Of a stretch of DNA of 56,316 bases, positions 1 through 56,316 are shown piece by piece. The stretch lies in NCBI GenBank assembly GCA_938002655.1, contig CALLAC010000032.1:1-56316 (forward strand). The letters are read 5' to 3'. Source of the DNA: an uncultured Cytophagales bacterium (GTDB taxonomy: Bacteria; Bacteroidota; Bacteroidia; Cytophagales; Thermonemataceae). Made by a program: the position numbers and the translations under genes. The notes under the pieces were generated by a model that saw only the letters and a program-made list of their open reading frames with translations, did not search any database and was not told where the DNA came from. Positions within the stretch are counted from its first letter, which is position 1. The number at the start of each line of letters is the position of its first letter.

Positions 1-1035
1 ATTCTTTACAAAAGTTTATACAACAACTCGGCGGCTGATATTTTATCAAAAAAAATAAGAAGTTTTCAGCCTGATGTTATTCATGTTCATAATTTATTTT
101 ATGTAGCTTCGCCCGCTATTTTGTACGAAGCCCAAAAACATAAAATCCCTGTGGTGCTTACTATCCACAATTTTCGCTTGATTTGTTCAGGGGCTTTACT
201 GCTCAGAAATGGGCAAGTTTGCGAGCTTTGCACACAAAAAAAATTCCCTTTGGCAGGCATCAAACACAAGTGTTTTCAAAATTCGGCTCTCAAAACCGCT
301 CAACTTACCCTTGTTACAGGCTTACACAAACTGCTCAGCACTTGGAAAAACAAAGTTGATGCTTATATTACACTCACCAACTTTGTAAAAAATAAATTAG
401 TAAACTCGTCTTTAAGTTTGCCAAAAGAAAAAATCTTCATTAAACCTAATTTCACCTCTGATAAAGGCTGGGCTATCGCCCAAGAACGACAAGATTTCTT
501 TCTGTTCGTTGGCAGACTTTCGCAAGAAAAAGGCATTAAAGTCCTTTTGGAAACTACAAAATTATACGATTTCAAACTAGAAATTATCGGTGGTGGCGAA
601 ATGGAAAATCTTGTGAAAGCGTACGCCCAAAACAACTCTAACATTATTTTTCACGGCTTTCAAAATCAAGATTTTATTTCCGAGAAAATGAAAGCCTGCA
701 AAGCTCTTTTATTTCCTTCCATTTGGTACGAAGGTATGCCCCTTACGCTGCTGGAAGCCTTTTCCACAGGTACGCCCGTGATTATTTCGGATATAGACAA
801 CCTCAACGAAATGGTACAAAATGGCTACAACGGCTTACATTTTCGCACGGGAAGCAGTGAGGATTTAGCCAAAAAAATTCAGTATTTTGAGAAAAATAAT
901 GCTCCTTACTTCTACGAAAATGCTCGCAAAACCTATGAAACTCTATACAACCCCGAAAAAAACTATTTGCGGCTTATCGAAATTTATCGGAAAGTAATTG
1001 AAACAAAAAAACAAAACCACAAATATAAAAATTAG
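1..1035 (+). CDS. Glycosyltransferase family 4 protein, 5'-truncated by the window edge
   Basis: This is a GT-B fold glycosyltransferase that would transfer a sugar from a nucleotide-sugar donor, probably for cell-surface polysaccharide or glycolipid. The frame is open from base 1, so the N-terminus lies outside the window. The first visible residues include PDVIHVHNLFYVASP, the N-domain motif of GT4 enzymes, followed by VVLTIHNFRLICSGALL. The C-domain has FVGRLSQEKGIKVLLE and the donor-binding E-x7-E motif in IWYEGMPLTLLEAFSTGTPV (about visible residues 238-257). A TTG at 121 could be mistaken for a start, but the conserved upstream residues exclude that. About 344 residues are visible, so only some 30-50 are likely to be missing. 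Acceptor and donor cannot be told from sequence. Confidence 0.9.
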   Translation: MLYKSLYNNSAADILSKKIRSFQPDVIHVHNLFYVASPAILYEAQKHKIPVVLTIHNFRLICSGALLLRNGQVCELCTQKKFPLAGIKHKCFQNSALKTAQLTLVTGLHKLLSTWKNKVDAYITLTNFVKNKLVNSSLSLPKEKIFIKPNFTSDKGWAIAQERQDFFLFVGRLSQEKGIKVLLETTKLYDFKLEIIGGGEMENLVKAYAQNNSNIIFHGFQNQDFISEKMKACKALLFPSIWYEGMPLTLLEAFSTGTPVIISDIDNLNEMVQNGYNGLHFRTGSSEDLAKKIQYFEKNNAPYFYENARKTYETLYNPEKNYLRLIEIYRKVIETKKQNHKYKN

Positions 1036-1050
1036 AAGCATTGAAAAAAA

Positions 1051-1080
1051 TTGATAAAATCTCGAAAAAAATTAACTTTG
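1051..1080 (+). promoter_or_regulatory. Bacteroidota-type promoter upstream of the rhomboid gene
   Basis: TTG at 1051-1053 (-33 box) and TAACTTTG at 1073-1080 (-7 box, consensus TAnnTTTG) are 19 bases apart, the spacing known for the primary sigma factor of Bacteroidota. Transcription would begin a few bases before the ATG at 1096 and cover the rhomboid-nuoJ-FHA protease genes. Confidence 0.6.
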
Positions 1081-1095
1081 ATAAAATTTTAGTTT

Positions 1096-1665
1096 ATGAA
1101 AATCACATACAATGCTCCTTTTACACTTACTTTTGCACTTGTAGCAACGACTATCCATGTCTTTCCACAAAGTATCACCGAGGGCTTTTTTGTTGTAGGT
1201 ACAAGTATGGATTTTAGCAATCCACTAGATTATTTTCGGCTTTTTTCTCATGCTCTTGGGCACGCTAACTGGAATCATCTTTTTGGCAATCTTTCTTTAA
1301 TTCTTATCCTTGGACCCATTTTAGAAGAAAAGTATGGTACACTGACGCTTGCTCTAATGTCGTTTATTACAGCACTGGTTACAGGTATTTTAAATGTAGC
1401 TTTTATGAAAAATGGCTTATGTGGTGCTAGTGGCATTGTTTTTATGATGATTTTGCTTTCTTCTTTTACCAATATGAAAGCCAAAACAATACCTGTAACC
1501 TTTATTTTGGTAGTGATACTATTTTTAGGAAAAGAAATTATGAATAGTTTTGAAGAAAATAATGTTTCGCAGTTTGCTCATATTTTGGGCGGAGTTTTAG
1601 GGGGAGTTTTTGGTTTTTTTATTCACAACTTTGAAAAAAAACGGAAAACTGCAAACAGTGCATAA
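1096..1665 (+). CDS. Rhomboid family intramembrane serine protease
   Basis: Rhomboids cleave transmembrane substrates inside the lipid bilayer using a Ser-His dyad. The 189-residue protein has the core six-helix layout. The hallmarks are the HANWNHLFGNL segment (residues 56-66, oxyanion/L1 region), the nucleophile motif CGASG with Ser112, and the helix-6 motif AHILGG with His162. It is short, with no extra domains, as in minimal bacterial rhomboids. It follows a strong -33/-7 promoter and lies 19 bases before nuoJ, so the two genes and the FHA-protease gene are probably cotranscribed. The substrate is unknown. The single-span membrane protease two genes downstream is a conceivable partner or substrate, but that is inference from position only. 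Confidence 0.9.
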   Translation: MKITYNAPFTLTFALVATTIHVFPQSITEGFFVVGTSMDFSNPLDYFRLFSHALGHANWNHLFGNLSLILILGPILEEKYGTLTLALMSFITALVTGILNVAFMKNGLCGASGIVFMMILLSSFTNMKAKTIPVTFILVVILFLGKEIMNSFEENNVSQFAHILGGVLGGVFGFFIHNFEKKRKTANSA

Positions 1666-1684
1666 GAATTAAATTTTATACATT

Positions 1685-2167
1685 ATGCAATTTCTTACTG
1701 TATCTTTGTTGTTGCTTGCTTTGGGGCTGATGGTTTTTACCAAAAATATGGTATATGCTATTTTTTCTTTACTTTTGCTCATGCTTTGTTTGGTAGTTTT
1801 GTATGTGTATTTGGGGGCAGACTTTGTAGCTACAACGCAACTGATGGTTTATGCGGGAGGAATTTTGGTTTTGCTCATAATGGGAGTGATGCTGGCACCT
1901 CGCAACAAAGAAAAAACACATATTCCTGTGAATTATCGTAGAAATTTTGGTGCCGCAATGATAGCACTCGCATTGGGAGGAATTTTAATGAAAGAAACAC
2001 TATTGTTGAAACTTGCTGATGTAGAAAAACCTTTGCAAGCAACTACCGAAAAAATCGCTATCTCTTTTCTTACAGAATATTTAGTAGCTTTTGAGGTGGC
2101 AGGAATTTTGCTCTTGGTAGCATTAGTAGGGGCAAGCAGTATTGCAGGCAGGAAAAAGTGTTCTTGA
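1685..2167 (+). CDS. nuoJ: NADH-quinone oxidoreductase subunit J-like protein (NuoJ)
   Basis: This is a membrane-arm subunit of respiratory complex I, 160 residues with five predicted TM helices. The NuoJ signature lies between residues 40 and 72: YVYLGADFVATTQLMVYAGG followed by ILVLLIMGVML, which contains the conserved pi-bulge helix region. The length matches NuoJ (about 160-185). No other nuo gene is visible here, whereas NuoJ is normally flanked by nuoI and nuoK. It is therefore either an orphan copy from a scattered complex I set or a paralogue with another role. It ends 19 bases before the start of the FHA-protease gene. Confidence 0.85.
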   Translation: MQFLTVSLLLLALGLMVFTKNMVYAIFSLLLLMLCLVVLYVYLGADFVATTQLMVYAGGILVLLIMGVMLAPRNKEKTHIPVNYRRNFGAAMIALALGGILMKETLLLKLADVEKPLQATTEKIAISFLTEYLVAFEVAGILLLVALVGASSIAGRKKCS

Positions 2168-2186
2168 AAATTCAAATCCTAAAAAT

Positions 2187-3596
2187 ATGCAAACTATCAC
2201 CATAGGCAGAGCCAACAACAATGACATAGTTATTCAAGATAGTGCCGTTTCTAAAAATCATTTAAAAATTACTAAAACGGCACAAGGCGAATACATTTTA
2301 GAAGATTTAGGCTCTACCAATGGTACGTTTGTCAATGGTAAGCCTGTACGTACTTGCAAATTACAATCCAATGATATAGTAAAAATTGGCGATACGCTAC
2401 TTCCTTGGCAAAACTATTTTCACAAGAACTATCAGCAAGCAAATATTTCAGGCAATCTGTTACACAGAATTAGCATTGGCAGAGCAAATAATAACGATTT
2501 TGTTATCAATGACCCCACCGTCAGCAGTCAGCATGCCTTTTTGGAAATCTACGATGACGGAAATTTACGAATTGTAGATAATAACTCAACAAACGGGACG
2601 TTTCTTCAGGGCAAACGTATACAAACTGCATTCATTAGTAGCGGCGAAAGTCTTCATCTTGGACGGGCAAAGGTAAACATTTCAGATATTATACAAAATT
2701 ATTCTGCAAAGTCTTCGCTTTCAAAAGATCAAGCCTTTCCAGCACAACCAGCACCTGTTGTAAACAAATCAATACCTGCCAAAACGCAATCCAGATTTTC
2801 ATCTTGGTTTACAGTAGGAGCAATAGCTGTAGTGCTGATTTTGATTGCTTTTCTAAAAAAAACAAATCAATCTGAAAGCCCGCAAACTACTAAACAACAA
2901 CAGAAGATAGAAAATCCGTACAAACAAGATAATAAAAAAGAGGAAAAAGCTCTTGAAGATACAAAAGAACATAAACCCAACGAAAGAAAGTATACCGAGC
3001 AGAAAGAGAATAATTCTGTAGCCGATTTAGTAGAGCTATCTGAAAATGCCGTTTTTATGGTATTTACTTATGAAAATGGATTCCCTAAATCAATGGGAAC
3101 AGGCTTTTTTATCAGCAATTCGGGGCTTGCTGTGAGCAATCACCACGTATTTTCCCCAGGAAACGAATGGCGAATTAAACTCAAAAATGGTGATATCTAC
3201 AATGTGAAGCGTATTGTAGAAAGTAATGCTGATTTGGATTATGTTATCTTTGAAACCGATGCCCAAGAAGTTACTAGTTTGCCTGTGGCAAGTAGTAACC
3301 CTCGTAAAGGTGAGGATATTATTGTCATTGGCAATCCGCAAGGCTTTGAGCTATCGGTAACCAAGGGAGTAGTTTCAGGTTTGCGGAACTATGATAAATA
3401 TACGGGTTCTGCAAGCGAAGGAGATACTTATCTGCAAATAGATGCGGCTATCTCATCAGGCAATAGCGGCGGTCCTGTACTCAATTTGAAAGGAGAGGTT
3501 GTAGGAATTGCAACAATGATTCATAGCGGAGCCTCAGGAATTACGCAGAATATCAATTTGGCTCTTAATATCCAAAAGTTGCCGCTACCTCATTGA
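2187..3596 (+). CDS. Membrane-anchored trypsin-like serine protease with two N-terminal FHA domains
   Basis: The predicted protein (469 residues) has four parts. FHA domain 1 (about 1-75) has GRANNNDIVI, SKNH and STNGTFVNG. FHA domain 2 (about 94-165) has GRANNNDFVI, SSQH and STNGTFLQG. A single TM segment follows at about 207-223. A charged linker (about 228-275) leads to an S1C/HtrA-like protease domain with His320 (SNHH), Asp351 (DLDYVIFE) and Ser427 (GNSGGP). FHA domains bind phosphothreonine peptides, so cytoplasmic phospho-signals could control a protease on the other side of the membrane. No PDZ domain is visible. The ATG at 2187 is preferred over an upstream TTG at 2142, which lies inside nuoJ and precedes the first FHA strand. 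It is probably the last gene of the rhomboid-nuoJ operon. The function is not known to me. Confidence 0.85.
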   Translation: MQTITIGRANNNDIVIQDSAVSKNHLKITKTAQGEYILEDLGSTNGTFVNGKPVRTCKLQSNDIVKIGDTLLPWQNYFHKNYQQANISGNLLHRISIGRANNNDFVINDPTVSSQHAFLEIYDDGNLRIVDNNSTNGTFLQGKRIQTAFISSGESLHLGRAKVNISDIIQNYSAKSSLSKDQAFPAQPAPVVNKSIPAKTQSRFSSWFTVGAIAVVLILIAFLKKTNQSESPQTTKQQQKIENPYKQDNKKEEKALEDTKEHKPNERKYTEQKENNSVADLVELSENAVFMVFTYENGFPKSMGTGFFISNSGLAVSNHHVFSPGNEWRIKLKNGDIYNVKRIVESNADLDYVIFETDAQEVTSLPVASSNPRKGEDIIVIGNPQGFELSVTKGVVSGLRNYDKYTGSASEGDTYLQIDAAISSGNSGGPVLNLKGEVVGIATMIHSGASGITQNINLALNIQKLPLPH

Positions 3597-3610
3597 TATT
3601 TTTGAATTTT

Positions 3611-4108
3611 TCAAGGCACGCGTTTGAGTTTGGCAAGTTTGGTTCGCATCTCTTCGCGTTTAGCGATCCTTTGTTCGGGCTCATCATAATAAATACCAAG
3701 CACTTGCAGTCTTACATATTTATTGTTGCGAATATATGTAACCGCAGGAACAAAGGCTAAATCGTCTTTGGTTGGGTCTCGGTCTTCAATCATTGCCCCA
3801 TCAGGGTCGTTAGGGATAGCTTTCCAAGTAATCGTTTTAGGCGACATCTGCCTGTGATAATCAGCTATTCGCATGCCATAAGCAGGTTGAATGCTAATTT
3901 CTATGGTGTAGTCTTTGGTTGTGAATTTGCACGAAGTAATTTCACCCAATTTCATGGTTGGCTCAGCTTGAAAACCTCTGCCAAAAACCCTTTCAACATC
4001 AGCCACCGTCAGATAGCATTGATTGCTTTGAGCAAGTAGGTTGTAGCCACACAAAAGTGCAATGGTAATAAAAACCATTTTTTCACATAATAAAAAGCAT
4101 TTTTTCAT
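3611..4108 (-). CDS. Secreted protein of unknown function, downstream of the LysM protein gene
   Basis: A 165-residue protein begins with a signal peptide (MKKCFLLCEKMVFITIALLC then GYNLLAQ). The mature part starts with QCYLTVADVERVFG and carries a second Cys in ITSCKFTTKDY, which could form a disulfide. A later segment, EDRDPTKDDLAFVPAVTYIR, looks like a beta-sheet domain. The reading frame is open further upstream to 4291, but that extension lies inside the LysM gene, so the ATG at 4108 with the signal peptide is chosen. It sits 28 bases behind the LysM/RlpA-like gene on the same strand and is probably cotranscribed. I recognise no family. Confidence 0.75.
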   Translation of the reverse strand: MKKCFLLCEKMVFITIALLCGYNLLAQSNQCYLTVADVERVFGRGFQAEPTMKLGEITSCKFTTKDYTIEISIQPAYGMRIADYHRQMSPKTITWKAIPNDPDGAMIEDRDPTKDDLAFVPAVTYIRNNKYVRLQVLGIYYDEPEQRIAKREEMRTKLAKLKRVP

Positions 4109-4136
4109 ATATGTATAGATTTGGAATTTTGAATTT

Positions 4137-5282
4137 TTAAGGAATATATGAGACTTCCACAGGCACAGTATTTTTCTTTGCTCCAAGAGCTTCAAAAACA
4201 TTTTTAGAAACCTTGATAAGTACTTTATTATTACCTGCACTGGGCAATTTACCAACAATTCTGACAAATACACTTTCACCATTAGATTCATTTTTCACAG
4301 CAACAATTGTGCCAATCGGAGCTTCACGATGCAAACCTGTGTAGTTGCCCGCTTTTTCATCTTCCATCATCACTGCTATACCTTTTTCAATGATTTTGCT
4401 ATAACCGCTAATAGTGATGGTTTGACGAGTAATTTCAGGCATTTCAGCTTCATCAATGGATTCTTCGCTCTTGTTTTCGCTATTTTCTTTAGTCTCTTGT
4501 AAAGGATTTTTATTTAGTTTGTTTTCTAGATTTTCTTTCTTATAGCCTGATGGATAAATTTCCAGTTTTTGTCCAATTTGCAAGCGGCTTTCTGTGGTAA
4601 GATTATTCCATTCTAATAATTCAGTGAGTTTGACCTTGTATTTTTTTGCAATGACATAGGGCGTCTCATCTTCTTGTACTACGTGCATTTGTACTTGTAT
4701 TTTGCTTTCCTTATTTTCTGTTTTGTCTAATTTTTCTTTATTCTCTTTGCTTTCAGCCTGTTCAGCGTTTGCTGTTTTTACAGTTTTCTCAGTTTTTTCT
4801 ACTTTTGTTTCTTTGTTTTCTTGGGTTGGGGCAGAAATCCAGAGCTCTTGACCGATTTTTATTTCATTGTTTTCCAACTTATTCCAAGTTTGCAAATCTT
4901 TTACTGAAACATTGTATTTGCGAGCAATGCTGTAAAGTGTTTCTTTGGCTTCTACGGTATGTTTGAGCGTTTTAGTATCATTGTTTTTCTTATCTTTTGG
5001 AGCGGTAAGTACAGCTTGATTCTCAAAATCTTTGTAAGGAATGCGTAAAATATCGCCAATTCGTAAATTTTTGGCTTGTGGATTTTCTTTAATGATTTCA
5101 TCGGCGGTAGTTTTGTAGCGGCGAGCCAGCCCAAAAAGCGTTTCTTTGGCTTCTACTTTATGTATAATCCAAGCCTTTTTCTTGCTTTTATCAATTTCTA
5201 AACGGAGAGAATCTAAGGGAATAGCAGAAATACTTTGAATTAGGCTACAAACTATCAAAAAAAATACTGATGTAAGTTTCAT
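4137..5282 (-). CDS. LysM-repeat protein with C-terminal RlpA-like double-psi beta-barrel
   Basis: This is an exported peptidoglycan-binding protein (381 residues). A signal peptide (about 1-20, ending ISAIP) is followed by three LysM modules. These start at about residue 40 (HKVEAKETLFGLARRYKT), 108 (HTVEAKETLYSIARKYNV) and 200 (HVVQEDETPYVIAKKYKV). Lys/Glu-rich linkers separate them. The C-terminal domain (about 290-381) has TGLHREAPIGTIVAVKN, SVFVRIVGKLP and VFEALGAKK, the layout of the RlpA-like barrel. RlpA enzymes cut naked glycan, but the catalytic Asp of the canonical motif is not obvious here, so binding alone is possible. The role is probably in cell-wall maintenance or division-site organisation. 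Confidence 0.85.
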   Translation of the reverse strand: MKLTSVFFLIVCSLIQSISAIPLDSLRLEIDKSKKKAWIIHKVEAKETLFGLARRYKTTADEIIKENPQAKNLRIGDILRIPYKDFENQAVLTAPKDKKNNDTKTLKHTVEAKETLYSIARKYNVSVKDLQTWNKLENNEIKIGQELWISAPTQENKETKVEKTEKTVKTANAEQAESKENKEKLDKTENKESKIQVQMHVVQEDETPYVIAKKYKVKLTELLEWNNLTTESRLQIGQKLEIYPSGYKKENLENKLNKNPLQETKENSENKSEESIDEAEMPEITRQTITISGYSKIIEKGIAVMMEDEKAGNYTGLHREAPIGTIVAVKNESNGESVFVRIVGKLPSAGNNKVLIKVSKNVFEALGAKKNTVPVEVSYIP

Positions 5283-5389
5283 AATAATTTTTTTAGAAAT
5301 GGAAATTGAGTTTTTGTACAGAAACGCAAATTTCGCCTAAATATCTATATTTTACCTCAATTACGCAAATTTTTTTCTCAATTTTGAAA

Positions 5390-5420
5390 TTGTTTTTTAC
5401 AAAATAAAGTTGTAGCTTTG
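5390..5420 (+). promoter_or_regulatory. Bacteroidota-type promoter upstream of the alanine dehydrogenase-like gene
   Basis: TTG at 5390-5392 and TAGCTTTG at 5413-5420 are 20 bases apart and match the -33/-7 consensus. The ATG at 5446 follows 25 bases later, which supports that start over the in-frame TTG at 5431. Confidence 0.6.
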
Positions 5421-5445
5421 TGAATATTTTTTGAAAGGCAGCTGT

Positions 5446-6672
5446 ATGAGCAAACAACTCAAATCTTTTGAGTTTGAGCAATTAGCTCAAGAACATTTTT
5501 TTTATCCACAAGAGCAACTTGCTGAGGTAGAAACGCAGGAACATACTTTCACCATTGGCATTCCGAAAGAAAGTTATGCCTTTGAAAATCGTATTCCTCT
5601 TACGCCCGAAGGAGTAGCAGTACTTGTTGCCAATGGGCACGAAGTAGTTATTGAAAGCGGGGCAGGTGAAAATGCCCATTTCTACGATAGAGAGTACGGC
5701 GAAGCAGGTGCTAAAATTGAATACGATAAAGAAAAAGTTTTTGCTTCCGAAGTAGTTCTGAAAGTAGAAATACCCACTCTTGAAGAGTTGGAAATGATAA
5801 AGCCAGGAAAAATACTTATTTCTACCTTGCCTATGGCAAAAATTTCCAGAGAGTTTATTCAAGAGCTCAATAAAAAACGCATCACAGGAATTGCTTACGA
5901 GTACATACAAGATAAATCGGGCAGTATGCCCGTAGTACGAGCAATGAGCGAAATTGCAGGCAGTACCGTAATGCTAATAGCTTCTGAATATTTGAGCTCG
6001 GTGCACAAAGGGCGAGGGGTACTTTTGGGTGGTATTACGGGAGTTCCCCCTACCAAAGTAGTTATCATAGGAGCAGGTACAGTTGCTGAATATGCGGCTC
6101 GTACGGCTTTGGGTCTGGGAGCAGAAATCAAAATCTTTGATAATCATCTGTACAAATTGCGTAGGCTTAAATACACATTGGGCCATCAGGTTTATACTTC
6201 TACGCTTAATCCATATATTTTGGCAGAAGCTCTGAGCCATACAGACGTAGCCATCGGGGCTTTGCGTCCTGAGGAGGGTCGTCCTCAGTGTGTAGTCACA
6301 GAAGAAATGGTCGCTCAAATGAAACCCAATTCTGTCATTATTGATGTAACCATAGACCAAGGCGGTTGTTTTGAAACTTCCGAAATAGCTACCCATCAGA
6401 ACCCTGTATTCAAAAAGCACGGTGTCATTCATTATTGTGTACCCAATATTGCTTCACGAGTAGCCCATACATCCAGCATTGCTTTGAGTAATATTTTCGT
6501 GCCCTTATTGCTCAAAACCGCTTCAGCAGGAGGTTTTGAAAAAATGATGCTTCTCAACAAGTGGGCTACCAAAGGCGTTTATGCTTATAGAGGTAAAATT
6601 ACAAATGCTGCCGTAGGTAGAAAGCTCGAAATGCCTTTCAACGATATTGCCCTGCTTTTAGCAGGATTTTAA
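5446..6672 (+). CDS. Alanine dehydrogenase-like NAD(P)-dependent enzyme
   Basis: A 408-residue member of the alanine dehydrogenase / PntA N-terminal superfamily. Ald converts L-alanine to pyruvate plus ammonia with NAD. The substrate-domain motif [18 protein letters not shown] (about 40-57) contains the conserved Arg49. The Rossmann domain has [10 protein letters not shown] (209-218) and an acidic residue (Asp232) that favours NAD over [23 protein letters not shown] (155-173) is the hinge region shared with PntA. The catalytic His found near residue 96 of classical Ald is not apparent; the local sequence is [10 protein letters not shown]. This may be a divergent Bacteroidota subgroup rather than a proven alanine enzyme. 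The start is the ATG at 5446. clpP follows after 7 bases. Confidence 0.75.
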
Positions 6673-6679
6673 TTTTTTA

Positions 6680-7387
6680 ATGAACGCAAAACTACTTTCA
6701 ACTAAATACTTCACAACTATGTATTCGCAAGAAGAATTCAGAAAATTTGCTACCCAACATCTCAACATCAATAGCTTGGTTTTAGATGATTACGTCGGTA
6801 CTGTAACCAACCTGACCCCCAATATCATTGAAGAACGCCGAATGAATGCTATTGCAATGGACGTATTCTCGCGTCTGATGATGGATAGAATTATTTTTTT
6901 AGGTGTTCCGATTGATGATTATGTCTCGAATATTGTTGTAGCTCAGTTGCTATTTTTAGAATCAGTTGATGCCAAAAAAGATATCTTGCTTTATATCAAT
7001 AGCCCAGGTGGCTCGGTATATGCAGGCTTAGGTATCTACGATACTATGCAATACGTAAAACCAGATGTAGCTACTATTTGCACAGGGCTTGCCGCCTCAA
7101 TGGGGGCTGTGCTATTATCGGGCGGCTCGAAAGGCAAAAGAACTGCCCTGAAACATTCACGTATTATGATTCACCAACCTCTAGGCGGTGCAGGCGGAAA
7201 GGCATCAGATATTGAAATCAGTGCTAAACATATTCTTGAACTGCGAGACGAACTCTACGAAATTCTTTCACTGCATACAGGAAAATCTGTTGAGCAAATT
7301 GCCAAAGACTCCGACAGAGATTACTGGATGAAAGCCGAAGAAGCCCTTGAATATGGTTTGATAGATGAAGTTTTGGTAAGGAAATAA
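6680..7387 (+). CDS. clpP: ATP-dependent Clp protease proteolytic subunit
   Basis: ClpP forms the tetradecameric cytoplasmic peptidase that degrades proteins delivered by ClpX or ClpA/C. The 235-residue product has the full triad: Ser140 in GLAASMGA, His165 in IMIHQPLGG and Asp214 in DSDRDYW. The spacings of 25 and 49 residues equal those in E. coli Clp[17 protein letters not shown] (107-121) is also family-typical. The N-terminus is about 30 residues longer than the mature enzyme, consistent with a processed propeptide. An alternative start at the ATG at 6719 is possible. It follows the alanine dehydrogenase-like gene by 7 bases and is closed by a strong terminator. No clpX lies next to it. 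Confidence 0.95.
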
Positions 7388-7398
7388 TATCTCACAAA

Positions 7399-7427
7399 CA
7401 AGGACTTTTTGAAAAAGTCCTTGTTTT
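7399..7427 (+). terminator. Intrinsic terminator after clpP
   Basis: A 12-bp perfect inverted repeat, CAAGGACTTTTT / AAAAAGTCCTTG, is centred on G7411 and followed by TTTTCC. It lies 12 bases after the clpP stop. It overlaps the TTG at 7409 that would extend the next gene, so the next gene must start later. Confidence 0.85.
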
Positions 7428-7474
7428 CCTACGAACTAAAAAGGAATATTTTTTGTTTTGTAAAAAAATACACA

Positions 7475-7900
7475 ATGCCTCGCTTTTTTCTTTCCACAGC
7501 ATCATTTGCTTTATTAAGTGTATTTCTTTTAGCACAAACGGGCATTGCTGTCTTCAAGCATTCCTGCAAACTGAAAGGCGAAAAAACATTTATTTTCGTC
7601 AAGCCTGAAAATATCTGTTGTAGTGTTCATACTTCATCAGACGAAAAATGTCATACTTTACAAAATTCAGCTTGTTGCCTAGAAAGTACCAAAATTTACA
7701 AGCTAAGTGCTGATTTTTCTCTGGATTTTGCATTTTCTTTTGATTTTGTAGCACATCAGCCTTTGTCTTCTATTTTTGAATTGTTTTTTCTTGCTTATCC
7801 TTCTGAAAATTTACTTTTTCCTATTCAATTTGCTAATCCACCGCCGCCCAAGCGGTACGGAAAAAATCTACTTCCCTTAATTGGTAGCTATCTGATATAG
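7475..7900 (+). CDS. HYC_CC_PP family small exported protein
   Basis: A 141-residue protein with an N-terminal signal/anchor segment (about 4-25). Its spaced motifs match the small Bacteroidota family named for HYC, CC and PP. Here they are HSC (29-31), CC (48-49), a further Cys before HTL, CC (67-68) and a proline run NPPPPK (121-126) near the C-terminus. The clustered Cys and His residues suggest metal or redox binding; no reaction is known. The gene lies directly upstream of a TonB-dependent receptor, a pairing that fits metal acquisition or homeostasis, by inference. Its stop codon lies inside the left arm of the long inverted repeat at 7889-7985. Confidence 0.75.
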   Translation: MPRFFLSTASFALLSVFLLAQTGIAVFKHSCKLKGEKTFIFVKPENICCSVHTSSDEKCHTLQNSACCLESTKIYKLSADFSLDFAFSFDFVAHQPLSSIFELFFLAYPSENLLFPIQFANPPPPKRYGKNLLPLIGSYLI

Positions 7901-7985
7901 GTTGGAGTGCTTTTCTGCCATTTTTGCAAGCAATTGCTTGGCAAAGCACTTTCTTTTTTCTCATTTTCAACCTAAATATCAGATA
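7889..7985 (+). promoter_or_regulatory. Long nested inverted repeat between the HYC_CC_PP gene and the TonB receptor gene (candidate structured leader)
   Basis: The outer arms are TATCTGATATAGGTTG (7889-7904) and its complement at 7968-7985, interrupted only by two extra A. The middle arms are AGTGCTTT (7906-7913) and AAAGCACT (7943-7950), extended by GCCA (7917-7920) with TGGC (7939-7942). The centre is the 12-base palindrome AAGCAATTGCTT (7928-7939). The right arm ends 3 bases before the ATG of the receptor gene, and the left arm contains the stop codon of the preceding gene. A pyrimidine tract (7951-7964) forms a one-sided internal loop. It could be a cis-regulatory RNA or an attenuator. 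I do not recognise it as a known riboswitch. Confidence 0.7.
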
Positions 7986-7988
7986 CTT

Positions 7989-10184
7989 ATGAAAAATATC
8001 GTTGTTTTTCTTTTGTATGTGTTGGGGCATTTGCAAGCACAACATCTACACGGAATTTTACAAGATACTCAAAAAAAAGCTATTATAGGAGCAAATATCT
8101 TTTGGCTTGGAACAAACAAAGGGACTATTTCTGACGAAAACGGTAAGTTCTATTTAGAAAAAATAGCAGAAAGCAATCGTTTAGTGATTACAGCGGTAGG
8201 TTTTTTGCATGATACGCTCACCATTGAAAACCAAGACTTTGTAAGTATTACACTCAAAGCCGAAGAGCAAATCATTCAAGCTATTGAAGTAAAGGCTGAA
8301 AGCCATTTTGTAGATAGAGAAAGCCCAATGCTCAATGAAGTAATTACTCGCAAAGAACTTACCAAAGCCGCTTGTTGCAATCTTTCGGAAAGTTTTGAAA
8401 CCAACGCTTCGGTAGATGTAAGCTATCCGGATGCCGTGACGGGTACAAAGCAAATTCGTTTGTTGGGGCTTGAGGGTACTTATGTACTCATTAATGCTGA
8501 AAACTTACCTTTTTTGCGTGGTTTGGCAAGTACCTACGGGCTAAATTTCGTTCCTGGTACTTGGGTGCAAAGTATTGACCTTATCAAAGGGGCAGGAAGC
8601 ATACTGAATGGCTACGAATCAATGACGGGGCAAATCAATGTAGAACTACTCAAGCCCGATATGCAAGAAAAAGCCATCTTGAACGCTTATCTCAATCACT
8701 TTGGCAGAATAGAAGGCAATGCCGTAATGCGATATAAACTCGCTAGTCAGTGGCAAGGAAGCGTTTTGGCACACGCCAGCACATTGCAAAGACATATTGA
8801 TACCAACCAAGATGGATTTTTAGACTTGCCTCTTTTTACGCAATACAACATTATCCATCGTTTCAAGAAGCAAACTGAACATTGGAGTGGGCAATTAGGA
8901 GTAAAATTTCTTTACGATAATCGTCAGGGAGGGCAGAGTAATTTTTGGAGTAAAAATCCATTAGCCAATGCCTACGGAACGCAAACACTTACGCAAAGAG
9001 CTGAATTTTTTACTAAAAATGCTGTTTTGTATCCTAAAAAGCCCTATCAAGGGTTAGGCTGGATTTCATCTGCAATTTATCACAAACAAGAAGGTTTTTT
9101 AGGTAAAAATCTTTATACAGGAACACAAAAAACTCTCTACAACCAAATTATTTACAACAACATCATTGGCAATACTCAACACAACTACAAAACAGGCATT
9201 ACGCATACCATTGACGATTACCAAGAAAGTTTCAAAGATTCCGTATTTACCCGCAGGGAGCATATTGGGGGCATTTTTGCCGAATACACGTACAATTCTC
9301 CCAAAAAATTTACGCTTGTGGTAGGTAATCGTTCGGATAAACACAGCCTATTTGGTTGGATTTACACGCCTCGTTTGCATTTCAGATATGAATTTGCCCA
9401 AAATACTATCGTAAGACTTTCGGCGGGTAGAGGTTTTCGCGTGCCTAATCCTATTGTCGAAAATTGGGGCTTTTTGGTGAATAATCGTACTATTTTTGCT
9501 GAAAATAACTTGCAACCTGAAATTTCGTGGAACTATGGCATCAGCTTACAAAAATCTTGGAAGTGGGAAATGGGGAAGAAAGTAGAATGGATAAGCGACT
9601 TTTTTTATACAAATTTCCAAAATCAGTTAGTTGTAGATATGGACAGGAACGCTACAGAACTGCATTTTACTAATTTGCAAGGCAAATCCTTTGCTCGTAG
9701 CTTTCAGACAGAGCTGACTATGAGACTTTTAGCAGGTTTAGAAACCAAAGTTGCTTACAAATATTATGATGTGCAAACTACACTTGCGGGCAGTTTGCAA
9801 GAACGTCCGTATGTGAGTAGGCATCGCTTTTTTGTAAATGCTTCTTATGAAACACGCCGTAGCAACTTGCAGTTTGATGCAACGCTCAAATGGCAAGGCA
9901 GACAGCGTTTGCCTGTTTCACATGATCCTCTGGAAGCCAATGAAACGCAATATTCTCCCGCTTTTGCTTTGCTTAATGCACAAATTACGAAAAAATGGAA
10001 TATTTGGGAGTGGTATGTAGGGGGAGAAAATCTACTAGGTTTTGTGCAAAAAAAACCAATCATTTCTGCCGACAATCCTCAAAGCCCACATTTTGATGCT
10101 ACAATGGTCTGGGGACCCATCTTCGGACAGATGATTTATACGGGTCTGAGAGTACATTTGAGCGGTTCTACCCAAAATCAGTAA
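7989..10184 (+). CDS. TonB-dependent receptor with N-terminal carboxypeptidase-regulatory-like domain
   Basis: An outer-membrane gated barrel (731 residues) that imports a ligand using TonB energy. It begins with a signal peptide (MKNIVVFLLYVLGHLQAQ). A carboxypeptidase D regulatory-like domain follows (about 20-95: GANIFWLGTNKGTISDENGK). The plug (about 115-220) contains IRLLGLEGTYVLINAENLPF and IKGAGSILNGYESMTGQINV. The rest is a 22-strand barrel ending in Bacteroidota style. The plug sequence resembles receptors found beside HYC_CC_PP proteins. The frame is open upstream to 7902, but that part has no signal peptide and lies in the inverted repeat, so the ATG at 7989 is used. The ligand is unknown; a metal or metallophore is a guess from the neighbour. 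Confidence 0.88.
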   Translation: MKNIVVFLLYVLGHLQAQHLHGILQDTQKKAIIGANIFWLGTNKGTISDENGKFYLEKIAESNRLVITAVGFLHDTLTIENQDFVSITLKAEEQIIQAIEVKAESHFVDRESPMLNEVITRKELTKAACCNLSESFETNASVDVSYPDAVTGTKQIRLLGLEGTYVLINAENLPFLRGLASTYGLNFVPGTWVQSIDLIKGAGSILNGYESMTGQINVELLKPDMQEKAILNAYLNHFGRIEGNAVMRYKLASQWQGSVLAHASTLQRHIDTNQDGFLDLPLFTQYNIIHRFKKQTEHWSGQLGVKFLYDNRQGGQSNFWSKNPLANAYGTQTLTQRAEFFTKNAVLYPKKPYQGLGWISSAIYHKQEGFLGKNLYTGTQKTLYNQIIYNNIIGNTQHNYKTGITHTIDDYQESFKDSVFTRREHIGGIFAEYTYNSPKKFTLVVGNRSDKHSLFGWIYTPRLHFRYEFAQNTIVRLSAGRGFRVPNPIVENWGFLVNNRTIFAENNLQPEISWNYGISLQKSWKWEMGKKVEWISDFFYTNFQNQLVVDMDRNATELHFTNLQGKSFARSFQTELTMRLLAGLETKVAYKYYDVQTTLAGSLQERPYVSRHRFFVNASYETRRSNLQFDATLKWQGRQRLPVSHDPLEANETQYSPAFALLNAQITKKWNIWEWYVGGENLLGFVQKKPIISADNPQSPHFDATMVWGPIFGQMIYTGLRVHLSGSTQNQ

Positions 10185-10256
10185 TTTTTCTAATGAAAAT
10201 CATTTGGAAAATTCGGAGGTTTTTAGTTTATTTACCGAGAACTAAAACTTACCTGT

Positions 10257-11105
10257 ATGAAGCCCAAAATTGTTGTTCCTACCGATTTTTCCGAAAGTTC
10301 CCTTAAAGGCTTGGACTTTGCCGTTCAGATAGCTAAGAAAATTGGGGCAAAAATTATATTGCACCATATCATAGAAGGTTTTCAGGATACCCGCATGTAT
10401 GGAAATATTCATGCTTCGCCCGAAGAAAAAATGATGATGAATCTGATGAATATCGCCGCTCACAAAAAAATGGCAGAAGTAATAGATCAATATCAACAAG
10501 CCAATGTAGAAATAGAAACCAACATAGAAGTAGGTACAGTATATGCAAGTATAGAAGAAAAAATTGCAAATGATGATGTAGATTTGATTGTGGTAGGTAC
10601 GCGTGGGCATAGTAAATTGGACAAAAAACATCTGGGAAGCAATTCATACAAAATTATTCGTAACAGCAGGCATCCCGTAATTGTTATAGAAGGAGATGTA
10701 AAACTCGATAGTATCAAACACATTGTTTTTGCTTCTGAGTTCGGCGAAGAACCCGAAAAAGTAATCCGAGAACTGAATGATTGGCAGGAAATTACAGGAG
10801 CAAAAATCACGCTACTCAAAATCAATCATCCTAGTTATACAATGAGCCATAAAGATATAGAAGATGCTCTAAAAGAATTTGCTGTAAATAATCATCTCAA
10901 AAATTATGAAATAGCCGTTTATACCGATATAGACCCAGCTCATGGCATTATCCATTTTGCTGAAAAAGAAAGGGCAGGGCTTATTTTTGTAGGTACAGAT
11001 TTTTACAGAGGCTTATGGGAACGCTTATGGCATCGCCGTACCCAAGTAGCCGAAGAAGTAGCTACGCATACAGGCATACCTGTCATGTCTTACCAGCCAA
11101 GATGA
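10257..11105 (+). CDS. Tandem-domain universal stress protein
   Basis: A 282-residue cytoplasmic protein with two UspA folds. Domain 1 (1-146) begins KIVVPTDFSESSLKGLDFAV and carries the nucleotide-binding motif VVGTRGHSKLDKKHLGSNSYKI, followed by HPVIVI, typical of ATP-binding Usp proteins. Domain 2 (about 152-282) begins IKHIVFASEFGEEPEKVI. Its motif FVGTDFYRGLWERLWHRR is degenerate, so only one domain is likely to bind ATP. This arrangement is common in Bacteroidota. It stands alone between the TonB receptor and a terminator. A stress-adaptive role is inferred from the family. Confidence 0.88.
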   Translation: MKPKIVVPTDFSESSLKGLDFAVQIAKKIGAKIILHHIIEGFQDTRMYGNIHASPEEKMMMNLMNIAAHKKMAEVIDQYQQANVEIETNIEVGTVYASIEEKIANDDVDLIVVGTRGHSKLDKKHLGSNSYKIIRNSRHPVIVIEGDVKLDSIKHIVFASEFGEEPEKVIRELNDWQEITGAKITLLKINHPSYTMSHKDIEDALKEFAVNNHLKNYEIAVYTDIDPAHGIIHFAEKERAGLIFVGTDFYRGLWERLWHRRTQVAEEVATHTGIPVMSYQPR

Positions 11106-11161
11106 TTGTTTTTCTCTTTGACTAAAAACCTTTGAAAACCTTACAGATTGGTACTACTTGC

Positions 11162-11197
11162 AAAAACTCACAGATGCTCAAAATCTGTGAGTTTTTT
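11162..11197 (+). terminator. Intrinsic terminator after the universal stress gene
   Basis: The arms AACTCACAGAT and ATCTGTGAGTT are separated by a 7-base loop (11176-11182), and the right arm runs into TTTTTT. The tail also supplies the -33 box of the next promoter. Confidence 0.85.
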
Positions 11198-11225
11198 GTT
11201 TTTAATTCGATTTTTTATATCTTTG
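11195..11225 (+). promoter_or_regulatory. Promoter of the small secreted protein gene (and perhaps secDF)
   Basis: TTTG at 11195-11198 and TATCTTTG at 11218-11225 fit the -33/-7 consensus with a 19-base spacer. The start codon at 11235 is only 9 bases beyond the -7 box, so the leader would be almost absent. Confidence 0.6.
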
Positions 11226-11234
11226 CCCGCTAAA

Positions 11235-11564
11235 ATGAAAAATAAGTTGTACATATCAGTAGGTGCTTTTTTGCTTTTGTTCTTTTGGCTAATGGGAACA
11301 AATGCAAACGCATTTTTTTTGCAGAAAAGCAACCAGCCTGCTGAAAAGCAAGAAAAACCTCTCAAAGAGCAAATTTCTGCCTATGAACTGAAAGCTACTT
11401 TTTCAGGCTTTTCTGTGGCAGGGTTGCAAACCCATTATTTTCTACTGTTTGAAGTTTCTTTTGCTATTCTTGAAACCGAAATTTGCTTGTTTGCTTATCC
11501 TCTTTTTCGGATAGCTTTTTTTGAGAAAATCTTTGAGCATCTGATTGCTCCCCAAGCTCCATAA
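11235..11564 (+). CDS. Small secreted or membrane protein of unknown function
   Basis: A 109-residue protein with an N-terminal signal peptide (MKNKLYISVGAFLLLFFWLM, ending about NANA). A short charged spacer (QPAEKQEKPLKEQ) is followed by a hydrophobic, aromatic-rich C-terminal half ending IAPQAP. The frame opens earlier at 11148, but that extension lies in the terminator, so the ATG at 11235 is used. It sits 89 bases before secDF. I recognise no family. Confidence 0.55.
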   Translation: MKNKLYISVGAFLLLFFWLMGTNANAFFLQKSNQPAEKQEKPLKEQISAYELKATFSGFSVAGLQTHYFLLFEVSFAILETEICLFAYPLFRIAFFEKIFEHLIAPQAP

Positions 11565-11653
11565 AAATTTGAGATTTGACACTCGCAACATTCACTTTTG
11601 AACCATTATTCTCCCCTATTTCTAAATTATTTTTCACCAAAAACTAAAAAAAC

Positions 11654-14600
11654 ATGAAAAATCGTTCAGCCATTATTTTTCTGACGGCAATTATTGCTAT
11701 CTTATGTATTTATTCACTTTCTTTTACGTGGGTAGGCTATCGCATACGTGAAGATGCTGAAAAACAAGCTACCAAAGGCAAAGATATCGATTATGCAAAA
11801 AAACAAGAAATTTTGCGTAATAAATCTTATGAAATTGTATACGATATTGGCATTGCTAAATACGATTACAACAGTGTCAAAAAACGTGAATTGGGTTTAG
11901 GCTTAGATTTGCGTGGCGGTATGCAATTTACTTTACAGGTTTCTCATGCCGAGCTACTCAAAATTCTTGCAGGCAGAAGAGCCAAAGAGGCTAATTTCCA
12001 AAAAGCTCTTGCCAAAGCACAAGAAAAACAAAAAAGTAGCTCTCGCCCTTTTGTAAGGCTTTTTGCTGAAGCTATGGAAGAAGTTGCCCCTGGAACACAA
12101 CTAGCTCGCTTTTTCGTAAGCTCTACCAACAGCGAAATTACCTTACAATCGTCTAACAATGATGTAATTGCCTATTTGGAAAAGAAAACAGAGGAAAGTG
12201 TTGATTTAGCGTTCCGTATTATTCAAGACCGTATCGATAAAACAGGGCTTGCCAACCCAAGTATTTCCAAAGTGCCCGCATCAGGACGTATCCAAATAGA
12301 ACTGCCCGGTGTAGATGACCCCGAACGTACCGAAAAACTGCTCAAAAGTCAGGCAAAATTAGAGTTTTGGCAAGTATATGACCAAGCGGCTTTGCAGGAA
12401 GGTATAGAAAAACTCATCGATTACACCAATACCCTTGAAGCCTCTAACAAATCTGCTAAAAAAGACGATAACCCTTTCCTGAAAAAAGATAGTACTGAAA
12501 AAGATGAAAACCCTTTTATCAAGAAAGATACGGCTACTGCCAAAGCAGATACGGCAAGCAAAAAAGTAGAAACCAAAGACACAGCCAAAAATAATAAAAA
12601 AGATACCAGCAAAACAACCAAAGATACTGTCAAGAAAAAGAACGAAAAGCAAGACCGCTTTGCCGCTTTCAGTAAACTATTTACTCCTTTCGGCAACAAT
12701 CTGTATGTAAAACTAGAAGATACTGCCAAAGTAAATAAAATTTTCAACGTGCCCGAAGTTAAAAACGCTTTTCCCACAGATATGGTGATGATGTGGGGAG
12801 CAAAAGTAGAGCAAGATGAATTGCTTGCTAATGGGCAAAAAAATCCTATCAAAGGGCAACTGCCTATTTATTTCCTGAAAGCCAATACCGATGGAGAAGC
12901 TCTTTTGAGTGGTGAAGTAGTTGAAAATGCTTTTCCCGACTACGACCCCCAAAAAGGCTATGGCGTTACAATGATTATGAACATCAAAGGAGCTCAGGAA
13001 TGGGCAAGAATTACCAGAGAAAATATTGGTAAGCAGATTGCTATTGTATTGGATAGAGCTGTTTATTCTGCTCCTGTGGTACAAACTGAAATTACAGGTG
13101 GAAATTCCTCCATTACAGGAAATTTTACTCTAGAAGAAGCACAAGATCTAGCAACTATTCTTAAATCGGGCAAATTGCCTATCCCTACCGAAGTAGTAGA
13201 ACGTGGTATTGTAGGACCTTCGCTCGGAAAAGAAGCTATCAATCAAGGGCTTATTTCTACACTGGTGGCACTTGCAGTGGTATTCTTGTTTATTTATGTG
13301 TATTACAACGTGGCAGGTCTGATAGTATGGATTGCCCTGATTGCCAACATTTTCTTTACGTTAGGCGTAATGGCATCGTTTGGTACAATCCTAACGCTTT
13401 CAGGTATTGCAGGTTTTGTGCTTTCGGTGGCTATGTCCATAGATGCCAACGTACTAATCAATGAACGTATCCGCGAAGAACTACAACAAGGTAAAGCCTT
13501 TGCCGAAGCCGTCAAAATTGGTTATACCAAAGCGTATAGTTCTATTCTCGACTCCAATATTACCACTTTCATTATCGGTGTGATTTTGTATATGTTCAGC
13601 GAGGCAAGCTTGGTACGTGGCTTTGCCATCACCTTAATGATAGGTATTTGTACTTCGCTTTTCAGTGCTATTTTCATTACTCGTTTGCTTACCGAAAGTC
13701 TGATAATTGCTCGTGGTAAAACACTTTCTTTCAAATCTGCCTTTTTCAATAGTATTTTCCCCAAAACAAACTTCAATTTTATAGCTACACGCAAAAAAGC
13801 CTATTTATTTTCAGCAAGCATTGTTTTGTTGGGCTTAATTTTAGCTATCGTACAAGGTGGATTTACTTTTGGAGTAGATTTTACAGGTGGACGCTCTTAC
13901 GTAGTAGCTTTCAATAAAACCATTCCTGTGAGTGAAGTGCGAGAGGCTCTTACAAAAGTATTTCAGACTAGTACCGAAGTGAAAACCTACAATACTAGCA
14001 ACCAACTCAAAATTACCACGAGCTATCTTGCTAATGAAGCAGGAGCAGATGAAAAAGTAGAAGCCAAACTCAAAGAAGGGCTTGCCAAGTTCCAAGATGC
14101 CAAACCCGAAATTGTAAGTTTCACAAAAGTAGATTCGGCTGTAGCCGATGATATCTTGGCAACCGCTCGTTTTGCTGTGGTGCTCTCGCTCATAGCGATG
14201 TTTTTGTATATCTTCATTCGTTTCCGTTATTGGCAATATGGACTTGCGGCACTTGTTTCGCTTGCCCACAACGTACTGATTGTGCTTGCTTTTGTCCCTA
14301 TTGCTAAAATTTTAGGCTTAAATCTTGAAATTGACCAAATCTTTGTTGCCTCAGTGCTAACCGTGGTAGGTTATTCTATCAACGATACCGTGGTAGTGTT
14401 TGACCGCATTCGTGAGTTTGCTCGCCAGAGTATTGAAAGTAAAGATTTTGCAAAACAACTAAATGCGGCTATCAACGATACATTGAGCCGTACCGTAGTT
14501 ACAGGTATTACAACCATTGTTACAACGCTAATTCTGCTATTCTTTGCAGGAGAAGTATTGAGAGGATTTTCGTATTCAATGTTTATTGGTATTGTATTTG

Positions 14601-14731
14601 GTACGTATTCATCTATTTTCATTGCAGCACCCGCCGTGCTCGACTTTGCTCGCCGCAAAGGTATAGAAGAAGCCCAACGCGAAGCCGAAAAACAAGCCGC
14701 TTTGCAAGCAGAACAAGAAAAGCAAACCTAA
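11654..14731 (+). CDS. secDF: Fused protein translocase subunit SecDF
   Basis: SecD and SecF use the proton motive force to pull proteins through SecYEG. Here, as usual in Bacteroidota, they form one 1025-residue chain. The SecD half has an N-terminal TM helix (about 6-26) and the D4 motif LGLDLRGGMQFTL (82-94). The P1 region is followed by five TM helices with SVAMSIDANVLINERIREEL. The SecF half starts at about residue 715 and has FGVDFTGGRSYVV and VVGYSINDTVVVFDRIRE. A Lys/Asp/Thr-rich low-complexity insertion (about 264-335), including repeated NPF(L/I)KKD units, interrupts the periplasmic domain; I would not expect it in enteric SecD. It ends in a terminator shared with murQ. Confidence 0.96.
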   Translation: MKNRSAIIFLTAIIAILCIYSLSFTWVGYRIREDAEKQATKGKDIDYAKKQEILRNKSYEIVYDIGIAKYDYNSVKKRELGLGLDLRGGMQFTLQVSHAELLKILAGRRAKEANFQKALAKAQEKQKSSSRPFVRLFAEAMEEVAPGTQLARFFVSSTNSEITLQSSNNDVIAYLEKKTEESVDLAFRIIQDRIDKTGLANPSISKVPASGRIQIELPGVDDPERTEKLLKSQAKLEFWQVYDQAALQEGIEKLIDYTNTLEASNKSAKKDDNPFLKKDSTEKDENPFIKKDTATAKADTASKKVETKDTAKNNKKDTSKTTKDTVKKKNEKQDRFAAFSKLFTPFGNNLYVKLEDTAKVNKIFNVPEVKNAFPTDMVMMWGAKVEQDELLANGQKNPIKGQLPIYFLKANTDGEALLSGEVVENAFPDYDPQKGYGVTMIMNIKGAQEWARITRENIGKQIAIVLDRAVYSAPVVQTEITGGNSSITGNFTLEEAQDLATILKSGKLPIPTEVVERGIVGPSLGKEAINQGLISTLVALAVVFLFIYVYYNVAGLIVWIALIANIFFTLGVMASFGTILTLSGIAGFVLSVAMSIDANVLINERIREELQQGKAFAEAVKIGYTKAYSSILDSNITTFIIGVILYMFSEASLVRGFAITLMIGICTSLFSAIFITRLLTESLIIARGKTLSFKSAFFNSIFPKTNFNFIATRKKAYLFSASIVLLGLILAIVQGGFTFGVDFTGGRSYVVAFNKTIPVSEVREALTKVFQTSTEVKTYNTSNQLKITTSYLANEAGADEKVEAKLKEGLAKFQDAKPEIVSFTKVDSAVADDILATARFAVVLSLIAMFLYIFIRFRYWQYGLAALVSLAHNVLIVLAFVPIAKILGLNLEIDQIFVASVLTVVGYSINDTVVVFDRIREFARQSIESKDFAKQLNAAINDTLSRTVVTGITTIVTTLILLFFAGEVLRGFSYSMFIGIVFGTYSSIFIAAPAVLDFARRKGIEEAQREAEKQAALQAEQEKQT

Positions 14732-14734
14732 TGC

Positions 14735-14768
14735 AACAAAAGCCCCCGTATTGCAGGGGGCTTTTGTT
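14735..14768. terminator. Bidirectional terminator between secDF and murQ
   Basis: The perfect 13-bp arms AACAAAAGCCCCC and GGGGGCTTTTGTT enclose an 8-base loop. T-rich flanks on both sides fit termination of the two convergent genes. The secDF stop is 4 bases to the left and the murQ stop is 3 bases to the right. Confidence 0.9.
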
Positions 14769-14770
14769 AT

Positions 14771-15574
14771 TTATTGCTGAAAATTTTCAATGGCTTTTCG
14801 TACATTTCCGTATCGTTGTAATAGCTCTTGAGCCTGTGTAGCAGAAATATGCAGTTCATTGCAAAGAATACGAGTGGCTCGGTCAATGAGTTTGGTATTG
14901 GCAAGTTGCATATCTACCATTTTATTGCCTTTTACTCTGCCAAGTTGTATCATGGTAGTTGTGGAAATCATGTTGAGTACAAGTTTTTGAGCAGTGCCCG
15001 CCTTCATACGCGTACTACCTGTGATGAACTCTGCCCCTACGATTACTTCAATAGCTACGTTGGCGTATTGAGCTACGGGAGTATTCAGATTGCAAGTAAT
15101 GCAAGCAGTAAAAATGCCATTTTCTTGGGCTTTTTGCAAAGCACCAACAACATAGGGTGTTCTACCAGAAGCGGCAATACCTACCAAAACGTCCAGTTCA
15201 TTGATACGGAAAACTTGCAGATCTTTCCAAGCCTGCTCGCTATCATCTTCGGCAAATTCTACGGCTTTACGGATGGCTTTATCACCCCCTGCAATAATGC
15301 CAATTACCCAATCATCAGGTACGCCAAAAGTGGGCGGACATTCTGAGGCATCTACAATACCCAAACGCCCACTGGTGCCAGCTCCTATGTAAAAAAGCCT
15401 GCCCCCCATCTGCATACGTGGTACAATTTCAGCCACTAACTTTTCAATTTGCGGGATAGCTTTCTCTACTGCAAATGGAACGATTTTATCTTCGGCATTG
15501 ATACCCTCCAAAATCTCACGAATAGACTTTCTTTCTAAATCTTGATATTTTGAATCGGCTTCGGTAAAATTCAT
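14771..15574 (-). CDS. murQ: N-acetylmuramic acid 6-phosphate etherase
   Basis: MurQ cleaves the D-lactyl ether of MurNAc-6-phosphate to give GlcNAc-6-phosphate, a step in cell-wall recycling in the cytoplasm. The 267-residue protein has the SIS fold with FYIGAGTSGRLGIVDASECP (61-80). The two catalytic acids are present: Glu78 (E. coli Glu83) and Glu109 (E. coli Glu114). ITGSTRMKAGTAQK is also diagnostic. It is somewhat shorter than E. coli MurQ (298) because the C-terminal UBA-like part is reduced. No PTS transporter or AnmK is adjacent, so the MurNAc-6-P source is elsewhere. It diverges from fabI. Confidence 0.95.
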   Translation of the reverse strand: MNFTEADSKYQDLERKSIREILEGINAEDKIVPFAVEKAIPQIEKLVAEIVPRMQMGGRLFYIGAGTSGRLGIVDASECPPTFGVPDDWVIGIIAGGDKAIRKAVEFAEDDSEQAWKDLQVFRINELDVLVGIAASGRTPYVVGALQKAQENGIFTACITCNLNTPVAQYANVAIEVIVGAEFITGSTRMKAGTAQKLVLNMISTTTMIQLGRVKGNKMVDMQLANTKLIDRATRILCNELHISATQAQELLQRYGNVRKAIENFQQ

Positions 15575-15630
15575 AATTTTAGAGTTTCAGGCTTCAAAAG
15601 AAAAACCTCATATTCACTATTTTATTATTG

Positions 15631-15638
15631 CAAAAATA
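15631..15638 (-). promoter_or_regulatory. Candidate -7 box for murQ
   Basis: The minus strand reads TATTTTTG here, an exact TAnnTTTG match, 56 bases before the murQ start. No clear -33 box at the expected spacing. Confidence 0.35.
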
Positions 15639-15708
15639 AGCCTTTTTGCTGATTTTGCTCATTTCTTACAAGCGTTTTTTTTGCTCACTTTGAAAAAACA
15701 AAATTCTT

Positions 15709-16479
15709 ATGTTCAACCTCAATAATCAAAAAGGACTGATTGTAGGTATCGCCAATGACAAATCTATTGCATATGGTTGTGCCAAAATTTTAGCCGACCA
15801 AGGTGCCGAACTGGCTATTACGTATCTGAATGAAAAAGCAGAAAAGTTTGTTCGTCCTCTTGCCGAGAAACTTTATGCAAGTATTATAGCCCAAATGGAC
15901 GTTCAGAAAGAAGAGGAAGTCAAAGCAGTTTTTGAGCAAATTGCACAAAAATGGGGGAAATTAGACTTTCTCATACATTCCATAGCTTTTGCACCATCAG
16001 AAGACTTGAAGGGGAGGCTTATTGATTGCTCTGCCGAAGGCTTCAAATTAGCAATGGATATTAGTTGCCATTCATTTATTCGCTTGGCTCATTATGCCGA
16101 GAATTTGCTTTCGCAAGGCAGAGGCTCTTTGATAGCAATGAGTTATTACGGCTCGGAAAAAGTCATCAAGAATTATGCTATTATGGGACCCGTAAAAGCC
16201 GCCTTGGAAAGTACAGTACGCTATTTGGCTTTTGAATTGGGCGAAAGAGGCATCAATGTCAATGCGATTTCACCTGGAACCATTGCAACGCGTGCCGCAG
16301 GTGGTTTGAGCGATTTTGACGAGCTAATGAAAAAAACAGAACAACTTACTCCGCTCAAACGTCTGCCTACTATTGAAGATGTAGGAAAAATGGCGGCTTT
16401 CCTTATTTCAGATGAAGCCCAATACATTACAGGCGATACCTTCTATGTAGATGGAGGCTACCATATTATGGGGGTGTAG
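15709..16479 (+). CDS. fabI: Enoyl-[acyl-carrier-protein] reductase (NADH)
   Basis: FabI catalyses the last reduction of each fatty-acid elongation cycle. The 256-residue short-chain dehydrogenase begins KGLIVGIANDKSIAYGCAKI, the FabI cofactor motif. The active-site residues Tyr146, Tyr156 and Lys163 sit in SYYGSEKVIKNYAIMGPVKA, with the same Tyr156/Lys163 numbering as E. coli. ISPGTIATRAAGGLSDFDEL and the C-terminal ITGDTFYVDGGYHIMGV are also family-typical. It stands as a single gene between murQ (divergent) and the PHA-synthase-like gene. No other fab gene is adjacent. Confidence 0.93.
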   Translation: MFNLNNQKGLIVGIANDKSIAYGCAKILADQGAELAITYLNEKAEKFVRPLAEKLYASIIAQMDVQKEEEVKAVFEQIAQKWGKLDFLIHSIAFAPSEDLKGRLIDCSAEGFKLAMDISCHSFIRLAHYAENLLSQGRGSLIAMSYYGSEKVIKNYAIMGPVKAALESTVRYLAFELGERGINVNAISPGTIATRAAGGLSDFDELMKKTEQLTPLKRLPTIEDVGKMAAFLISDEAQYITGDTFYVDGGYHIMGV

Positions 16480-16523
16480 CAAACTTTTCTTAAAAATTTA
16501 ACTTCACTTTAACACAAAAATCT

Positions 16524-16531
16524 TACATTTG
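16524..16531 (+). promoter_or_regulatory. -7 box upstream of the PHA-synthase-like gene
   Basis: TACATTTG matches TAnnTTTG exactly, 21 bases before the ATG at 16553. A weak TTT at 16508 could serve as the -33 region. Confidence 0.45.
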
Positions 16532-16552
16532 TAAAAAATAAATCACAAATCT

Positions 16553-17965
16553 ATGGCAACCATAAAAACTAAAAATTCCACTGCCAAAGAAGAAAAAGAA
16601 AACTTGGCAAATGGAAGTAGCAACGATGAGCACACAACTCAGCGGCTCTCAGCTTTTAATAATTTTATGAACTCACAATGGTTTGAGCAGTGGCAAGAAA
16701 CTTTGAAAAACCCTTTTAGACAAAAAAAGGAAAAAAAAGAAACTGAAACGCCCTCGGCTGAATGGCTTATTTCGCAATCGATAGCTTGGCAAAACTGGTG
16801 GCAAGAACTTGCCAAAGCTGTAGCAGAAGATAGTATAGAAAAAGCACAAAAACATATCGGTGACTTTTTGATAAATGCTGAACTTCAAAAGCCGCTCATC
16901 AGTGCCGCAGATACTTTTTTAGAACTTTCTCAACATATCCTTGATTTCAAGGAATTTATAGATTATGCTACCATTGCTCTCAATAAAAAGCCTGAATGGG
17001 TCACGCCCAATGTAGTAGTAGGTAAATTGCGTTGTTTTGATTTACGTCAGTTTTCTGCTGAAATAGATAAAACAAAATCGGCTACTTTGGTACTTCCTCC
17101 TTTTGCAGGGCATTACTCTACCATTGCCGATTTTTCTGAAAAGCAAAGTCTGTTGAAGCACCTAATGGACTATGGCATTTCGAATGTATATTGTTTGGAT
17201 TACCATAGTGCTACCAAAGAAATGCAATATTACAATATTGACGACTACTTGGCTCAGTTAGATGTATTTGTAGATGATATTGGCGACCACGTCAATTTGA
17301 TAGGTTTGTGCCAAGGAGGGTGGTTTGGAGCTATTTATACGGCTCGTTTCCCTCAAAAAGTAAAAACTTTGGTAGTAGCAGGTTCGCCAATTGATACCAA
17401 AGCAGGTGATGGACATTTGGAAAACACTGTCGATAATGCCTCTCCTACCTTTTTCAGTAACCTTGTAAAAATAGGACAAGGCGTGATGGACGGAAGATTC
17501 ATGGTGCAAGGCTTCAAAAATATGAATTTTGTGCAACATTATTTTGAAAAATATCAACGCCTTTACAAAATGGTAAAAGGGGCTCAAAATGATGAGGCAG
17601 GCTTGGAGCGTTACGAAAATTTTGAAATTTGGTATGAAAATACTATCAATCTGCCCGGTAAATGGTACGAACAAGTCATTGATGAGCTTTTCCGAAACAA
17701 TCATTTCGTCAATGATGAATTTGTTGCTTTAGGCAGAAAGGTTAGCCCCAAAAATATCACTTGCCCCGTATACATGCTTGCAGGGGATAAAGACGATATT
17801 ACTTTGCCCGAACAAGTGTTTGATATGGAAAAATACATCGGCACTCCCAAAGAAAAGCAAGCCAAAGGCTTAGCACAAGCAGGGCATATCGGATTGTTTA
17901 TGGGGCGTGCTGTGCTTGCCAAAAATTGGAAAGAAATTGCCGAATGGATCATAAAACATCAGTAA
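16553..17965 (+). CDS. Polyhydroxyalkanoate synthase-like alpha/beta hydrolase
   Basis: A 470-residue cytoplasmic protein. The C-terminal two-thirds is an alpha/beta hydrolase with a Cys nucleophile in the PhaC-type box GLCQGG (Cys253). A catalytic Asp is likely at Asp414 (GDKDDITLP) and His at His445 (AGHIGLFMG), the class III/IV PHA-synthase layout. Family enzymes polymerise 3-hydroxyacyl-CoA. The N-terminal part is unusual: a low-complexity Lys/Glu segment (1-65) and a helical region (about 70-150, QSIAWQNWWQELAKAVAED) of phasin-like amphipathic character. No phaA, phaB or phaE gene is nearby, so the substrate is uncertain. A depolymerase or other thioester hydrolase is the main alternative. 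A zinc-ribbon microprotein gene follows after 27 bases. Confidence 0.7.
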   Translation: MATIKTKNSTAKEEKENLANGSSNDEHTTQRLSAFNNFMNSQWFEQWQETLKNPFRQKKEKKETETPSAEWLISQSIAWQNWWQELAKAVAEDSIEKAQKHIGDFLINAELQKPLISAADTFLELSQHILDFKEFIDYATIALNKKPEWVTPNVVVGKLRCFDLRQFSAEIDKTKSATLVLPPFAGHYSTIADFSEKQSLLKHLMDYGISNVYCLDYHSATKEMQYYNIDDYLAQLDVFVDDIGDHVNLIGLCQGGWFGAIYTARFPQKVKTLVVAGSPIDTKAGDGHLENTVDNASPTFFSNLVKIGQGVMDGRFMVQGFKNMNFVQHYFEKYQRLYKMVKGAQNDEAGLERYENFEIWYENTINLPGKWYEQVIDELFRNNHFVNDEFVALGRKVSPKNITCPVYMLAGDKDDITLPEQVFDMEKYIGTPKEKQAKGLAQAGHIGLFMGRAVLAKNWKEIAEWIIKHQ

Positions 17966-17992
17966 TAAAAAGTATAAGTACCATATTGGTGT

Positions 17993-18211
17993 ATGACGAT
18001 AGGCTTTATGTGTGGAATTCGTTTCAATCATGAAAAATTTGCCCACCAATGTTACTCTTGTGGTAAATTAGCTTTGCAAGAAGAACTTTTTTTCTTACAG
18101 ACAAAAGGTATTTGGCTCTGTGAAGAATGCTTGGAGAACTCTGAGCAAAAAGAACAAAAGAAAAAAGACGAAAACTATAATAATAAAATCAGCAACCTCA
18201 AAGAAAATTGA
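17993..18211 (+). CDS. Zinc-ribbon microprotein
   Basis: A 72-residue protein with two CxxC knuckles, Cys20/Cys23 (QCYSCGK) and Cys43/Cys46 (WLCEECLE), 19 residues apart. This is a treble-clef or zinc-ribbon layout for one Zn ion. The C-terminal third is Lys/Glu/Asn-rich and probably disordered. The last codons and stop form one arm of a terminator hairpin. It lies 27 bases after the PHA-synthase-like gene and is probably cotranscribed. A role as a nucleic-acid or protein adaptor is only a guess. Confidence 0.7.
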   Translation: MTIGFMCGIRFNHEKFAHQCYSCGKLALQEELFFLQTKGIWLCEECLENSEQKEQKKKDENYNNKISNLKEN

Positions 18212-18227
18212 GGTTGCTGATTTTATT
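18182..18227. terminator. Bidirectional terminator overlapping two stop codons
   Basis: Perfect 20-bp arms at 18182-18201 and 18208-18227 surround a 6-base loop, with core AGCAACCTCAA / TTGAGGTTGCT. The left arm encodes the C-terminus of the zinc-ribbon protein, and the right arm holds its stop (18209-18211) and reaches the PAS gene stop (18227-18229). T-rich ends on both strands fit termination both ways. Confidence 0.85.
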
Positions 18228-19024
18228 TATATCTCTACTTGCATACCCGATTTTACGAGCTTGGTAATATCTACTCTTACTCCAATGTATTTGTAAGGTT
18301 TGCCTTCGCTATCCAGCACGCCACCGATGGTAGCTATTACCCAATAAGGAGTGCCGTCTTTGGCTCGATTCTTGACAATTCCTTGAAAAATTTTTCCTGC
18401 CTTGATGGTATCCCACAGCTCTTTGAATACTTCTTTGGGCATATCAGGGTGGCGAACAATATTGTGTGGCTTACCGATAAGCTCTTCACGTGAATACTTA
18501 GAAATCTTGCAGAACGTATCATTTACAAAAGTAATTGTACCAAATTTATCCGTTTCCGAAACAATAGCCGCTGTATTGAGTAAATTGGTACGTGCTTCTA
18601 TTTCTGCGGATAACTTATCTATTTCTTCTTCTCTGCGAGCTATATCCTTATGAATAGTCTTTAAAAGCAATTTCATTTTTTCTTCTACACTCTGATAACT
18701 GGCTTGCATTTCTCTCAAAAGAAATACTTTGTAAAACTTACCTTTTTCATATTCAAAGGTGCTTTCAATCATTTCGCTTAATATTTTTTGCCCATCCAGC
18801 TTCTGTATACTGACAATATTTGTATTGCTTTCTGATTTGAAAGGCAAAATCATATATCGTGAAAGAGGCATATTACGTAAATCTACTGAAGTAGCACCAA
18901 AAAGTTGCAAAGCCGCAGGATTAGCATATATTATTTTTTCCTCTCCCGTAGTAATTACAATGGGTTGATGGATATTCTCAAAAATATCCTTCGCTGTTTG
19001 TGGTGTTGCAAATGAAGCTAACAT
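18227..19024 (-). CDS. Double-PAS sensor protein without output domain (paralogue 2)
   Basis: A 265-residue cytoplasmic protein. An N-terminal PAS-like region (about 10-95: FENIHQPIVITTGEEKIIYA) is followed by a helical linker (KLLLKTIHKDIARREEEIDK). An Aer-type PAS domain (about 165-255) has SREELIGKPHNIVRHPDMPK, GIVKNRAKDGTPYWV and GKPYKYIGVRVDIT. In Aer the RHPDMP Arg contacts FAD, so redox or oxygen sensing is possible. It ends without kinase, GGDEF or MCP signalling domains, so a partner protein is implied. The ATG at 19024 is chosen because the PAS region begins straight after; the frame upstream overlaps the paralogue gene. It is a tandem duplicate of the preceding gene. Confidence 0.82.
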   Translation of the reverse strand: MLASFATPQTAKDIFENIHQPIVITTGEEKIIYANPAALQLFGATSVDLRNMPLSRYMILPFKSESNTNIVSIQKLDGQKILSEMIESTFEYEKGKFYKVFLLREMQASYQSVEEKMKLLLKTIHKDIARREEEIDKLSAEIEARTNLLNTAAIVSETDKFGTITFVNDTFCKISKYSREELIGKPHNIVRHPDMPKEVFKELWDTIKAGKIFQGIVKNRAKDGTPYWVIATIGGVLDSEGKPYKYIGVRVDITKLVKSGMQVEI

Positions 19025-19531
19025 ATACACATCATGTTTTGATAGTTTAACACAAAAAATTACGTATTTTTTAAGGAGCAAGGTATTGCTCTACTTTCAT
19101 TCCGTTTTTTATCAGGTCGGTAATATCAATTCGCACGCCGATGTATTTGTAAGGTTTACCTTCGCTATCCAGTACGCCGCCAATGGTAGCTATTACCCAA
19201 TAAGGGGTGCCATCTTTAGCTCTATTTTTGACAATACCCTGAAAGATTTTCCCTGCTTTGATAGTATCCCACATTTCTTTGAACACTGCTTTGGGCATAT
19301 CAGGGTGGCGAACAATATTGTGTGGCTTACCGATAAGCTCTTCACGCGAATATTTTGCAATTCGGCAGAATGTGTCGTTAGCAAAAGTAATAGTGCCGTA
19401 TTGATCTGTTTCGGAAACAATTGCCGCTGTATTCAGTATCTTAGTACGAGCTTCTATTTCTGCCGAAAGTTTATCTATTTCTTCTTCTCTGCGAGCTATA
19501 TCTTTATGAATAGTTTTCAGCAAGAGCCTTA
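18242..19531. repeat. Tandem gene duplication: direct repeats of about 430 bp, offset 856 bp
   Basis: Bases around 18242-18675 recur at around 19098-19531 with high nucleotide identity, including TATTTGTAAGGTTT and CGAACAATATTGTGTGGC. They encode the linker and PAS 2 of the two paralogues. The remaining N-terminal parts are much less alike. Confidence 0.85.
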
Positions 19532-19880
19532 TTTTTTCTTCTGAACTTTGATATTGAGTTTGTATTTCTTTAAGTAAAATAATTTTGTGTATTTTGCCTT
19601 CGTACTCTGCTAGGCTTTCTATGGCTTCTACCAAAATGGTTTTATCATCATCTATTTTTTTCAAATTGGCAATACCTTTGCTCTCTTCTTTCTTGTAAGA
19701 AGCTGTAAGAAAATTTTTTAAAGGAACATTCTTTATATCTATCGAAGTAGCATTGAGCAATTGCAAAGCCGCAGGATTAGCATAAATCAAGTTATCTAGT
19801 TCGTTAGTAATAAGAACAGGCTGATGAATATTCTCAAATAATTCTTTTACAGGTCGTAAGGAAGCATGTGGTGTGCTCAT
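19071..19880 (-). CDS. Double-PAS sensor protein without output domain (paralogue 1)
   Basis: A 269-residue protein with the same design as its neighbour. PAS 1 (about 10-95) has LFENIHQPVLITNELDNLIY. A helical linker follows (IRLLLKTIHKDIARREEEID). Aer-like PAS 2 has SREELIGKPHNIVRHPDMPK and GIVKNRAKDGTPYWV. The C-terminal halves of the two proteins are nearly identical and the N-terminal halves have diverged, which suggests different signals or partners but a shared second sensor. It is the first gene of a two-gene operon (46 bases to the next start) and faces the triple winged-helix gene across a palindrome. Confidence 0.82.
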   Translation of the reverse strand: MSTPHASLRPVKELFENIHQPVLITNELDNLIYANPAALQLLNATSIDIKNVPLKNFLTASYKKEESKGIANLKKIDDDKTILVEAIESLAEYEGKIHKIILLKEIQTQYQSSEEKIRLLLKTIHKDIARREEEIDKLSAEIEARTKILNTAAIVSETDQYGTITFANDTFCRIAKYSREELIGKPHNIVRHPDMPKAVFKEMWDTIKAGKIFQGIVKNRAKDGTPYWVIATIGGVLDSEGKPYKYIGVRIDITDLIKNGMKVEQYLAP

Positions 19881-19908
19881 AATAGCTTTTATTTTACTCT
19901 TTCTATTT

Positions 19909-19991
19909 CAAAAATAGTATAATTGTGCAGAGATTGAAATGAAAAAACTCACACATTTCAATGATAAAAATCATAAAAAAACATAAATTTG
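19909..19991. promoter_or_regulatory. Divergent promoter region with a 9-bp palindrome (candidate operator)
   Basis: ATTGAAATG (19933-19941) and CATTTCAAT (19954-19962) are perfect inverted repeats 12 bases apart. On the plus strand a -7 box TAAATTTG lies at 19984-19991, so its -33 region falls on the right half-site. On the minus strand TATTTTTG (19909-19916) is a -7 box whose -33 region falls on the left half-site. A dimeric regulator bound here could control both the PAS operon and the winged-helix membrane gene. Confidence 0.5.
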
Positions 19992-20009
19992 AAAATAGCT
20001 CATAAACCT

Positions 20010-21467
20010 ATGGAAAATATATCTGCTGAAAAACAAATTGAATTGTTAGAACAAAACTTACACAAAGTAAAAGGCAAATTTACACTAGCAGATGCCTCTG
20101 CCATTACGGGTGTACCAATAGAATACGCTCGTGAAGCTCTGAATGCCCTCATGAGCAAATATTTCTGCCACTTGCAAGTAACTGAAAATGGGGATTTGAT
20201 TTATGATTTTGGCACTTCACCTATGCGTCGAGATGCCAAAACTTTTGCCGAATATCTTAAAGATTTCCAAAACTTTTTGTGGAAAGCTTTCAAGATATTT
20301 TTCAAGGCTTGGATAGCAATTACCTTGGTAGTGTATTTTATAATTTTTGTACTTATTCTATCAGCAATTATTATTGGGCTTGTCGCAGGAGGAGAGAAAG
20401 ACAACAAAAAATCAAGTAGCAAAGGTACAGCCGATTTGTTCAGATTGATAAGTGATATCTTTTATGCTATTTTTCGTTGGCAAACCATTCCTGGTAGCAC
20501 TTACTATGAAAGAGACCGCTACGGCTACCCTTACAAAACTTACAAGCCACAAGAAAGCTCTCTTTTTTCTAATAAAAAAAATAATCCCAAAGCTAATAAA
20601 AACTTTATCAGTGCAGTCTATGATTTTGTATTCGGACCGCCCCGCCCAGAAGCAGAACCGCTTGCCAATCAGAAAGAAGTCGCCGCTTATGCAAGAAAAA
20701 ACAAAGGAGTAATGGTACTTTCTGAATTTAAAGCTCTTACAGGCTTTGACAATGAGCAAGCAGAAAATCTAATGACCGACTGCATTGCTCGCTATAATGG
20801 TTCGGCAGAAATCAGCCCCAATGCTGTTTTGTATGCAGATTTTTATGAACTTACTCGTAGCCAAACCCAAGCCGAAGATGCTCCCATTATTTTTTACTGG
20901 GATGAGTACGAGCCCGAATATGTACTCACAGGCAATACAGTAGGGAAAAATACTTGGATTGCCTTTATGAATAGCTTTAATTTACTTTTTGCACTTCTTA
21001 TGTTGAGGGGCTACCAAGATATTGGTAATAATATGGGAATAAGCCCCGATATTATTTACTATGGATTAGGAGTAGTGCCGTTGGCATTTTCTATTATTTT
21101 CTTTGCAGTACCTATTTTCAGATATTTTGCTCTTATTCCAAAAAAAATACAAAGGCATCAAAACAATATCCGCAAGCGTATTGCCAAAGTTATTTATCAG
21201 ATAGGTTCAAAAAGAGATTTGAGTATCGATGAAATTATCGCAGAAACAAATAAAGCCGAAGGATTAGAAAAACTTTCTAAAACACAAGTAGAAAAAATTA
21301 TGAACCGAATGATTATCGATTGGGGCGGTGAAGCTAGCCCTCAAAATAATGGAACCCTGATTTATTCGTTTCCTCAAATGAAAACAGAATTGCAAGAAAT
21401 CCAGCAAATTCGCCTGAAAAGAACTGATGAAGGCTTGGGAAAAATCTATTTTGATACAAATAATTGA
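20010..21467 (+). CDS. Membrane protein with three winged-helix-like modules, unknown function
   Basis: A 485-residue protein. Three regions share a winged-helix pattern of about 60 residues ending in a short hydrophobic strand. They are about 20-70 (KGKFTLADASAITGVPIEYA ... LIYDFG), 220-285 (NKGVMVLSEFKALTGFDNEQ ... VLYADF) and 395-465 (KRDLSIDEIIAETNKAEGLE ... LIYSFP). Hydrophobic segments lie at about 96-127, 310-328 and 345-375. The modules resemble those that read DNA or protein peptides, here tied to the membrane. The start is ATG 20010; an upstream TTG (19989) overlaps the -7 box. It diverges from the PAS operon. I do not recognise a named family. Confidence 0.65.
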   Translation: MENISAEKQIELLEQNLHKVKGKFTLADASAITGVPIEYAREALNALMSKYFCHLQVTENGDLIYDFGTSPMRRDAKTFAEYLKDFQNFLWKAFKIFFKAWIAITLVVYFIIFVLILSAIIIGLVAGGEKDNKKSSSKGTADLFRLISDIFYAIFRWQTIPGSTYYERDRYGYPYKTYKPQESSLFSNKKNNPKANKNFISAVYDFVFGPPRPEAEPLANQKEVAAYARKNKGVMVLSEFKALTGFDNEQAENLMTDCIARYNGSAEISPNAVLYADFYELTRSQTQAEDAPIIFYWDEYEPEYVLTGNTVGKNTWIAFMNSFNLLFALLMLRGYQDIGNNMGISPDIIYYGLGVVPLAFSIIFFAVPIFRYFALIPKKIQRHQNNIRKRIAKVIYQIGSKRDLSIDEIIAETNKAEGLEKLSKTQVEKIMNRMIIDWGGEASPQNNGTLIYSFPQMKTELQEIQQIRLKRTDEGLGKIYFDTNN

Positions 21468-21475
21468 TAAAAAAT

Positions 21476-21506
21476 TTTGTATTCATCGGGAAATATTATA
21501 CATTTG
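21476..21506 (+). promoter_or_regulatory. Promoter of rplS
   Basis: TTTG (21476-21479) and TACATTTG (21499-21506) match the -33/-7 consensus with a 19-base spacer. The ATG follows 36 bases later, so the in-frame start at 21477 is excluded. Confidence 0.7.
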
Positions 21507-21542
21507 CACCTCATTTTAGAAAAGCAGAAAATAGCAACATTT

Positions 21543-21902
21543 ATGAAAAACGCATTGCTTCAAGCTGTGGAAGCCGAAGTGCTTGCCAAGCGTGCCGATA
21601 TACCTGATTTCAAAGCGGGTGATACCGTAAATGTGTATGTGAAAATTAAAGAAGGCAACAAAGAGCGTATTCAGCAGTATCAGGGGGTAGTTATTCAAAG
21701 AAAAAATACCAACAGCGTCAACGAAACTTTCACAGTGCGTAAAGTTTCAAATGGTGTAGGAGTAGAGCGTATTTTCCCTCTCTTTTCACCAAATATAGAT
21801 AAAATTGAGGTTATCCGTAGAGGAAAGGTACGCAGAGCAAGAATTTACTATCTTCGTGGTAAAACAGGTAAAGCGGCTCGTATCAAAGAATTACTGTCAT
21901 AA
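21543..21902 (+). CDS. rplS: 50S ribosomal protein L19
   Basis: L19 sits at the interface of the large and small ribosomal subunits. The 119-residue product has the family core: [20 protein letters not shown] (21-40), [32 protein letters not shown] and [20 protein letters not shown]. The length is normal. It has its own promoter and a strong terminator, and is separated from trmD/rimM/rpsP, its partners in many other phyla. Confidence 0.97.
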
Positions 21903-21919
21903 GATTTTCTTTCACTTAC

Positions 21920-21963
21920 CAAGACCTTACAAACTCACAAGTTTGCAAGGTCTTGATTTTTTA
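21920..21963. terminator. Terminator between rplS and the FAD oxidoreductase gene
   Basis: CAAGACCTT-A-CAAACT (21920-21935) pairs with AGTTTG-C-AAGGTCTTG (about 21940-21955) with one A/C mismatch and is followed by a T-run. The convergent oxidoreductase gene stops at 21961, inside the T-run. Confidence 0.8.
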
Positions 21964-23082
21964 CAAAATCAGTTGAGCTATCTCCTCAGCTACAGTAGTA
22001 CCAATGGCTACGCCCATACCATTCAGAGCTACACCCACAGCAATATTTTTGGTACAACATTCTACTATCGGCTTACGATTGGGAGTAAATGCCATTATAC
22101 CCGCCCAAGTTTGTTCAATTTCAAAATCTTGATTGGGAACAATAAGCGTCTGAAGCTTTTCAATTAAATTGTTGATAATTTTAGGGGTATTTTTGAGTTC
22201 AGTAGTAGTTTCTCCTTCAAAATCCAAATTTCTGCCTCCGCCAAATAAAATTTGGTTCTTACCTATATTACGAAAATAGTAAAATCCTTTGTCAAAATGA
22301 AAATTCCCCTTGAACAAAAGTTTTTTCAAGGGTTTGGTAAGCAAAACTTGTCCTCTGCCTGGCTTTACAGGATAATGCGAAAAAAACTGACTAATAAAGC
22401 CATTCGTACAAATAGCCACTTTTGTAGCATAAAAAGAAATTTCTTGGTTTACAAGTACTTCTACGCCACTTTCAAAATCTCGGAACTGATTTACATTACA
22501 ACCATTCAAAATTTTTACTCCTTTTTTTTGCACATATTCCATCAAGGCACTGATAAGCTTACCTGAATGCAATTGCCCTTCAAAACCATTGTAAATGAGC
22601 ATTTTGGAAATATTTTCGTTAAAGCCAAATTGAGCAATTTGCTTCTTTGGGCTAATATGAAAAACTTTTTCTTGGAAAACAGGACTTAAAAGTTTATTCA
22701 GATACTCAACTTTTTGCTCAAAATTTTCGGGTATTTCCAAAATAATTTCATAGCTACCCGCTTGTTGGTATTCCATTTTTTTATCGGCAATACGCTTACG
22801 TAAAGCCAGTAAGCCTTTCCAACGTTTTTCTACGAGTTCTAACATTGCTTTTTCGCCAACGGCTTCAATATCGGCAAGTAGTTCGGTAGGTGTGCCGAAG
22901 CACGCAAAACCTGCATTTTTCGTGCTGGCTCCCAAAGGAAAAATACCTTTTTCTAAAATCAAAATTTTTGCTTTGGGATTTTTTTCTACTAAACTCGCCG
23001 CTACTGATAAGCCCACCAAGCCGCTTCCTACAACAATATAATCGTATTTTGTGAAACTTTCTTTTTCCCAATAACTCAACAT
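21961..23082 (-). CDS. FAD-dependent oxidoreductase, DAO family
   Basis: A 373-residue flavoprotein of the D-amino-acid oxidase/glycine oxidase superfamily, which oxidises amines or amino acids. The N-terminus has the dinucleotide motif YIVVGSGLVGLSVAASLVEK and an acidic strand end (ILILEKG). GASTKNAGFACFGTP is the FAD-contacting loop of this family. VKPGRGQVLLTKPL, FGGGRNLDFEG and the C-terminal GVALNGMGVAIGTTVAEEIA complete the FAD domain. The ATG at 23082 is chosen over 23100 because the Rossmann strand starts at about residue 14. It is a single gene, so the substrate cannot be inferred. Confidence 0.85.
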   Translation of the reverse strand: MLSYWEKESFTKYDYIVVGSGLVGLSVAASLVEKNPKAKILILEKGIFPLGASTKNAGFACFGTPTELLADIEAVGEKAMLELVEKRWKGLLALRKRIADKKMEYQQAGSYEIILEIPENFEQKVEYLNKLLSPVFQEKVFHISPKKQIAQFGFNENISKMLIYNGFEGQLHSGKLISALMEYVQKKGVKILNGCNVNQFRDFESGVEVLVNQEISFYATKVAICTNGFISQFFSHYPVKPGRGQVLLTKPLKKLLFKGNFHFDKGFYYFRNIGKNQILFGGGRNLDFEGETTTELKNTPKIINNLIEKLQTLIVPNQDFEIEQTWAGIMAFTPNRKPIVECCTKNIAVGVALNGMGVAIGTTVAEEIAQLIL

Positions 23083-23234
23083 GACTAAAATTTTTGGCAA
23101 TTTACAATAAATCGTTTTAATTTACACAAAACTTTTATTACCGAAAAAAACATCTTTTTGTAATTTCAGTAGCATAAACATACAAGTTCCGAAAAAATGT
23201 TTTTATTTTGCGTTTGGTTTTATTTAAGTAGCTG

Positions 23235-25763
23235 ATGAAAATTTTCCGAGCCTTTATATTCATACTTTGGAGCATTTCTCTCACTATTGCCCTACAATTC
23301 AGGTTAGTAGAGCTACCTTTTTTGAAGCAATACATTCCCGAACCGCTTGCGTCTGCTCCACCTTTGGGAAGATTTTTAGACCCTTTCAACGGTTTTTGGC
23401 AAAATGCCGAAGCCCAAAAGCGTCCTTCGGATATAAAAATACAAGCTTCAAAGCTAAAAGAAAAAGTAGAAATTTGGTTAGATAGCCGCCTAGTGCCACA
23501 TATTTTTGCTCAAAACGATTACGACCTCTACTTTGCCCAAGGCTACATGATTGCCTCCGAACGCCTGTGGCAAATGGATTTCCTGACACGCTTTGCCGCA
23601 GGCAGGCTCTCGGAAGTTTTAGGTGAAAAAGCCCTTGAAATTGACCGCTCCCAACGCCGAATGGGTATTCTCTACTCTGCCGAACGAACCCTCGCTAATC
23701 TAAAAGATAGTACCTCTCAAATGATTTTACAGGCTTATGCCGATGGAGTAAATGCCTATATTGCTTCGCTGAAACCGCATCAATTCCCTTTGGAATATAA
23801 AATTTTAGACTATTCCCCTGAGGCTTGGTCGCCGCTAAAATCGGTACTGATGCTCAAATATATGGCTTACGACCTTTCCATTGCCTATACAGACGATTTT
23901 GCCAATAGCCTTGCTGCCGCTATGTATTCAGAAAAAACTATTGATAGTCTTTTCCCTAATGTACCATTTCGCTTAGAGCCAGTTATTCCTCAAAAAACCC
24001 CTTTGAACTTTAAACCTCTGAAAAAACCGCAAAGACCCCCCAAATACGATTCTATCAGCAGGGCTTTACATCAAAACTTGAAAGAACTGCAAAGCATATT
24101 GCAAGCCCAAGCTCTGAACGAAAAAGCCAAAGGTAGCAATAACTGGGCTATTAGTGCTAAAAAAAGCGAAACAGGCTTTCCTATTCTTGCAGGAGACCCC
24201 CACCTGAGCCTCAAACTGCCATCTATTTGGTATGAAATGCAACTCATTAGCCCTACTTGCAATGTATATGGAGTAACACTGCCTGGTACCCCTACTATTG
24301 TCATAGGCTTTAATGAAAAAATTGCTTGGTCGCTTACCAATGCTTATACCGATGCTTCCGACTTTTTCCAAATTCGTTTCAAAGATGATAAATTGGACGA
24401 GTACTGGCACAATGGTAGCTGGAAAAAGACAACTATTCGCAAAGAAATTATCAAGGTACGTGGAAGAGAAAAAGATGTAGTAGAGTATATTCGTTCCACT
24501 CATCACGGAGCTATTGTGCTGGAAAGCCCTGCCAAACTTATTCCTAAACAGCCCAATCAACTCTATTCATTAGAACTGCCGTATCGACATGCTTTGCGTT
24601 GGACAGCCCACGATACCACTACCAACGAAATTATTGCCTTTCATAAACTCAACCGAGCCACTAATTACAAAGAATTTCAAGAAAGTTTCCTAACCTTTGG
24701 CTATCCTACACAAGTAGTAGCATATGCCGATACTGATAAAAACATCGCTTTGCAAATCATTGGCAAAATTCCCCTACGATGGGATGGACAAGGAAAATAT
24801 ATTTTAGATGGCTCGCTTTCGACTTACGAGTATCAAGAATTTATTCCTTATAGCCAAAACCCTAAAGTTCTCAACCCCGAGCAACAATACGTAGCCTCGG
24901 CTAATCAAATCATTGCCGATACACTTACCTATCCATATTACTTAGGCTATGAATACGTCTCGCCCGAAAGAGCTATTCGTATCAACGAATGCCTGCGTTC
25001 ATGGACAAAAGTAAAATATCAACAAATGCAAGAACTACAAAACGACGTATTGGGGGTACATGCTCGTGAGCTATTGCCACCAATGCTTGGCTTGTTGGAT
25101 ACTACCAAACTTTCAAAGGAAGCCCAAGCCATTGTTCAAATTCTCAAACAGTGGGACTATCTCTACAAGCCAGAAGCAACAGCACCTACTTGTTTTGAAG
25201 TATGGCTCGAAGAACTTAAAAAAGCTATTTGGGCCGATGAACTTGGCTCTATTGCTCACTACCCCCCTACCGACCAGCTTATTCGCATCGTTGTCAAAGA
25301 TACTACATCGCATTGGATAGATAACAAAAACACGCAAAACATCAAAGAAACCTTAAAAGAGCTTGTACAAGAAAGTTTTCAGAAGGCAGTAGAAATTTTG
25401 CAAAACAAACACCAAGGCAATGTTGAAAACTGGCTGTGGGGCAAATACAAAGGCTTTGAGCTGAAACATTTACTCATTCCGAATTTGGGAATAAAAAATT
25501 TGATAACCGCAGGCTCAAAGCGAACCGTCAATGCAATCAGTAGCGACCACGGACCCTCGTGGCGTATGATTGTCATGCTTAGTGATAATACCCCCAAAGC
25601 ATACGGTATCTATCCAGGTGGGCAATCGGGCAACCCAGGCAGTTTTTATTACGATAACATGGTAGAAAATTGGCGTTTGGGCGAATTGGAAGAGCTGATT
25701 TTTCTAAAAAATACCCAAAGCCGCAATCCGAAAATTCTTAGCAAAATTGTAATGGAAAAATAA
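23235..25763 (+). CDS. Penicillin acylase family protein (Ntn hydrolase)
   Basis: An 842-residue exported precursor with an N-terminal hydrophobic signal/anchor (about 4-22). Family members self-cleave into alpha and beta chains; the new N-terminal Ser of the beta chain is the nucleophile. Here cleavage is predicted at Gly300/Ser301 in [10 protein letters not shown]. The alpha chain has [20 protein letters not shown], and the beta chain has [40 protein letters not shown] and [10 protein letters not shown]. The natural substrates of environmental homologues are often N-acyl-homoserine lactones or other acyl amides, so penicillin itself is unlikely. pyrH begins 17 bases later. Confidence 0.92.
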
Positions 25764-25780
25764 AACACAACTTTAACCCA

Positions 25781-26500
25781 ATGAAATACAAACGAATACT
25801 CTTAAAACTCAGCGGGGAAGCTCTTGCAGGCGATAGACAAGAGTATGTTATCAATCCCCAAATTTTGGAGCGGTATGCCAAAGAAATCAAAAAAGTAGTA
25901 CAAAAAGGCGTACAAATAGCCATTGTAGTTGGAGGTGGAAATATTTACAGAGGTTCGGAGGCAAATATCTCTGGAATTGATAAAGTGCAAGGCGATTATA
26001 TGGGCATGCTTGCTACGGTTATCAATGGAATGGCTCTGCAAAGTGCTATTGAAAAACAAGGCGTTTATACCCGATTGATGTCTGCTATTCGTATTGAGCA
26101 AGTCTGTGAGCCATTTATCCGTCGAAGAGCTATTCGCCATTTAGAAAAAGGACGTGTCGTGATTTTTGCCGCTGGCACAGGAAACCCCTATTTTACAACT
26201 GATTCTGCGGCTTCTTTGCGTGCCATTGAAATTGAAGCCCAAGTTGTTCTCAAAGGTACAAAAGTAGATGGTATCTACACCGCAGACCCTATGAAAGATG
26301 CTACGGCTACTCGTTATGCCAATCTTACTTTCGATGAAGTCTATCAAAAAGGCTTGAATGTAATGGATATGACAGCTTTCACGCTCTGCAAAGAAAACAA
26401 TTTGCCTATTATTGTGTTTGATATGAACCAAGAAGGTAATCTGTTGCGTATTGTAGAAGGTGAAGAAGTAGGAACACTTGTGGCAATAGAAGCCCATTAG
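25781..26500 (+). CDS. pyrH: Uridylate kinase
   Basis: PyrH phosphorylates UMP to UDP in pyrimidine nucleotide synthesis. The 239-residue amino-acid-kinase-fold protein has the phosphate-binding start [14 protein letters not shown] (4-17), [10 protein letters not shown] (49-58), [40 protein letters not shown] and [15 protein letters not shown]. The length is normal. Its usual partners tsf and frr are not adjacent here. It follows the penicillin acylase gene closely and may share its transcript. Confidence 0.97.
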
Positions 26501-26551
26501 CTATAAAATAGAGAAAAAATAACTTTTCAACCCATCAAAACCAGTAAGTAT

Positions 26552-27007
26552 ATGTACAATTTCACTCTTTTTTTACACTCTTGGTTGCGTTGGTTAGTTC
26601 TAATTTTAGCGTTAGTTGCTATTTTCAAGGCTCTTACAGGTTGGCTTGGCAAGCAACCATTTAGTAAGCAAGATAATATCTTAGGGGCTTCTTTTGTGGG
26701 TTCTATGCACTTACAACTGCTTTTAGGCTTGCTTTTGTATTTTTTTCTAAGTCCTATGGGGCTTAACGCATTCCAAACGGTAGGAATGAAAGAAGTAATG
26801 AAAAGCCCTTTGTATCGCTATTGGGCTGTAGAGCATTTTACGACAATGCTTTTAGCCGTTATTCTGGCACAAGCAGGCAGAATACAAAGTAAAAAAGCTT
26901 CTACCAATGTACTAAAACACAAAAAAGCCTTTATTTTCTATACTATTGCTCTTGTATTAGTTTTGAGCCGAGTACCTTGGGATAGGTTGGGCAGAGCATT
27001 GCAGTAA
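26552..27007 (+). CDS. Four-helix membrane protein with spaced histidines
   Basis: A 151-residue integral membrane protein with four predicted TM helices (about 10-28, 47-65, 93-108 and 126-141). It begins with FLHSWLRWLVL. Histidines lie at His9, His53, His95 and His123, three of them at or next to helix ends. The motifs HLQLLLGLLLYF and AVEHFTTMLL recur in this small Bacteroidota family, sometimes labelled cytochrome b-like. Heme binding by paired His is possible but not shown. It is located between pyrH and the BamA-like gene. Confidence 0.65.
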   Translation: MYNFTLFLHSWLRWLVLILALVAIFKALTGWLGKQPFSKQDNILGASFVGSMHLQLLLGLLLYFFLSPMGLNAFQTVGMKEVMKSPLYRYWAVEHFTTMLLAVILAQAGRIQSKKASTNVLKHKKAFIFYTIALVLVLSRVPWDRLGRALQ

Positions 27008-27017
27008 AATATTTTTG
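26987..27017 (+). promoter_or_regulatory. Candidate promoter of the BamA-like gene
   Basis: TTG (26987-26989) and TATTTTTG (27010-27017) fit the -33/-7 consensus with a 20-base spacer. The expected transcript start near 27024 would lie at or after the TTG at 27022, favouring a later start codon for the next gene. Confidence 0.4.
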
Positions 27018-27021
27018 AATT

Positions 27022-28788
27022 TTGAATAGCAGTTTTATTTGCCAAAAAAATTGCTTGCTCTTCTTCTCTCTTTCAATAATCAAAAGAGAGCTTTTTCTTG
27101 TTTTTTCAACTTTTGTCTTTTTTTTACAAAGCATATTTGCACAGAAAACTTTACAACTACATTTCCAAGCTTTTCAGACTTATCCTTATCAAGAAAAATT
27201 TTCAGATTCGGCTTCCAGAGAAAATTATTTGCAAAATTTTCTGCAAGAAATTAAGAAAAAAGGCTTTTGGTATGCACACATTGTAGAAAAACAATATCAG
27301 AATGAACATTTACTTGTGCAAATACACGTAGGTGAGCGTATTTATTGGAAAAAGCTACTACAAGGAAATGTAGAAAAGGTTTTTTTGGAAAAAATTAGCC
27401 TTACAAATTTTTCAAAAAAGCCTTTTGATTATGAGGAGTTTCGTAAAATTACTGAGAAAATTCTTTCAAATGCTGAAAACAGAGGGTATCCCTTCGCTCA
27501 GGTGCGTTTAGATAGCCTGCAAATAGAAAATAATCAGGTATCAGCAAGTTTATTTATGGAAAAGGGCTTTTTTGTAACTTGGGATACTATCAGCCTAAAA
27601 GGTAATTTGAAAATCAGACGTAAATTTCTAGAAAAGTACCTTCAAATCCGAAAAAATGAACCTTACAGCCAGCAAAAACTGCAAAAAGCAGAAAAGTTAC
27701 TTAAAAATTTAGGATTTGTTATTTTTCATAAACCTACCGATATTATATTTGAAAATCAGCAAGCAAAGCCTGTTTTTTATCTCAATCAGGGGCAGAGCAA
27801 CGCCGTAGACGGAGTGCTCGGCTTTATGCCTAATGAACTGGCTCCACAACAACTCTTACTTACAGGGCAAGCCCAAATTCGCCTGCGAAACCTCTTCAAT
27901 ACCGCTAAAAGTCTTGAATTAGAATTTCAGCAAACCAAACCCCGCCACCAGTTGCTCAATATTTTTTACAAGCACCCTGTTCTTTTGGGCTCTCGCTTGC
28001 AAGGAGAGTTTGATTTTAAACTTTTACGAGAAGACACTAATTTCGTGAATATTTATCGGAATATTCGTTTTGCTTATCTTTTGAATGAGTCATCTTTTTT
28101 GAAGTTTTTCGGTGGTTGGCAAACTTCACAAACAGGCTTTACTCCGAAACCTAATGCCCCGTTGCCTCTTGCTCAAGAAACACGCTACAATTTCTACGGA
28201 ATAGGTTATGAATGGAATAGTACAGATAATCTTTTTTTACCCAAAAATGGCTTACACTTCCTTTTGCAAGTGCAAACAGGCAATAAAATAATTACACCTG
28301 TTCCCTTTTTGCCCGATAGCCTTTACCAAAACCTTGAACTCAACTCTTTGCAAACGGCTTTGGAAGGGCAGCTGCATTACTACAAAATGCTTAATCGCAA
28401 AAATGGTATGTATGCACGCCTGAGTGGTGCAAAGGTAGTTAATCCGAATTTGGTGCAAAATGAGCTATATCGTTTGGGAGGACTGCTCAATTTGAGAGGA
28501 TTTAATCAGAATTTTTTCTTTGCTTCGGCTTATTTGCTTGGCACTCTGGAATATCGTTTCTTTTGGGAAAAAGAGGCTTATTTTTTCTTCTTCTATGACC
28601 AAGCTCTTTTGCAAACGGAAATTTTACGTATTCGTTCACAAGAAGCCCCTTTGGGCATAGGCGGAGGAATTAGCTTTCGCACCAAAGGGGGAATATTTAA
28701 CCTGACGTATGCTTTGGGAAAATCTGAAACTCAAAATTTGAGTGTAACCAAATCTAAAATTCACTTCGGATTTACAAGCAGGTTTTAG
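27022..28788 (+). CDS. BamA/TamA-like outer-membrane protein with POTRA-like region
   Basis: A protein of up to 588 residues. A signal peptide (ending FFLQSIFAQ) precedes a POTRA-like region (about 75-245: KITEKILSNAENRGYPFAQV) and an Omp85-type C-terminal barrel (about 260-588). The barrel includes the late-strand motif YRLGGLLNLRGFNQN, matching the conserved VRGY/F-type lid-loop motif of BamA, TamA and FhaC. It probably inserts or assembles outer-membrane components. No ATG is available before the signal peptide. The candidates are TTG 27022, TTG 27055, or a rare ATA/ATC codon just before KRELFLVF. It is shorter than BamA (about 800), closer to TamA-like Bacteroidota proteins. Its stop overlaps the stop of the convergent lipoprotein gene by 4 bases. 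Confidence 0.78.
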   Translation: MNSSFICQKNCLLFFSLSIIKRELFLVFSTFVFFLQSIFAQKTLQLHFQAFQTYPYQEKFSDSASRENYLQNFLQEIKKKGFWYAHIVEKQYQNEHLLVQIHVGERIYWKKLLQGNVEKVFLEKISLTNFSKKPFDYEEFRKITEKILSNAENRGYPFAQVRLDSLQIENNQVSASLFMEKGFFVTWDTISLKGNLKIRRKFLEKYLQIRKNEPYSQQKLQKAEKLLKNLGFVIFHKPTDIIFENQQAKPVFYLNQGQSNAVDGVLGFMPNELAPQQLLLTGQAQIRLRNLFNTAKSLELEFQQTKPRHQLLNIFYKHPVLLGSRLQGEFDFKLLREDTNFVNIYRNIRFAYLLNESSFLKFFGGWQTSQTGFTPKPNAPLPLAQETRYNFYGIGYEWNSTDNLFLPKNGLHFLLQVQTGNKIITPVPFLPDSLYQNLELNSLQTALEGQLHYYKMLNRKNGMYARLSGAKVVNPNLVQNELYRLGGLLNLRGFNQNFFFASAYLLGTLEYRFFWEKEAYFFFFYDQALLQTEILRIRSQEAPLGIGGGISFRTKGGIFNLTYALGKSETQNLSVTKSKIHFGFTSRF

Positions 28789-29282
28789 AAGCGTTTCAAA
28801 TTCGTAGAGCGAAATTCGCCATCAGTAATTTGAAACTCTATTCCTGAATCATTGACTACTTTGCCATAGAACTTTCCTGCATACACCTTTCGTATAGTAT
28901 CTATTTCGGTAATAGTAAATTTACCATTTTGAAAAGAGTAAACATCAAAGGTATTGCTGTATTTAGGATGATAAATGCCATAGGCTTTGTTAGGAGTGGT
29001 ACCTCCTGTAAATAGAAAGTCGTATTCGCCTACTTGTGTAGCATTTACATTAATATTGATAGTTTTTTCATTCTCATGCATATTACTAGTGATATTGTAG
29101 GTAAGCATACCACCTACAAGATTGCCGTAGCTTGCATTCCATGCAGAAGTTTCTACCAATACACCATTGACTTTGAAACGAACAAAGTTATTCGCATCAG
29201 TACTTGACTCATAATTGCTTTTTTTACCGCAGGCAACAAAAATAGCCAAGAAAACAAAAAGGGAGAGCGTTTTTTGAAACAT
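28785..29282 (-). CDS. Lipoprotein of unknown function
   Basis: A 165-residue protein with a type II signal peptide: hydrophobic MFQKTLSLFVFLAIFVAC with lipobox Cys18 followed by GKKS. The mature part is rich in beta-strand patterns (FVRFKVNGVLVETSAW, TININVNATQVGEYDF, FTITEIDTIRKVYAGKF, GIEFQITDGEF), resembling small Bacteroidota surface lipoproteins of about 150 residues. It is a single gene, convergent with the BamA-like gene. The ligand is unknown. Confidence 0.75.
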   Translation of the reverse strand: MFQKTLSLFVFLAIFVACGKKSNYESSTDANNFVRFKVNGVLVETSAWNASYGNLVGGMLTYNITSNMHENEKTININVNATQVGEYDFLFTGGTTPNKAYGIYHPKYSNTFDVYSFQNGKFTITEIDTIRKVYAGKFYGKVVNDSGIEFQITDGEFRSTNLKRF

Positions 29283-29345
29283 AATTGTGACATTTAAGGG
29301 TTAGAAAAGTCAAAATTGTCTAAAACTACAAATTTTATAGCAAAG

Positions 29346-29377
29346 TAAAAAAAGCCTTTTCATAAAAAAGGCCTTTT
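29346..29377 (-). terminator. Likely terminator of the murF-alr transcript
   Basis: On the minus strand AAAAGGCCTTTT (29377-29366) pairs with AAAAGGCTTTTT (29360-29349) with one mismatch and ends in a T-run. It lies about 265 bases after the murF-alr stop. Confidence 0.6.
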
Positions 29378-29415
29378 CTCGTATGAAAAAGTGTTAAACA
29401 GGTGTTTGAATAACC

Positions 29416-29446
29416 AAGTATCTATTCTCATTTATAGATACTTTTT
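29416..29446 (+). terminator. Terminator-like hairpin on the plus strand with no upstream plus-strand gene
   Basis: AAGTATCTAT (29416-29425) and ATAGATACTT (29434-29443) form a perfect 10-bp stem with an 8-base loop and a TTTTT tail. The nearest plus-strand gene (BamA-like) ends 630 bases earlier, behind an opposing gene, so a short RNA or antisense transcript could end here. Confidence 0.5.
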
Positions 29447-29529
29447 CCTTTGCGAAGGTAACCAAAAAATCAGCAAAAAAGTTACAAAAAATTTAAATTT
29501 ATCATAAAATACTTCACAAACCTGAAATA

Positions 29530-29554
29530 AGCAGTATTTTTACCAAATACTGCT
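29530..29554. other. Perfect hairpin in the murF-alr 3' region
   Basis: AGCAGTATTT (29530-29539) and AAATACTGCT (29545-29554) form a 10-bp stem with a 5-base loop. No T-run follows on either strand, so it is not a simple terminator. Confidence 0.5.
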
Positions 29555-29642
29555 ATTACGGTTCGAAAAACAAACATTTTTCAGATTTCCAAAGTCTAAA
29601 AAAGACTAATTACCATTTATCAGCATTACATATCAAAGGCGA

Positions 29643-32108
29643 TTACTCACTATAAAATACTCTTTTTACTCTTTCGCTAATGTTTGTCAGAATTTCATAG
29701 GGAATAGTACCTATTGCTTTGGCAAGAGTTTGGATAGTATGTGTTTCATCAAAAATAATAACCTCATCATCCACTTGGGCATCAGGCACCTCCGAAAGGT
29801 CTATCATCGTCATATCCATACATATATTGCCAATGATAGGCACCAATTTGCCCCGTACTTTCACCTTACCTACTCCATTACTGAAAGCTCGGCTCAAGCC
29901 ATCAGCATAACCAATAGCAATGATACCAATACGACTTTTCTTGGTTACTTTTGCTCTTCTACCATACCCTACGGTATCATTTTTAGAAATGGTTTTGATT
30001 TGAGAAATCACAGTTTTCAGGCGGCTAATTGCTTGTAAATTTCCTTGAAATTTTCCCCCAGCCTCTACTCCATACAAGCCAATTCCTAAACGTACCATAT
30101 CCATTTGATACTCGGGGAAACGCACTATGCCTGATGAATTGAGAATATGCTTCAAACACTTGTATGATAATTTTTTTTCAAAGATTTGCGTAATTTTCTG
30201 AAAAGTTTGGATTTGTTTGAGCGAAAAGTCGTCATGCAGTTCTTCATCGGCGGCGGCAAGATGACTCATAAATGAAAAAACTTTCAAAAAAGCTGTTTTT
30301 TGTAAAATACTAAGCAAAACATTAGCATCTTGCGGTTCAAAACCCAAACGTCGCATACCTGTATCAAATTCTAAATGAATTTTCAAGCTCAAATGCTCAT
30401 TTTCGCAGAAGCTTTTAAGTTTTTCCAAAATTTCAAAGCTATACACTACTGGCTCTAAATTGTATTCGGCAAGCAAAGAAAAACTCTCTTCCGAGGGGTT
30501 CATCACCATAATAGGCAAATGTATACCATTTTTTCGTAGTTTTACCCCTTCATCAGCATACGCTACTGCTAAATAATCTACCCTATGAAATTGTAAAAGA
30601 TTAGCAATTTCTACACTACCATTCCCATAAGCAAAAGCCTTTACCATCACCATTATTTTAGTTTCAGGCTTTAAGAAACTGCGGTAGAAATTTAGATTAT
30701 TTACAAGTGCATCAAGGCTGATTTCTAAGACGGTACGATGAGCCTTGTATTCTAATTTTTGTACAATTTTTTCAAAAGCATACTTTCTTGCTCCTTTGAT
30801 AAGGATAACACAATTGCGAAATTGCTGGAAAAATCCTTTGCTCAAAAACTCTTCGGTATCTTTGTAGAAAGCTGTCAGAGGAACATCTCGGAAAAGTTCT
30901 TGATGCTGTGAAATTTTATCTCCTATTCCAATAAAAAATCCGATTTTTTTGGAAACAACTAATTTGGCAACCTGCTGATAGAGCTTTTTACCGCTCAAAT
31001 CGCTTTCTAAAATATCAGAAAGAATAACTACTTTGGCAGGCTTTTGGTCTTGATTTGCCAAAAAATCTAGGGCAATTTGCAAGCCTGCAAGGTCGTTATT
31101 GTACGAATCATCAATGAGATAAGTTTGCTGAATACCTTGTTTGAGCTCCAAACGCATCGAAACAGGTTTCAGCAGGGTAAGTCGTTTGCTTATCTCCTGA
31201 ATAGAGATATTGAACTGAAAGTGCATTAAAACGGCACATAAAGCCATATTTTGCAAATAGGCTTCATCTTGAAAAGGCAATAGCTTGCTATTGAGCCTGC
31301 AGATGCGTTTATTTTCTTTTTGTATAAAACTGACAGGTTTTTGGCTTGTAGTAGCTTCGTAGTCCCAAAAAAATACTTGGCTTAGTGAATTTCTCTTGAT
31401 AAACTTATCAATAATTTTGGGAAAAATTTGGGCTGTATTTTCAGGCAAATACACTATGGGCGTGTTTTCAAAGAGCTTGAGCTTTTCTTCCAATTTTTCT
31501 TCTCTGCTTCTGAATCCTTCATCGTGGGCAGAGCCAAGATTTGTAAGCACACCAATAGTAGGTTGGATTACTTTTTGTAAATATTCCATCTCGCCTGCTT
31601 GCGAAATACCTGCCTCAAAAATACCCAAAGTATGTTCGGAACGCATCTGCCACACCGAAAGTGGCACACCTACCTGAGAATTAAAACTTTTAGGACTTCT
31701 GACAATATTGAACTCTTCGGATAAGAGTTGTGTGAGCCATTCTTTTACGATGGTTTTGCCATTACTCCCCGTAATTCCAATAACAGGATATTGAAATTTG
31801 CTTCGATGCCAAGATACAATTTTCTGAAAAGCCCGAACACTATTTTTTACTACTACATAATTGATACCCAACTCTCGAAACGGTAGAGCAAATTTTTCGT
31901 TTTCTATGATAAAGTTTCTCACACCTTTTTCATACGCTTCGGCAAGAAAATTATGCCCATCATGATTTTTCCCTCGAATAGCTACAAAAAGAGTATTTTC
32001 AGGAATAAATAGCTTACGGGTATCTACCGAAATATGTTCGATAAATACCAGAGGGGCTGTCTGCCAAAGGGGTACTTGAAGAATATTTTGAAGTTCAGAA
32101 AAAAGCAT
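29643..32108 (-). CDS. Bifunctional MurF ligase - alanine racemase
   Basis: An 821-residue fusion. The N-terminal half is MurF, which adds D-Ala-D-Ala to UDP-MurNAc-tripeptide. It has the Rossmann-like cap (FVAIRGKNHDGHNFLAEA), the ATP loop GITGSNGKT (111-119) and LTNLGSAHDEGF. The C-terminal half (about 455-821) is a PLP alanine racemase with the Schiff-base Lys490 in VMVKAFAYGNG, FDTGMRRLGF, VRLGIGLYGVEA and VGYGRRAKV. The fusion couples D-Ala supply to its use and is a known Bacteroidota arrangement. The MurF half lacks some strictly conserved-looking residues of enteric MurF, so its activity should not be assumed. The ATG at 32108 is chosen over a TTG 24 bases upstream. Confidence 0.93.
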   Translation of the reverse strand: MLFSELQNILQVPLWQTAPLVFIEHISVDTRKLFIPENTLFVAIRGKNHDGHNFLAEAYEKGVRNFIIENEKFALPFRELGINYVVVKNSVRAFQKIVSWHRSKFQYPVIGITGSNGKTIVKEWLTQLLSEEFNIVRSPKSFNSQVGVPLSVWQMRSEHTLGIFEAGISQAGEMEYLQKVIQPTIGVLTNLGSAHDEGFRSREEKLEEKLKLFENTPIVYLPENTAQIFPKIIDKFIKRNSLSQVFFWDYEATTSQKPVSFIQKENKRICRLNSKLLPFQDEAYLQNMALCAVLMHFQFNISIQEISKRLTLLKPVSMRLELKQGIQQTYLIDDSYNNDLAGLQIALDFLANQDQKPAKVVILSDILESDLSGKKLYQQVAKLVVSKKIGFFIGIGDKISQHQELFRDVPLTAFYKDTEEFLSKGFFQQFRNCVILIKGARKYAFEKIVQKLEYKAHRTVLEISLDALVNNLNFYRSFLKPETKIMVMVKAFAYGNGSVEIANLLQFHRVDYLAVAYADEGVKLRKNGIHLPIMVMNPSEESFSLLAEYNLEPVVYSFEILEKLKSFCENEHLSLKIHLEFDTGMRRLGFEPQDANVLLSILQKTAFLKVFSFMSHLAAADEELHDDFSLKQIQTFQKITQIFEKKLSYKCLKHILNSSGIVRFPEYQMDMVRLGIGLYGVEAGGKFQGNLQAISRLKTVISQIKTISKNDTVGYGRRAKVTKKSRIGIIAIGYADGLSRAFSNGVGKVKVRGKLVPIIGNICMDMTMIDLSEVPDAQVDDEVIIFDETHTIQTLAKAIGTIPYEILTNISERVKRVFYSE

Positions 32109-32225
32109 ATCGACAACTGATAAGTTGAACAAAAATAAAAAATCTTGTTGAATTTAATTTTTTTCTCGGTTATTTTTTGCTAAAATTGCACTATTCTCTA
32201 AATTTTCTTTTCAAAACAAACGTTT

Positions 32226-32999
32226 ATGCCTAAACCTCATGTTATTGCCATAGTAAATCAGAAAGGAGGCACAGGAAAAACTACTACCACAGTAAATCTA
32301 GGAAAAGCGATTGCCCAAATGGATAAAAAAGTGTTGCTGATAGATTTGGACCCACAAGGAAGTTTATCTTATTATTTGGGAGCCAATAGTAATGTATGGA
32401 GCATTGCCGATGTAATTTTAGAAGATATTTCTTTTCATAACGCCCTTATTCAACGAGAAGGTTTGCATATTATTCCTGCCGATGTAACCCTTGCCGATTT
32501 AGAACTTTCGCTTGTTAATTATCAAGGACGCGAGCATATCGTAAAACGAATGATTGAACAAAATGCCCAAGACTACGATTTTGTATTTTTAGATTGCTCT
32601 CCTTCACTTTCTATCCTGACTGTCAATGCTTTGGTAGCGGCTCATAGCGTTATAATACCTTTGCAAATGGAAGTACTAAGCATGCACGGCTTGGAGCTAA
32701 TGCTGGAAACCATTGAGCAAGTGAAAAAAACCGTTAATCCTAATCTGGAAATTATGGGCATTTTGGTACTAATGTACAACTCTCGCCGCAGAATTACGCA
32801 AGAAGTGTACAACCATATCAAAAAAACCTATAATTTTGTGCCTATTTTTCAGACTTTTATCCGAATGGATGTAAAGCTCGTAGAAGCCCCTTCTTTTGGA
32901 AAAAGTGTATTTGAGTACGCTCCTCAATCCAACGGAGCAGAAGATTACTTGGCTCTTGCCCAAGAAATAATAGAAAAAGTACAACCAAAAGCTGAATAA
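32226..32999 (+). CDS. ParA-family partitioning ATPase
   Basis: A 257-residue deviant-Walker ATPase. KGGTGKTT (13-20) has the signature Lys13, Walker A' is LLIDLDPQG, and Walker B is FVFLDCSPSL. The absence of an N-terminal HTH makes it a Soj/type Ib-like protein. ParA proteins form nucleoid-bound gradients that position chromosomes, plasmids, receptor clusters or organelles. No parB or Soj-partner gene is present. Instead a PAS-like protein gene starts 2 bases after the stop, suggesting a cargo-positioning system rather than chromosome segregation. It diverges from murF-alr. Confidence 0.9.
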   Translation: MPKPHVIAIVNQKGGTGKTTTTVNLGKAIAQMDKKVLLIDLDPQGSLSYYLGANSNVWSIADVILEDISFHNALIQREGLHIIPADVTLADLELSLVNYQGREHIVKRMIEQNAQDYDFVFLDCSPSLSILTVNALVAAHSVIIPLQMEVLSMHGLELMLETIEQVKKTVNPNLEIMGILVLMYNSRRRITQEVYNHIKKTYNFVPIFQTFIRMDVKLVEAPSFGKSVFEYAPQSNGAEDYLALAQEIIEKVQPKAE

Positions 33000-33001
33000 C
33001 C

Positions 33002-33649
33002 ATGGCATTAGGCGAAAATATCAAGCGTGAGCGAATGATACCTGTTCGCAATCGCATCGTGTATAATCGGTTGCAACAAGAATTAGAAGAACTTAAAGAT
33101 CAAAATCTTACACTTTCCGAACCCAATTATGATATTTCAGCTGCTTTAGAAAATTTAAGCAAATTTGAAGAAGAAAACGAGATTGCTCAAACTCATTCCA
33201 AGTCCAAAGTAGAGTTTTTTTCGCATATCAACGATATTTTAGAGCATTGCTTTATGGTTGCAGAGTTAGATAGCAGTAATTTACAAATTTTGAAAGCAAA
33301 CGAAATATTTTGCCAAGCCTTACAGATAACACCTACCGAACTACACGTTCGGTCTTTAAGAGAGTTTTTTGTCAAAGAAAAAACTACCGAGTGGGACACT
33401 TTTTGCGAAAAACTCAACAAAGGCGAAAGAGTGCAAACGATGCTTGAATTCTTACCCAAAAACGCTACCGAACAAGAAAAACTGATATGCTCTGCTACAC
33501 TGGTAAGCAAACCTGCTCAACAATCTACAATTTACATTCTCATTGCTCAAAATATTACTGCGGCAATAAGTGCCTACCGAAGCAATACTACCATTGAAAT
33601 AGATATTGATAAAAAACTGAAATCTGCCAAAATTATTGTCAAAATCTAA
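33002..33649 (+). CDS. PAS-like protein coupled to ParA, unknown function
   Basis: A 215-residue protein. The basic N-terminus, MALGENIKRERMIPVRNRIV, resembles the short Lys/Arg-rich peptides by which ParB, TlpT and McdB-type partners stimulate ParA ATPases. A coil follows (about 22-60). A PAS-like domain lies at about 68-190 (HINDILEHCFMVAELDSSNL, LKANEIFCQALQITPTELH), and a short C-terminal tail ends KSAKIIVKI. The gene is 2 bases from parA and must be translationally linked. Cargo and ligand are unknown. Its stop overlaps the stop of the small lipoprotein gene on the other strand. Confidence 0.7.
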   Translation: MALGENIKRERMIPVRNRIVYNRLQQELEELKDQNLTLSEPNYDISAALENLSKFEEENEIAQTHSKSKVEFFSHINDILEHCFMVAELDSSNLQILKANEIFCQALQITPTELHVRSLREFFVKEKTTEWDTFCEKLNKGERVQTMLEFLPKNATEQEKLICSATLVSKPAQQSTIYILIAQNITAAISAYRSNTTIEIDIDKKLKSAKIIVKI

Positions 33650-33759
33650 CGCATCGTAGGCGTTACGTAGTAGATTTTTCCTCTTTGGCAATAATGCTTG
33701 GGCGAGCAGGAAGCAAAACCTACGAGGCAAAGTAAAATAAAGGCAATTTTCATTTTCAT
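33646..33759 (-). CDS. 37-residue lipoprotein
   Basis: A short frame starting at ATG 33759 encodes MKMKIAFILLCLVGFASC then SPKHYCQRGKIYYVTPTMR. It has a complete type II signal peptide with lipobox VGFASC (Cys18) and a 19-residue mature peptide with a second Cys at position 24. It starts 12 bases after the amidase stop on the same strand, so it is likely the last gene of that operon. The stop (33646-33648) overlaps that of the PAS-like gene. Such tiny lipoproteins are easily missed by gene callers; the function is unknown. An alternative in-frame ATG lies two codons on. Confidence 0.6.
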   Translation of the reverse strand: MKMKIAFILLCLVGFASCSPKHYCQRGKIYYVTPTMR

Positions 33760-33770
33760 AGAGGGCTATT

Positions 33771-34991
33771 TTACCAAAGAAAATTGCAAATACCATGCCA
33801 ATAAGCTCGGGCTATATCTAAAACTCTTGGAGAAGTATAGAGCTCGTCTATTTGTAAAGTTTTTTCGTTCAATTTTCGGATTTCTTGCTCGCTATCTTGT
33901 AAAAGGCTTTCGCCATAACATACAATGCCTTCTATTTCACGACATAGCATCAAATTGCGGGCATATACGCCTTTGCTACCTGTCCATAGGCAATATTTTT
34001 GCAAGAAGGGTTGGTCATTTAGCAAGGGTACTATGGGCACATTAGCAATTTTTTCGTGAGCCTCCAAGATTTTTTCTGCTAGTTGTATTGAACGTTCTAT
34101 CTGAAAGCTACAAAGCAAGCGAATAAAATGCTTCATATCAGTTTCTTGCTGAAAGTCTTTATCTTCGAAGGCTCCTGCCACAAATGCTATTGCAAAATTC
34201 TGATGTGTAGGTTTATTCCAAGGTTTGTTGTTTTCGTCTACATTGTAGTGAATAATAATTGTAAAATCGGGTTGAAAGGCATTTATTTTTCGCACTCTTT
34301 CCAAGAGTTCTTGTTTTCTGAATTGTTTTTTGAAAAAAAGAGCGGGCGAGGGTTGAGTATTTTTTCGGATTGATTTTTTGCCTTGTTTTTTTTGAGCAAA
34401 GTTTTGCAGATACTCGGCATACATATCGCCGAAAGTTTTTTCAAAGGCGGTATAATAGGGTTTAGAACGCGTGAGAAGCACTTGGGCTCCATGCTTTTTT
34501 AGGCTATCGGCAAGGATTTTGGCAGTAGCCCAAGCCAACGAAGATTCGAAAAAAGTAATTTCGGTACTATCGGGCAAAGTCATTTTCAGGTATTTTCCCT
34601 CTATCTGAGCCGTAGCCCAATCTCCTGCAAAGTGTCCGGGATCTAAGGCAATTCGCAAGCCTGTGTATTTAGGTAAGCCAAAAAAAGCATTGCGTAAAAA
34701 TAAAAGCACTAACTTTTTTTGTTGTGCTTCTTGTTGGGCATAGTAAAAGCGTTGTAATTTGTATAGACTATCAGTAGAGATGTGGCTACGGCAATTATCT
34801 TTCTGAAAGTATAAACCCGTAGCATCTAAATAAAGTGAGTTTGGGCGAGTATTCTTTAAAAAAAGATATTTTTCAGCTTTTACCTGGAAAATATCTTGTG
34901 CTTTTCCTACAAATACAAAAAACAAACAGCCTCTTAGCAAAAAAAAGCATCGTTGTATAGCACAAAAAAGCCTGCAAGCAATTTTCAACAC
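33771..34991 (-). CDS. N-acetylmuramoyl-L-alanine amidase (Amidase_3 family)
   Basis: An exported zinc amidase that removes stem peptides from peptidoglycan, of about 406 residues. After a hydrophobic signal segment (about 1-31) the catalytic domain begins at about residue 112. The Zn ligands are His120 (ALDPGHFAG), Glu149 (FFESSLAWATAKIL) and the His of TIIIHYNVDENN. A basic insertion (about 185-240, KKQGKKSIRKN ... FFKKQFRKQELLERV) separates the second and third ligands and may act as a regulatory helix, as in AmiB-like enzymes. The start is GTG at 34991, 2 bases after the preceding stop. It is cotranscribed with the secreted protein upstream and the 37-residue lipoprotein downstream. Confidence 0.82.
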   Translation of the reverse strand: MLKIACRLFCAIQRCFFLLRGCLFFVFVGKAQDIFQVKAEKYLFLKNTRPNSLYLDATGLYFQKDNCRSHISTDSLYKLQRFYYAQQEAQQKKLVLLFLRNAFFGLPKYTGLRIALDPGHFAGDWATAQIEGKYLKMTLPDSTEITFFESSLAWATAKILADSLKKHGAQVLLTRSKPYYTAFEKTFGDMYAEYLQNFAQKKQGKKSIRKNTQPSPALFFKKQFRKQELLERVRKINAFQPDFTIIIHYNVDENNKPWNKPTHQNFAIAFVAGAFEDKDFQQETDMKHFIRLLCSFQIERSIQLAEKILEAHEKIANVPIVPLLNDQPFLQKYCLWTGSKGVYARNLMLCREIEGIVCYGESLLQDSEQEIRKLNEKTLQIDELYTSPRVLDIARAYWHGICNFLW

Positions 34992-34993
34992 TT

Positions 34994-35683
34994 TTATGCT
35001 TTCGTTTCGTAATATTTTAGCAAAGCTACAATATCATCATCTTTTTTCAGATTCAGTTGGTTATCTTTGATAAACTTTTCCCATTCTTTGGTGTCACCTC
35101 CAAGAGCCTCTAGAATAGATTTCTTATTTTTCTTCACCGCTACCGCTTTTCCTTGATTGTAGATATACCATTCTTCTTGCCTAACATACACATATTCTTC
35201 GGTATGAGAGCCATAAGAGGCAGAAGCCGCTTTACGAAGCTCTGCATAAGTTTTTTTGAGAAATTTAACCTTGTCCCCTTCATAGATAACTTCAAAGAAA
35301 CTGGCAGGTGTGTATTTTGAAATACCATCTAATCCTGCAATAAACTTATATTTCTGGAAGCGAGCCGTTTTTTCATTATAGATATTTAAGGTAAATCTGT
35401 AAACCGAGCCTTTCGGAAATTCAAATACACCCACAGCATTCTGAAAAATAAGCTTATCTTCAAGTATATCATATTTTAGTTTGTTCAGAGGTATTTCTTT
35501 GTTATCAGTACTTACTACTACTGTTCCTTCTGTCCAATCTGATGTAAAATAACTATCTCCTTCTATTTTTTTACCTGTTGTAGTAAGCGGTGCCAAGGTA
35601 ATCCCATTAATTTCAGGATTGATATTTTGCGAAAATACAAACAAGGGAGAAAACAAAAGAATAATTAGTGTTGTACGTAGCAT
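34994..35683 (-). CDS. Secreted protein of unknown function, upstream of the amidase
   Basis: A 229-residue protein with an N-terminal signal peptide (MLRTTLIILLFSPLFVFSQ). The mature part is mostly beta-strand-like (GTVVVSTDNKEIPLNKLKYD, LIFQNAVGVFEFPKGSVYRF) and ends in a Lys-rich helical region (WEKFIKDNQLNLKKDDDIVA). Two-base spacing to the amidase gene indicates tight coupling. Its promoter lies at the SusCD-operon terminator. It resembles abundant uncharacterised Cytophagales secreted proteins. No enzyme motif was recognised. Confidence 0.7.
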   Translation of the reverse strand: MLRTTLIILLFSPLFVFSQNINPEINGITLAPLTTTGKKIEGDSYFTSDWTEGTVVVSTDNKEIPLNKLKYDILEDKLIFQNAVGVFEFPKGSVYRFTLNIYNEKTARFQKYKFIAGLDGISKYTPASFFEVIYEGDKVKFLKKTYAELRKAASASYGSHTEEYVYVRQEEWYIYNQGKAVAVKKNKKSILEALGGDTKEWEKFIKDNQLNLKKDDDIVALLKYYETKA

Positions 35684-35706
35684 ACAGCTTTTATTTAATT
35701 GGTTTA

Positions 35707-35714
35707 CAAAACTA
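35707..35714 (-). promoter_or_regulatory. -7 box of the secreted protein-amidase-lipoprotein operon
   Basis: The minus strand reads TAGTTTTG, an exact TAnnTTTG match, 24 bases before the ATG at 35683 and directly beyond the SusCD terminator stem. Confidence 0.45.
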
Positions 35715-35742
35715 AAAGAGCTACTTTATTAGTAGCCCTTTT
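35711..35742 (-). terminator. Terminator of the SusC-SusD-lipoprotein operon
   Basis: AGTAGCCCTTTT (35731-35742) pairs with AAAAGAGCTACT (35714-35725) with one A/C mismatch and a 5-base loop. On the minus strand the stem ends in TTTT. It lies 11 bases after the lipoprotein stop. Confidence 0.75.
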
Positions 35743-35752
35743 GCTAATCTTC

Positions 35753-36646
35753 TTACTGCTTGTTGTAAGTATGTACCTTTTGCTCTACTACAGATCCTGA
35801 ACCTACAGTTCCACCAGATCTAACAACATACGCTATCTTAAAATTACCTGTGCATAGATCAAACTGTCTGTTTGATGCCGGAGCAGAAGTATCGGTTGTG
35901 ACATTGAAAGTATCTGAACCATCCGTATAAGTAGTTCCAATAATACTAACCCCATTTGTTGCAGGGTTCAACTCATAAACTACTGTTGCTCCAACATCCC
36001 AAAAGTTATTCGTTTGAATTCTATTAGGTCCGCTTGTACTTATAGAAAGCGTAGCAGGATAAGGAGGAGGAGTATAGCCAGGTTCATCTACAAGATAATT
36101 GCCTGTAAATTTAGTGAGTAAGAAAGTACATTTTCCTCCTATTACTATTCGGTGTGTTTTAAAGTTTTCACTCAATCTACCCTTACTTGTAGAAGTAAGA
36201 TTGATACGAATAGCTACAAAGTTAGCAGAATTTGTAGATAAGATATCGTCATTTACTTCAAACTTCAGCCAACCAAAACTTTGACCTGCAGGAATAACAA
36301 TCTGATTGTTAGGATTGAGAATCCGATAATGCTGTCCGAGTACAGCTGTTGTACCCGAAACATCTCCCGCAGGAGCTATTTCAAAGTTTACAATGATATC
36401 TTCGTTTTGATGCGGCCCTACCAAATTGATTTTTAAAGAGTCTTGTGTAAAACGATTATCAAAGATTTTCTCATACTGCCTTGTATCTTTGGTATTAGCA
36501 TCTCCTGGACGCGTAGCTTGCTCTATTTCTATCAAGATATCAGTAAACTTGATAGACGAACCAGGTTCTTTGAAAAAGCAGGAATTTAGCAGTAGCAAGC
36601 CTGCTGCTACTGCTATACTGAAAAGTTTTGCACTTAATTTTTTCAT
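35753..36646 (-). CDS. SusCD-associated surface lipoprotein (DUF4843-like)
   Basis: A 297-residue lipoprotein with signal peptide MKKLSAKLFSIAVAAGLLLL and lipobox LNSC (Cys23). The central part, with GQHYRILNPNNQIVIPAGQS and SFGWLKFEVNDDILSTNSAN, has the Calx-beta-like Ig layout seen in DUF4843-type lipoproteins encoded after SusD. A C-terminal part (about 180-297) with GGKCTFLLTKFTGNYLVDEP looks like a second beta domain. As the third gene of the operon it is expected on the cell surface, helping to capture the ligand of the SusCD complex. Confidence 0.72.
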   Translation of the reverse strand: MKKLSAKLFSIAVAAGLLLLNSCFFKEPGSSIKFTDILIEIEQATRPGDANTKDTRQYEKIFDNRFTQDSLKINLVGPHQNEDIIVNFEIAPAGDVSGTTAVLGQHYRILNPNNQIVIPAGQSFGWLKFEVNDDILSTNSANFVAIRINLTSTSKGRLSENFKTHRIVIGGKCTFLLTKFTGNYLVDEPGYTPPPYPATLSISTSGPNRIQTNNFWDVGATVVYELNPATNGVSIIGTTYTDGSDTFNVTTDTSAPASNRQFDLCTGNFKIAYVVRSGGTVGSGSVVEQKVHTYNKQ

Positions 36647-36691
36647 ATTTCACAATATTTTTAGTTTTTTATGTATACTCAAAATTAGAAA

Positions 36692-38146
36692 TTAGTAACC
36701 AGGGTTTTGTACCAATTTAGGATTAAGTGTAATTTCTGTCGCAGGGATAAAGCTCAGAACCCTAGGATCTGATGGTGATAGAGCAGGACCTTGTGCAGGG
36801 TCTTTTGCAATTGGTAAGCCCAAACGCTTTAAGTCGAAGAAACGATGACCTTCAAAAGCTAGCTCCAATCTTCTTTGAAGCATGATTTCATCAATTAAAG
36901 CGGCTCCAGTAAGTGTAACATTAGACAAACCTCTTGCGTTACGCAGTCTGTTAAGTGCGGCAAGTGCGGCAGGTTCGTTACCACTTCTGGCTCTCCCCTC
37001 AGCTTGAATAAGTATCATTTCTGAATAACGAATTACAGGTACATTTTCTAAAAAGCTACCTTTCTCACCACGCCATTTACCACATTCTATAAGACCATCC
37101 GCAAGTGTCCATACGCTCTGAGAACCAGATCTTCTTATGTCTCCTGTAGGAAAAGCTGCATCTAGGCTATTAGAAGCCGCAATAGCGTAGAAAGCACCTG
37201 CAACGGAAGGTCCCCCATAGGTATTATTCGGGTTTCTTGTCCAAGAAGCCAACGAGTTATTTAATCCATCAACTGTACTCCAATCTGCTGCTGCAATATC
37301 TAACTCAAAAATTGATTCAGGATGATTTGTTGTAGCAAAAGCATTTCTATGATTAGTTGGTGTAGTCAGAGATGGTTTAGGGGATGGTTGGTTATCCACC
37401 GTATTAAGAGCCTCATCAGCTAGATCCGCGGCTCTTGCAAAATCTCCTTTATACAGATAGACTCTGGCAAGTAGAGCTTGTGCTGCTCCTAAATTGGCTC
37501 TTATCGGGAAACCAACATTCGGAATTGAGGAAAACAAGCTAATGGCTTCTTGTAAATCTGCTATTACGAAATCGTAGCATTCTGCTACAGTAGCTCTTAC
37601 TGCTCCTTCTGCATCACTTGCTCCTCTGGTAGGCTTGTTGCGAATAACTACCCCCAGATTAAAGTTTCCTGCATTGGCTGGTTCATAAGAATATACACGC
37701 AACAAATCATGATGACACAATGCACGCAAGAAAAGAGCTTCTGCCCTAAGTCTTTTACGTAAATTATCAGACATAATCACTTTAGGGTCACTAGCTCCTT
37801 CAAGAACAAAATTAGCATCATTGATTGCTGCATAAGGAGCATTTGACCATAGATTGAAATGAGAGAAAATTTGGTTATTGATGTGCGTTACATAACGTCC
37901 TGTATTGACTGCTATTCGAGCATTATCAGCCAATACATCACCTAAGAGCATCATATCTCTGCCGTAATATTCAAACTGATGCATTCTTCGATAGGCTGAA
38001 GCCAACACAGACTGTATACCCGCCGAATCGTTAAGTACTTTATCCGGCGTGAGCGAGGCTCTGGGGGTTTTTTCTAAATAACCATTACAAGAAAAGAGCC
38101 CAGTGGTAAACAACAAAAGTAATGTTAACTTATGCAGTGCTTTCAT
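36692..38146 (-). CDS. SusD/RagB family outer-membrane lipoprotein
   Basis: SusD-type proteins form the lid of a SusC transporter and bind the nutrient at the cell surface. The 484-residue protein has signal peptide MKALHKLTLLLLFTTGLFSC with lipobox Cys20. An N-terminal helical TPR-like region has IQSVLASAYRRM and LRKRLRAEALFLRALCHHDL. Another typical motif is GAAQALLARVYLYKGDFARA. The C-terminal RagB/SusD signature VIRYSEMILIQAEGRARSGN, LNRLRNARGL and RRLELAFEGHRFFDLKRLGL is clear. It sits 24 bases behind susC. No glycosidase, peptidase or regulator gene is nearby, so the ligand is unknown. Confidence 0.95.
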   Translation of the reverse strand: MKALHKLTLLLLFTTGLFSCNGYLEKTPRASLTPDKVLNDSAGIQSVLASAYRRMHQFEYYGRDMMLLGDVLADNARIAVNTGRYVTHINNQIFSHFNLWSNAPYAAINDANFVLEGASDPKVIMSDNLRKRLRAEALFLRALCHHDLLRVYSYEPANAGNFNLGVVIRNKPTRGASDAEGAVRATVAECYDFVIADLQEAISLFSSIPNVGFPIRANLGAAQALLARVYLYKGDFARAADLADEALNTVDNQPSPKPSLTTPTNHRNAFATTNHPESIFELDIAAADWSTVDGLNNSLASWTRNPNNTYGGPSVAGAFYAIAASNSLDAAFPTGDIRRSGSQSVWTLADGLIECGKWRGEKGSFLENVPVIRYSEMILIQAEGRARSGNEPAALAALNRLRNARGLSNVTLTGAALIDEIMLQRRLELAFEGHRFFDLKRLGLPIAKDPAQGPALSPSDPRVLSFIPATEITLNPKLVQNPGY

Positions 38147-38170
38147 ATTCGTACAATTTTAAATTTTTAA

Positions 38171-41100
38171 TTAAAATCCTAAACTTGCTCCAACCGAAAA
38201 CTGTCTTCCTTGTGGGTATTGATTGATACCTCCAGCCAAACTGGTAGGGTTTGCAGTAGTACTTACTACCTCTGGGTCAATTAAATTTGTTTTAGTAAAG
38301 GTAAGTAGATTAACCGCTTGTACAAAAACCCTTGCAGACTTCAAGCCTTTTAGTTTTTCGCTAGGAACATTATATCCCAAAGTAAGCGTTTTTAGTCTTA
38401 GGTATGAAGCATCTTCTAAAAACCTATTAGATGTTCCAGGTAGACCTACACCGTTGTAATTACCAGAAATTGATAAGCGAGGAACGTTAGTAATATCGCC
38501 AGGTTTTTGCCATCTATCCAAGATAGCTGTAACATTATTATTTCCACTTGTCATACCTGTCATCAGATTGAACCGCCAATCGGAGTTGTACGCTACATTA
38601 CCATACTGATACTGCCACAAGAAATCAAGGGTAATTCCTTTAAAGGCAAACTGATTGTTCCAGCCACCAAAAAATTTGGGAATAGTAGAACCAAATAAGC
38701 GGATATCTCTAAAGTCTATACTTTTATCTGCATTTATCTGATATGGTAAAGGCTGATAAACAATATTATTATTGGCATCATAATACATGGGCTGTCCTGT
38801 AGCAGGATTTACTCCTGCATAAGCAGGTAATGCATAGGTATTGAGTGGATAGCCCTTAAATACCTCTATACCGTTTACTATCATTACATTGTTGTTTTCA
38901 GGCAATTCAAGTACCTTGTTCTGTTGGTAAGTAATATTGAAAGAGCTTATCCATTGTAGACTTTCAGGATTGGTCAGGATATTTGCTCTGATTTCAAAAT
39001 CAACTCCTTGATTTCTAATTTTACCAACATTTCTGATAACGCTTGAAGGTCTTTGTCCTGCGTCGGCAGGTATGCTCACACTGAATAGGGCATCTTGCGT
39101 ATCTCTACGCCAGAAGTCAATAGAACCAGAAATTCTTGAGCTACGCAGCAACCCAAAATCTAAGCCGATATTGGTTTGTGCTGAAGTTTCCCAAGTAAGC
39201 AAATCATTACCCAGCACGGTAGGTCTCAAACCACCTTGCCCTGCATACTGAACTCCTCCTGAGAAGGTAGTAACATTTTGATAATCGGCAATTTCTGAGT
39301 TTCCTACAATACCATAACTTGCTTTTAATTTTAGCTCACTAAGCTGGTCGGCGATAGCTTCCATAAAGCCTTCTTGCGAAATACGCCAAGCACCTGAAAC
39401 AGCATAGAAATTACCATATTTACTTTTGGCTCCAAACTTGGATGAGCCATCTCTACGTCCTGTAATATCAATTAAATATTTATCTTTGAAGCCATACCGT
39501 ATTTGGGTAAATATGCCTGCCCTATCATTTTCAAATACGTTACCACTCACATTAGAAACAGTAGTGGGTGTTGTACCATTGGCTACTCCATTCAAAACTG
39601 ATATATTAGGATTAAAGCCTCTACCCAAAGCAGTAGTAAACATAAAATTTCTGTAACGATATTCGTATCCTAACAGAGCTGAAAGGCTATGCTTATCAGC
39701 AAATTTTTTGCTATAATTCAAAGTATAATTTGTATTTATAGCAAAGTCTCTATCATATCTATTAAACATAGAAGGGTTACCTCTAAAAACAGAAATATAA
39801 GCAGGCCTGATGTTTTCATCTCTGTTGTTAAGCCAATCTACCCCTACGAAGCCAGTAGCAGAAAGTTCGGGCAAAAAGTTGTAAGTGGCTCTCAGGCTAC
39901 TTACTACCTGTACTCCATTACCTTTACGAGTTTCATACTCTAAGCCTTGTAAGATATTGTAGTTTAAGGGTAAAACACCATTCGTATATTCAGCGAATCT
40001 GCCATCAGGCAAATATGCACTATACGTAGGAGCACTTGTAAAAGCTGTCATGAATGGTGAGTTTACAAAATTTCCTTCTCCACCCGCAATTGTTCCAAAT
40101 AAGTTTTGTGTAGAAACGTTGTTACTGGTTTGCAAAGAGAAACGCCTGTTGGGTCTATGATCTATATTAAACCGCACGTTGGCTCTTTCCCAGAAATTTT
40201 TAATTACAGTTCCTTCTTGTTTTTGATAAGCAGCTGAAACGTAAAAGCGTGTTTTATCTGTACCACTTGAATAAGAAATATCATACATTCTGATTCGTGC
40301 AACTCTGAAAACAGCTTTTTTCCAGTCAAAATTCACTGTGGTATCAGGGCTACCAAATCTTGCTCTGGCGTTGGCGATAGCAGCATCTATCTGTGCAGGG
40401 GTAGGTGTAGGTAAGGTTGGTCCATACAAATCATTTACTGCGGCTTCTTGCTTTAGAAGGGCATACTCTCTTGCTCCCAACACATTGTACAAGCGAATAG
40501 GCTCAACGAAACCTTCTTGCATTGTGATATTGAATTGCTCTGTATTCTTTTTTCCACGTTTAGTGGTAATAATTACTACCCCATTTGCAGATTGTGCTCC
40601 GTAAATAGCCGCAGAAGCAGGGTCTTTGAGTACTTCAATAGTTTCGATATCGTTGGGATTAATAGAACCAAGTGCATTAGATGAACCTTGCCCCGAAATA
40701 CCACCAGGGTTTACTTGTACTCCATCTACAATGTATAATGGTGCATTAGAAGCAAGAACAGAACCAGTACCTCTGATACGTACAGTAAGACCACCCCCAG
40801 GAGCACCACTTGCGGCATTGACAGCCACTCCTGCTAGGCGTCCTTGCATCGCACGGTCAAAACTTTGCATAGGAAGGTTTTCAAAATCTTTGCCACTTAC
40901 AGCTGAAATAGCACCTGTGGTGGTAGTTTTATCAATTACCTGTCCATAGCTTGTAACGGTAATGGCTTCAATTTGCTCTTCTTCCATTGTCAAATTGATA
41001 ACTGTTTGGTTAGCGATTTTCACGGAGCGTTCGTCATAGCCTGCTGCGGCAAAGGTAAGCACAGCTCCCTGTGGTACGGTAATTGTATAATTACCATCGG

Positions 41101-41269
41101 CATCGGTTACGGTACCTATTTTGGTACCTTTTACGTATACATTGGCACCGGGTATAGGCTGCCCGTCTTTATCTACGAGCCTACCCGAGATGGTTACATC
41201 TGTTTGAGCTAATGCTTGAAAAGCTATCAGAAGCATCAGCACCAAACCCAGAAGTAGATTCTTTCTCAT
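38171..41269 (-). CDS. SusC/RagA family TonB-linked outer-membrane protein
   Basis: A TonB-dependent outer-membrane transporter that pairs with SusD. The 1032-residue protein has signal peptide MRKNLLLGLVLMLLIAFQAL(AQ). A carboxypeptidase-like domain follows (VSGRLVDKDG-type; here ISGRLVDKDGQPIPGANVYV). The SusC plug signature is present (AGVAVNAASGAPGGGLTVRI, LYIVDGVQVNPGG, IETIEVLKDPASAAIYGAQS, NGVVIITTKRGK). A long barrel ends LGF. The frame is open to 41308 with a TTG, but ATG 41269 gives a normal signal peptide. It is the first gene of the three-gene operon. The ligand is unknown, since no degradative enzyme is encoded next to it. Confidence 0.96.
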   Translation of the reverse strand: MRKNLLLGLVLMLLIAFQALAQTDVTISGRLVDKDGQPIPGANVYVKGTKIGTVTDADGNYTITVPQGAVLTFAAAGYDERSVKIANQTVINLTMEEEQIEAITVTSYGQVIDKTTTTGAISAVSGKDFENLPMQSFDRAMQGRLAGVAVNAASGAPGGGLTVRIRGTGSVLASNAPLYIVDGVQVNPGGISGQGSSNALGSINPNDIETIEVLKDPASAAIYGAQSANGVVIITTKRGKKNTEQFNITMQEGFVEPIRLYNVLGAREYALLKQEAAVNDLYGPTLPTPTPAQIDAAIANARARFGSPDTTVNFDWKKAVFRVARIRMYDISYSSGTDKTRFYVSAAYQKQEGTVIKNFWERANVRFNIDHRPNRRFSLQTSNNVSTQNLFGTIAGGEGNFVNSPFMTAFTSAPTYSAYLPDGRFAEYTNGVLPLNYNILQGLEYETRKGNGVQVVSSLRATYNFLPELSATGFVGVDWLNNRDENIRPAYISVFRGNPSMFNRYDRDFAINTNYTLNYSKKFADKHSLSALLGYEYRYRNFMFTTALGRGFNPNISVLNGVANGTTPTTVSNVSGNVFENDRAGIFTQIRYGFKDKYLIDITGRRDGSSKFGAKSKYGNFYAVSGAWRISQEGFMEAIADQLSELKLKASYGIVGNSEIADYQNVTTFSGGVQYAGQGGLRPTVLGNDLLTWETSAQTNIGLDFGLLRSSRISGSIDFWRRDTQDALFSVSIPADAGQRPSSVIRNVGKIRNQGVDFEIRANILTNPESLQWISSFNITYQQNKVLELPENNNVMIVNGIEVFKGYPLNTYALPAYAGVNPATGQPMYYDANNNIVYQPLPYQINADKSIDFRDIRLFGSTIPKFFGGWNNQFAFKGITLDFLWQYQYGNVAYNSDWRFNLMTGMTSGNNNVTAILDRWQKPGDITNVPRLSISGNYNGVGLPGTSNRFLEDASYLRLKTLTLGYNVPSEKLKGLKSARVFVQAVNLLTFTKTNLIDPEVVSTTANPTSLAGGINQYPQGRQFSVGASLGF

Positions 41270-41658
41270 AAGAAAATTGGGTTTTAGGTTTAGTTTAACA
41301 TTAAACAAAAATTAAATAGCTTTTTAGGCTTTGCAAGAAATAAAATTGCTTGCATAATTACAAATTTGCCTCAAATTTTTTGTGTTAGAATGCATTTTTG
41401 CAATTATATTTTGCTGAAAAACAGTCTTTTCTATAAAAAATTTTATTTAGACTGCTTTTTAGCGAGTGCAATTTATTAAAATTAGCTTAATATTCCAAAA
41501 AAGTCAAAAAAATATTTTTTGACTTAATCGGTGGCATCTAGAATATCATTTTACAGAACAATCAGACTGCAAACCGCTTATCTATTTTTCTGTATATTTA
41601 GACTTGCCATACAAAAAGCTATCGTAAGAATTCGGAAAAGATTATATATGGGCAGTTT
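41270..41658. other. Intergenic region between susC and sufD, several hairpins, no gene
   Basis: This 389-base AT-rich spacer holds the sufD terminator (41497-41525). Other inverted repeats are CAGTCT (41422-41427) with AGACTG (41449-41454), and AAATTTG with CAAATTT near 41362-41378. Part of it must be the susC leader and promoter, but no exact -33/-7 pair was found. The only long frame (41531-41785) runs antisense into sufD and looks like a shadow. Confidence 0.55.
41497..41525 (-). terminator. Terminator of the sufC-sufD transcript
   Basis: AAGTCAAAAAA (41501-41511) and TTTTTTGACTT (41515-41525) form a perfect 11-bp stem with a 3-base loop. On the minus strand the stem runs into a T-run. 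It lies about 130 bases after the sufD stop. Confidence 0.7.
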
Positions 41659-42897
41659 TTATAGCAAATTGCTGATATATTCTTGCAAAGGCTCAAAAGG
41701 AGTTTTTTCTATTACTTCTTGGGCAAAGGCTTTTAGCAATAAATTGCGAGCAATAGTTTCGCTAATCCCTCTGGAACGCAAATAAAATAGTGCCGCTTCG
41801 TCTAATTTGCCCGTAGTAGCTCCGTGCGAGCATTTCACATCATCAGCCCAGATTTCTAATTGTGGCTTGGTATAGATACTTGCTTGTTCGCTTAAAAGCA
41901 CATTTCTGTTTTGTTGATAGGCATTGGTTTTTTGAGCTTCGGGACGAACATAAATTTTCCCATTAAAAACGCCCGTAGAACTTTCGGCAAATATTCCTTT
42001 GTAGAGTTCATTGCTGTAAGAATTGGGCTTGCGATGGTCAACAAGCGTATGATGATCTATATGCGATTTTCCTTTTAGAAAAGAAAGTCCATACATCAAA
42101 GTTTCACAATACTCGCCTTCAATGAGAACATTCAAATTGTTTCTTACGATGTGTCCTGCTAATGAAAAAGTGTAGCTTCCAAAATAACTGTTAGCCAGTT
42201 GCTCTACTTGCGTAGTATCCACTCTGTAAATTTTATTTTTTTCGTTTTGTACCTTGCAATAGCTCAAACGGGCATTTTCGGCAACGAAAATCTCTGTAAC
42301 TTCGTTTGCAAAAACCGTATTTTCTGCTTCTGATAAATACAAATTGATAATTGTAGACTCGCTATGGCTTTCAGCTATGATGAAATTTCTTTGTAAATAG
42401 CTTACTTTATCACCACTGCTCAAATGATATATTAGTAAAGGTTTATCCAGAACTACTTTTGCAGGAATACGTAAAAAATAGCCATTTTTCGCAAAAGCTG
42501 TATTCAAAGCATTGAAGTAGTCTTTGTCAAGATTTAGTTTTTTTGCAAAAAAGTTTTGCAATTTTCCTTCTTTTTCGGCTTCTGAGAGTGAACATAGCTC
42601 GATGTTTGTAGGCAATACAGAATATTTTTCCTGCCAAAAACCATTTACAAATACCATCAGATAGGTATCTGGTAAATCTGCTAGAAAATACTGCTCTGCG
42701 TGAAAATCAGTTGGGTTTTGAGCAAGCACCCATATTTCATTTTGTAAGCCTTTAAGATTGGTATATTTCCACTCTTCGTTTTTGGGAGTAGGAATTTGTA
42801 AATGTTCGAGAAAATGTATAGCCTTCTGACGGATTTCAGACTTTTCACTTTCTGTAGTAAAAAAGGTATCTTGAAACTTTTTTTCAGTTGCAACCAT
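41659..42897 (-). CDS. sufD: Fe-S cluster assembly protein SufD
   Basis: SufD joins SufB and the ATPase SufC to build Fe-S clusters in the cytoplasm. The 412-residue protein has the N-terminal helical part (PTPKNEEWKYTNLKGL) and the long beta-helix core. The core includes FVNGFWQEKYSVLP, HIVRNNLNVLIEGEYCETLM and the hallmark C-terminal stretch SHIDHHTLVDHRKPN, NGKIYVRPEAQKTNAYQQNR and CSHGATTGKLDEAALFYLRS with the conserved Cys-His pair. The ATG at 42897 is used; a TTG 12 bases upstream is less likely. sufC lies 42 bases upstream. Confidence 0.95.
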   Translation of the reverse strand: MVATEKKFQDTFFTTESEKSEIRQKAIHFLEHLQIPTPKNEEWKYTNLKGLQNEIWVLAQNPTDFHAEQYFLADLPDTYLMVFVNGFWQEKYSVLPTNIELCSLSEAEKEGKLQNFFAKKLNLDKDYFNALNTAFAKNGYFLRIPAKVVLDKPLLIYHLSSGDKVSYLQRNFIIAESHSESTIINLYLSEAENTVFANEVTEIFVAENARLSYCKVQNEKNKIYRVDTTQVEQLANSYFGSYTFSLAGHIVRNNLNVLIEGEYCETLMYGLSFLKGKSHIDHHTLVDHRKPNSYSNELYKGIFAESSTGVFNGKIYVRPEAQKTNAYQQNRNVLLSEQASIYTKPQLEIWADDVKCSHGATTGKLDEAALFYLRSRGISETIARNLLLKAFAQEVIEKTPFEPLQEYISNLL

Positions 42898-42939
42898 ATC
42901 GAGATACAAATTTGGAAATTTATTTTTTGAATGCTTATT

Positions 42940-43698
42940 TTACGCACCTGCTACGGCTTCGGCTTTTACCCAATCGTAGCCTTTGGTTTCAAGTTCTTTG
43001 GCTAGTTCTTTGCCTGCCGATTTAATGATTTTGCCTTCATAAAGTACGTGCACAAAATCAGGCTGAATGTATTCAAGAATACGTTGAAAGTGTGTAATTA
43101 TTAGAAAAGCATTCTGAGGATTGCGAAGTTTATTCACGCCTTCAGCTACAATACGTAAGGCATCGATATCTAGCCCCGAATCAGTTTCATCAAGAATAGC
43201 CAAGCGTGGCTCAAGCATTGCCATCTGAAAGATTTCGTTGCGTTTTTTTTCTCCTCCCGAAAAACCCTCATTGAGCGAGCGTTTCATCAGGCTTTCATCA
43301 ATTTGTAAAATTTTTGCTTTTTCTTTGAGCAGTTTTAAGAACTGTATAGCATCGAGGGGTTCTAATCCACGATATTTACGAATTTCGTTGAGAGCAGTTT
43401 TGAGAAAGTTGGTCGTAGTAACGCCTGGAATTTCAATAGGGTGCTGAAAAGCTAAAAAAATCCCCTCGCCTGCACGCTCCTCAGGAGCAAGTTCTAAAAG
43501 ATTTTTACCTAAAAAAGTAATGCTTCCTTCGGTAACTTCGTAAGCCTCTTTACCTGCCAACACAGAGGCCAGCGTACTTTTGCCCGAGCCGTTGGGTCCC
43601 ATTATAGCATGGACCTCTCCTGCTCTGATTTCTAAATTCAGACCTTTGAGAATAGGCTTGTTATCTATTTGGGCATGAAGATTTTCTATTTTAAGCAT
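42940..43698 (-). CDS. sufC: Fe-S cluster assembly ATPase SufC
   Basis: SufC is the ABC-type ATPase of the SufBCD scaffold. The 252-residue protein has Walker A GPNGSGKST (34-42), a Q-loop (FLAFQHPIEIPG), signature motif FSGGEKKRNEI, Walker B LAILDETDSGLDIDAL and the switch His in IITHFQRIL. GEKKRNE and DETDSGLD are diagnostic of SufC versus other ABC ATPases. sufB, usually just upstream, is missing; a tRNA gene occupies that side. A -7 box at 43726-43733 supports independent transcription with sufD. Confidence 0.97.
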   Translation of the reverse strand: MLKIENLHAQIDNKPILKGLNLEIRAGEVHAIMGPNGSGKSTLASVLAGKEAYEVTEGSITFLGKNLLELAPEERAGEGIFLAFQHPIEIPGVTTTNFLKTALNEIRKYRGLEPLDAIQFLKLLKEKAKILQIDESLMKRSLNEGFSGGEKKRNEIFQMAMLEPRLAILDETDSGLDIDALRIVAEGVNKLRNPQNAFLIITHFQRILEYIQPDFVHVLYEGKIIKSAGKELAKELETKGYDWVKAEAVAGA

Positions 43699-43725
43699 AA
43701 GGGAAAAATTTGGTAAAAAATTTTA

Positions 43726-43733
43726 CAAACCTA
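43726..43733 (-). promoter_or_regulatory. -7 box of the sufC-sufD transcript
   Basis: The minus strand reads TAGGTTTG, an exact TAnnTTTG match, 28 bases before the sufC ATG. The -33 box is not clear. Confidence 0.4.
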
Positions 43734-43788
43734 AAACACAAGAATAAGGATTTTTGTTCAAAAATGCAGAAAGGCAATATCAAGCATG

Positions 43789-43860
43789 TACCCGCAGAGA
43801 GAATCGAACTCCCACCTTCAGAACCGGAATCTGACATTCTATCCATTAAACTATGCGGGC
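43789..43860 (-). tRNA. tRNA-Arg (anticodon CCG)
   Basis: On the minus strand the acceptor arm GCCCGCA (43860-43854) pairs with TGCGGGT (43796-43790), with one G-T pair at the end. The D-loop is TTTAATGGATAGAAT, the anticodon stem-loop is CAGA-TTCCGGT-TCTG, which places CCG at positions 34-36, and the T-loop contains GTTCGATTC. The discriminator base is A, and CCA is not encoded. CCG reads the Arg codon CGG. Confidence 0.93.
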
Positions 43861-43919
43861 AAGAAAATTTTATGCAAAATTAAATTTTTTATGTTAATTT
43901 GCCAAAAAACTGTCTGAAA

Positions 43920-44759
43920 ATGCTTTCTGAAAAAGAGATAAAGGCTCTCATTACGCTACTTGATGACGAAGACGGCGAAATTGTAAAATATGTTGAAGCT
44001 CAGATTCTTGCCGCAGGAACAGATATTTTGCCTTTCTTAGAAAATGAATGGCAAAATAGAAGCCTGCAACCCATCTTGCACGAAAGATTAGAGCAGATTA
44101 TCCATTCTTTGCGTTTTCTTTCGCTCAAAAATCGTTTCAAAGAATGGAAAAATAAAGAAACTGAGGATTTGCTCAAAGGAGCATGGCTGATTGCTTCGTA
44201 CCAGTACCCCGAGGTTTCTTACGAAAACCTCAAAGAACAGATTGAGCAAATTTATTATAATGTTTGGGTACACTTTCGCCCAAAACTTCACCCTTATGAA
44301 CAAGTCAGAATTATTAATTATGTACTTTTTGACGAAATGAAGTTCAGTGCCAATACCCAAAGCTTTCACTCCCCTGCCAATAGTATGCTTAATAGAGTAC
44401 TTGAAACTCGCAAGGGCAATCCTATTTCTTTGTGTATTTTGTATATTTTGGTTGCTCAAAAGCTAAATTTACCCATTTATGGCGTAAATATGCCCAATTT
44501 GTTTATCCTGATTTACCAAAATACCGAACGACCTTTTTACATCAATGCTTTCAATCGTGGGCTTATTTTTACCAAGTCAGATATTGATAATTATATTGCT
44601 CAGCTCGGTCTAGCTCCTCACGAAAGTTTTTATTCTCCTACTTCCCATTTAGAAATCATCAAACGGGTCTGTCGCAATCTAATAGTTTCATATGAACAGC
44701 TCGGCGAAACGGAAAAAATGCAAGAAATGCAAGAAATTTTAGATATTCTGTCTGAATAA
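43920..44759 (+). CDS. SirB1-type transglutaminase-like protein
   Basis: A 279-residue protein of the SirB1/Transglut_core2 family. The conserved core is NSMLNRVLETRKGNPISLCI followed by LYILVAQKLNLPIYGVNMPN, where the Cys of SLCI sits where a transglutaminase/protease nucleophile would. An expected catalytic His after PIYGVNMP is not seen (family form is often GVxxPGHF; here NLFILIYQ). A helical N-terminal half (about 1-90) and C-terminal helices (IIKRVCRNLIVSYEQLGETE) complete it. The biochemical role is unknown. The ATG at 43920 is chosen over TTG 43899. The next gene starts on the base after the stop. Confidence 0.8.
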   Translation: MLSEKEIKALITLLDDEDGEIVKYVEAQILAAGTDILPFLENEWQNRSLQPILHERLEQIIHSLRFLSLKNRFKEWKNKETEDLLKGAWLIASYQYPEVSYENLKEQIEQIYYNVWVHFRPKLHPYEQVRIINYVLFDEMKFSANTQSFHSPANSMLNRVLETRKGNPISLCILYILVAQKLNLPIYGVNMPNLFILIYQNTERPFYINAFNRGLIFTKSDIDNYIAQLGLAPHESFYSPTSHLEIIKRVCRNLIVSYEQLGETEKMQEMQEILDILSE

Positions 44760-45356
44760 ATGCTTCGATATTTTATTGCATACAAACCCTACGGCATGCT
44801 AAACCAATTCACAGATAATTTGGGCAGGCCCACTCTTGCCTCCCTGTATCCTTTTCCCAAAGACGTATATGCTGTAGGGCGTCTGGATATTGATAGCGAA
44901 GGACTTTTACTGCTCACCAATGATAAAGCTATTAACCATCGCTTGCTAAACCCTAAATTCAAACATACCAAAACCTATTGGGTACAACTAGAAGGGCAAA
45001 TTAGCAAAGAAGCCATTGAAAAATTAGAAAAAGGGGTAGAACTTCGTATAGATGGCAAAAATTATAAAACTTTACCTGCCAAGGCTTTTATTTTTGAAAA
45101 TGCTCCAAAAGTTCCTCAACGCAACCCGCCGATACGTTTCCGAAAAAACATTCCCACGTCTTGGATAAGCCTAAGCATTGTAGAAGGTAAAAAACATCAG
45201 GTTCGGAAAATGACTGCCGCCGTAGGCTTTCCTACTCTTCGGCTCATTCGCTATCAGATTCAAAATCTTACACTCGAAGATATGCAAGTAGGTGAAGTAC
45301 GAGAACTCCCTCGCAGCGAAGTATACCAAAAACTTTTTGAGACTAAACAATACTAA
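44760..45356 (+). CDS. Pseudouridine synthase (RluE/RsuA family)
   Basis: It isomerises uridine to pseudouridine in rRNA. The 198-residue protein lacks an S4 domain, as in RluE, and has the catalytic motif AVGRLDIDSEGLLLLTND with Asp43. YKPYGMLNQF at the N-terminus, TKTYWVQLEG and IVEGKKHQVRKM complete the fold. RluE modifies U2457 of 23S rRNA in E. coli; the site here is inferred only. It begins immediately after the SirB1-type gene and its stop overlaps the hemA stop by 4 bases. Confidence 0.9.
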   Translation: MLRYFIAYKPYGMLNQFTDNLGRPTLASLYPFPKDVYAVGRLDIDSEGLLLLTNDKAINHRLLNPKFKHTKTYWVQLEGQISKEAIEKLEKGVELRIDGKNYKTLPAKAFIFENAPKVPQRNPPIRFRKNIPTSWISLSIVEGKKHQVRKMTAAVGFPTLRLIRYQIQNLTLEDMQVGEVRELPRSEVYQKLFETKQY

Positions 45357-46609
45357 TGACGTTGTACTTTTTCAAGATCGAAGAGTTCGCTCAAAACGTC
45401 CATTAGCGTTTCGGCTTCGCCACGCTTGCAAGCGGCTTTGAGTTGCAACACAGGAAACTTTAATATTTTTTGCACTAAATTGCCTGTAATCTTATCCAAT
45501 AATTCAGCTTCTTGCTCACTGATTTTTTTACTGTATTTGGAAAGTTCTTCTTTTCGGATTTGTTCCAAAGCATTTTTAATTTTCTGCACTACGGGCGAGA
45601 TTTCCATTTCTTTGCTCCACTCCAAAAATTCGGCGATAGCTTCTTGCATAATAGCATTTACAGCAGAAATTTCTGCTTTTCGGCGATTGAGCGTTTCTTG
45701 CGTTCTTTCGTGCAGGTGGTCAATATCATATACCAAAAAACCTGTAATTTCTTCTACATCTGCGGCTATACTACGAGGTACAGAAAGGTCTATGAAATAT
45801 TTTTGTTTGAGCATTTCTGTGCTCGCAAACTTTTCTTTACTCACAAAGTTAGCTACCGATAGCGACGAAATCACTACGTCAGCCTCTTCTATTTCTTGCC
45901 AAACATTGGCAAAATCTGCTACCGCAAAGCCAGTTTCTTCGGCTAATGCTAAGGCTTTTTGAGCAGTTCGGTTGCAGATACAAACATTTGAAAACTTTCC
46001 TTGTAAGTTTTTGCAAACATCCGTACCAATTTCTCCTATACCCAAAACCAAAATTTTAGGATTTTCCCAAAGCATTTGTATAGACTGCAACAACTCTATT
46101 GCCGCATAAGCCACCGAAGCGGCTCCATCGCGAAAAGAAGTTTCTTGAATAATACGCTTATTGGTAAAGAAAATACTATGAAGCAAGCGATGCAAAAAGG
46201 CTCCTGCCATTTGCAAATCGGCAGAATACTGATAGGCTTTTTTTACTTGATTGATTATCTGAATATCGCCAAGAATTTGCGAATTGAGCCCCAAAGCTAC
46301 CTCAAAAAGGTGTTCAATAGCCTCTCTACCTTGAAAAATTTGAAAGCTCTTACTATGCCGTGCCAGAGAACTATCTCCCTTGAAAGCCACTAATGCCTGC
46401 AAAATTGCTTCGTTGAGCTCTCTTTCAGAATAATAATAAATTTCCGTACGATTGCAAGTAGAAATTACCAATGCTTCACTGAGTTCAAAAATATCTTTCA
46501 GATACAACAGAAAGTCTTGTGTTTCTTTTTCTGACAAAGCAAATTTTTCTCGCACTTCTACCGAAGCGTTGTGATGAGTGAGGCAAATTGCTTTGAATGA
46601 ATCGTACAT
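45353..46609 (-). CDS. hemA: Glutamyl-tRNA reductase
   Basis: HemA reduces Glu-tRNA(Glu) to glutamate-1-semialdehyde, the first committed step of C5-pathway heme synthesis. The 418-residue protein has KAICLTHHNASVEVREKFAL (6-25), the catalytic Cys52 in VISTCNRTEIYYY and LGLNSQILGDIQIINQVKKA. The NADPH-binding domain has ILVLGIGEIGTDVCKNL and the C-terminal dimerisation helix is present. Length is normal. A -7 box lies at 46660-46667. hemL and hemB are not adjacent. Confidence 0.95.
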   Translation of the reverse strand: MYDSFKAICLTHHNASVEVREKFALSEKETQDFLLYLKDIFELSEALVISTCNRTEIYYYSERELNEAILQALVAFKGDSSLARHSKSFQIFQGREAIEHLFEVALGLNSQILGDIQIINQVKKAYQYSADLQMAGAFLHRLLHSIFFTNKRIIQETSFRDGAASVAYAAIELLQSIQMLWENPKILVLGIGEIGTDVCKNLQGKFSNVCICNRTAQKALALAEETGFAVADFANVWQEIEEADVVISSLSVANFVSKEKFASTEMLKQKYFIDLSVPRSIAADVEEITGFLVYDIDHLHERTQETLNRRKAEISAVNAIMQEAIAEFLEWSKEMEISPVVQKIKNALEQIRKEELSKYSKKISEQEAELLDKITGNLVQKILKFPVLQLKAACKRGEAETLMDVLSELFDLEKVQRH

Positions 46610-46659
46610 AGGCTCAACTATTTTTCTGACAAACCGATTGTAAAAATCGAATGTTTGTA

Positions 46660-46667
46660 CAAAAATA
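46660..46667 (-). promoter_or_regulatory. -7 box of hemA
   Basis: The minus strand reads TATTTTTG, an exact TAnnTTTG match, 51 bases before the hemA start codon. The -33 box is not clear. Confidence 0.4.
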
Positions 46668-46721
46668 GTAGGTGGCTACGAGAAAAATAAATGATTTTTG
46701 TCAGAAGAAAGTAATTTAGAA

Positions 46722-48158
46722 TTATTCTAAATATCTTAATTGCAAGTTTTTAGCTATTTCTTGAATAAGTTCCCAAGCTCTCCATACATGTTTTTGTAAA
46801 ACATACGTTTGAGCTACTACCATTCGTAAGGTATACTCTTCGTTTAGTTTGGTTTGGCTCAAATACACTTTTCCTGTATTGTTGAGCGTATGCAAGAGTT
46901 GTTCATTCAAAGTATTGAGCAAGGTTTTGTCTGTTATCGAGGCAGGTTTATAACGAAAGCAAATCAGGTTCAGGTTGGTTGGAGCCATGATTTCAAAATC
47001 GGGGTGGGCAGAAATTTTACGAGCCAGCTCTTGGGCAAGCTGAATATGCTCACGCAAACGTTTTTGCAGGCCTCGTAAGCCCCAGCTTCGCATCACGAAC
47101 CACAGCTTTAAAGCCCTAAAACGCCTGCCTAATGGTACGCCCCAATCGCGATAGTTATTGACAAGGCTATCATTGGCTGTTTTGAGATATTCGGGCGAAA
47201 TTTCAAAAGTACGGATAAGCCACTGTTTTTCTTTTACAAAATACGCTGAACAATCAAAATTGACAAACATCCACTTGTGCGGATTGAAAACATAACTATC
47301 CGCTTTTTCAATGCCTTTGAGGTAATGCCTATATTCGGGCAAAAGAAAGGCTGTTCCTGCATAAGCGGCATCTACGTGGAGCCAAACGCCGTACTTTTCG
47401 GCAATTTGAGCAAGTTTTTCCAAGTCATCAAAAGCAGTTGAGCTTGTTGTACCGAGTGTAGCTACAATACAAAGCGGTTTTTTGCCCTCCTGCAAATCGG
47501 CTTCAATGAACTTTTCAAGCAAATCGGTGCGAATAGTAAACTCTTCATCACAAGGCACTTGCACTAAATTTTCTTTACCTATGCCTGCAATCTTAACATC
47601 CTTTTCAATGGAAGAGTGAGTTTGTATAGAAGCGTACACTCTCAAATTAGTAAAACCTTCAAAACCTTTTTCATTGATTTGAAAATGAGAAAGTTTTTCT
47701 CTTGCCGAAAGTAAAGCACAAAGCGTAGCCGAAGAGGCTGTGTCTTGAATAACTCCGCTCCACGTTTCGGGCAAGCCACAGGCTTTTTTAAGCCAATTCA
47801 TCATTTTCTCCTCCAATTCGGCGGCGGCAGGGCTGGTTTCCCAAATCATACATTGGACCCCAAGAGCCGCTGTAAGCATTTCTGCCAAAACAGATTCGTA
47901 GCTAGAATTGGCAGGAAAGTAGGCAAAAAAATTCGGACTTTGCCAGTGTGTAATACCTGTAAGTATGATTTGATGGAAATCATTCCAAATGTTGGTGAAA
48001 TCTTCCCCATTTGCAGGCATTTCATCAGGCAAAGATTTAAAGATTTCACGAGGCTTGGCAGGCGATTTTACAGGATAATGCTCTACATTTTCCAAATAGT
48101 CGGCTATCCAATCTACTACCCGATGAGCTAACTTTCTAAACTCAGTAGTGTTGAGCAT
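46722..48158 (-). CDS. Pyridoxal-phosphate amino-acid decarboxylase (aromatic L-amino-acid type)
   Basis: A 478-residue group II decarboxylase that removes the carboxyl group from an amino acid using PLP. Lys295 in VFNPHKWMFVNFDCS forms the Schiff base, Asp263 in HVDAAYAGTA binds the pyridine N, and His181 (QTHSSIEKD) stacks on the ring. FFAYFPANSSYESVLAEML and TLGTTSSTAFDDL are typical of DOPA/tryptophan decarboxylases. The mobile-loop region is ELIRTFEISPEYLK-like, with Tyr in NYRDWGVPLGRRFRALKLWF. Substrate preference (Trp, Tyr, DOPA, Phe) cannot be set from sequence alone. It lies 25 bases after the DUF72 gene. Confidence 0.88.
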   Translation of the reverse strand: MLNTTEFRKLAHRVVDWIADYLENVEHYPVKSPAKPREIFKSLPDEMPANGEDFTNIWNDFHQIILTGITHWQSPNFFAYFPANSSYESVLAEMLTAALGVQCMIWETSPAAAELEEKMMNWLKKACGLPETWSGVIQDTASSATLCALLSAREKLSHFQINEKGFEGFTNLRVYASIQTHSSIEKDVKIAGIGKENLVQVPCDEEFTIRTDLLEKFIEADLQEGKKPLCIVATLGTTSSTAFDDLEKLAQIAEKYGVWLHVDAAYAGTAFLLPEYRHYLKGIEKADSYVFNPHKWMFVNFDCSAYFVKEKQWLIRTFEISPEYLKTANDSLVNNYRDWGVPLGRRFRALKLWFVMRSWGLRGLQKRLREHIQLAQELARKISAHPDFEIMAPTNLNLICFRYKPASITDKTLLNTLNEQLLHTLNNTGKVYLSQTKLNEEYTLRMVVAQTYVLQKHVWRAWELIQEIAKNLQLRYLE

Positions 48159-48183
48159 AGTTCAATTTTTTGCTGTTTAAATA

Positions 48184-49086
48184 TTAAAAAAGTTTTATTT
48201 GAATATTCTTACCAAAAAATTTAGGTAAAGGCAAGGTAGTCTTGCAGGCTGAATTCAACTTTTCTATAAAATAAAGTGCAATTTCAGGGGCTACAATATT
48301 ATCAGGTTCATGTAGAAAGAAAAATAAGCGTTGCAAGCCTTGTTTTTGCCACTCGCTGATCTGCCCAACCCACTCATCAAGGCGGATATAATCGGTAGGA
48401 TGCAAGCCATTGCCCACAAATCGTATCATAAGGGCAGAGTTCGTAATGCGTTGGTGCAAAACATCTCTTCTACCTGCTACGTCGGTAATCACAGTACTTT
48501 TGTTATATTTTTCAAGAACTTCAGCGGCCTTTTCAAAATTCTCTCCCTTGAACCACGAAGCGTGCCGAAACTCCACAGCAAGTGGGATATTTTCAGGAAA
48601 TTCGGATAAAAATTTTTCTAAAATCGGTAGATGTTTGAGCTCGAAGTAGGGCGGCAATTGTAGAAAAGAAAGTCCCAGATTTTCTCCAAAACCACTGATA
48701 GCTTTGCAAAACGCTGCTACTAAATCTTGACAATTTTGGAGCATCTTTTCGTGAGAAATAGGCTGCGGAAATTTGGGCGAAAAACGAAAATTTTTGCTTA
48801 CTTGGCTTTTCCATTGTTCAATGGTAGTCTTATCGGGAATACGATAATGAGTGGTGTTCAGTTCGATGCTATTGAATTGCTGGGCATAGTATTTCAAAAA
48901 ATCTTTGCTTTGAGCTTTGGGCGGGTAGATTTTTCCTATCCATGCCTTCTGCGACCATATAGGAAGACCTACCCACACCTGCAGAGCATTGGGAGTGTAA
49001 CGAGCGAGTAGTTGTTTGTTTATTTTACTACTGGCAGGTAATCGAAAATTTACTCTACTTATATCGTTGAGTTTACCAAAATCCAT
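48184..49086 (-). CDS. DUF72 domain protein (TIM-barrel, YecE-like)
   Basis: A 300-residue protein of the widespread YecE/DUF72 family, with a TIM-barrel fold of unknown activity. Landmarks are VWVGLPIWSQKAWIGKIYPP, YYAQQFNSIELNTTHYRIPD, FRFSPKFPQPISHEK, LSFLQLPPYF, LAVEFRHASWF and FFFLHEPDNIVAP. An N-terminal extension of about 35 residues precedes the usual family start. The ATG at 49086 follows a TTG two codons upstream. It is the first gene of a likely two-gene operon with the amino-acid decarboxylase. Confidence 0.9.
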   Translation of the reverse strand: MDFGKLNDISRVNFRLPASSKINKQLLARYTPNALQVWVGLPIWSQKAWIGKIYPPKAQSKDFLKYYAQQFNSIELNTTHYRIPDKTTIEQWKSQVSKNFRFSPKFPQPISHEKMLQNCQDLVAAFCKAISGFGENLGLSFLQLPPYFELKHLPILEKFLSEFPENIPLAVEFRHASWFKGENFEKAAEVLEKYNKSTVITDVAGRRDVLHQRITNSALMIRFVGNGLHPTDYIRLDEWVGQISEWQKQGLQRLFFFLHEPDNIVAPEIALYFIEKLNSACKTTLPLPKFFGKNIQIKLF

Positions 49087-49321
49087 AGCCAAAAGTAAGA
49101 AAATTTTAAAAATTTACGCAAATTTTTCTTTACCTTTTCTGATAACTTATCAAAATTTACTTTACATCTCATATTTTGCAATATTTCGATGGAAAATTAT
49201 TTATTTTCAATATGCAAAACAAGCCATTTTCTTGCTTTCAAAATTTTGCATTAAAAAACCTCATGGGTTTTTAATACACAAAAAAAACTTTTAGTTTTTT
49301 TTTAATTGTAATTTTTTTTAC

Positions 49322-49329
49322 TATTTTTG
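49322..49329 (+). promoter_or_regulatory. -7 box upstream of the repeat-rich T9SS cargo gene
   Basis: TATTTTTG is an exact TAnnTTTG match located 12 bases before ATG 49342 and 18 before ATG 49348. The upstream 100 bases are T-rich and contain an AT-rich hairpin (49250-49275). Confidence 0.45.
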
Positions 49330-49341
49330 CAAAAAAATTGC

Positions 49342-50352
49342 ATGCTTATGGTGAAAAGCTTATTTCTTTGGGGATTTTTGTTGTTAGGGCTATCAAAAAG
49401 TTTTGCACAACCCCCTAATGATAATTGTGCAAACGCTATACCCCTCACTATCAATGCAATATGCACCAATGGACAAACCAATACCGCTACCAACGAACCA
49501 TTAGATGCGGGAGGTTGTACCAGTGCAAACACTCGCACGGTTTGGTATAGCTTTACAGCTACCCAAACCACACACTACATTTATGTAGATGTAATTTCTG
49601 CAGGTTTAGATGCAGTTTTTGCCGTATATAGCGGAACTTGCGGCTCGCTTACAAAGCTTTTTTGTGTAAATGCTACTGGTACTGGTGCTGATGAACAAAC
49701 CACTCATAACAGTTTTGTAGTGGGGCAAACCTATTTGTTACGAGTAAGTGCTTACGGTACTACAAATGGAGCTTTTTGTGTATCTGTGAGGGGAGCCCCC
49801 AGCAACGACCTTTGTAGTAATGCTATTTCCCTTACTCCTAATGGAAATGCAATAGAAGGTACAAATATTTTAGCTACTAACGACGGTACCACCACTTGCT
49901 TAAATACAGCTAAAAGTGTTTGGTATCAATTCACAGCTACGCATACCACTCATCGTATAGAATTAGATATTCTAACAACAACAGCTAATCTTGGTTTTCG
50001 TCTTTTTCAAGGAACTTGCGGTAGCTTAACTGCTGTGTTGAGTACTTGTGCAGAAGAAGCAAATGGTGCAGGTATAGACGAAGCCTATACATATACAGGG
50101 CTAACCATCGGACAAACCTACCGAATTATGGTTTCCAGTGCTCCTTCAACTACGCACGAAGGATGGTTCTATATTAAAGTAATTGCTCCACCTGCCAACG
50201 ATACTTATAGCAATGCCACTACACTTACAATTAACACCGATTGCACACCTGGCAACAATCATTTGGCTACTGCCGATGGTACAAGTACTTGTTTAAATAA
50301 TGCAAAAAGTGTATGGTATAAGTTTACTGCACCCATACCAACCACTACATAG
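49342..50352 (+). CDS. N-terminal piece of the broken surface protein
   Basis: This piece encodes 336 residues. A signal peptide (about 1-23, WGFLLLGLSKSFAQ) is followed by two complete repeats and part of a third, each of about 125-130 residues. Each starts with P-x-NDxC (PPNDNCANAIPLT, APSNDLCSNAISLT, PPANDTYSNATTLT) and carries VWYxFTAT, YSGTCGSLT or FQGTCGSLT, and GLTIGQTYRI. The repeats look like pre-peptidase C-terminal (PPC)-type beta-sandwiches. The third repeat has Tyr instead of Cys in its first motif. A start at ATG 49348 is equally possible. Without the downstream part it would lack the sorting tail and could not be anchored. Confidence 0.75.
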   Translation: MLMVKSLFLWGFLLLGLSKSFAQPPNDNCANAIPLTINAICTNGQTNTATNEPLDAGGCTSANTRTVWYSFTATQTTHYIYVDVISAGLDAVFAVYSGTCGSLTKLFCVNATGTGADEQTTHNSFVVGQTYLLRVSAYGTTNGAFCVSVRGAPSNDLCSNAISLTPNGNAIEGTNILATNDGTTTCLNTAKSVWYQFTATHTTHRIELDILTTTANLGFRLFQGTCGSLTAVLSTCAEEANGAGIDEAYTYTGLTIGQTYRIMVSSAPSTTHEGWFYIKVIAPPANDTYSNATTLTINTDCTPGNNHLATADGTSTCLNNAKSVWYKFTAPIPTTT

Positions 50353-50522
50353 AGCTTATACCTGCAGGACATTCTATCGATTACCTTGGAAACTTAGGTT
50401 TTACCGTCTACAATAGTGCTTTAACTCAAATTAGTTGTATAAATAATTTTGCAAGCGGCTCGGCTACTGAAAGTGCTTGGATAACTGGACTTACCATAGG
50501 AAATACCTACTATATTGCTGTA

Positions 50523-52427
50523 ATGGGGGCAACCAGCACTAGTAGGGCAGATTTTTGTATTCGTGTGGGTTCACCTCCCGCTAATGACGCCTGTGCAGAT
50601 GCTCGCAATATAGAAGTAGATAAACCCGGCATTTTTGGTACCAATGAATTTGCAACAAACGACGGCTCTATTACTTGTGGAAATCCTAGTCGTTCGGTAT
50701 GGTATAAATTTATTGCAACCAAAACCAACCATTTAGTTATTGTGCATCCACTTACAACAAGTATAACTAATACCGATTTGGCTCTGGCTGTATATTCAGG
50801 TTCGTGTGGTTCGCTTACGCAAATCAATTGCACCGACCAATACTCTAATGCCAAAGGTGAAATGGCAAATCTTACAGGATTGAGCGTAGGAGCCACCTAT
50901 TACGTAATGGTTACAGGCTACCAAGCTAATCACCAAGCCCCTTTTTCTATTGCAGTAATGAGCAATAACGACGATTGTCCGAATAGGAACACTGTTGAAA
51001 TCAATAAAGGCTGGGTACTTGGAGCAGTACAAGGAATGAATGCCGATCCTTTAACTTTCTGCGGAGCTGATACAGGTCCCGACAATACCGTATGGTTTAG
51101 TTTTGTAGCTACCGTTTCCAACGTAACCGTAGAGGTAGAGCCCGATGCCGGCAATCCCGGCGGTTCAGGAAACCAACGTGGTTTGGATGTTGAATTTAAC
51201 GTGTATCACAACTCCAGTGGTGTATGTGGAATTACTTTCGTAAATTGTAGAGATGCTAATGGATATGGTGGTAAAGAAACGCTCAATCTGATAGGTTTAA
51301 CCATTGGAGCAACTTATCTTATTGCTGTAGATGGTGAATACAATAGCTTTGAAAGCAGAGGTTCATTTAGAGTGAGAGTAACGGCTATTCCTCCTTGTGG
51401 GGCAAATCCCAGCCCTGCCAACACCTGCACAGATGCTCCCCTTATTAGCAATCTGAATGGCTATTGTGGCGTTACAAGTATGGCTTACAATCCAAACTTT
51501 TACAATAATCTCAACAACATTAGCCAAACTTTTTGCAGTACATCGGCTACTATTCAAAATAACTCTTTTTTGAAATTTGTAGCTAGCGACATTCAAGCTA
51601 CCTTTGAATGGACTGTTACTTCCAATGCTCCGAATGGCGGTCCTCCCTGTGATCTCGGAATACAAATCCAAATCTATGAAGTAATTGGTAGCGACTGCGA
51701 AACAGGTATATGGAAACCTATTTCTTCTTGCCCCGACCCTACGGGTCCGGTTGGTTCAACAGGCTCTATCACCGTCAGAGGACTTACGCCAGGTAAAACC
51801 TATTACATAATGTTTGATGGATTTGCGGCTAATGAGTGTGGCTATCGCCTAAGTGTGCCTGAAAATTCAGGAGTAGTACTGCCTCTACAATTACTATCGT
51901 TCCGAGCTAAAAGAAGTAACCCCTACAATCGCTTGATATGGGAAACCGAGCAAGAACTCAACCTGAAATTTTTTGAAATTCAATGGAGTAAAGACGGCTC
52001 TACATTTGTAAGTTTAGATAAAGTATCTGCAAAAAACCAAGCCTCTTTCTATACATACGAACATAAAGTATTGGAGCCGGGACATTACTACTACCGTTTA
52101 CGTATCGTAGAAAACGATGGCAAACAAAGTTTCAGTGCAATCGAAAACATATTTATCAGAACATACAACGATTTAGAAATACGTTTTTATCCTCTTCCTT
52201 TCAAAGATAAAGGCACTTTGGAGTGTTTTTCTTCAGCTAATCAAGAAGCTACTATGCAAATTTTTAGTGCCGAAGGTATAATGCTGTTAGAAAAATCCCT
52301 AACTCTACAAGAAGGGAAAAATGAATTTGAACAAGATTTGGCAGATTTGCCCAAAGGCATATATTTGCTCAAAGTTATTGCCGCCAACGGCAGGCAACAA
52401 ACCATTCGGATAGTGAAAAATCTTTAA
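50523..52427 (+). CDS. C-terminal piece of the broken surface protein, with T9SS sorting domain
   Basis: The frame is open from 50322; 50523 is only its first ATG. It completes repeat 3 and adds repeats 4 to 6 (PPANDACADARNI, NNDDCPNRNTVEI, ANTCTDAPLISN). An Ig-like module follows (LPLQLLSFRAKRSNPYNRLI to YYYRLRIVENDGKQSFSAIE), typical of the region before Bacteroidota sorting tails. The last 75 residues (FYPLPFKDKGTLECFSSANQ to GIYLLKVIAANGRQ) form a type A T9SS sorting domain. This domain directs secretion through the type IX pore and attachment to the cell surface. The role of the repeats may be adhesion. Confidence 0.75.
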   Translation: MGATSTSRADFCIRVGSPPANDACADARNIEVDKPGIFGTNEFATNDGSITCGNPSRSVWYKFIATKTNHLVIVHPLTTSITNTDLALAVYSGSCGSLTQINCTDQYSNAKGEMANLTGLSVGATYYVMVTGYQANHQAPFSIAVMSNNDDCPNRNTVEINKGWVLGAVQGMNADPLTFCGADTGPDNTVWFSFVATVSNVTVEVEPDAGNPGGSGNQRGLDVEFNVYHNSSGVCGITFVNCRDANGYGGKETLNLIGLTIGATYLIAVDGEYNSFESRGSFRVRVTAIPPCGANPSPANTCTDAPLISNLNGYCGVTSMAYNPNFYNNLNNISQTFCSTSATIQNNSFLKFVASDIQATFEWTVTSNAPNGGPPCDLGIQIQIYEVIGSDCETGIWKPISSCPDPTGPVGSTGSITVRGLTPGKTYYIMFDGFAANECGYRLSVPENSGVVLPLQLLSFRAKRSNPYNRLIWETEQELNLKFFEIQWSKDGSTFVSLDKVSAKNQASFYTYEHKVLEPGHYYYRLRIVENDGKQSFSAIENIFIRTYNDLEIRFYPLPFKDKGTLECFSSANQEATMQIFSAEGIMLLEKSLTLQEGKNEFEQDLADLPKGIYLLKVIAANGRQQTIRIVKNL

Positions 52428-52440
52428 ACACTACTCCAAA

Positions 52441-52478
52441 AGAAAAAGAGCAGTACAAACTTGCTCTTTTTCTTTTTT
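52441..52478. terminator. Bidirectional terminator between the T9SS cargo gene and clpB
   Basis: AGAAAAAGAGCA (52441-52452) and TGCTCTTTTTCT (52462-52473) form a perfect 12-bp stem with a 9-base loop, followed by TTTTTT. The stem's A-rich left arm gives T-runs for clpB transcripts from the other side. Confidence 0.85.
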
Positions 52479-52493
52479 CGAAAGCAAAAATTT

Positions 52494-55109
52494 TTAGACT
52501 TCCTCTGCTTTGACAATATTTTCAAAGATAATCCTATCGTACTTGTCAGTAGTTACGTAAATAGCACTATCTTTTTGGATATTGCCTGCAAGAATTTCTT
52601 TGCTCAACTCATTGAGCAAACGTTTCTGAATAGCTCTTTTGAGCGGTCTGGCACCAAATTGAGCATCAAAACCTACTTCTGCGAGCAACTCTTTCACTTT
52701 CTCATCAAATTCAATTTCTACCTGATTTTCAGCGAGCATTCGTTTTACACCTGCCAACTGAATATCCACAATTCGCAGAATATCTTTTTTGTTGAGCGGT
52801 CTGAACATGACGATTTCATCGATACGGTTCAAGAATTCAGGGCGAATTTGCTTTTTAAGCAAGGCGATTACTTCTTCTTTGGTTTCCTCAATTATATCAA
52901 ACTCATTTTCTTCATTTATTCTTGCAAAATTTTCCTGAATAATGCTTGAACCCATATTGGAGGTCATGATGATAATGGTATTTTTAAAATTAGCTGTTCT
53001 GCCTTTGTTATCGGTCAATCTGCCATCATCAAGCACTTGCAAAAGAATATTAAAAACATCGGGATGAGCTTTTTCGATTTCGTCGAGCAAAATTACGCTA
53101 TAAGGCTTGCGGCGTACGGCTTCGGTGAGTTGTCCACCTTCATCATAGCCTACATAACCAGGAGGAGCACCAATCAAGCGGCTTACAGCGTGGCGTTCTT
53201 GGTACTCGCTCATATCTATTCGTACCATATTGTTTTCATCATTGAATAGATATTCGGCAAGTGTTTTGGCAAGTTCGGTTTTCCCTACCCCTGTTGTACC
53301 TAAGAAAAGGAACGAACCAATGGGTCGTTTGGGGTCATTAAGTCCGGCACGGCTACGCCTTACGGCATCAGCTACTACCTGAATAGCTTGTGCTTGCCCT
53401 GCAACTCGTTTAGAAAGCTCTTCTTCCAGATGCAAAAGTTTTTCTTTTTCAGATTGAAGCATTTTCTGTACAGGAATGCCCGTCCATTTAGCAACTACTT
53501 CGGCAATGTTTTCAGCGGTAACTTCTTCGCGTAACATTGAATTTTCGCCTTGTAGTTCTTTGAGTTGTATTTGATAATCTTTCAGACGTTTTTCGGCTTC
53601 TAAAATTTTACCATATCGCAATTCGGCTACTCTGCCATAGTCGCCTGCTCGTTCGGCTTGCTCGGCTTCAATTTTGTAACGTTCAATATTTTCTTTTTCT
53701 GTTCGAATTTTATCAACAATTTCTTTTTCAGATTTCCATTTAGCCATCAGGCTATCGCGTTTTTCAGAAAGTTCAGCAATTTCTTTGGAAAGGATTTTCT
53801 CTTTTTCTATATCTTTTTCTCGGCGGATAGCCTCACGTTCTATTTCCAATTGCATTATTTTACGATTGAGTTCGTCTAATTCTTCGGGCATAGAGTCAAT
53901 TTCCATACGGAGTTTAGCGGCGGCTTCATCCATCAAGTCTATGGCTTTGTCAGGCAAAAACCTATCCGAAATGTAGCGATACGAAAGTTCTACTGCTGCA
54001 ATGATAGCATCATCTTTGATACGAACGCCGTGATGGAGTTCATATTTTTCTTTAATACCTCGTAAAATAGAAATGGCATCTTGTGGGCTGGGTTCATCTA
54101 CCATTACTGCCTGAAAACGACGTTCAAGAGCTTTATCTTTCTCAATATATTTTTGATATTCGTTCAGCGTAGTAGCACCAATGGCGTGTAATTCGCCACG
54201 GGCAAGAGCTGGTTTCAAGAGATTGGCGGCGTCCATTGCACTATCGCCTCCTGCACCTGCTCCTATGAGCGTATGAATCTCATCAATGAATAAAATAATT
54301 TCGCCTTCCGAATCAGTAACTTCTTTGATAACTGCTTTCAAGCGTTCTTCGAATTCACCTTTGTACTTAGCCCCTGCTACCAATAAGCCCATATCTAATG
54401 CTACAATGGTTTTGGTTTTTAAGTTTTCAGGAACATCACCATTGACAATACGTTGAGCCAAACCTTCTACGATAGCAGTTTTTCCTACACCAGGCTCACC
54501 CAAGAGAATAGGGTTGTTTTTGGTTCGGCGAGAAAGAATTTGCAAAACCCTGCGAATTTCCTCATCACGACCAATCACAGGGTCTATTTTTCCTTGACGA
54601 GCCAGTTCGTTTAAGTTCTTAGAATAGCGTTCTAATGAGCGATATTTGGCTTCGGCGTTTTGGTCGGTTACGCGGCTATTGCCTCGCAATTCTTTAATAG
54701 CTTGCACCAGTGCTTTTTCAGTAAAGCCTGCATCTTTGAGAATTTGTGCAGTTTTATCTTTGCCTGAAAGCAAGCCCAAGAGAATATGCTCTATGGCAAC
54801 ATATTCATCTTTGAACTCACTCAAATTGCGTTCGGCACGTTGCAGAGCCGCCGCCGCTTCGTTAGAAAGATACGGACTTTCGCCCGATGATTTAGGATAA
54901 GTGGATATAAGCTCATCTACTTTATTTTTGACAAAATTCTTGCTTGCACCACATTTCTGAAATAAAAAGTTTATGGTGTTTTCATCACTTTCTAAAAGAG
55001 CTTTTGCCAAGTGTCCTGTTTCAATAATAGGTTGCTGGTTGCCCAAAGCAATCTGACTTGCCTGCTGCAACAACTCCTGACTTTTGATAGTATAACGATT
55101 GAAGTTCAT
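52494..55109 (-). CDS. clpB: ATP-dependent disaggregase ClpB
   Basis: ClpB is a hexameric AAA+ chaperone that pulls polypeptides out of aggregates together with DnaK. The 871-residue protein has the N-domain (1-145), AAA1 with Walker A GEPGVGKT (204-211) and the coiled-coil M-domain (about 405-525, [20 protein letters not shown] ...). AAA2 has [40 protein letters not shown] and a sensor region ([11 protein letters not shown]). The full M-domain separates it from ClpA/ClpC. Length is normal. It is a single gene; a heat-inducible promoter would lie in the 55110-55310 region, but no consensus was assigned with certainty. Confidence 0.97.
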
Positions 55110-56043
55110 AGTAGTAAGGTTTTAGTAATAAGCCTTCAAAAGGTAAGCCAAAAAAATTATTTATGACAAAATGTCTGATTTGGTATAGATTTTTCTATTC
55201 TTTATGACAAAACTATCGTTGATTTTCTGTAAAATTTAAGCAGTCGTTCCTTGAAAAAGTAGTTTTGAGTTTGAGTTGAAAAAAAATTGTAGTAAAAATT
55301 TGGCAAAAATAGAACTTACACACTCTAATCTTACGTGAGTTTTTCTTTATGAAAATTTTTGAGCAAATTTTCTCCGAATTGATACCAATTCGTGATGATT
55401 TTTTGAATGACTTTTTCTTACAAAAATAAAAGTTTATAAAGCCGAGGGTAGTGTTAAATATGTAATGCTATTGAAAATTTTTGGTAGTAGTGTAAGAATA
55501 TGATGATAAAATTTGATTGATTTTACTTCTTTTGTACGAATTAGCTAAATTAAGATAATGCTTTGCAAGTTAAAAAATTAAATATCAACAACTTGTAAAA
55601 ATATTTTCTTTTGAGCAGGTTTCTGCATTTGGGCCTAACAAACTTTATGAATGAAAAGAAAGCTACATTAAAAATATGACTGAATTGAAAGACAATTAAG
55701 TACCTGTTTACCGTATATTTGTATTCACAAAACATTATCTTGCACAAGTGAAAACTTTTTGGCTTGCTGTTTTTATCAAAAAATTCTAAAATTGACTTTT
55801 TCAGAAACGACTTAACTATTTCTCTTTTCTCTTCTTTTAAGTACTCTGATTGTATTGAGTTACAAGTAAAAATCATGAAAAATAAGTTGAATTCGCCTAA
55901 AAATTAAGAAAAGTATCTAAAAAAAATCGTAACAAATTTTGAATGCGGCAGCATCATTTGAACTGATGGTGTTAATATACAGAATTTAAGCAAGACACTT
56001 TTCAAAGAGATGATTTTCTGATGCTATCAGTAAGGCTATAAAA
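55110..56043. other. AT-rich intergenic region upstream of clpB, no gene seen
   Basis: This stretch of 934 bases lies between the divergent-side end of clpB and the rRNA terminator. Minus-strand -7-like boxes TAGTTTTG (55215-55208) and TATTTTTG (55311-55304) could drive clpB. One frame of about 108 codons (55550-55876, minus) is Phe/Lys/Asn-rich without a recognisable motif and is probably chance. No repeats, tRNA or mobile-element ends were found. Confidence 0.5.
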
Positions 56044-56076
56044 TTAAAAAAACCTCACTGTTTGATAGTGAGGTTT
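56044..56076 (-). terminator. Terminator of the rRNA operon
   Basis: AAACCTCACT (56050-56059) and AGTGAGGTTT (56067-56076) form a perfect 10-bp stem with a 7-base loop. On the minus strand it ends in TTTTTTT. It lies about 24 bases after the 3' end of 5S rRNA. Confidence 0.85.
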
Positions 56077-56099
56077 GATATTGATTGTAAATAAGATTG

Positions 56100-56205
56100 G
56101 GGCGGCATTTACTCTTCCGGCTGTTAGGCCAGTACCATCAACGCTTCGGGGCTTAACTGCTCTGTTCGGAATGGAAAGAGGTGATCCCCCTAGCCATAGC
56201 CACCC
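56100..56205 (-). rRNA. rrf: 5S ribosomal RNA
   Basis: Minus-strand sequence begins GGGTGGCTATGGC and includes GAGGTGATCCCC-complement features, CCATTCCGAACAGAGCAGTT, AAGCCCCGAAGCGTTGATGG and TACTGGCC, the conserved 5S core. Terminal stem GGGTGGC (56205-56199) pairs with GCCGCCC (56106-56100), with one T-G pair. The length of about 106 bases fits. End positions may be off by a few bases. Confidence 0.93.
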
Positions 56206-56288
56206 ACAAGACCTCTGGCAAATCCATAGCCCTTCCTGAATACTTTTTTCAACAAGTTGACTCATCTACAATAACTACCCCGCAGTAA

Positions 56289-56316
56289 CTCTTAGAAACA
56301 TTCGGGTCATTAGTAT
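56289..56316 (-). rRNA. rrl: 3' end of 23S ribosomal RNA (continues beyond the window)
   Basis: The last bases on the minus strand read ATACTAATGACCCG, matching the conserved 3'-terminal ACTAATGA(A)CCG of 23S rRNA. The 3' end is set by analogy to E. coli, which ends about 14 bases after this motif. It is followed by 5S in the usual order, with no tRNA in the 80-base spacer. Confidence 0.6.

Follow-up and report, generated by a model that had tools for sequence, protein, structure and literature searches.

The window analysed here is a stretch of 56,316 nucleotides from an uncultured Cytophagales bacterium (contig CALLAC010000032.1). It comprises two open reading frames for a ParA-family ATPase and a small partner protein, which lie 2 bases apart according to their coordinates, as the sequence-only reading of this DNA had described (Table 1). 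In the Pfam search the ParA matched PF13614 at 1.6e-54, and its nearest solved sequences were 8ray_B (2.2e-52) and 1wcv_1 (1.6e-49), so that by both comparisons it matches the ParAs of DNA segregation. Divergent from the ParA gene, positions 29643-32132 of the reverse strand encode a protein of 829 aa in which a Mur ligase middle domain is fused to an alanine racemase (Pfam).

Table 1. Features of the gene pair in the window (residue numbers refer to the partner protein).
Feature	Positions	Strand	Remarks
ParA-family ATPase, tag-partner ParA subfamily	32226..32999	+	257 aa, Walker A KGGTGKTT, Pfam + tree
Tagged PAS protein, ParA partner	33002..33649	+	215 aa; conserved beside ParA in G395, G396, G397
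N-terminal tag, residues 1-21 (MALGENIKRERMIPVRNRIVY), candidate ParA-binding/ATPase-stimulating peptide	33002..33064	+	basic; low-confidence in model
Linker, residues 22-78	33065..33235	+	acidic, mostly helical (model); least conserved in more distant genus pairs
PAS domain, residues 79-190	33236..33571	+	PAS_9 match, model, Foldseek
C-terminal tail, residues 191-215, candidate cargo-docking peptide (inference)	33572..33646	+	conserved; low-confidence in model

The partner starts with a conserved tag, MALGxN-K---LIP. Its first 21 residues comprise 5 K/R compared to 2 D/E, with a calculated pI of 10.8, in agreement with the basic peptide proposed before; based on the low model confidence, this part of the protein is probably disordered. 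A PAS-like fold had also been proposed for the partner, and this assignment held. The best Pfam match was PAS_9 (E 2e-5), whose score of 25.2 bits is slightly below the curated cut-off of 27, and the 50 matches listed by Foldseek were nearly all PAS or LOV domains (best E 4.5e-7). A first AlphaFold run with the four sequences of the genus as rows gave a poor model (pLDDT 40.6). The model used results from a second run with 17 rows, which showed a mean pLDDT of 70.0 and block means of 75-89 for residues 81-190; since these rows include PAS domains of receptors, it is not independent of the PAS assumption.

Insight into the probable origin of the partner comes from relatives in which the gene following ParA encodes a tagged chemoreceptor. 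In G398, a genome of the same family, this receptor has a length of 936 aa and contains three PAS stretches, a HAMP and the MCP signalling domain, in G418 it comprises 747 aa with two PAS domains, HAMP and MCP, and in G405 it comprises 1088 aa with an MCP match in the same frame. Downstream of ParA and the tagged MCP, G398 encodes CheW, a CheY-like receiver, CheB, CheA, a 220-aa protein, a GAF/PAS protein and CheR. The CheW, receiver, CheB, CheA and CheR assignments were each confirmed by Pfam, and the 220-aa protein showed no Pfam match at 1e-5. Genes resembling CheW, CheB and CheA, with an identical order, were read from the translations of G405 and G418, in G405 together with a CheR-like gene, and the CheW domains of both genomes were found by domain search. 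G400 carries a che-operon receptor with a degenerate tag, and its ParA of the same subfamily lies elsewhere.

The first 186-189 residues of the four partners of the genus show a collinear alignment with the tag, linker and first PAS domain of the tagged MCP of L122, with an identity of 24-27% over 188-193 columns. The sole match of the window partner in G398 at E<=0.001 was the tagged MCP gene (26%, E 1.5e-4). In the comparison that gave the L122 alignment, the untagged GAF/PAS protein of G398 also scored against the partners (4e-5), below five tagged MCPs. The E-values of this comparison were obtained with 12 hand-picked proteins, with composition correction and low-complexity masking switched off, and therefore provide a rank and not a proof; most identities between partners and MCPs were in the range of 20-27%, and PAS domains occur in many proteins. 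The kinship to the receptors is assumed because the alignment coincides with a matching tag, position and ParA, and the partner looks like a shortened chemoreceptor remnant comprising the part from the tag via the linker to the first PAS domain. Two possible sources of the tail were rejected. Alignments with the receptor linker following the PAS domain were no better than those of shuffled tails, and the first strand of a later PAS domain in L122 was unconvincing after 14 comparisons, with 4 of 300 shuffles scoring as high for the G396 tail and 13 of 300 for the window tail.

In 14 aligned partners, M1, A2, L3, G4 and N6 of the tag were invariant and K8 and I13 nearly so. A profile (HMM) of 14 rows comprising the tag alone was searched in 241 genomes of the order and showed matches in 38 of them at E<=0.05, one per genome. 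Five of these (G371, G440, G561, G573 and G580, E 0.008 to 0.047) were dropped, as their matches did not begin at the first tag column, and G400, G401 and G551 were kept despite E-values above 0.001; the gene of G400 had already been recognised as a che-operon receptor with a tag-like start. In 26 of the 33 remaining genomes, a ParA match is followed by the tagged gene at a distance of 11-347 bases, based on the best ParA row per genome (32 rows; G527 had none above 300 bits). Of the seven genomes with a ParA that is not adjacent, six have one of >300 bits elsewhere, while none was seen in G527. An MCP domain occurs in the same frame as the tag in 27 of the 33 genomes; this tally used 30 of 37 rows, leaving out six further rows of G405 and a second row of G401. 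The six tagged frames without MCP belong to the four genomes of the genus and to G527 and G539, and in the latter two the frame appears, from its coordinates, to run off the contig end.

A profile scan with the ParA alignment over named genomes, from which the best 80 loci were considered, extended this observation. At 18 of these 80 loci the tag pattern was found in the gene after ParA, and 13 of the 18 are long frames from Pontibacter, Rufibacter, Adhaeribacter, Ohtaekwangia and two MAGs; an MCP domain is present in all of these but one (12 of 13), and the remaining frame (L048) is cut by the contig end. The tagged protein of L046 comprises 275 aa with a CheW domain and is reminiscent of ParP, which is itself CheW-like. 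Four further tagged proteins of 182-209 aa (L045 6402-6989, L047 9309-9938, L051 10749-11345 and L057 10749-11297) have a STAS-like end, assigned for L045 and L047 by matches below the Pfam cut-off and for L051 and L057 by their similarity to these two. After each of them, receiver-, CheA- and CheW-like genes were read from the translations. The tag is therefore found on at least three kinds of chemosensory part, MCP, CheW and STAS-like proteins, and it is possible that the last of these represent a third kind of part addressed by ParA.

The tagged receptors of L044, L049, L050, L052, L053, L055, L056, L059 and L061, which originate from Pontibacter, Rufibacter and Adhaeribacter, have a length of 1431-1834 aa and combine many HAMP domains with an MCP tip, and no PAS family was listed for them at the thresholds used. 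The MAG titles of L047, L051, L057 and L060 name Planktophila, Chitinophaga pinensis, Chryseobacterium gleum and Bacteroides. These labels look wrong, as they do not fit the closeness of the ParA loci to each other or to Ohtaekwangia.

Compared to the relatives with a che operon, the genus of the window shows a reduction. The partner itself has no Pfam match to the MCP signalling domain (PF00015), which was found in none of the four genus genomes (completeness 92-99%) and in 15 of 39 genomes of the sample. PF01584, which occurs in CheW and CheA, was likewise found in 0/4 genus genomes and in 13/39 overall. The 220-aa protein of the che operon was found in none of the four, compared to three of eight genomes in the family. 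No copy of the operon-type CheB was seen in the genus; a CheB domain in a frame of ~200 aa remains in three of the four genomes, and G398, G400 and G401 have a like frame besides their operon copy. The genus retains ParA, the partner and, in shortened form, a relative of the GAF protein from the che operons of G398, G400 and G401 (G000:C1:219459-220568; L137 7453-8568). The gene of this relative follows that of the partner in G396 and has a different location in the remaining three genomes, and two hydrophobic N-terminal stretches of the protein were recognised by eye. Judged by its sequences, G399 (81% complete) shows a second reduction of the same system: its tagged protein (L155 6447-7505) comprises 352 aa with a diminished MCP domain and without a PAS match, and no CheW was found in the genome.

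The resemblance of the window ParA to DNA-segregation ParAs could point to a partition pair of a plasmid or the chromosome, in which the PAS protein would be an unusual centromere-binding protein. Some short partners of ParAs that are more distant in the tree may have a ribbon-helix-helix-like end (L043 and L054, by eye), and the partner in Pedobacter (L075) gave an RHH_10 match at E 0.027, below the cut-off. Against this reading, Pfam showed neither a ParB or HTH match nor any other DNA-binding domain in the window partner. With a parS consensus pattern, the whole window gave 3 matches at 3 mismatches, compared to a mean of 2.17 after shuffling, with zero inside the pair, and around the pair just short scattered repeats and no repeat cluster were observed. 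Neither component that defines ParABS, a ParB or other DNA-binding partner and parS, was thus found with the pair. The sequence-only reading had noted the lack of a visible parB or parS, had named a hidden HTH in the partner or a nearby parS cluster as counter-evidence, and had proposed to look for the chromosomal parABS elsewhere. The first point was borne out, no such counter-evidence appeared, and a ParA+ParB pair is located on another contig of the genome (G000:C8; ParB_N 7.4e-37, HTH_ParB 8.9e-36). The window pair is not the chromosome's own partition system. The ParA tree, comprising 46 sequences (33 hand-picked from the best 80 loci and 13 others), agrees with this. The window ParA lies inside a starred set of 19 rows (97/83), of which 15 have the tagged partner next door, three have the tag elsewhere in the genome and one is ungrouped. 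The 11 ParB-linked ParAs, including that of the window's own genome, stand apart (100/97 alone, 100/98 with four ungrouped rows), where ParB-linked means that the start of the next gene was read as ParB-like, with a Pfam test for the window's own genome only. Several long branches are flagged, so that the finer order is not to be trusted, and the tagged ParA rows are not shown to form one clade (four changes needed). Altogether, a role in DNA partition is regarded as highly improbable.

A different question is whether the pair has any present function at all, as the che parts searched for are missing in the genus and G399 illustrates how the tagged protein can erode; the pair could then be a decaying leftover of the lost operon. 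The conservation data speak against this already. In the window genome, G395, G396 and G397, i.e. in 4/4 genus genomes, the pair is present with both genes intact, which answers the check on gene-pair conservation that had been proposed. The identity across the genus is 88-98% for ParA and 53-85% for the partner, and the dN/dS of the window compared to G395 is 0.013 and 0.118, respectively; both genes are under purifying selection. In the more distant genus pairs, in which synonymous sites are near saturation, the partner is much more strongly conserved at its two ends than in between. For the window and G396, the identities amount to 20/21 in the tag and 21/25 in the tail, compared to 49/107 in the PAS domain and 20/53 in the linker. 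The tail is identical in 25/25 positions among G395, G397 and G396, with 21/25 to the window, and the tag is identical in 18 to 21 of 21 positions in all pairs. For the window and G395 the tail is not special, as its 4 differences in 25 residues (21/25) correspond to the highest dN/dS of all segments (0.232). Decay without function is consequently considered very unlikely. Somewhat less remote, though still unlikely, is the idea that nothing is positioned any more and that the PAS protein regulates the ParA ATPase in response to a ligand or to the redox state, with ParA acting on e.g. division or surface motility. The PAS domain is a sensor fold, and the output modules of chemoreceptors that were searched for are gone, which would be in line with such a regulator; the wider comparisons in the genus, however, showed the tag and the tail as the best conserved parts, and this fits an adaptor that links two binding partners better than a protein that only senses a ligand. 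When 395 genomes of the phylum were drawn, leaving aside the other genus members, no other short partner was found; besides the own genome, there were two matches (2e-4 and 4e-4), which lie in frames of 631 and 739 aa.

Among the known systems, the closest parallel is PpfA/TlpT of Rhodobacter sphaeroides. According to excerpts of PMC3964821, the nucleoid-associated ParA homologue PpfA positions a cytoplasmic cluster of chemoreceptors via its contact with the N-terminus of TlpT, which is thought to stimulate the PpfA ATPase as ParB does. In the excerpted part of a review from the Rhodobacter laboratory (PMC10924463), PpfA is described as spread over the chromosome and not dynamic, with a passive spacing, and an active ParB-like cycle is therefore not secure even for PpfA. 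PpfA is also reported there to associate with the nucleoid of E. coli. In the window, too, a ParA gene lies beside its partner without ParB, the conserved and charged N-terminus of the partner is a candidate for the corresponding contact and shares its tag with ParA-linked chemoreceptors, and relatives carry a tagged chemoreceptor as partner, in G398 inside a che operon, which is also the location of PpfA/TlpT in Rhodobacter. In contrast to TlpT, the partner is a protein of 215 aa with a single PAS domain and an extra conserved tail, and no MCP domain was found in it or in the four genus genomes, nor was PF01584 and thereby a CheW/CheA for an array found in these genomes. Because these parts were looked for and not found, the window pair is not a member of PpfA/TlpT as defined and is best called a che-less derivative, which probably works like PpfA/TlpT by analogy. 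The excerpt of the survey by Hamer et al. 2010 (PMC2829493) reports ppfA homologues in the che operons of 77 of 206 species; it covers species with che genes, whereas the genus of the window has no detectable MCP or CheW.

The sequence-only reading had assigned the pair to a McdAB/ParC-type system. The ParC side of this assignment is strengthened by the pairs in 4/4 genomes and by the tag and ParA subfamily shared with chemoreceptors, while PpfA/TlpT, and not McdAB, proved to be the closest parallel. As stated in the excerpt of PMC10241942, ParC/ParP of Vibrio and ParC of Halothiobacillus comprise a ParA-type ATPase for chemosensory clusters; the Vibrio arrays are sent to the polar landmark HubP, whereas no MCP or CheW domain was found in the window genus. 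The same excerpt gives a charged N-terminus of the partner as a general rule for ParA-type positioning ATPases, and McdA/McdB, which position carboxysomes, resemble the window pair in combining a ParA without ParB with a small partner of this kind. They differ in that the kinship of the window partner lies with tagged chemoreceptors, and this likeness, seen at the sequence level, argues against a membership in McdAB.

Altogether, we consider it likely that the window encodes a protein-positioning pair of the PpfA/TlpT type, which stems from a cytoplasmic chemoreceptor cluster and was retained after the loss of chemotaxis. This suggests that a machine for placing sensory clusters outlived its chemotaxis system. 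By analogy to the relatives, we infer nucleoid binding, ATPase stimulation, positioning and a cargo for the pair. ParA-ATP dimers would bind the nucleoid without sequence specificity, and the partner, perhaps dimeric via its helices and PAS domain, would contact ParA with its tag and stimulate ATP hydrolysis. In this way the partner and its load would be spaced along the nucleoid and divided between the daughter cells; this could involve a ParA gradient that moves or, as for PpfA, a passive spacing on a static ParA layer. In the ancestor, as pictured from G398, the tag would have belonged to a chemoreceptor with several PAS domains, whose gene stood together with those for CheW, a CheY-like receiver, CheB, CheA and CheR. 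In the genus, the receptor and kinase parts would have been lost, and the partner would have shrunk to tag, linker, one PAS domain and the conserved tail. The pair may now position a small PAS-centred assembly, in which the PAS domain may sense something, the tail would be the likeliest docking site for a cargo, and one candidate for a co-cargo is the GAF protein, which is encoded in the che operon of relatives. If this is true, a ParA positioning module can outlive its original cargo and be kept for another. The two genes with 472 residues would then form a small model system for protein positioning, and owing to its PAS domain it may be asked whether a signal could switch the positioning on or off.

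The tag looks like a portable ParA address label, since in named genomes it is carried also by proteins with a CheW or STAS-like domain. A more far-reaching reading, offered tentatively and judged possible rather than probable, is that the MALGxN tag is the portable address label of one ParA subfamily in Bacteroidota and recruits the protein that carries it to the nucleoid. The genus of the window would then have retained this system of labels and re-used it after the loss of chemotaxis, and the result would be a cytoplasmic PAS hub that is positioned on the nucleoid, with a new cargo on the conserved tail. If the main reading is right, the compact natural set of tagged receptors, CheW, STAS-like and PAS-only proteins offers a test bed for whether a tag of 14-20 residues alone assigns a cargo to ParA. 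The open-licence literature that was searched yielded no paper on ParA-tagged chemoreceptors of Bacteroidota, and a term search in the text of PMC7184735, on chemosensory evolution, found neither ParC nor ParP.

Short proteins were also observed near related ParAs in Elusimicrobia (starts MPIGKNVNLQDR / MAMGKNVNLKDR) and Pedobacter, namely at L043 2873-3205, L054 6527-6862, L069 10746-11003 and L075 10743-10997. Their ends appear ribbon-helix-helix-like by eye, and for the protein of L054 Pfam gave no ribbon-helix-helix match. As a hint from these proteins, the tag may have descended from adaptors of DNA partition.
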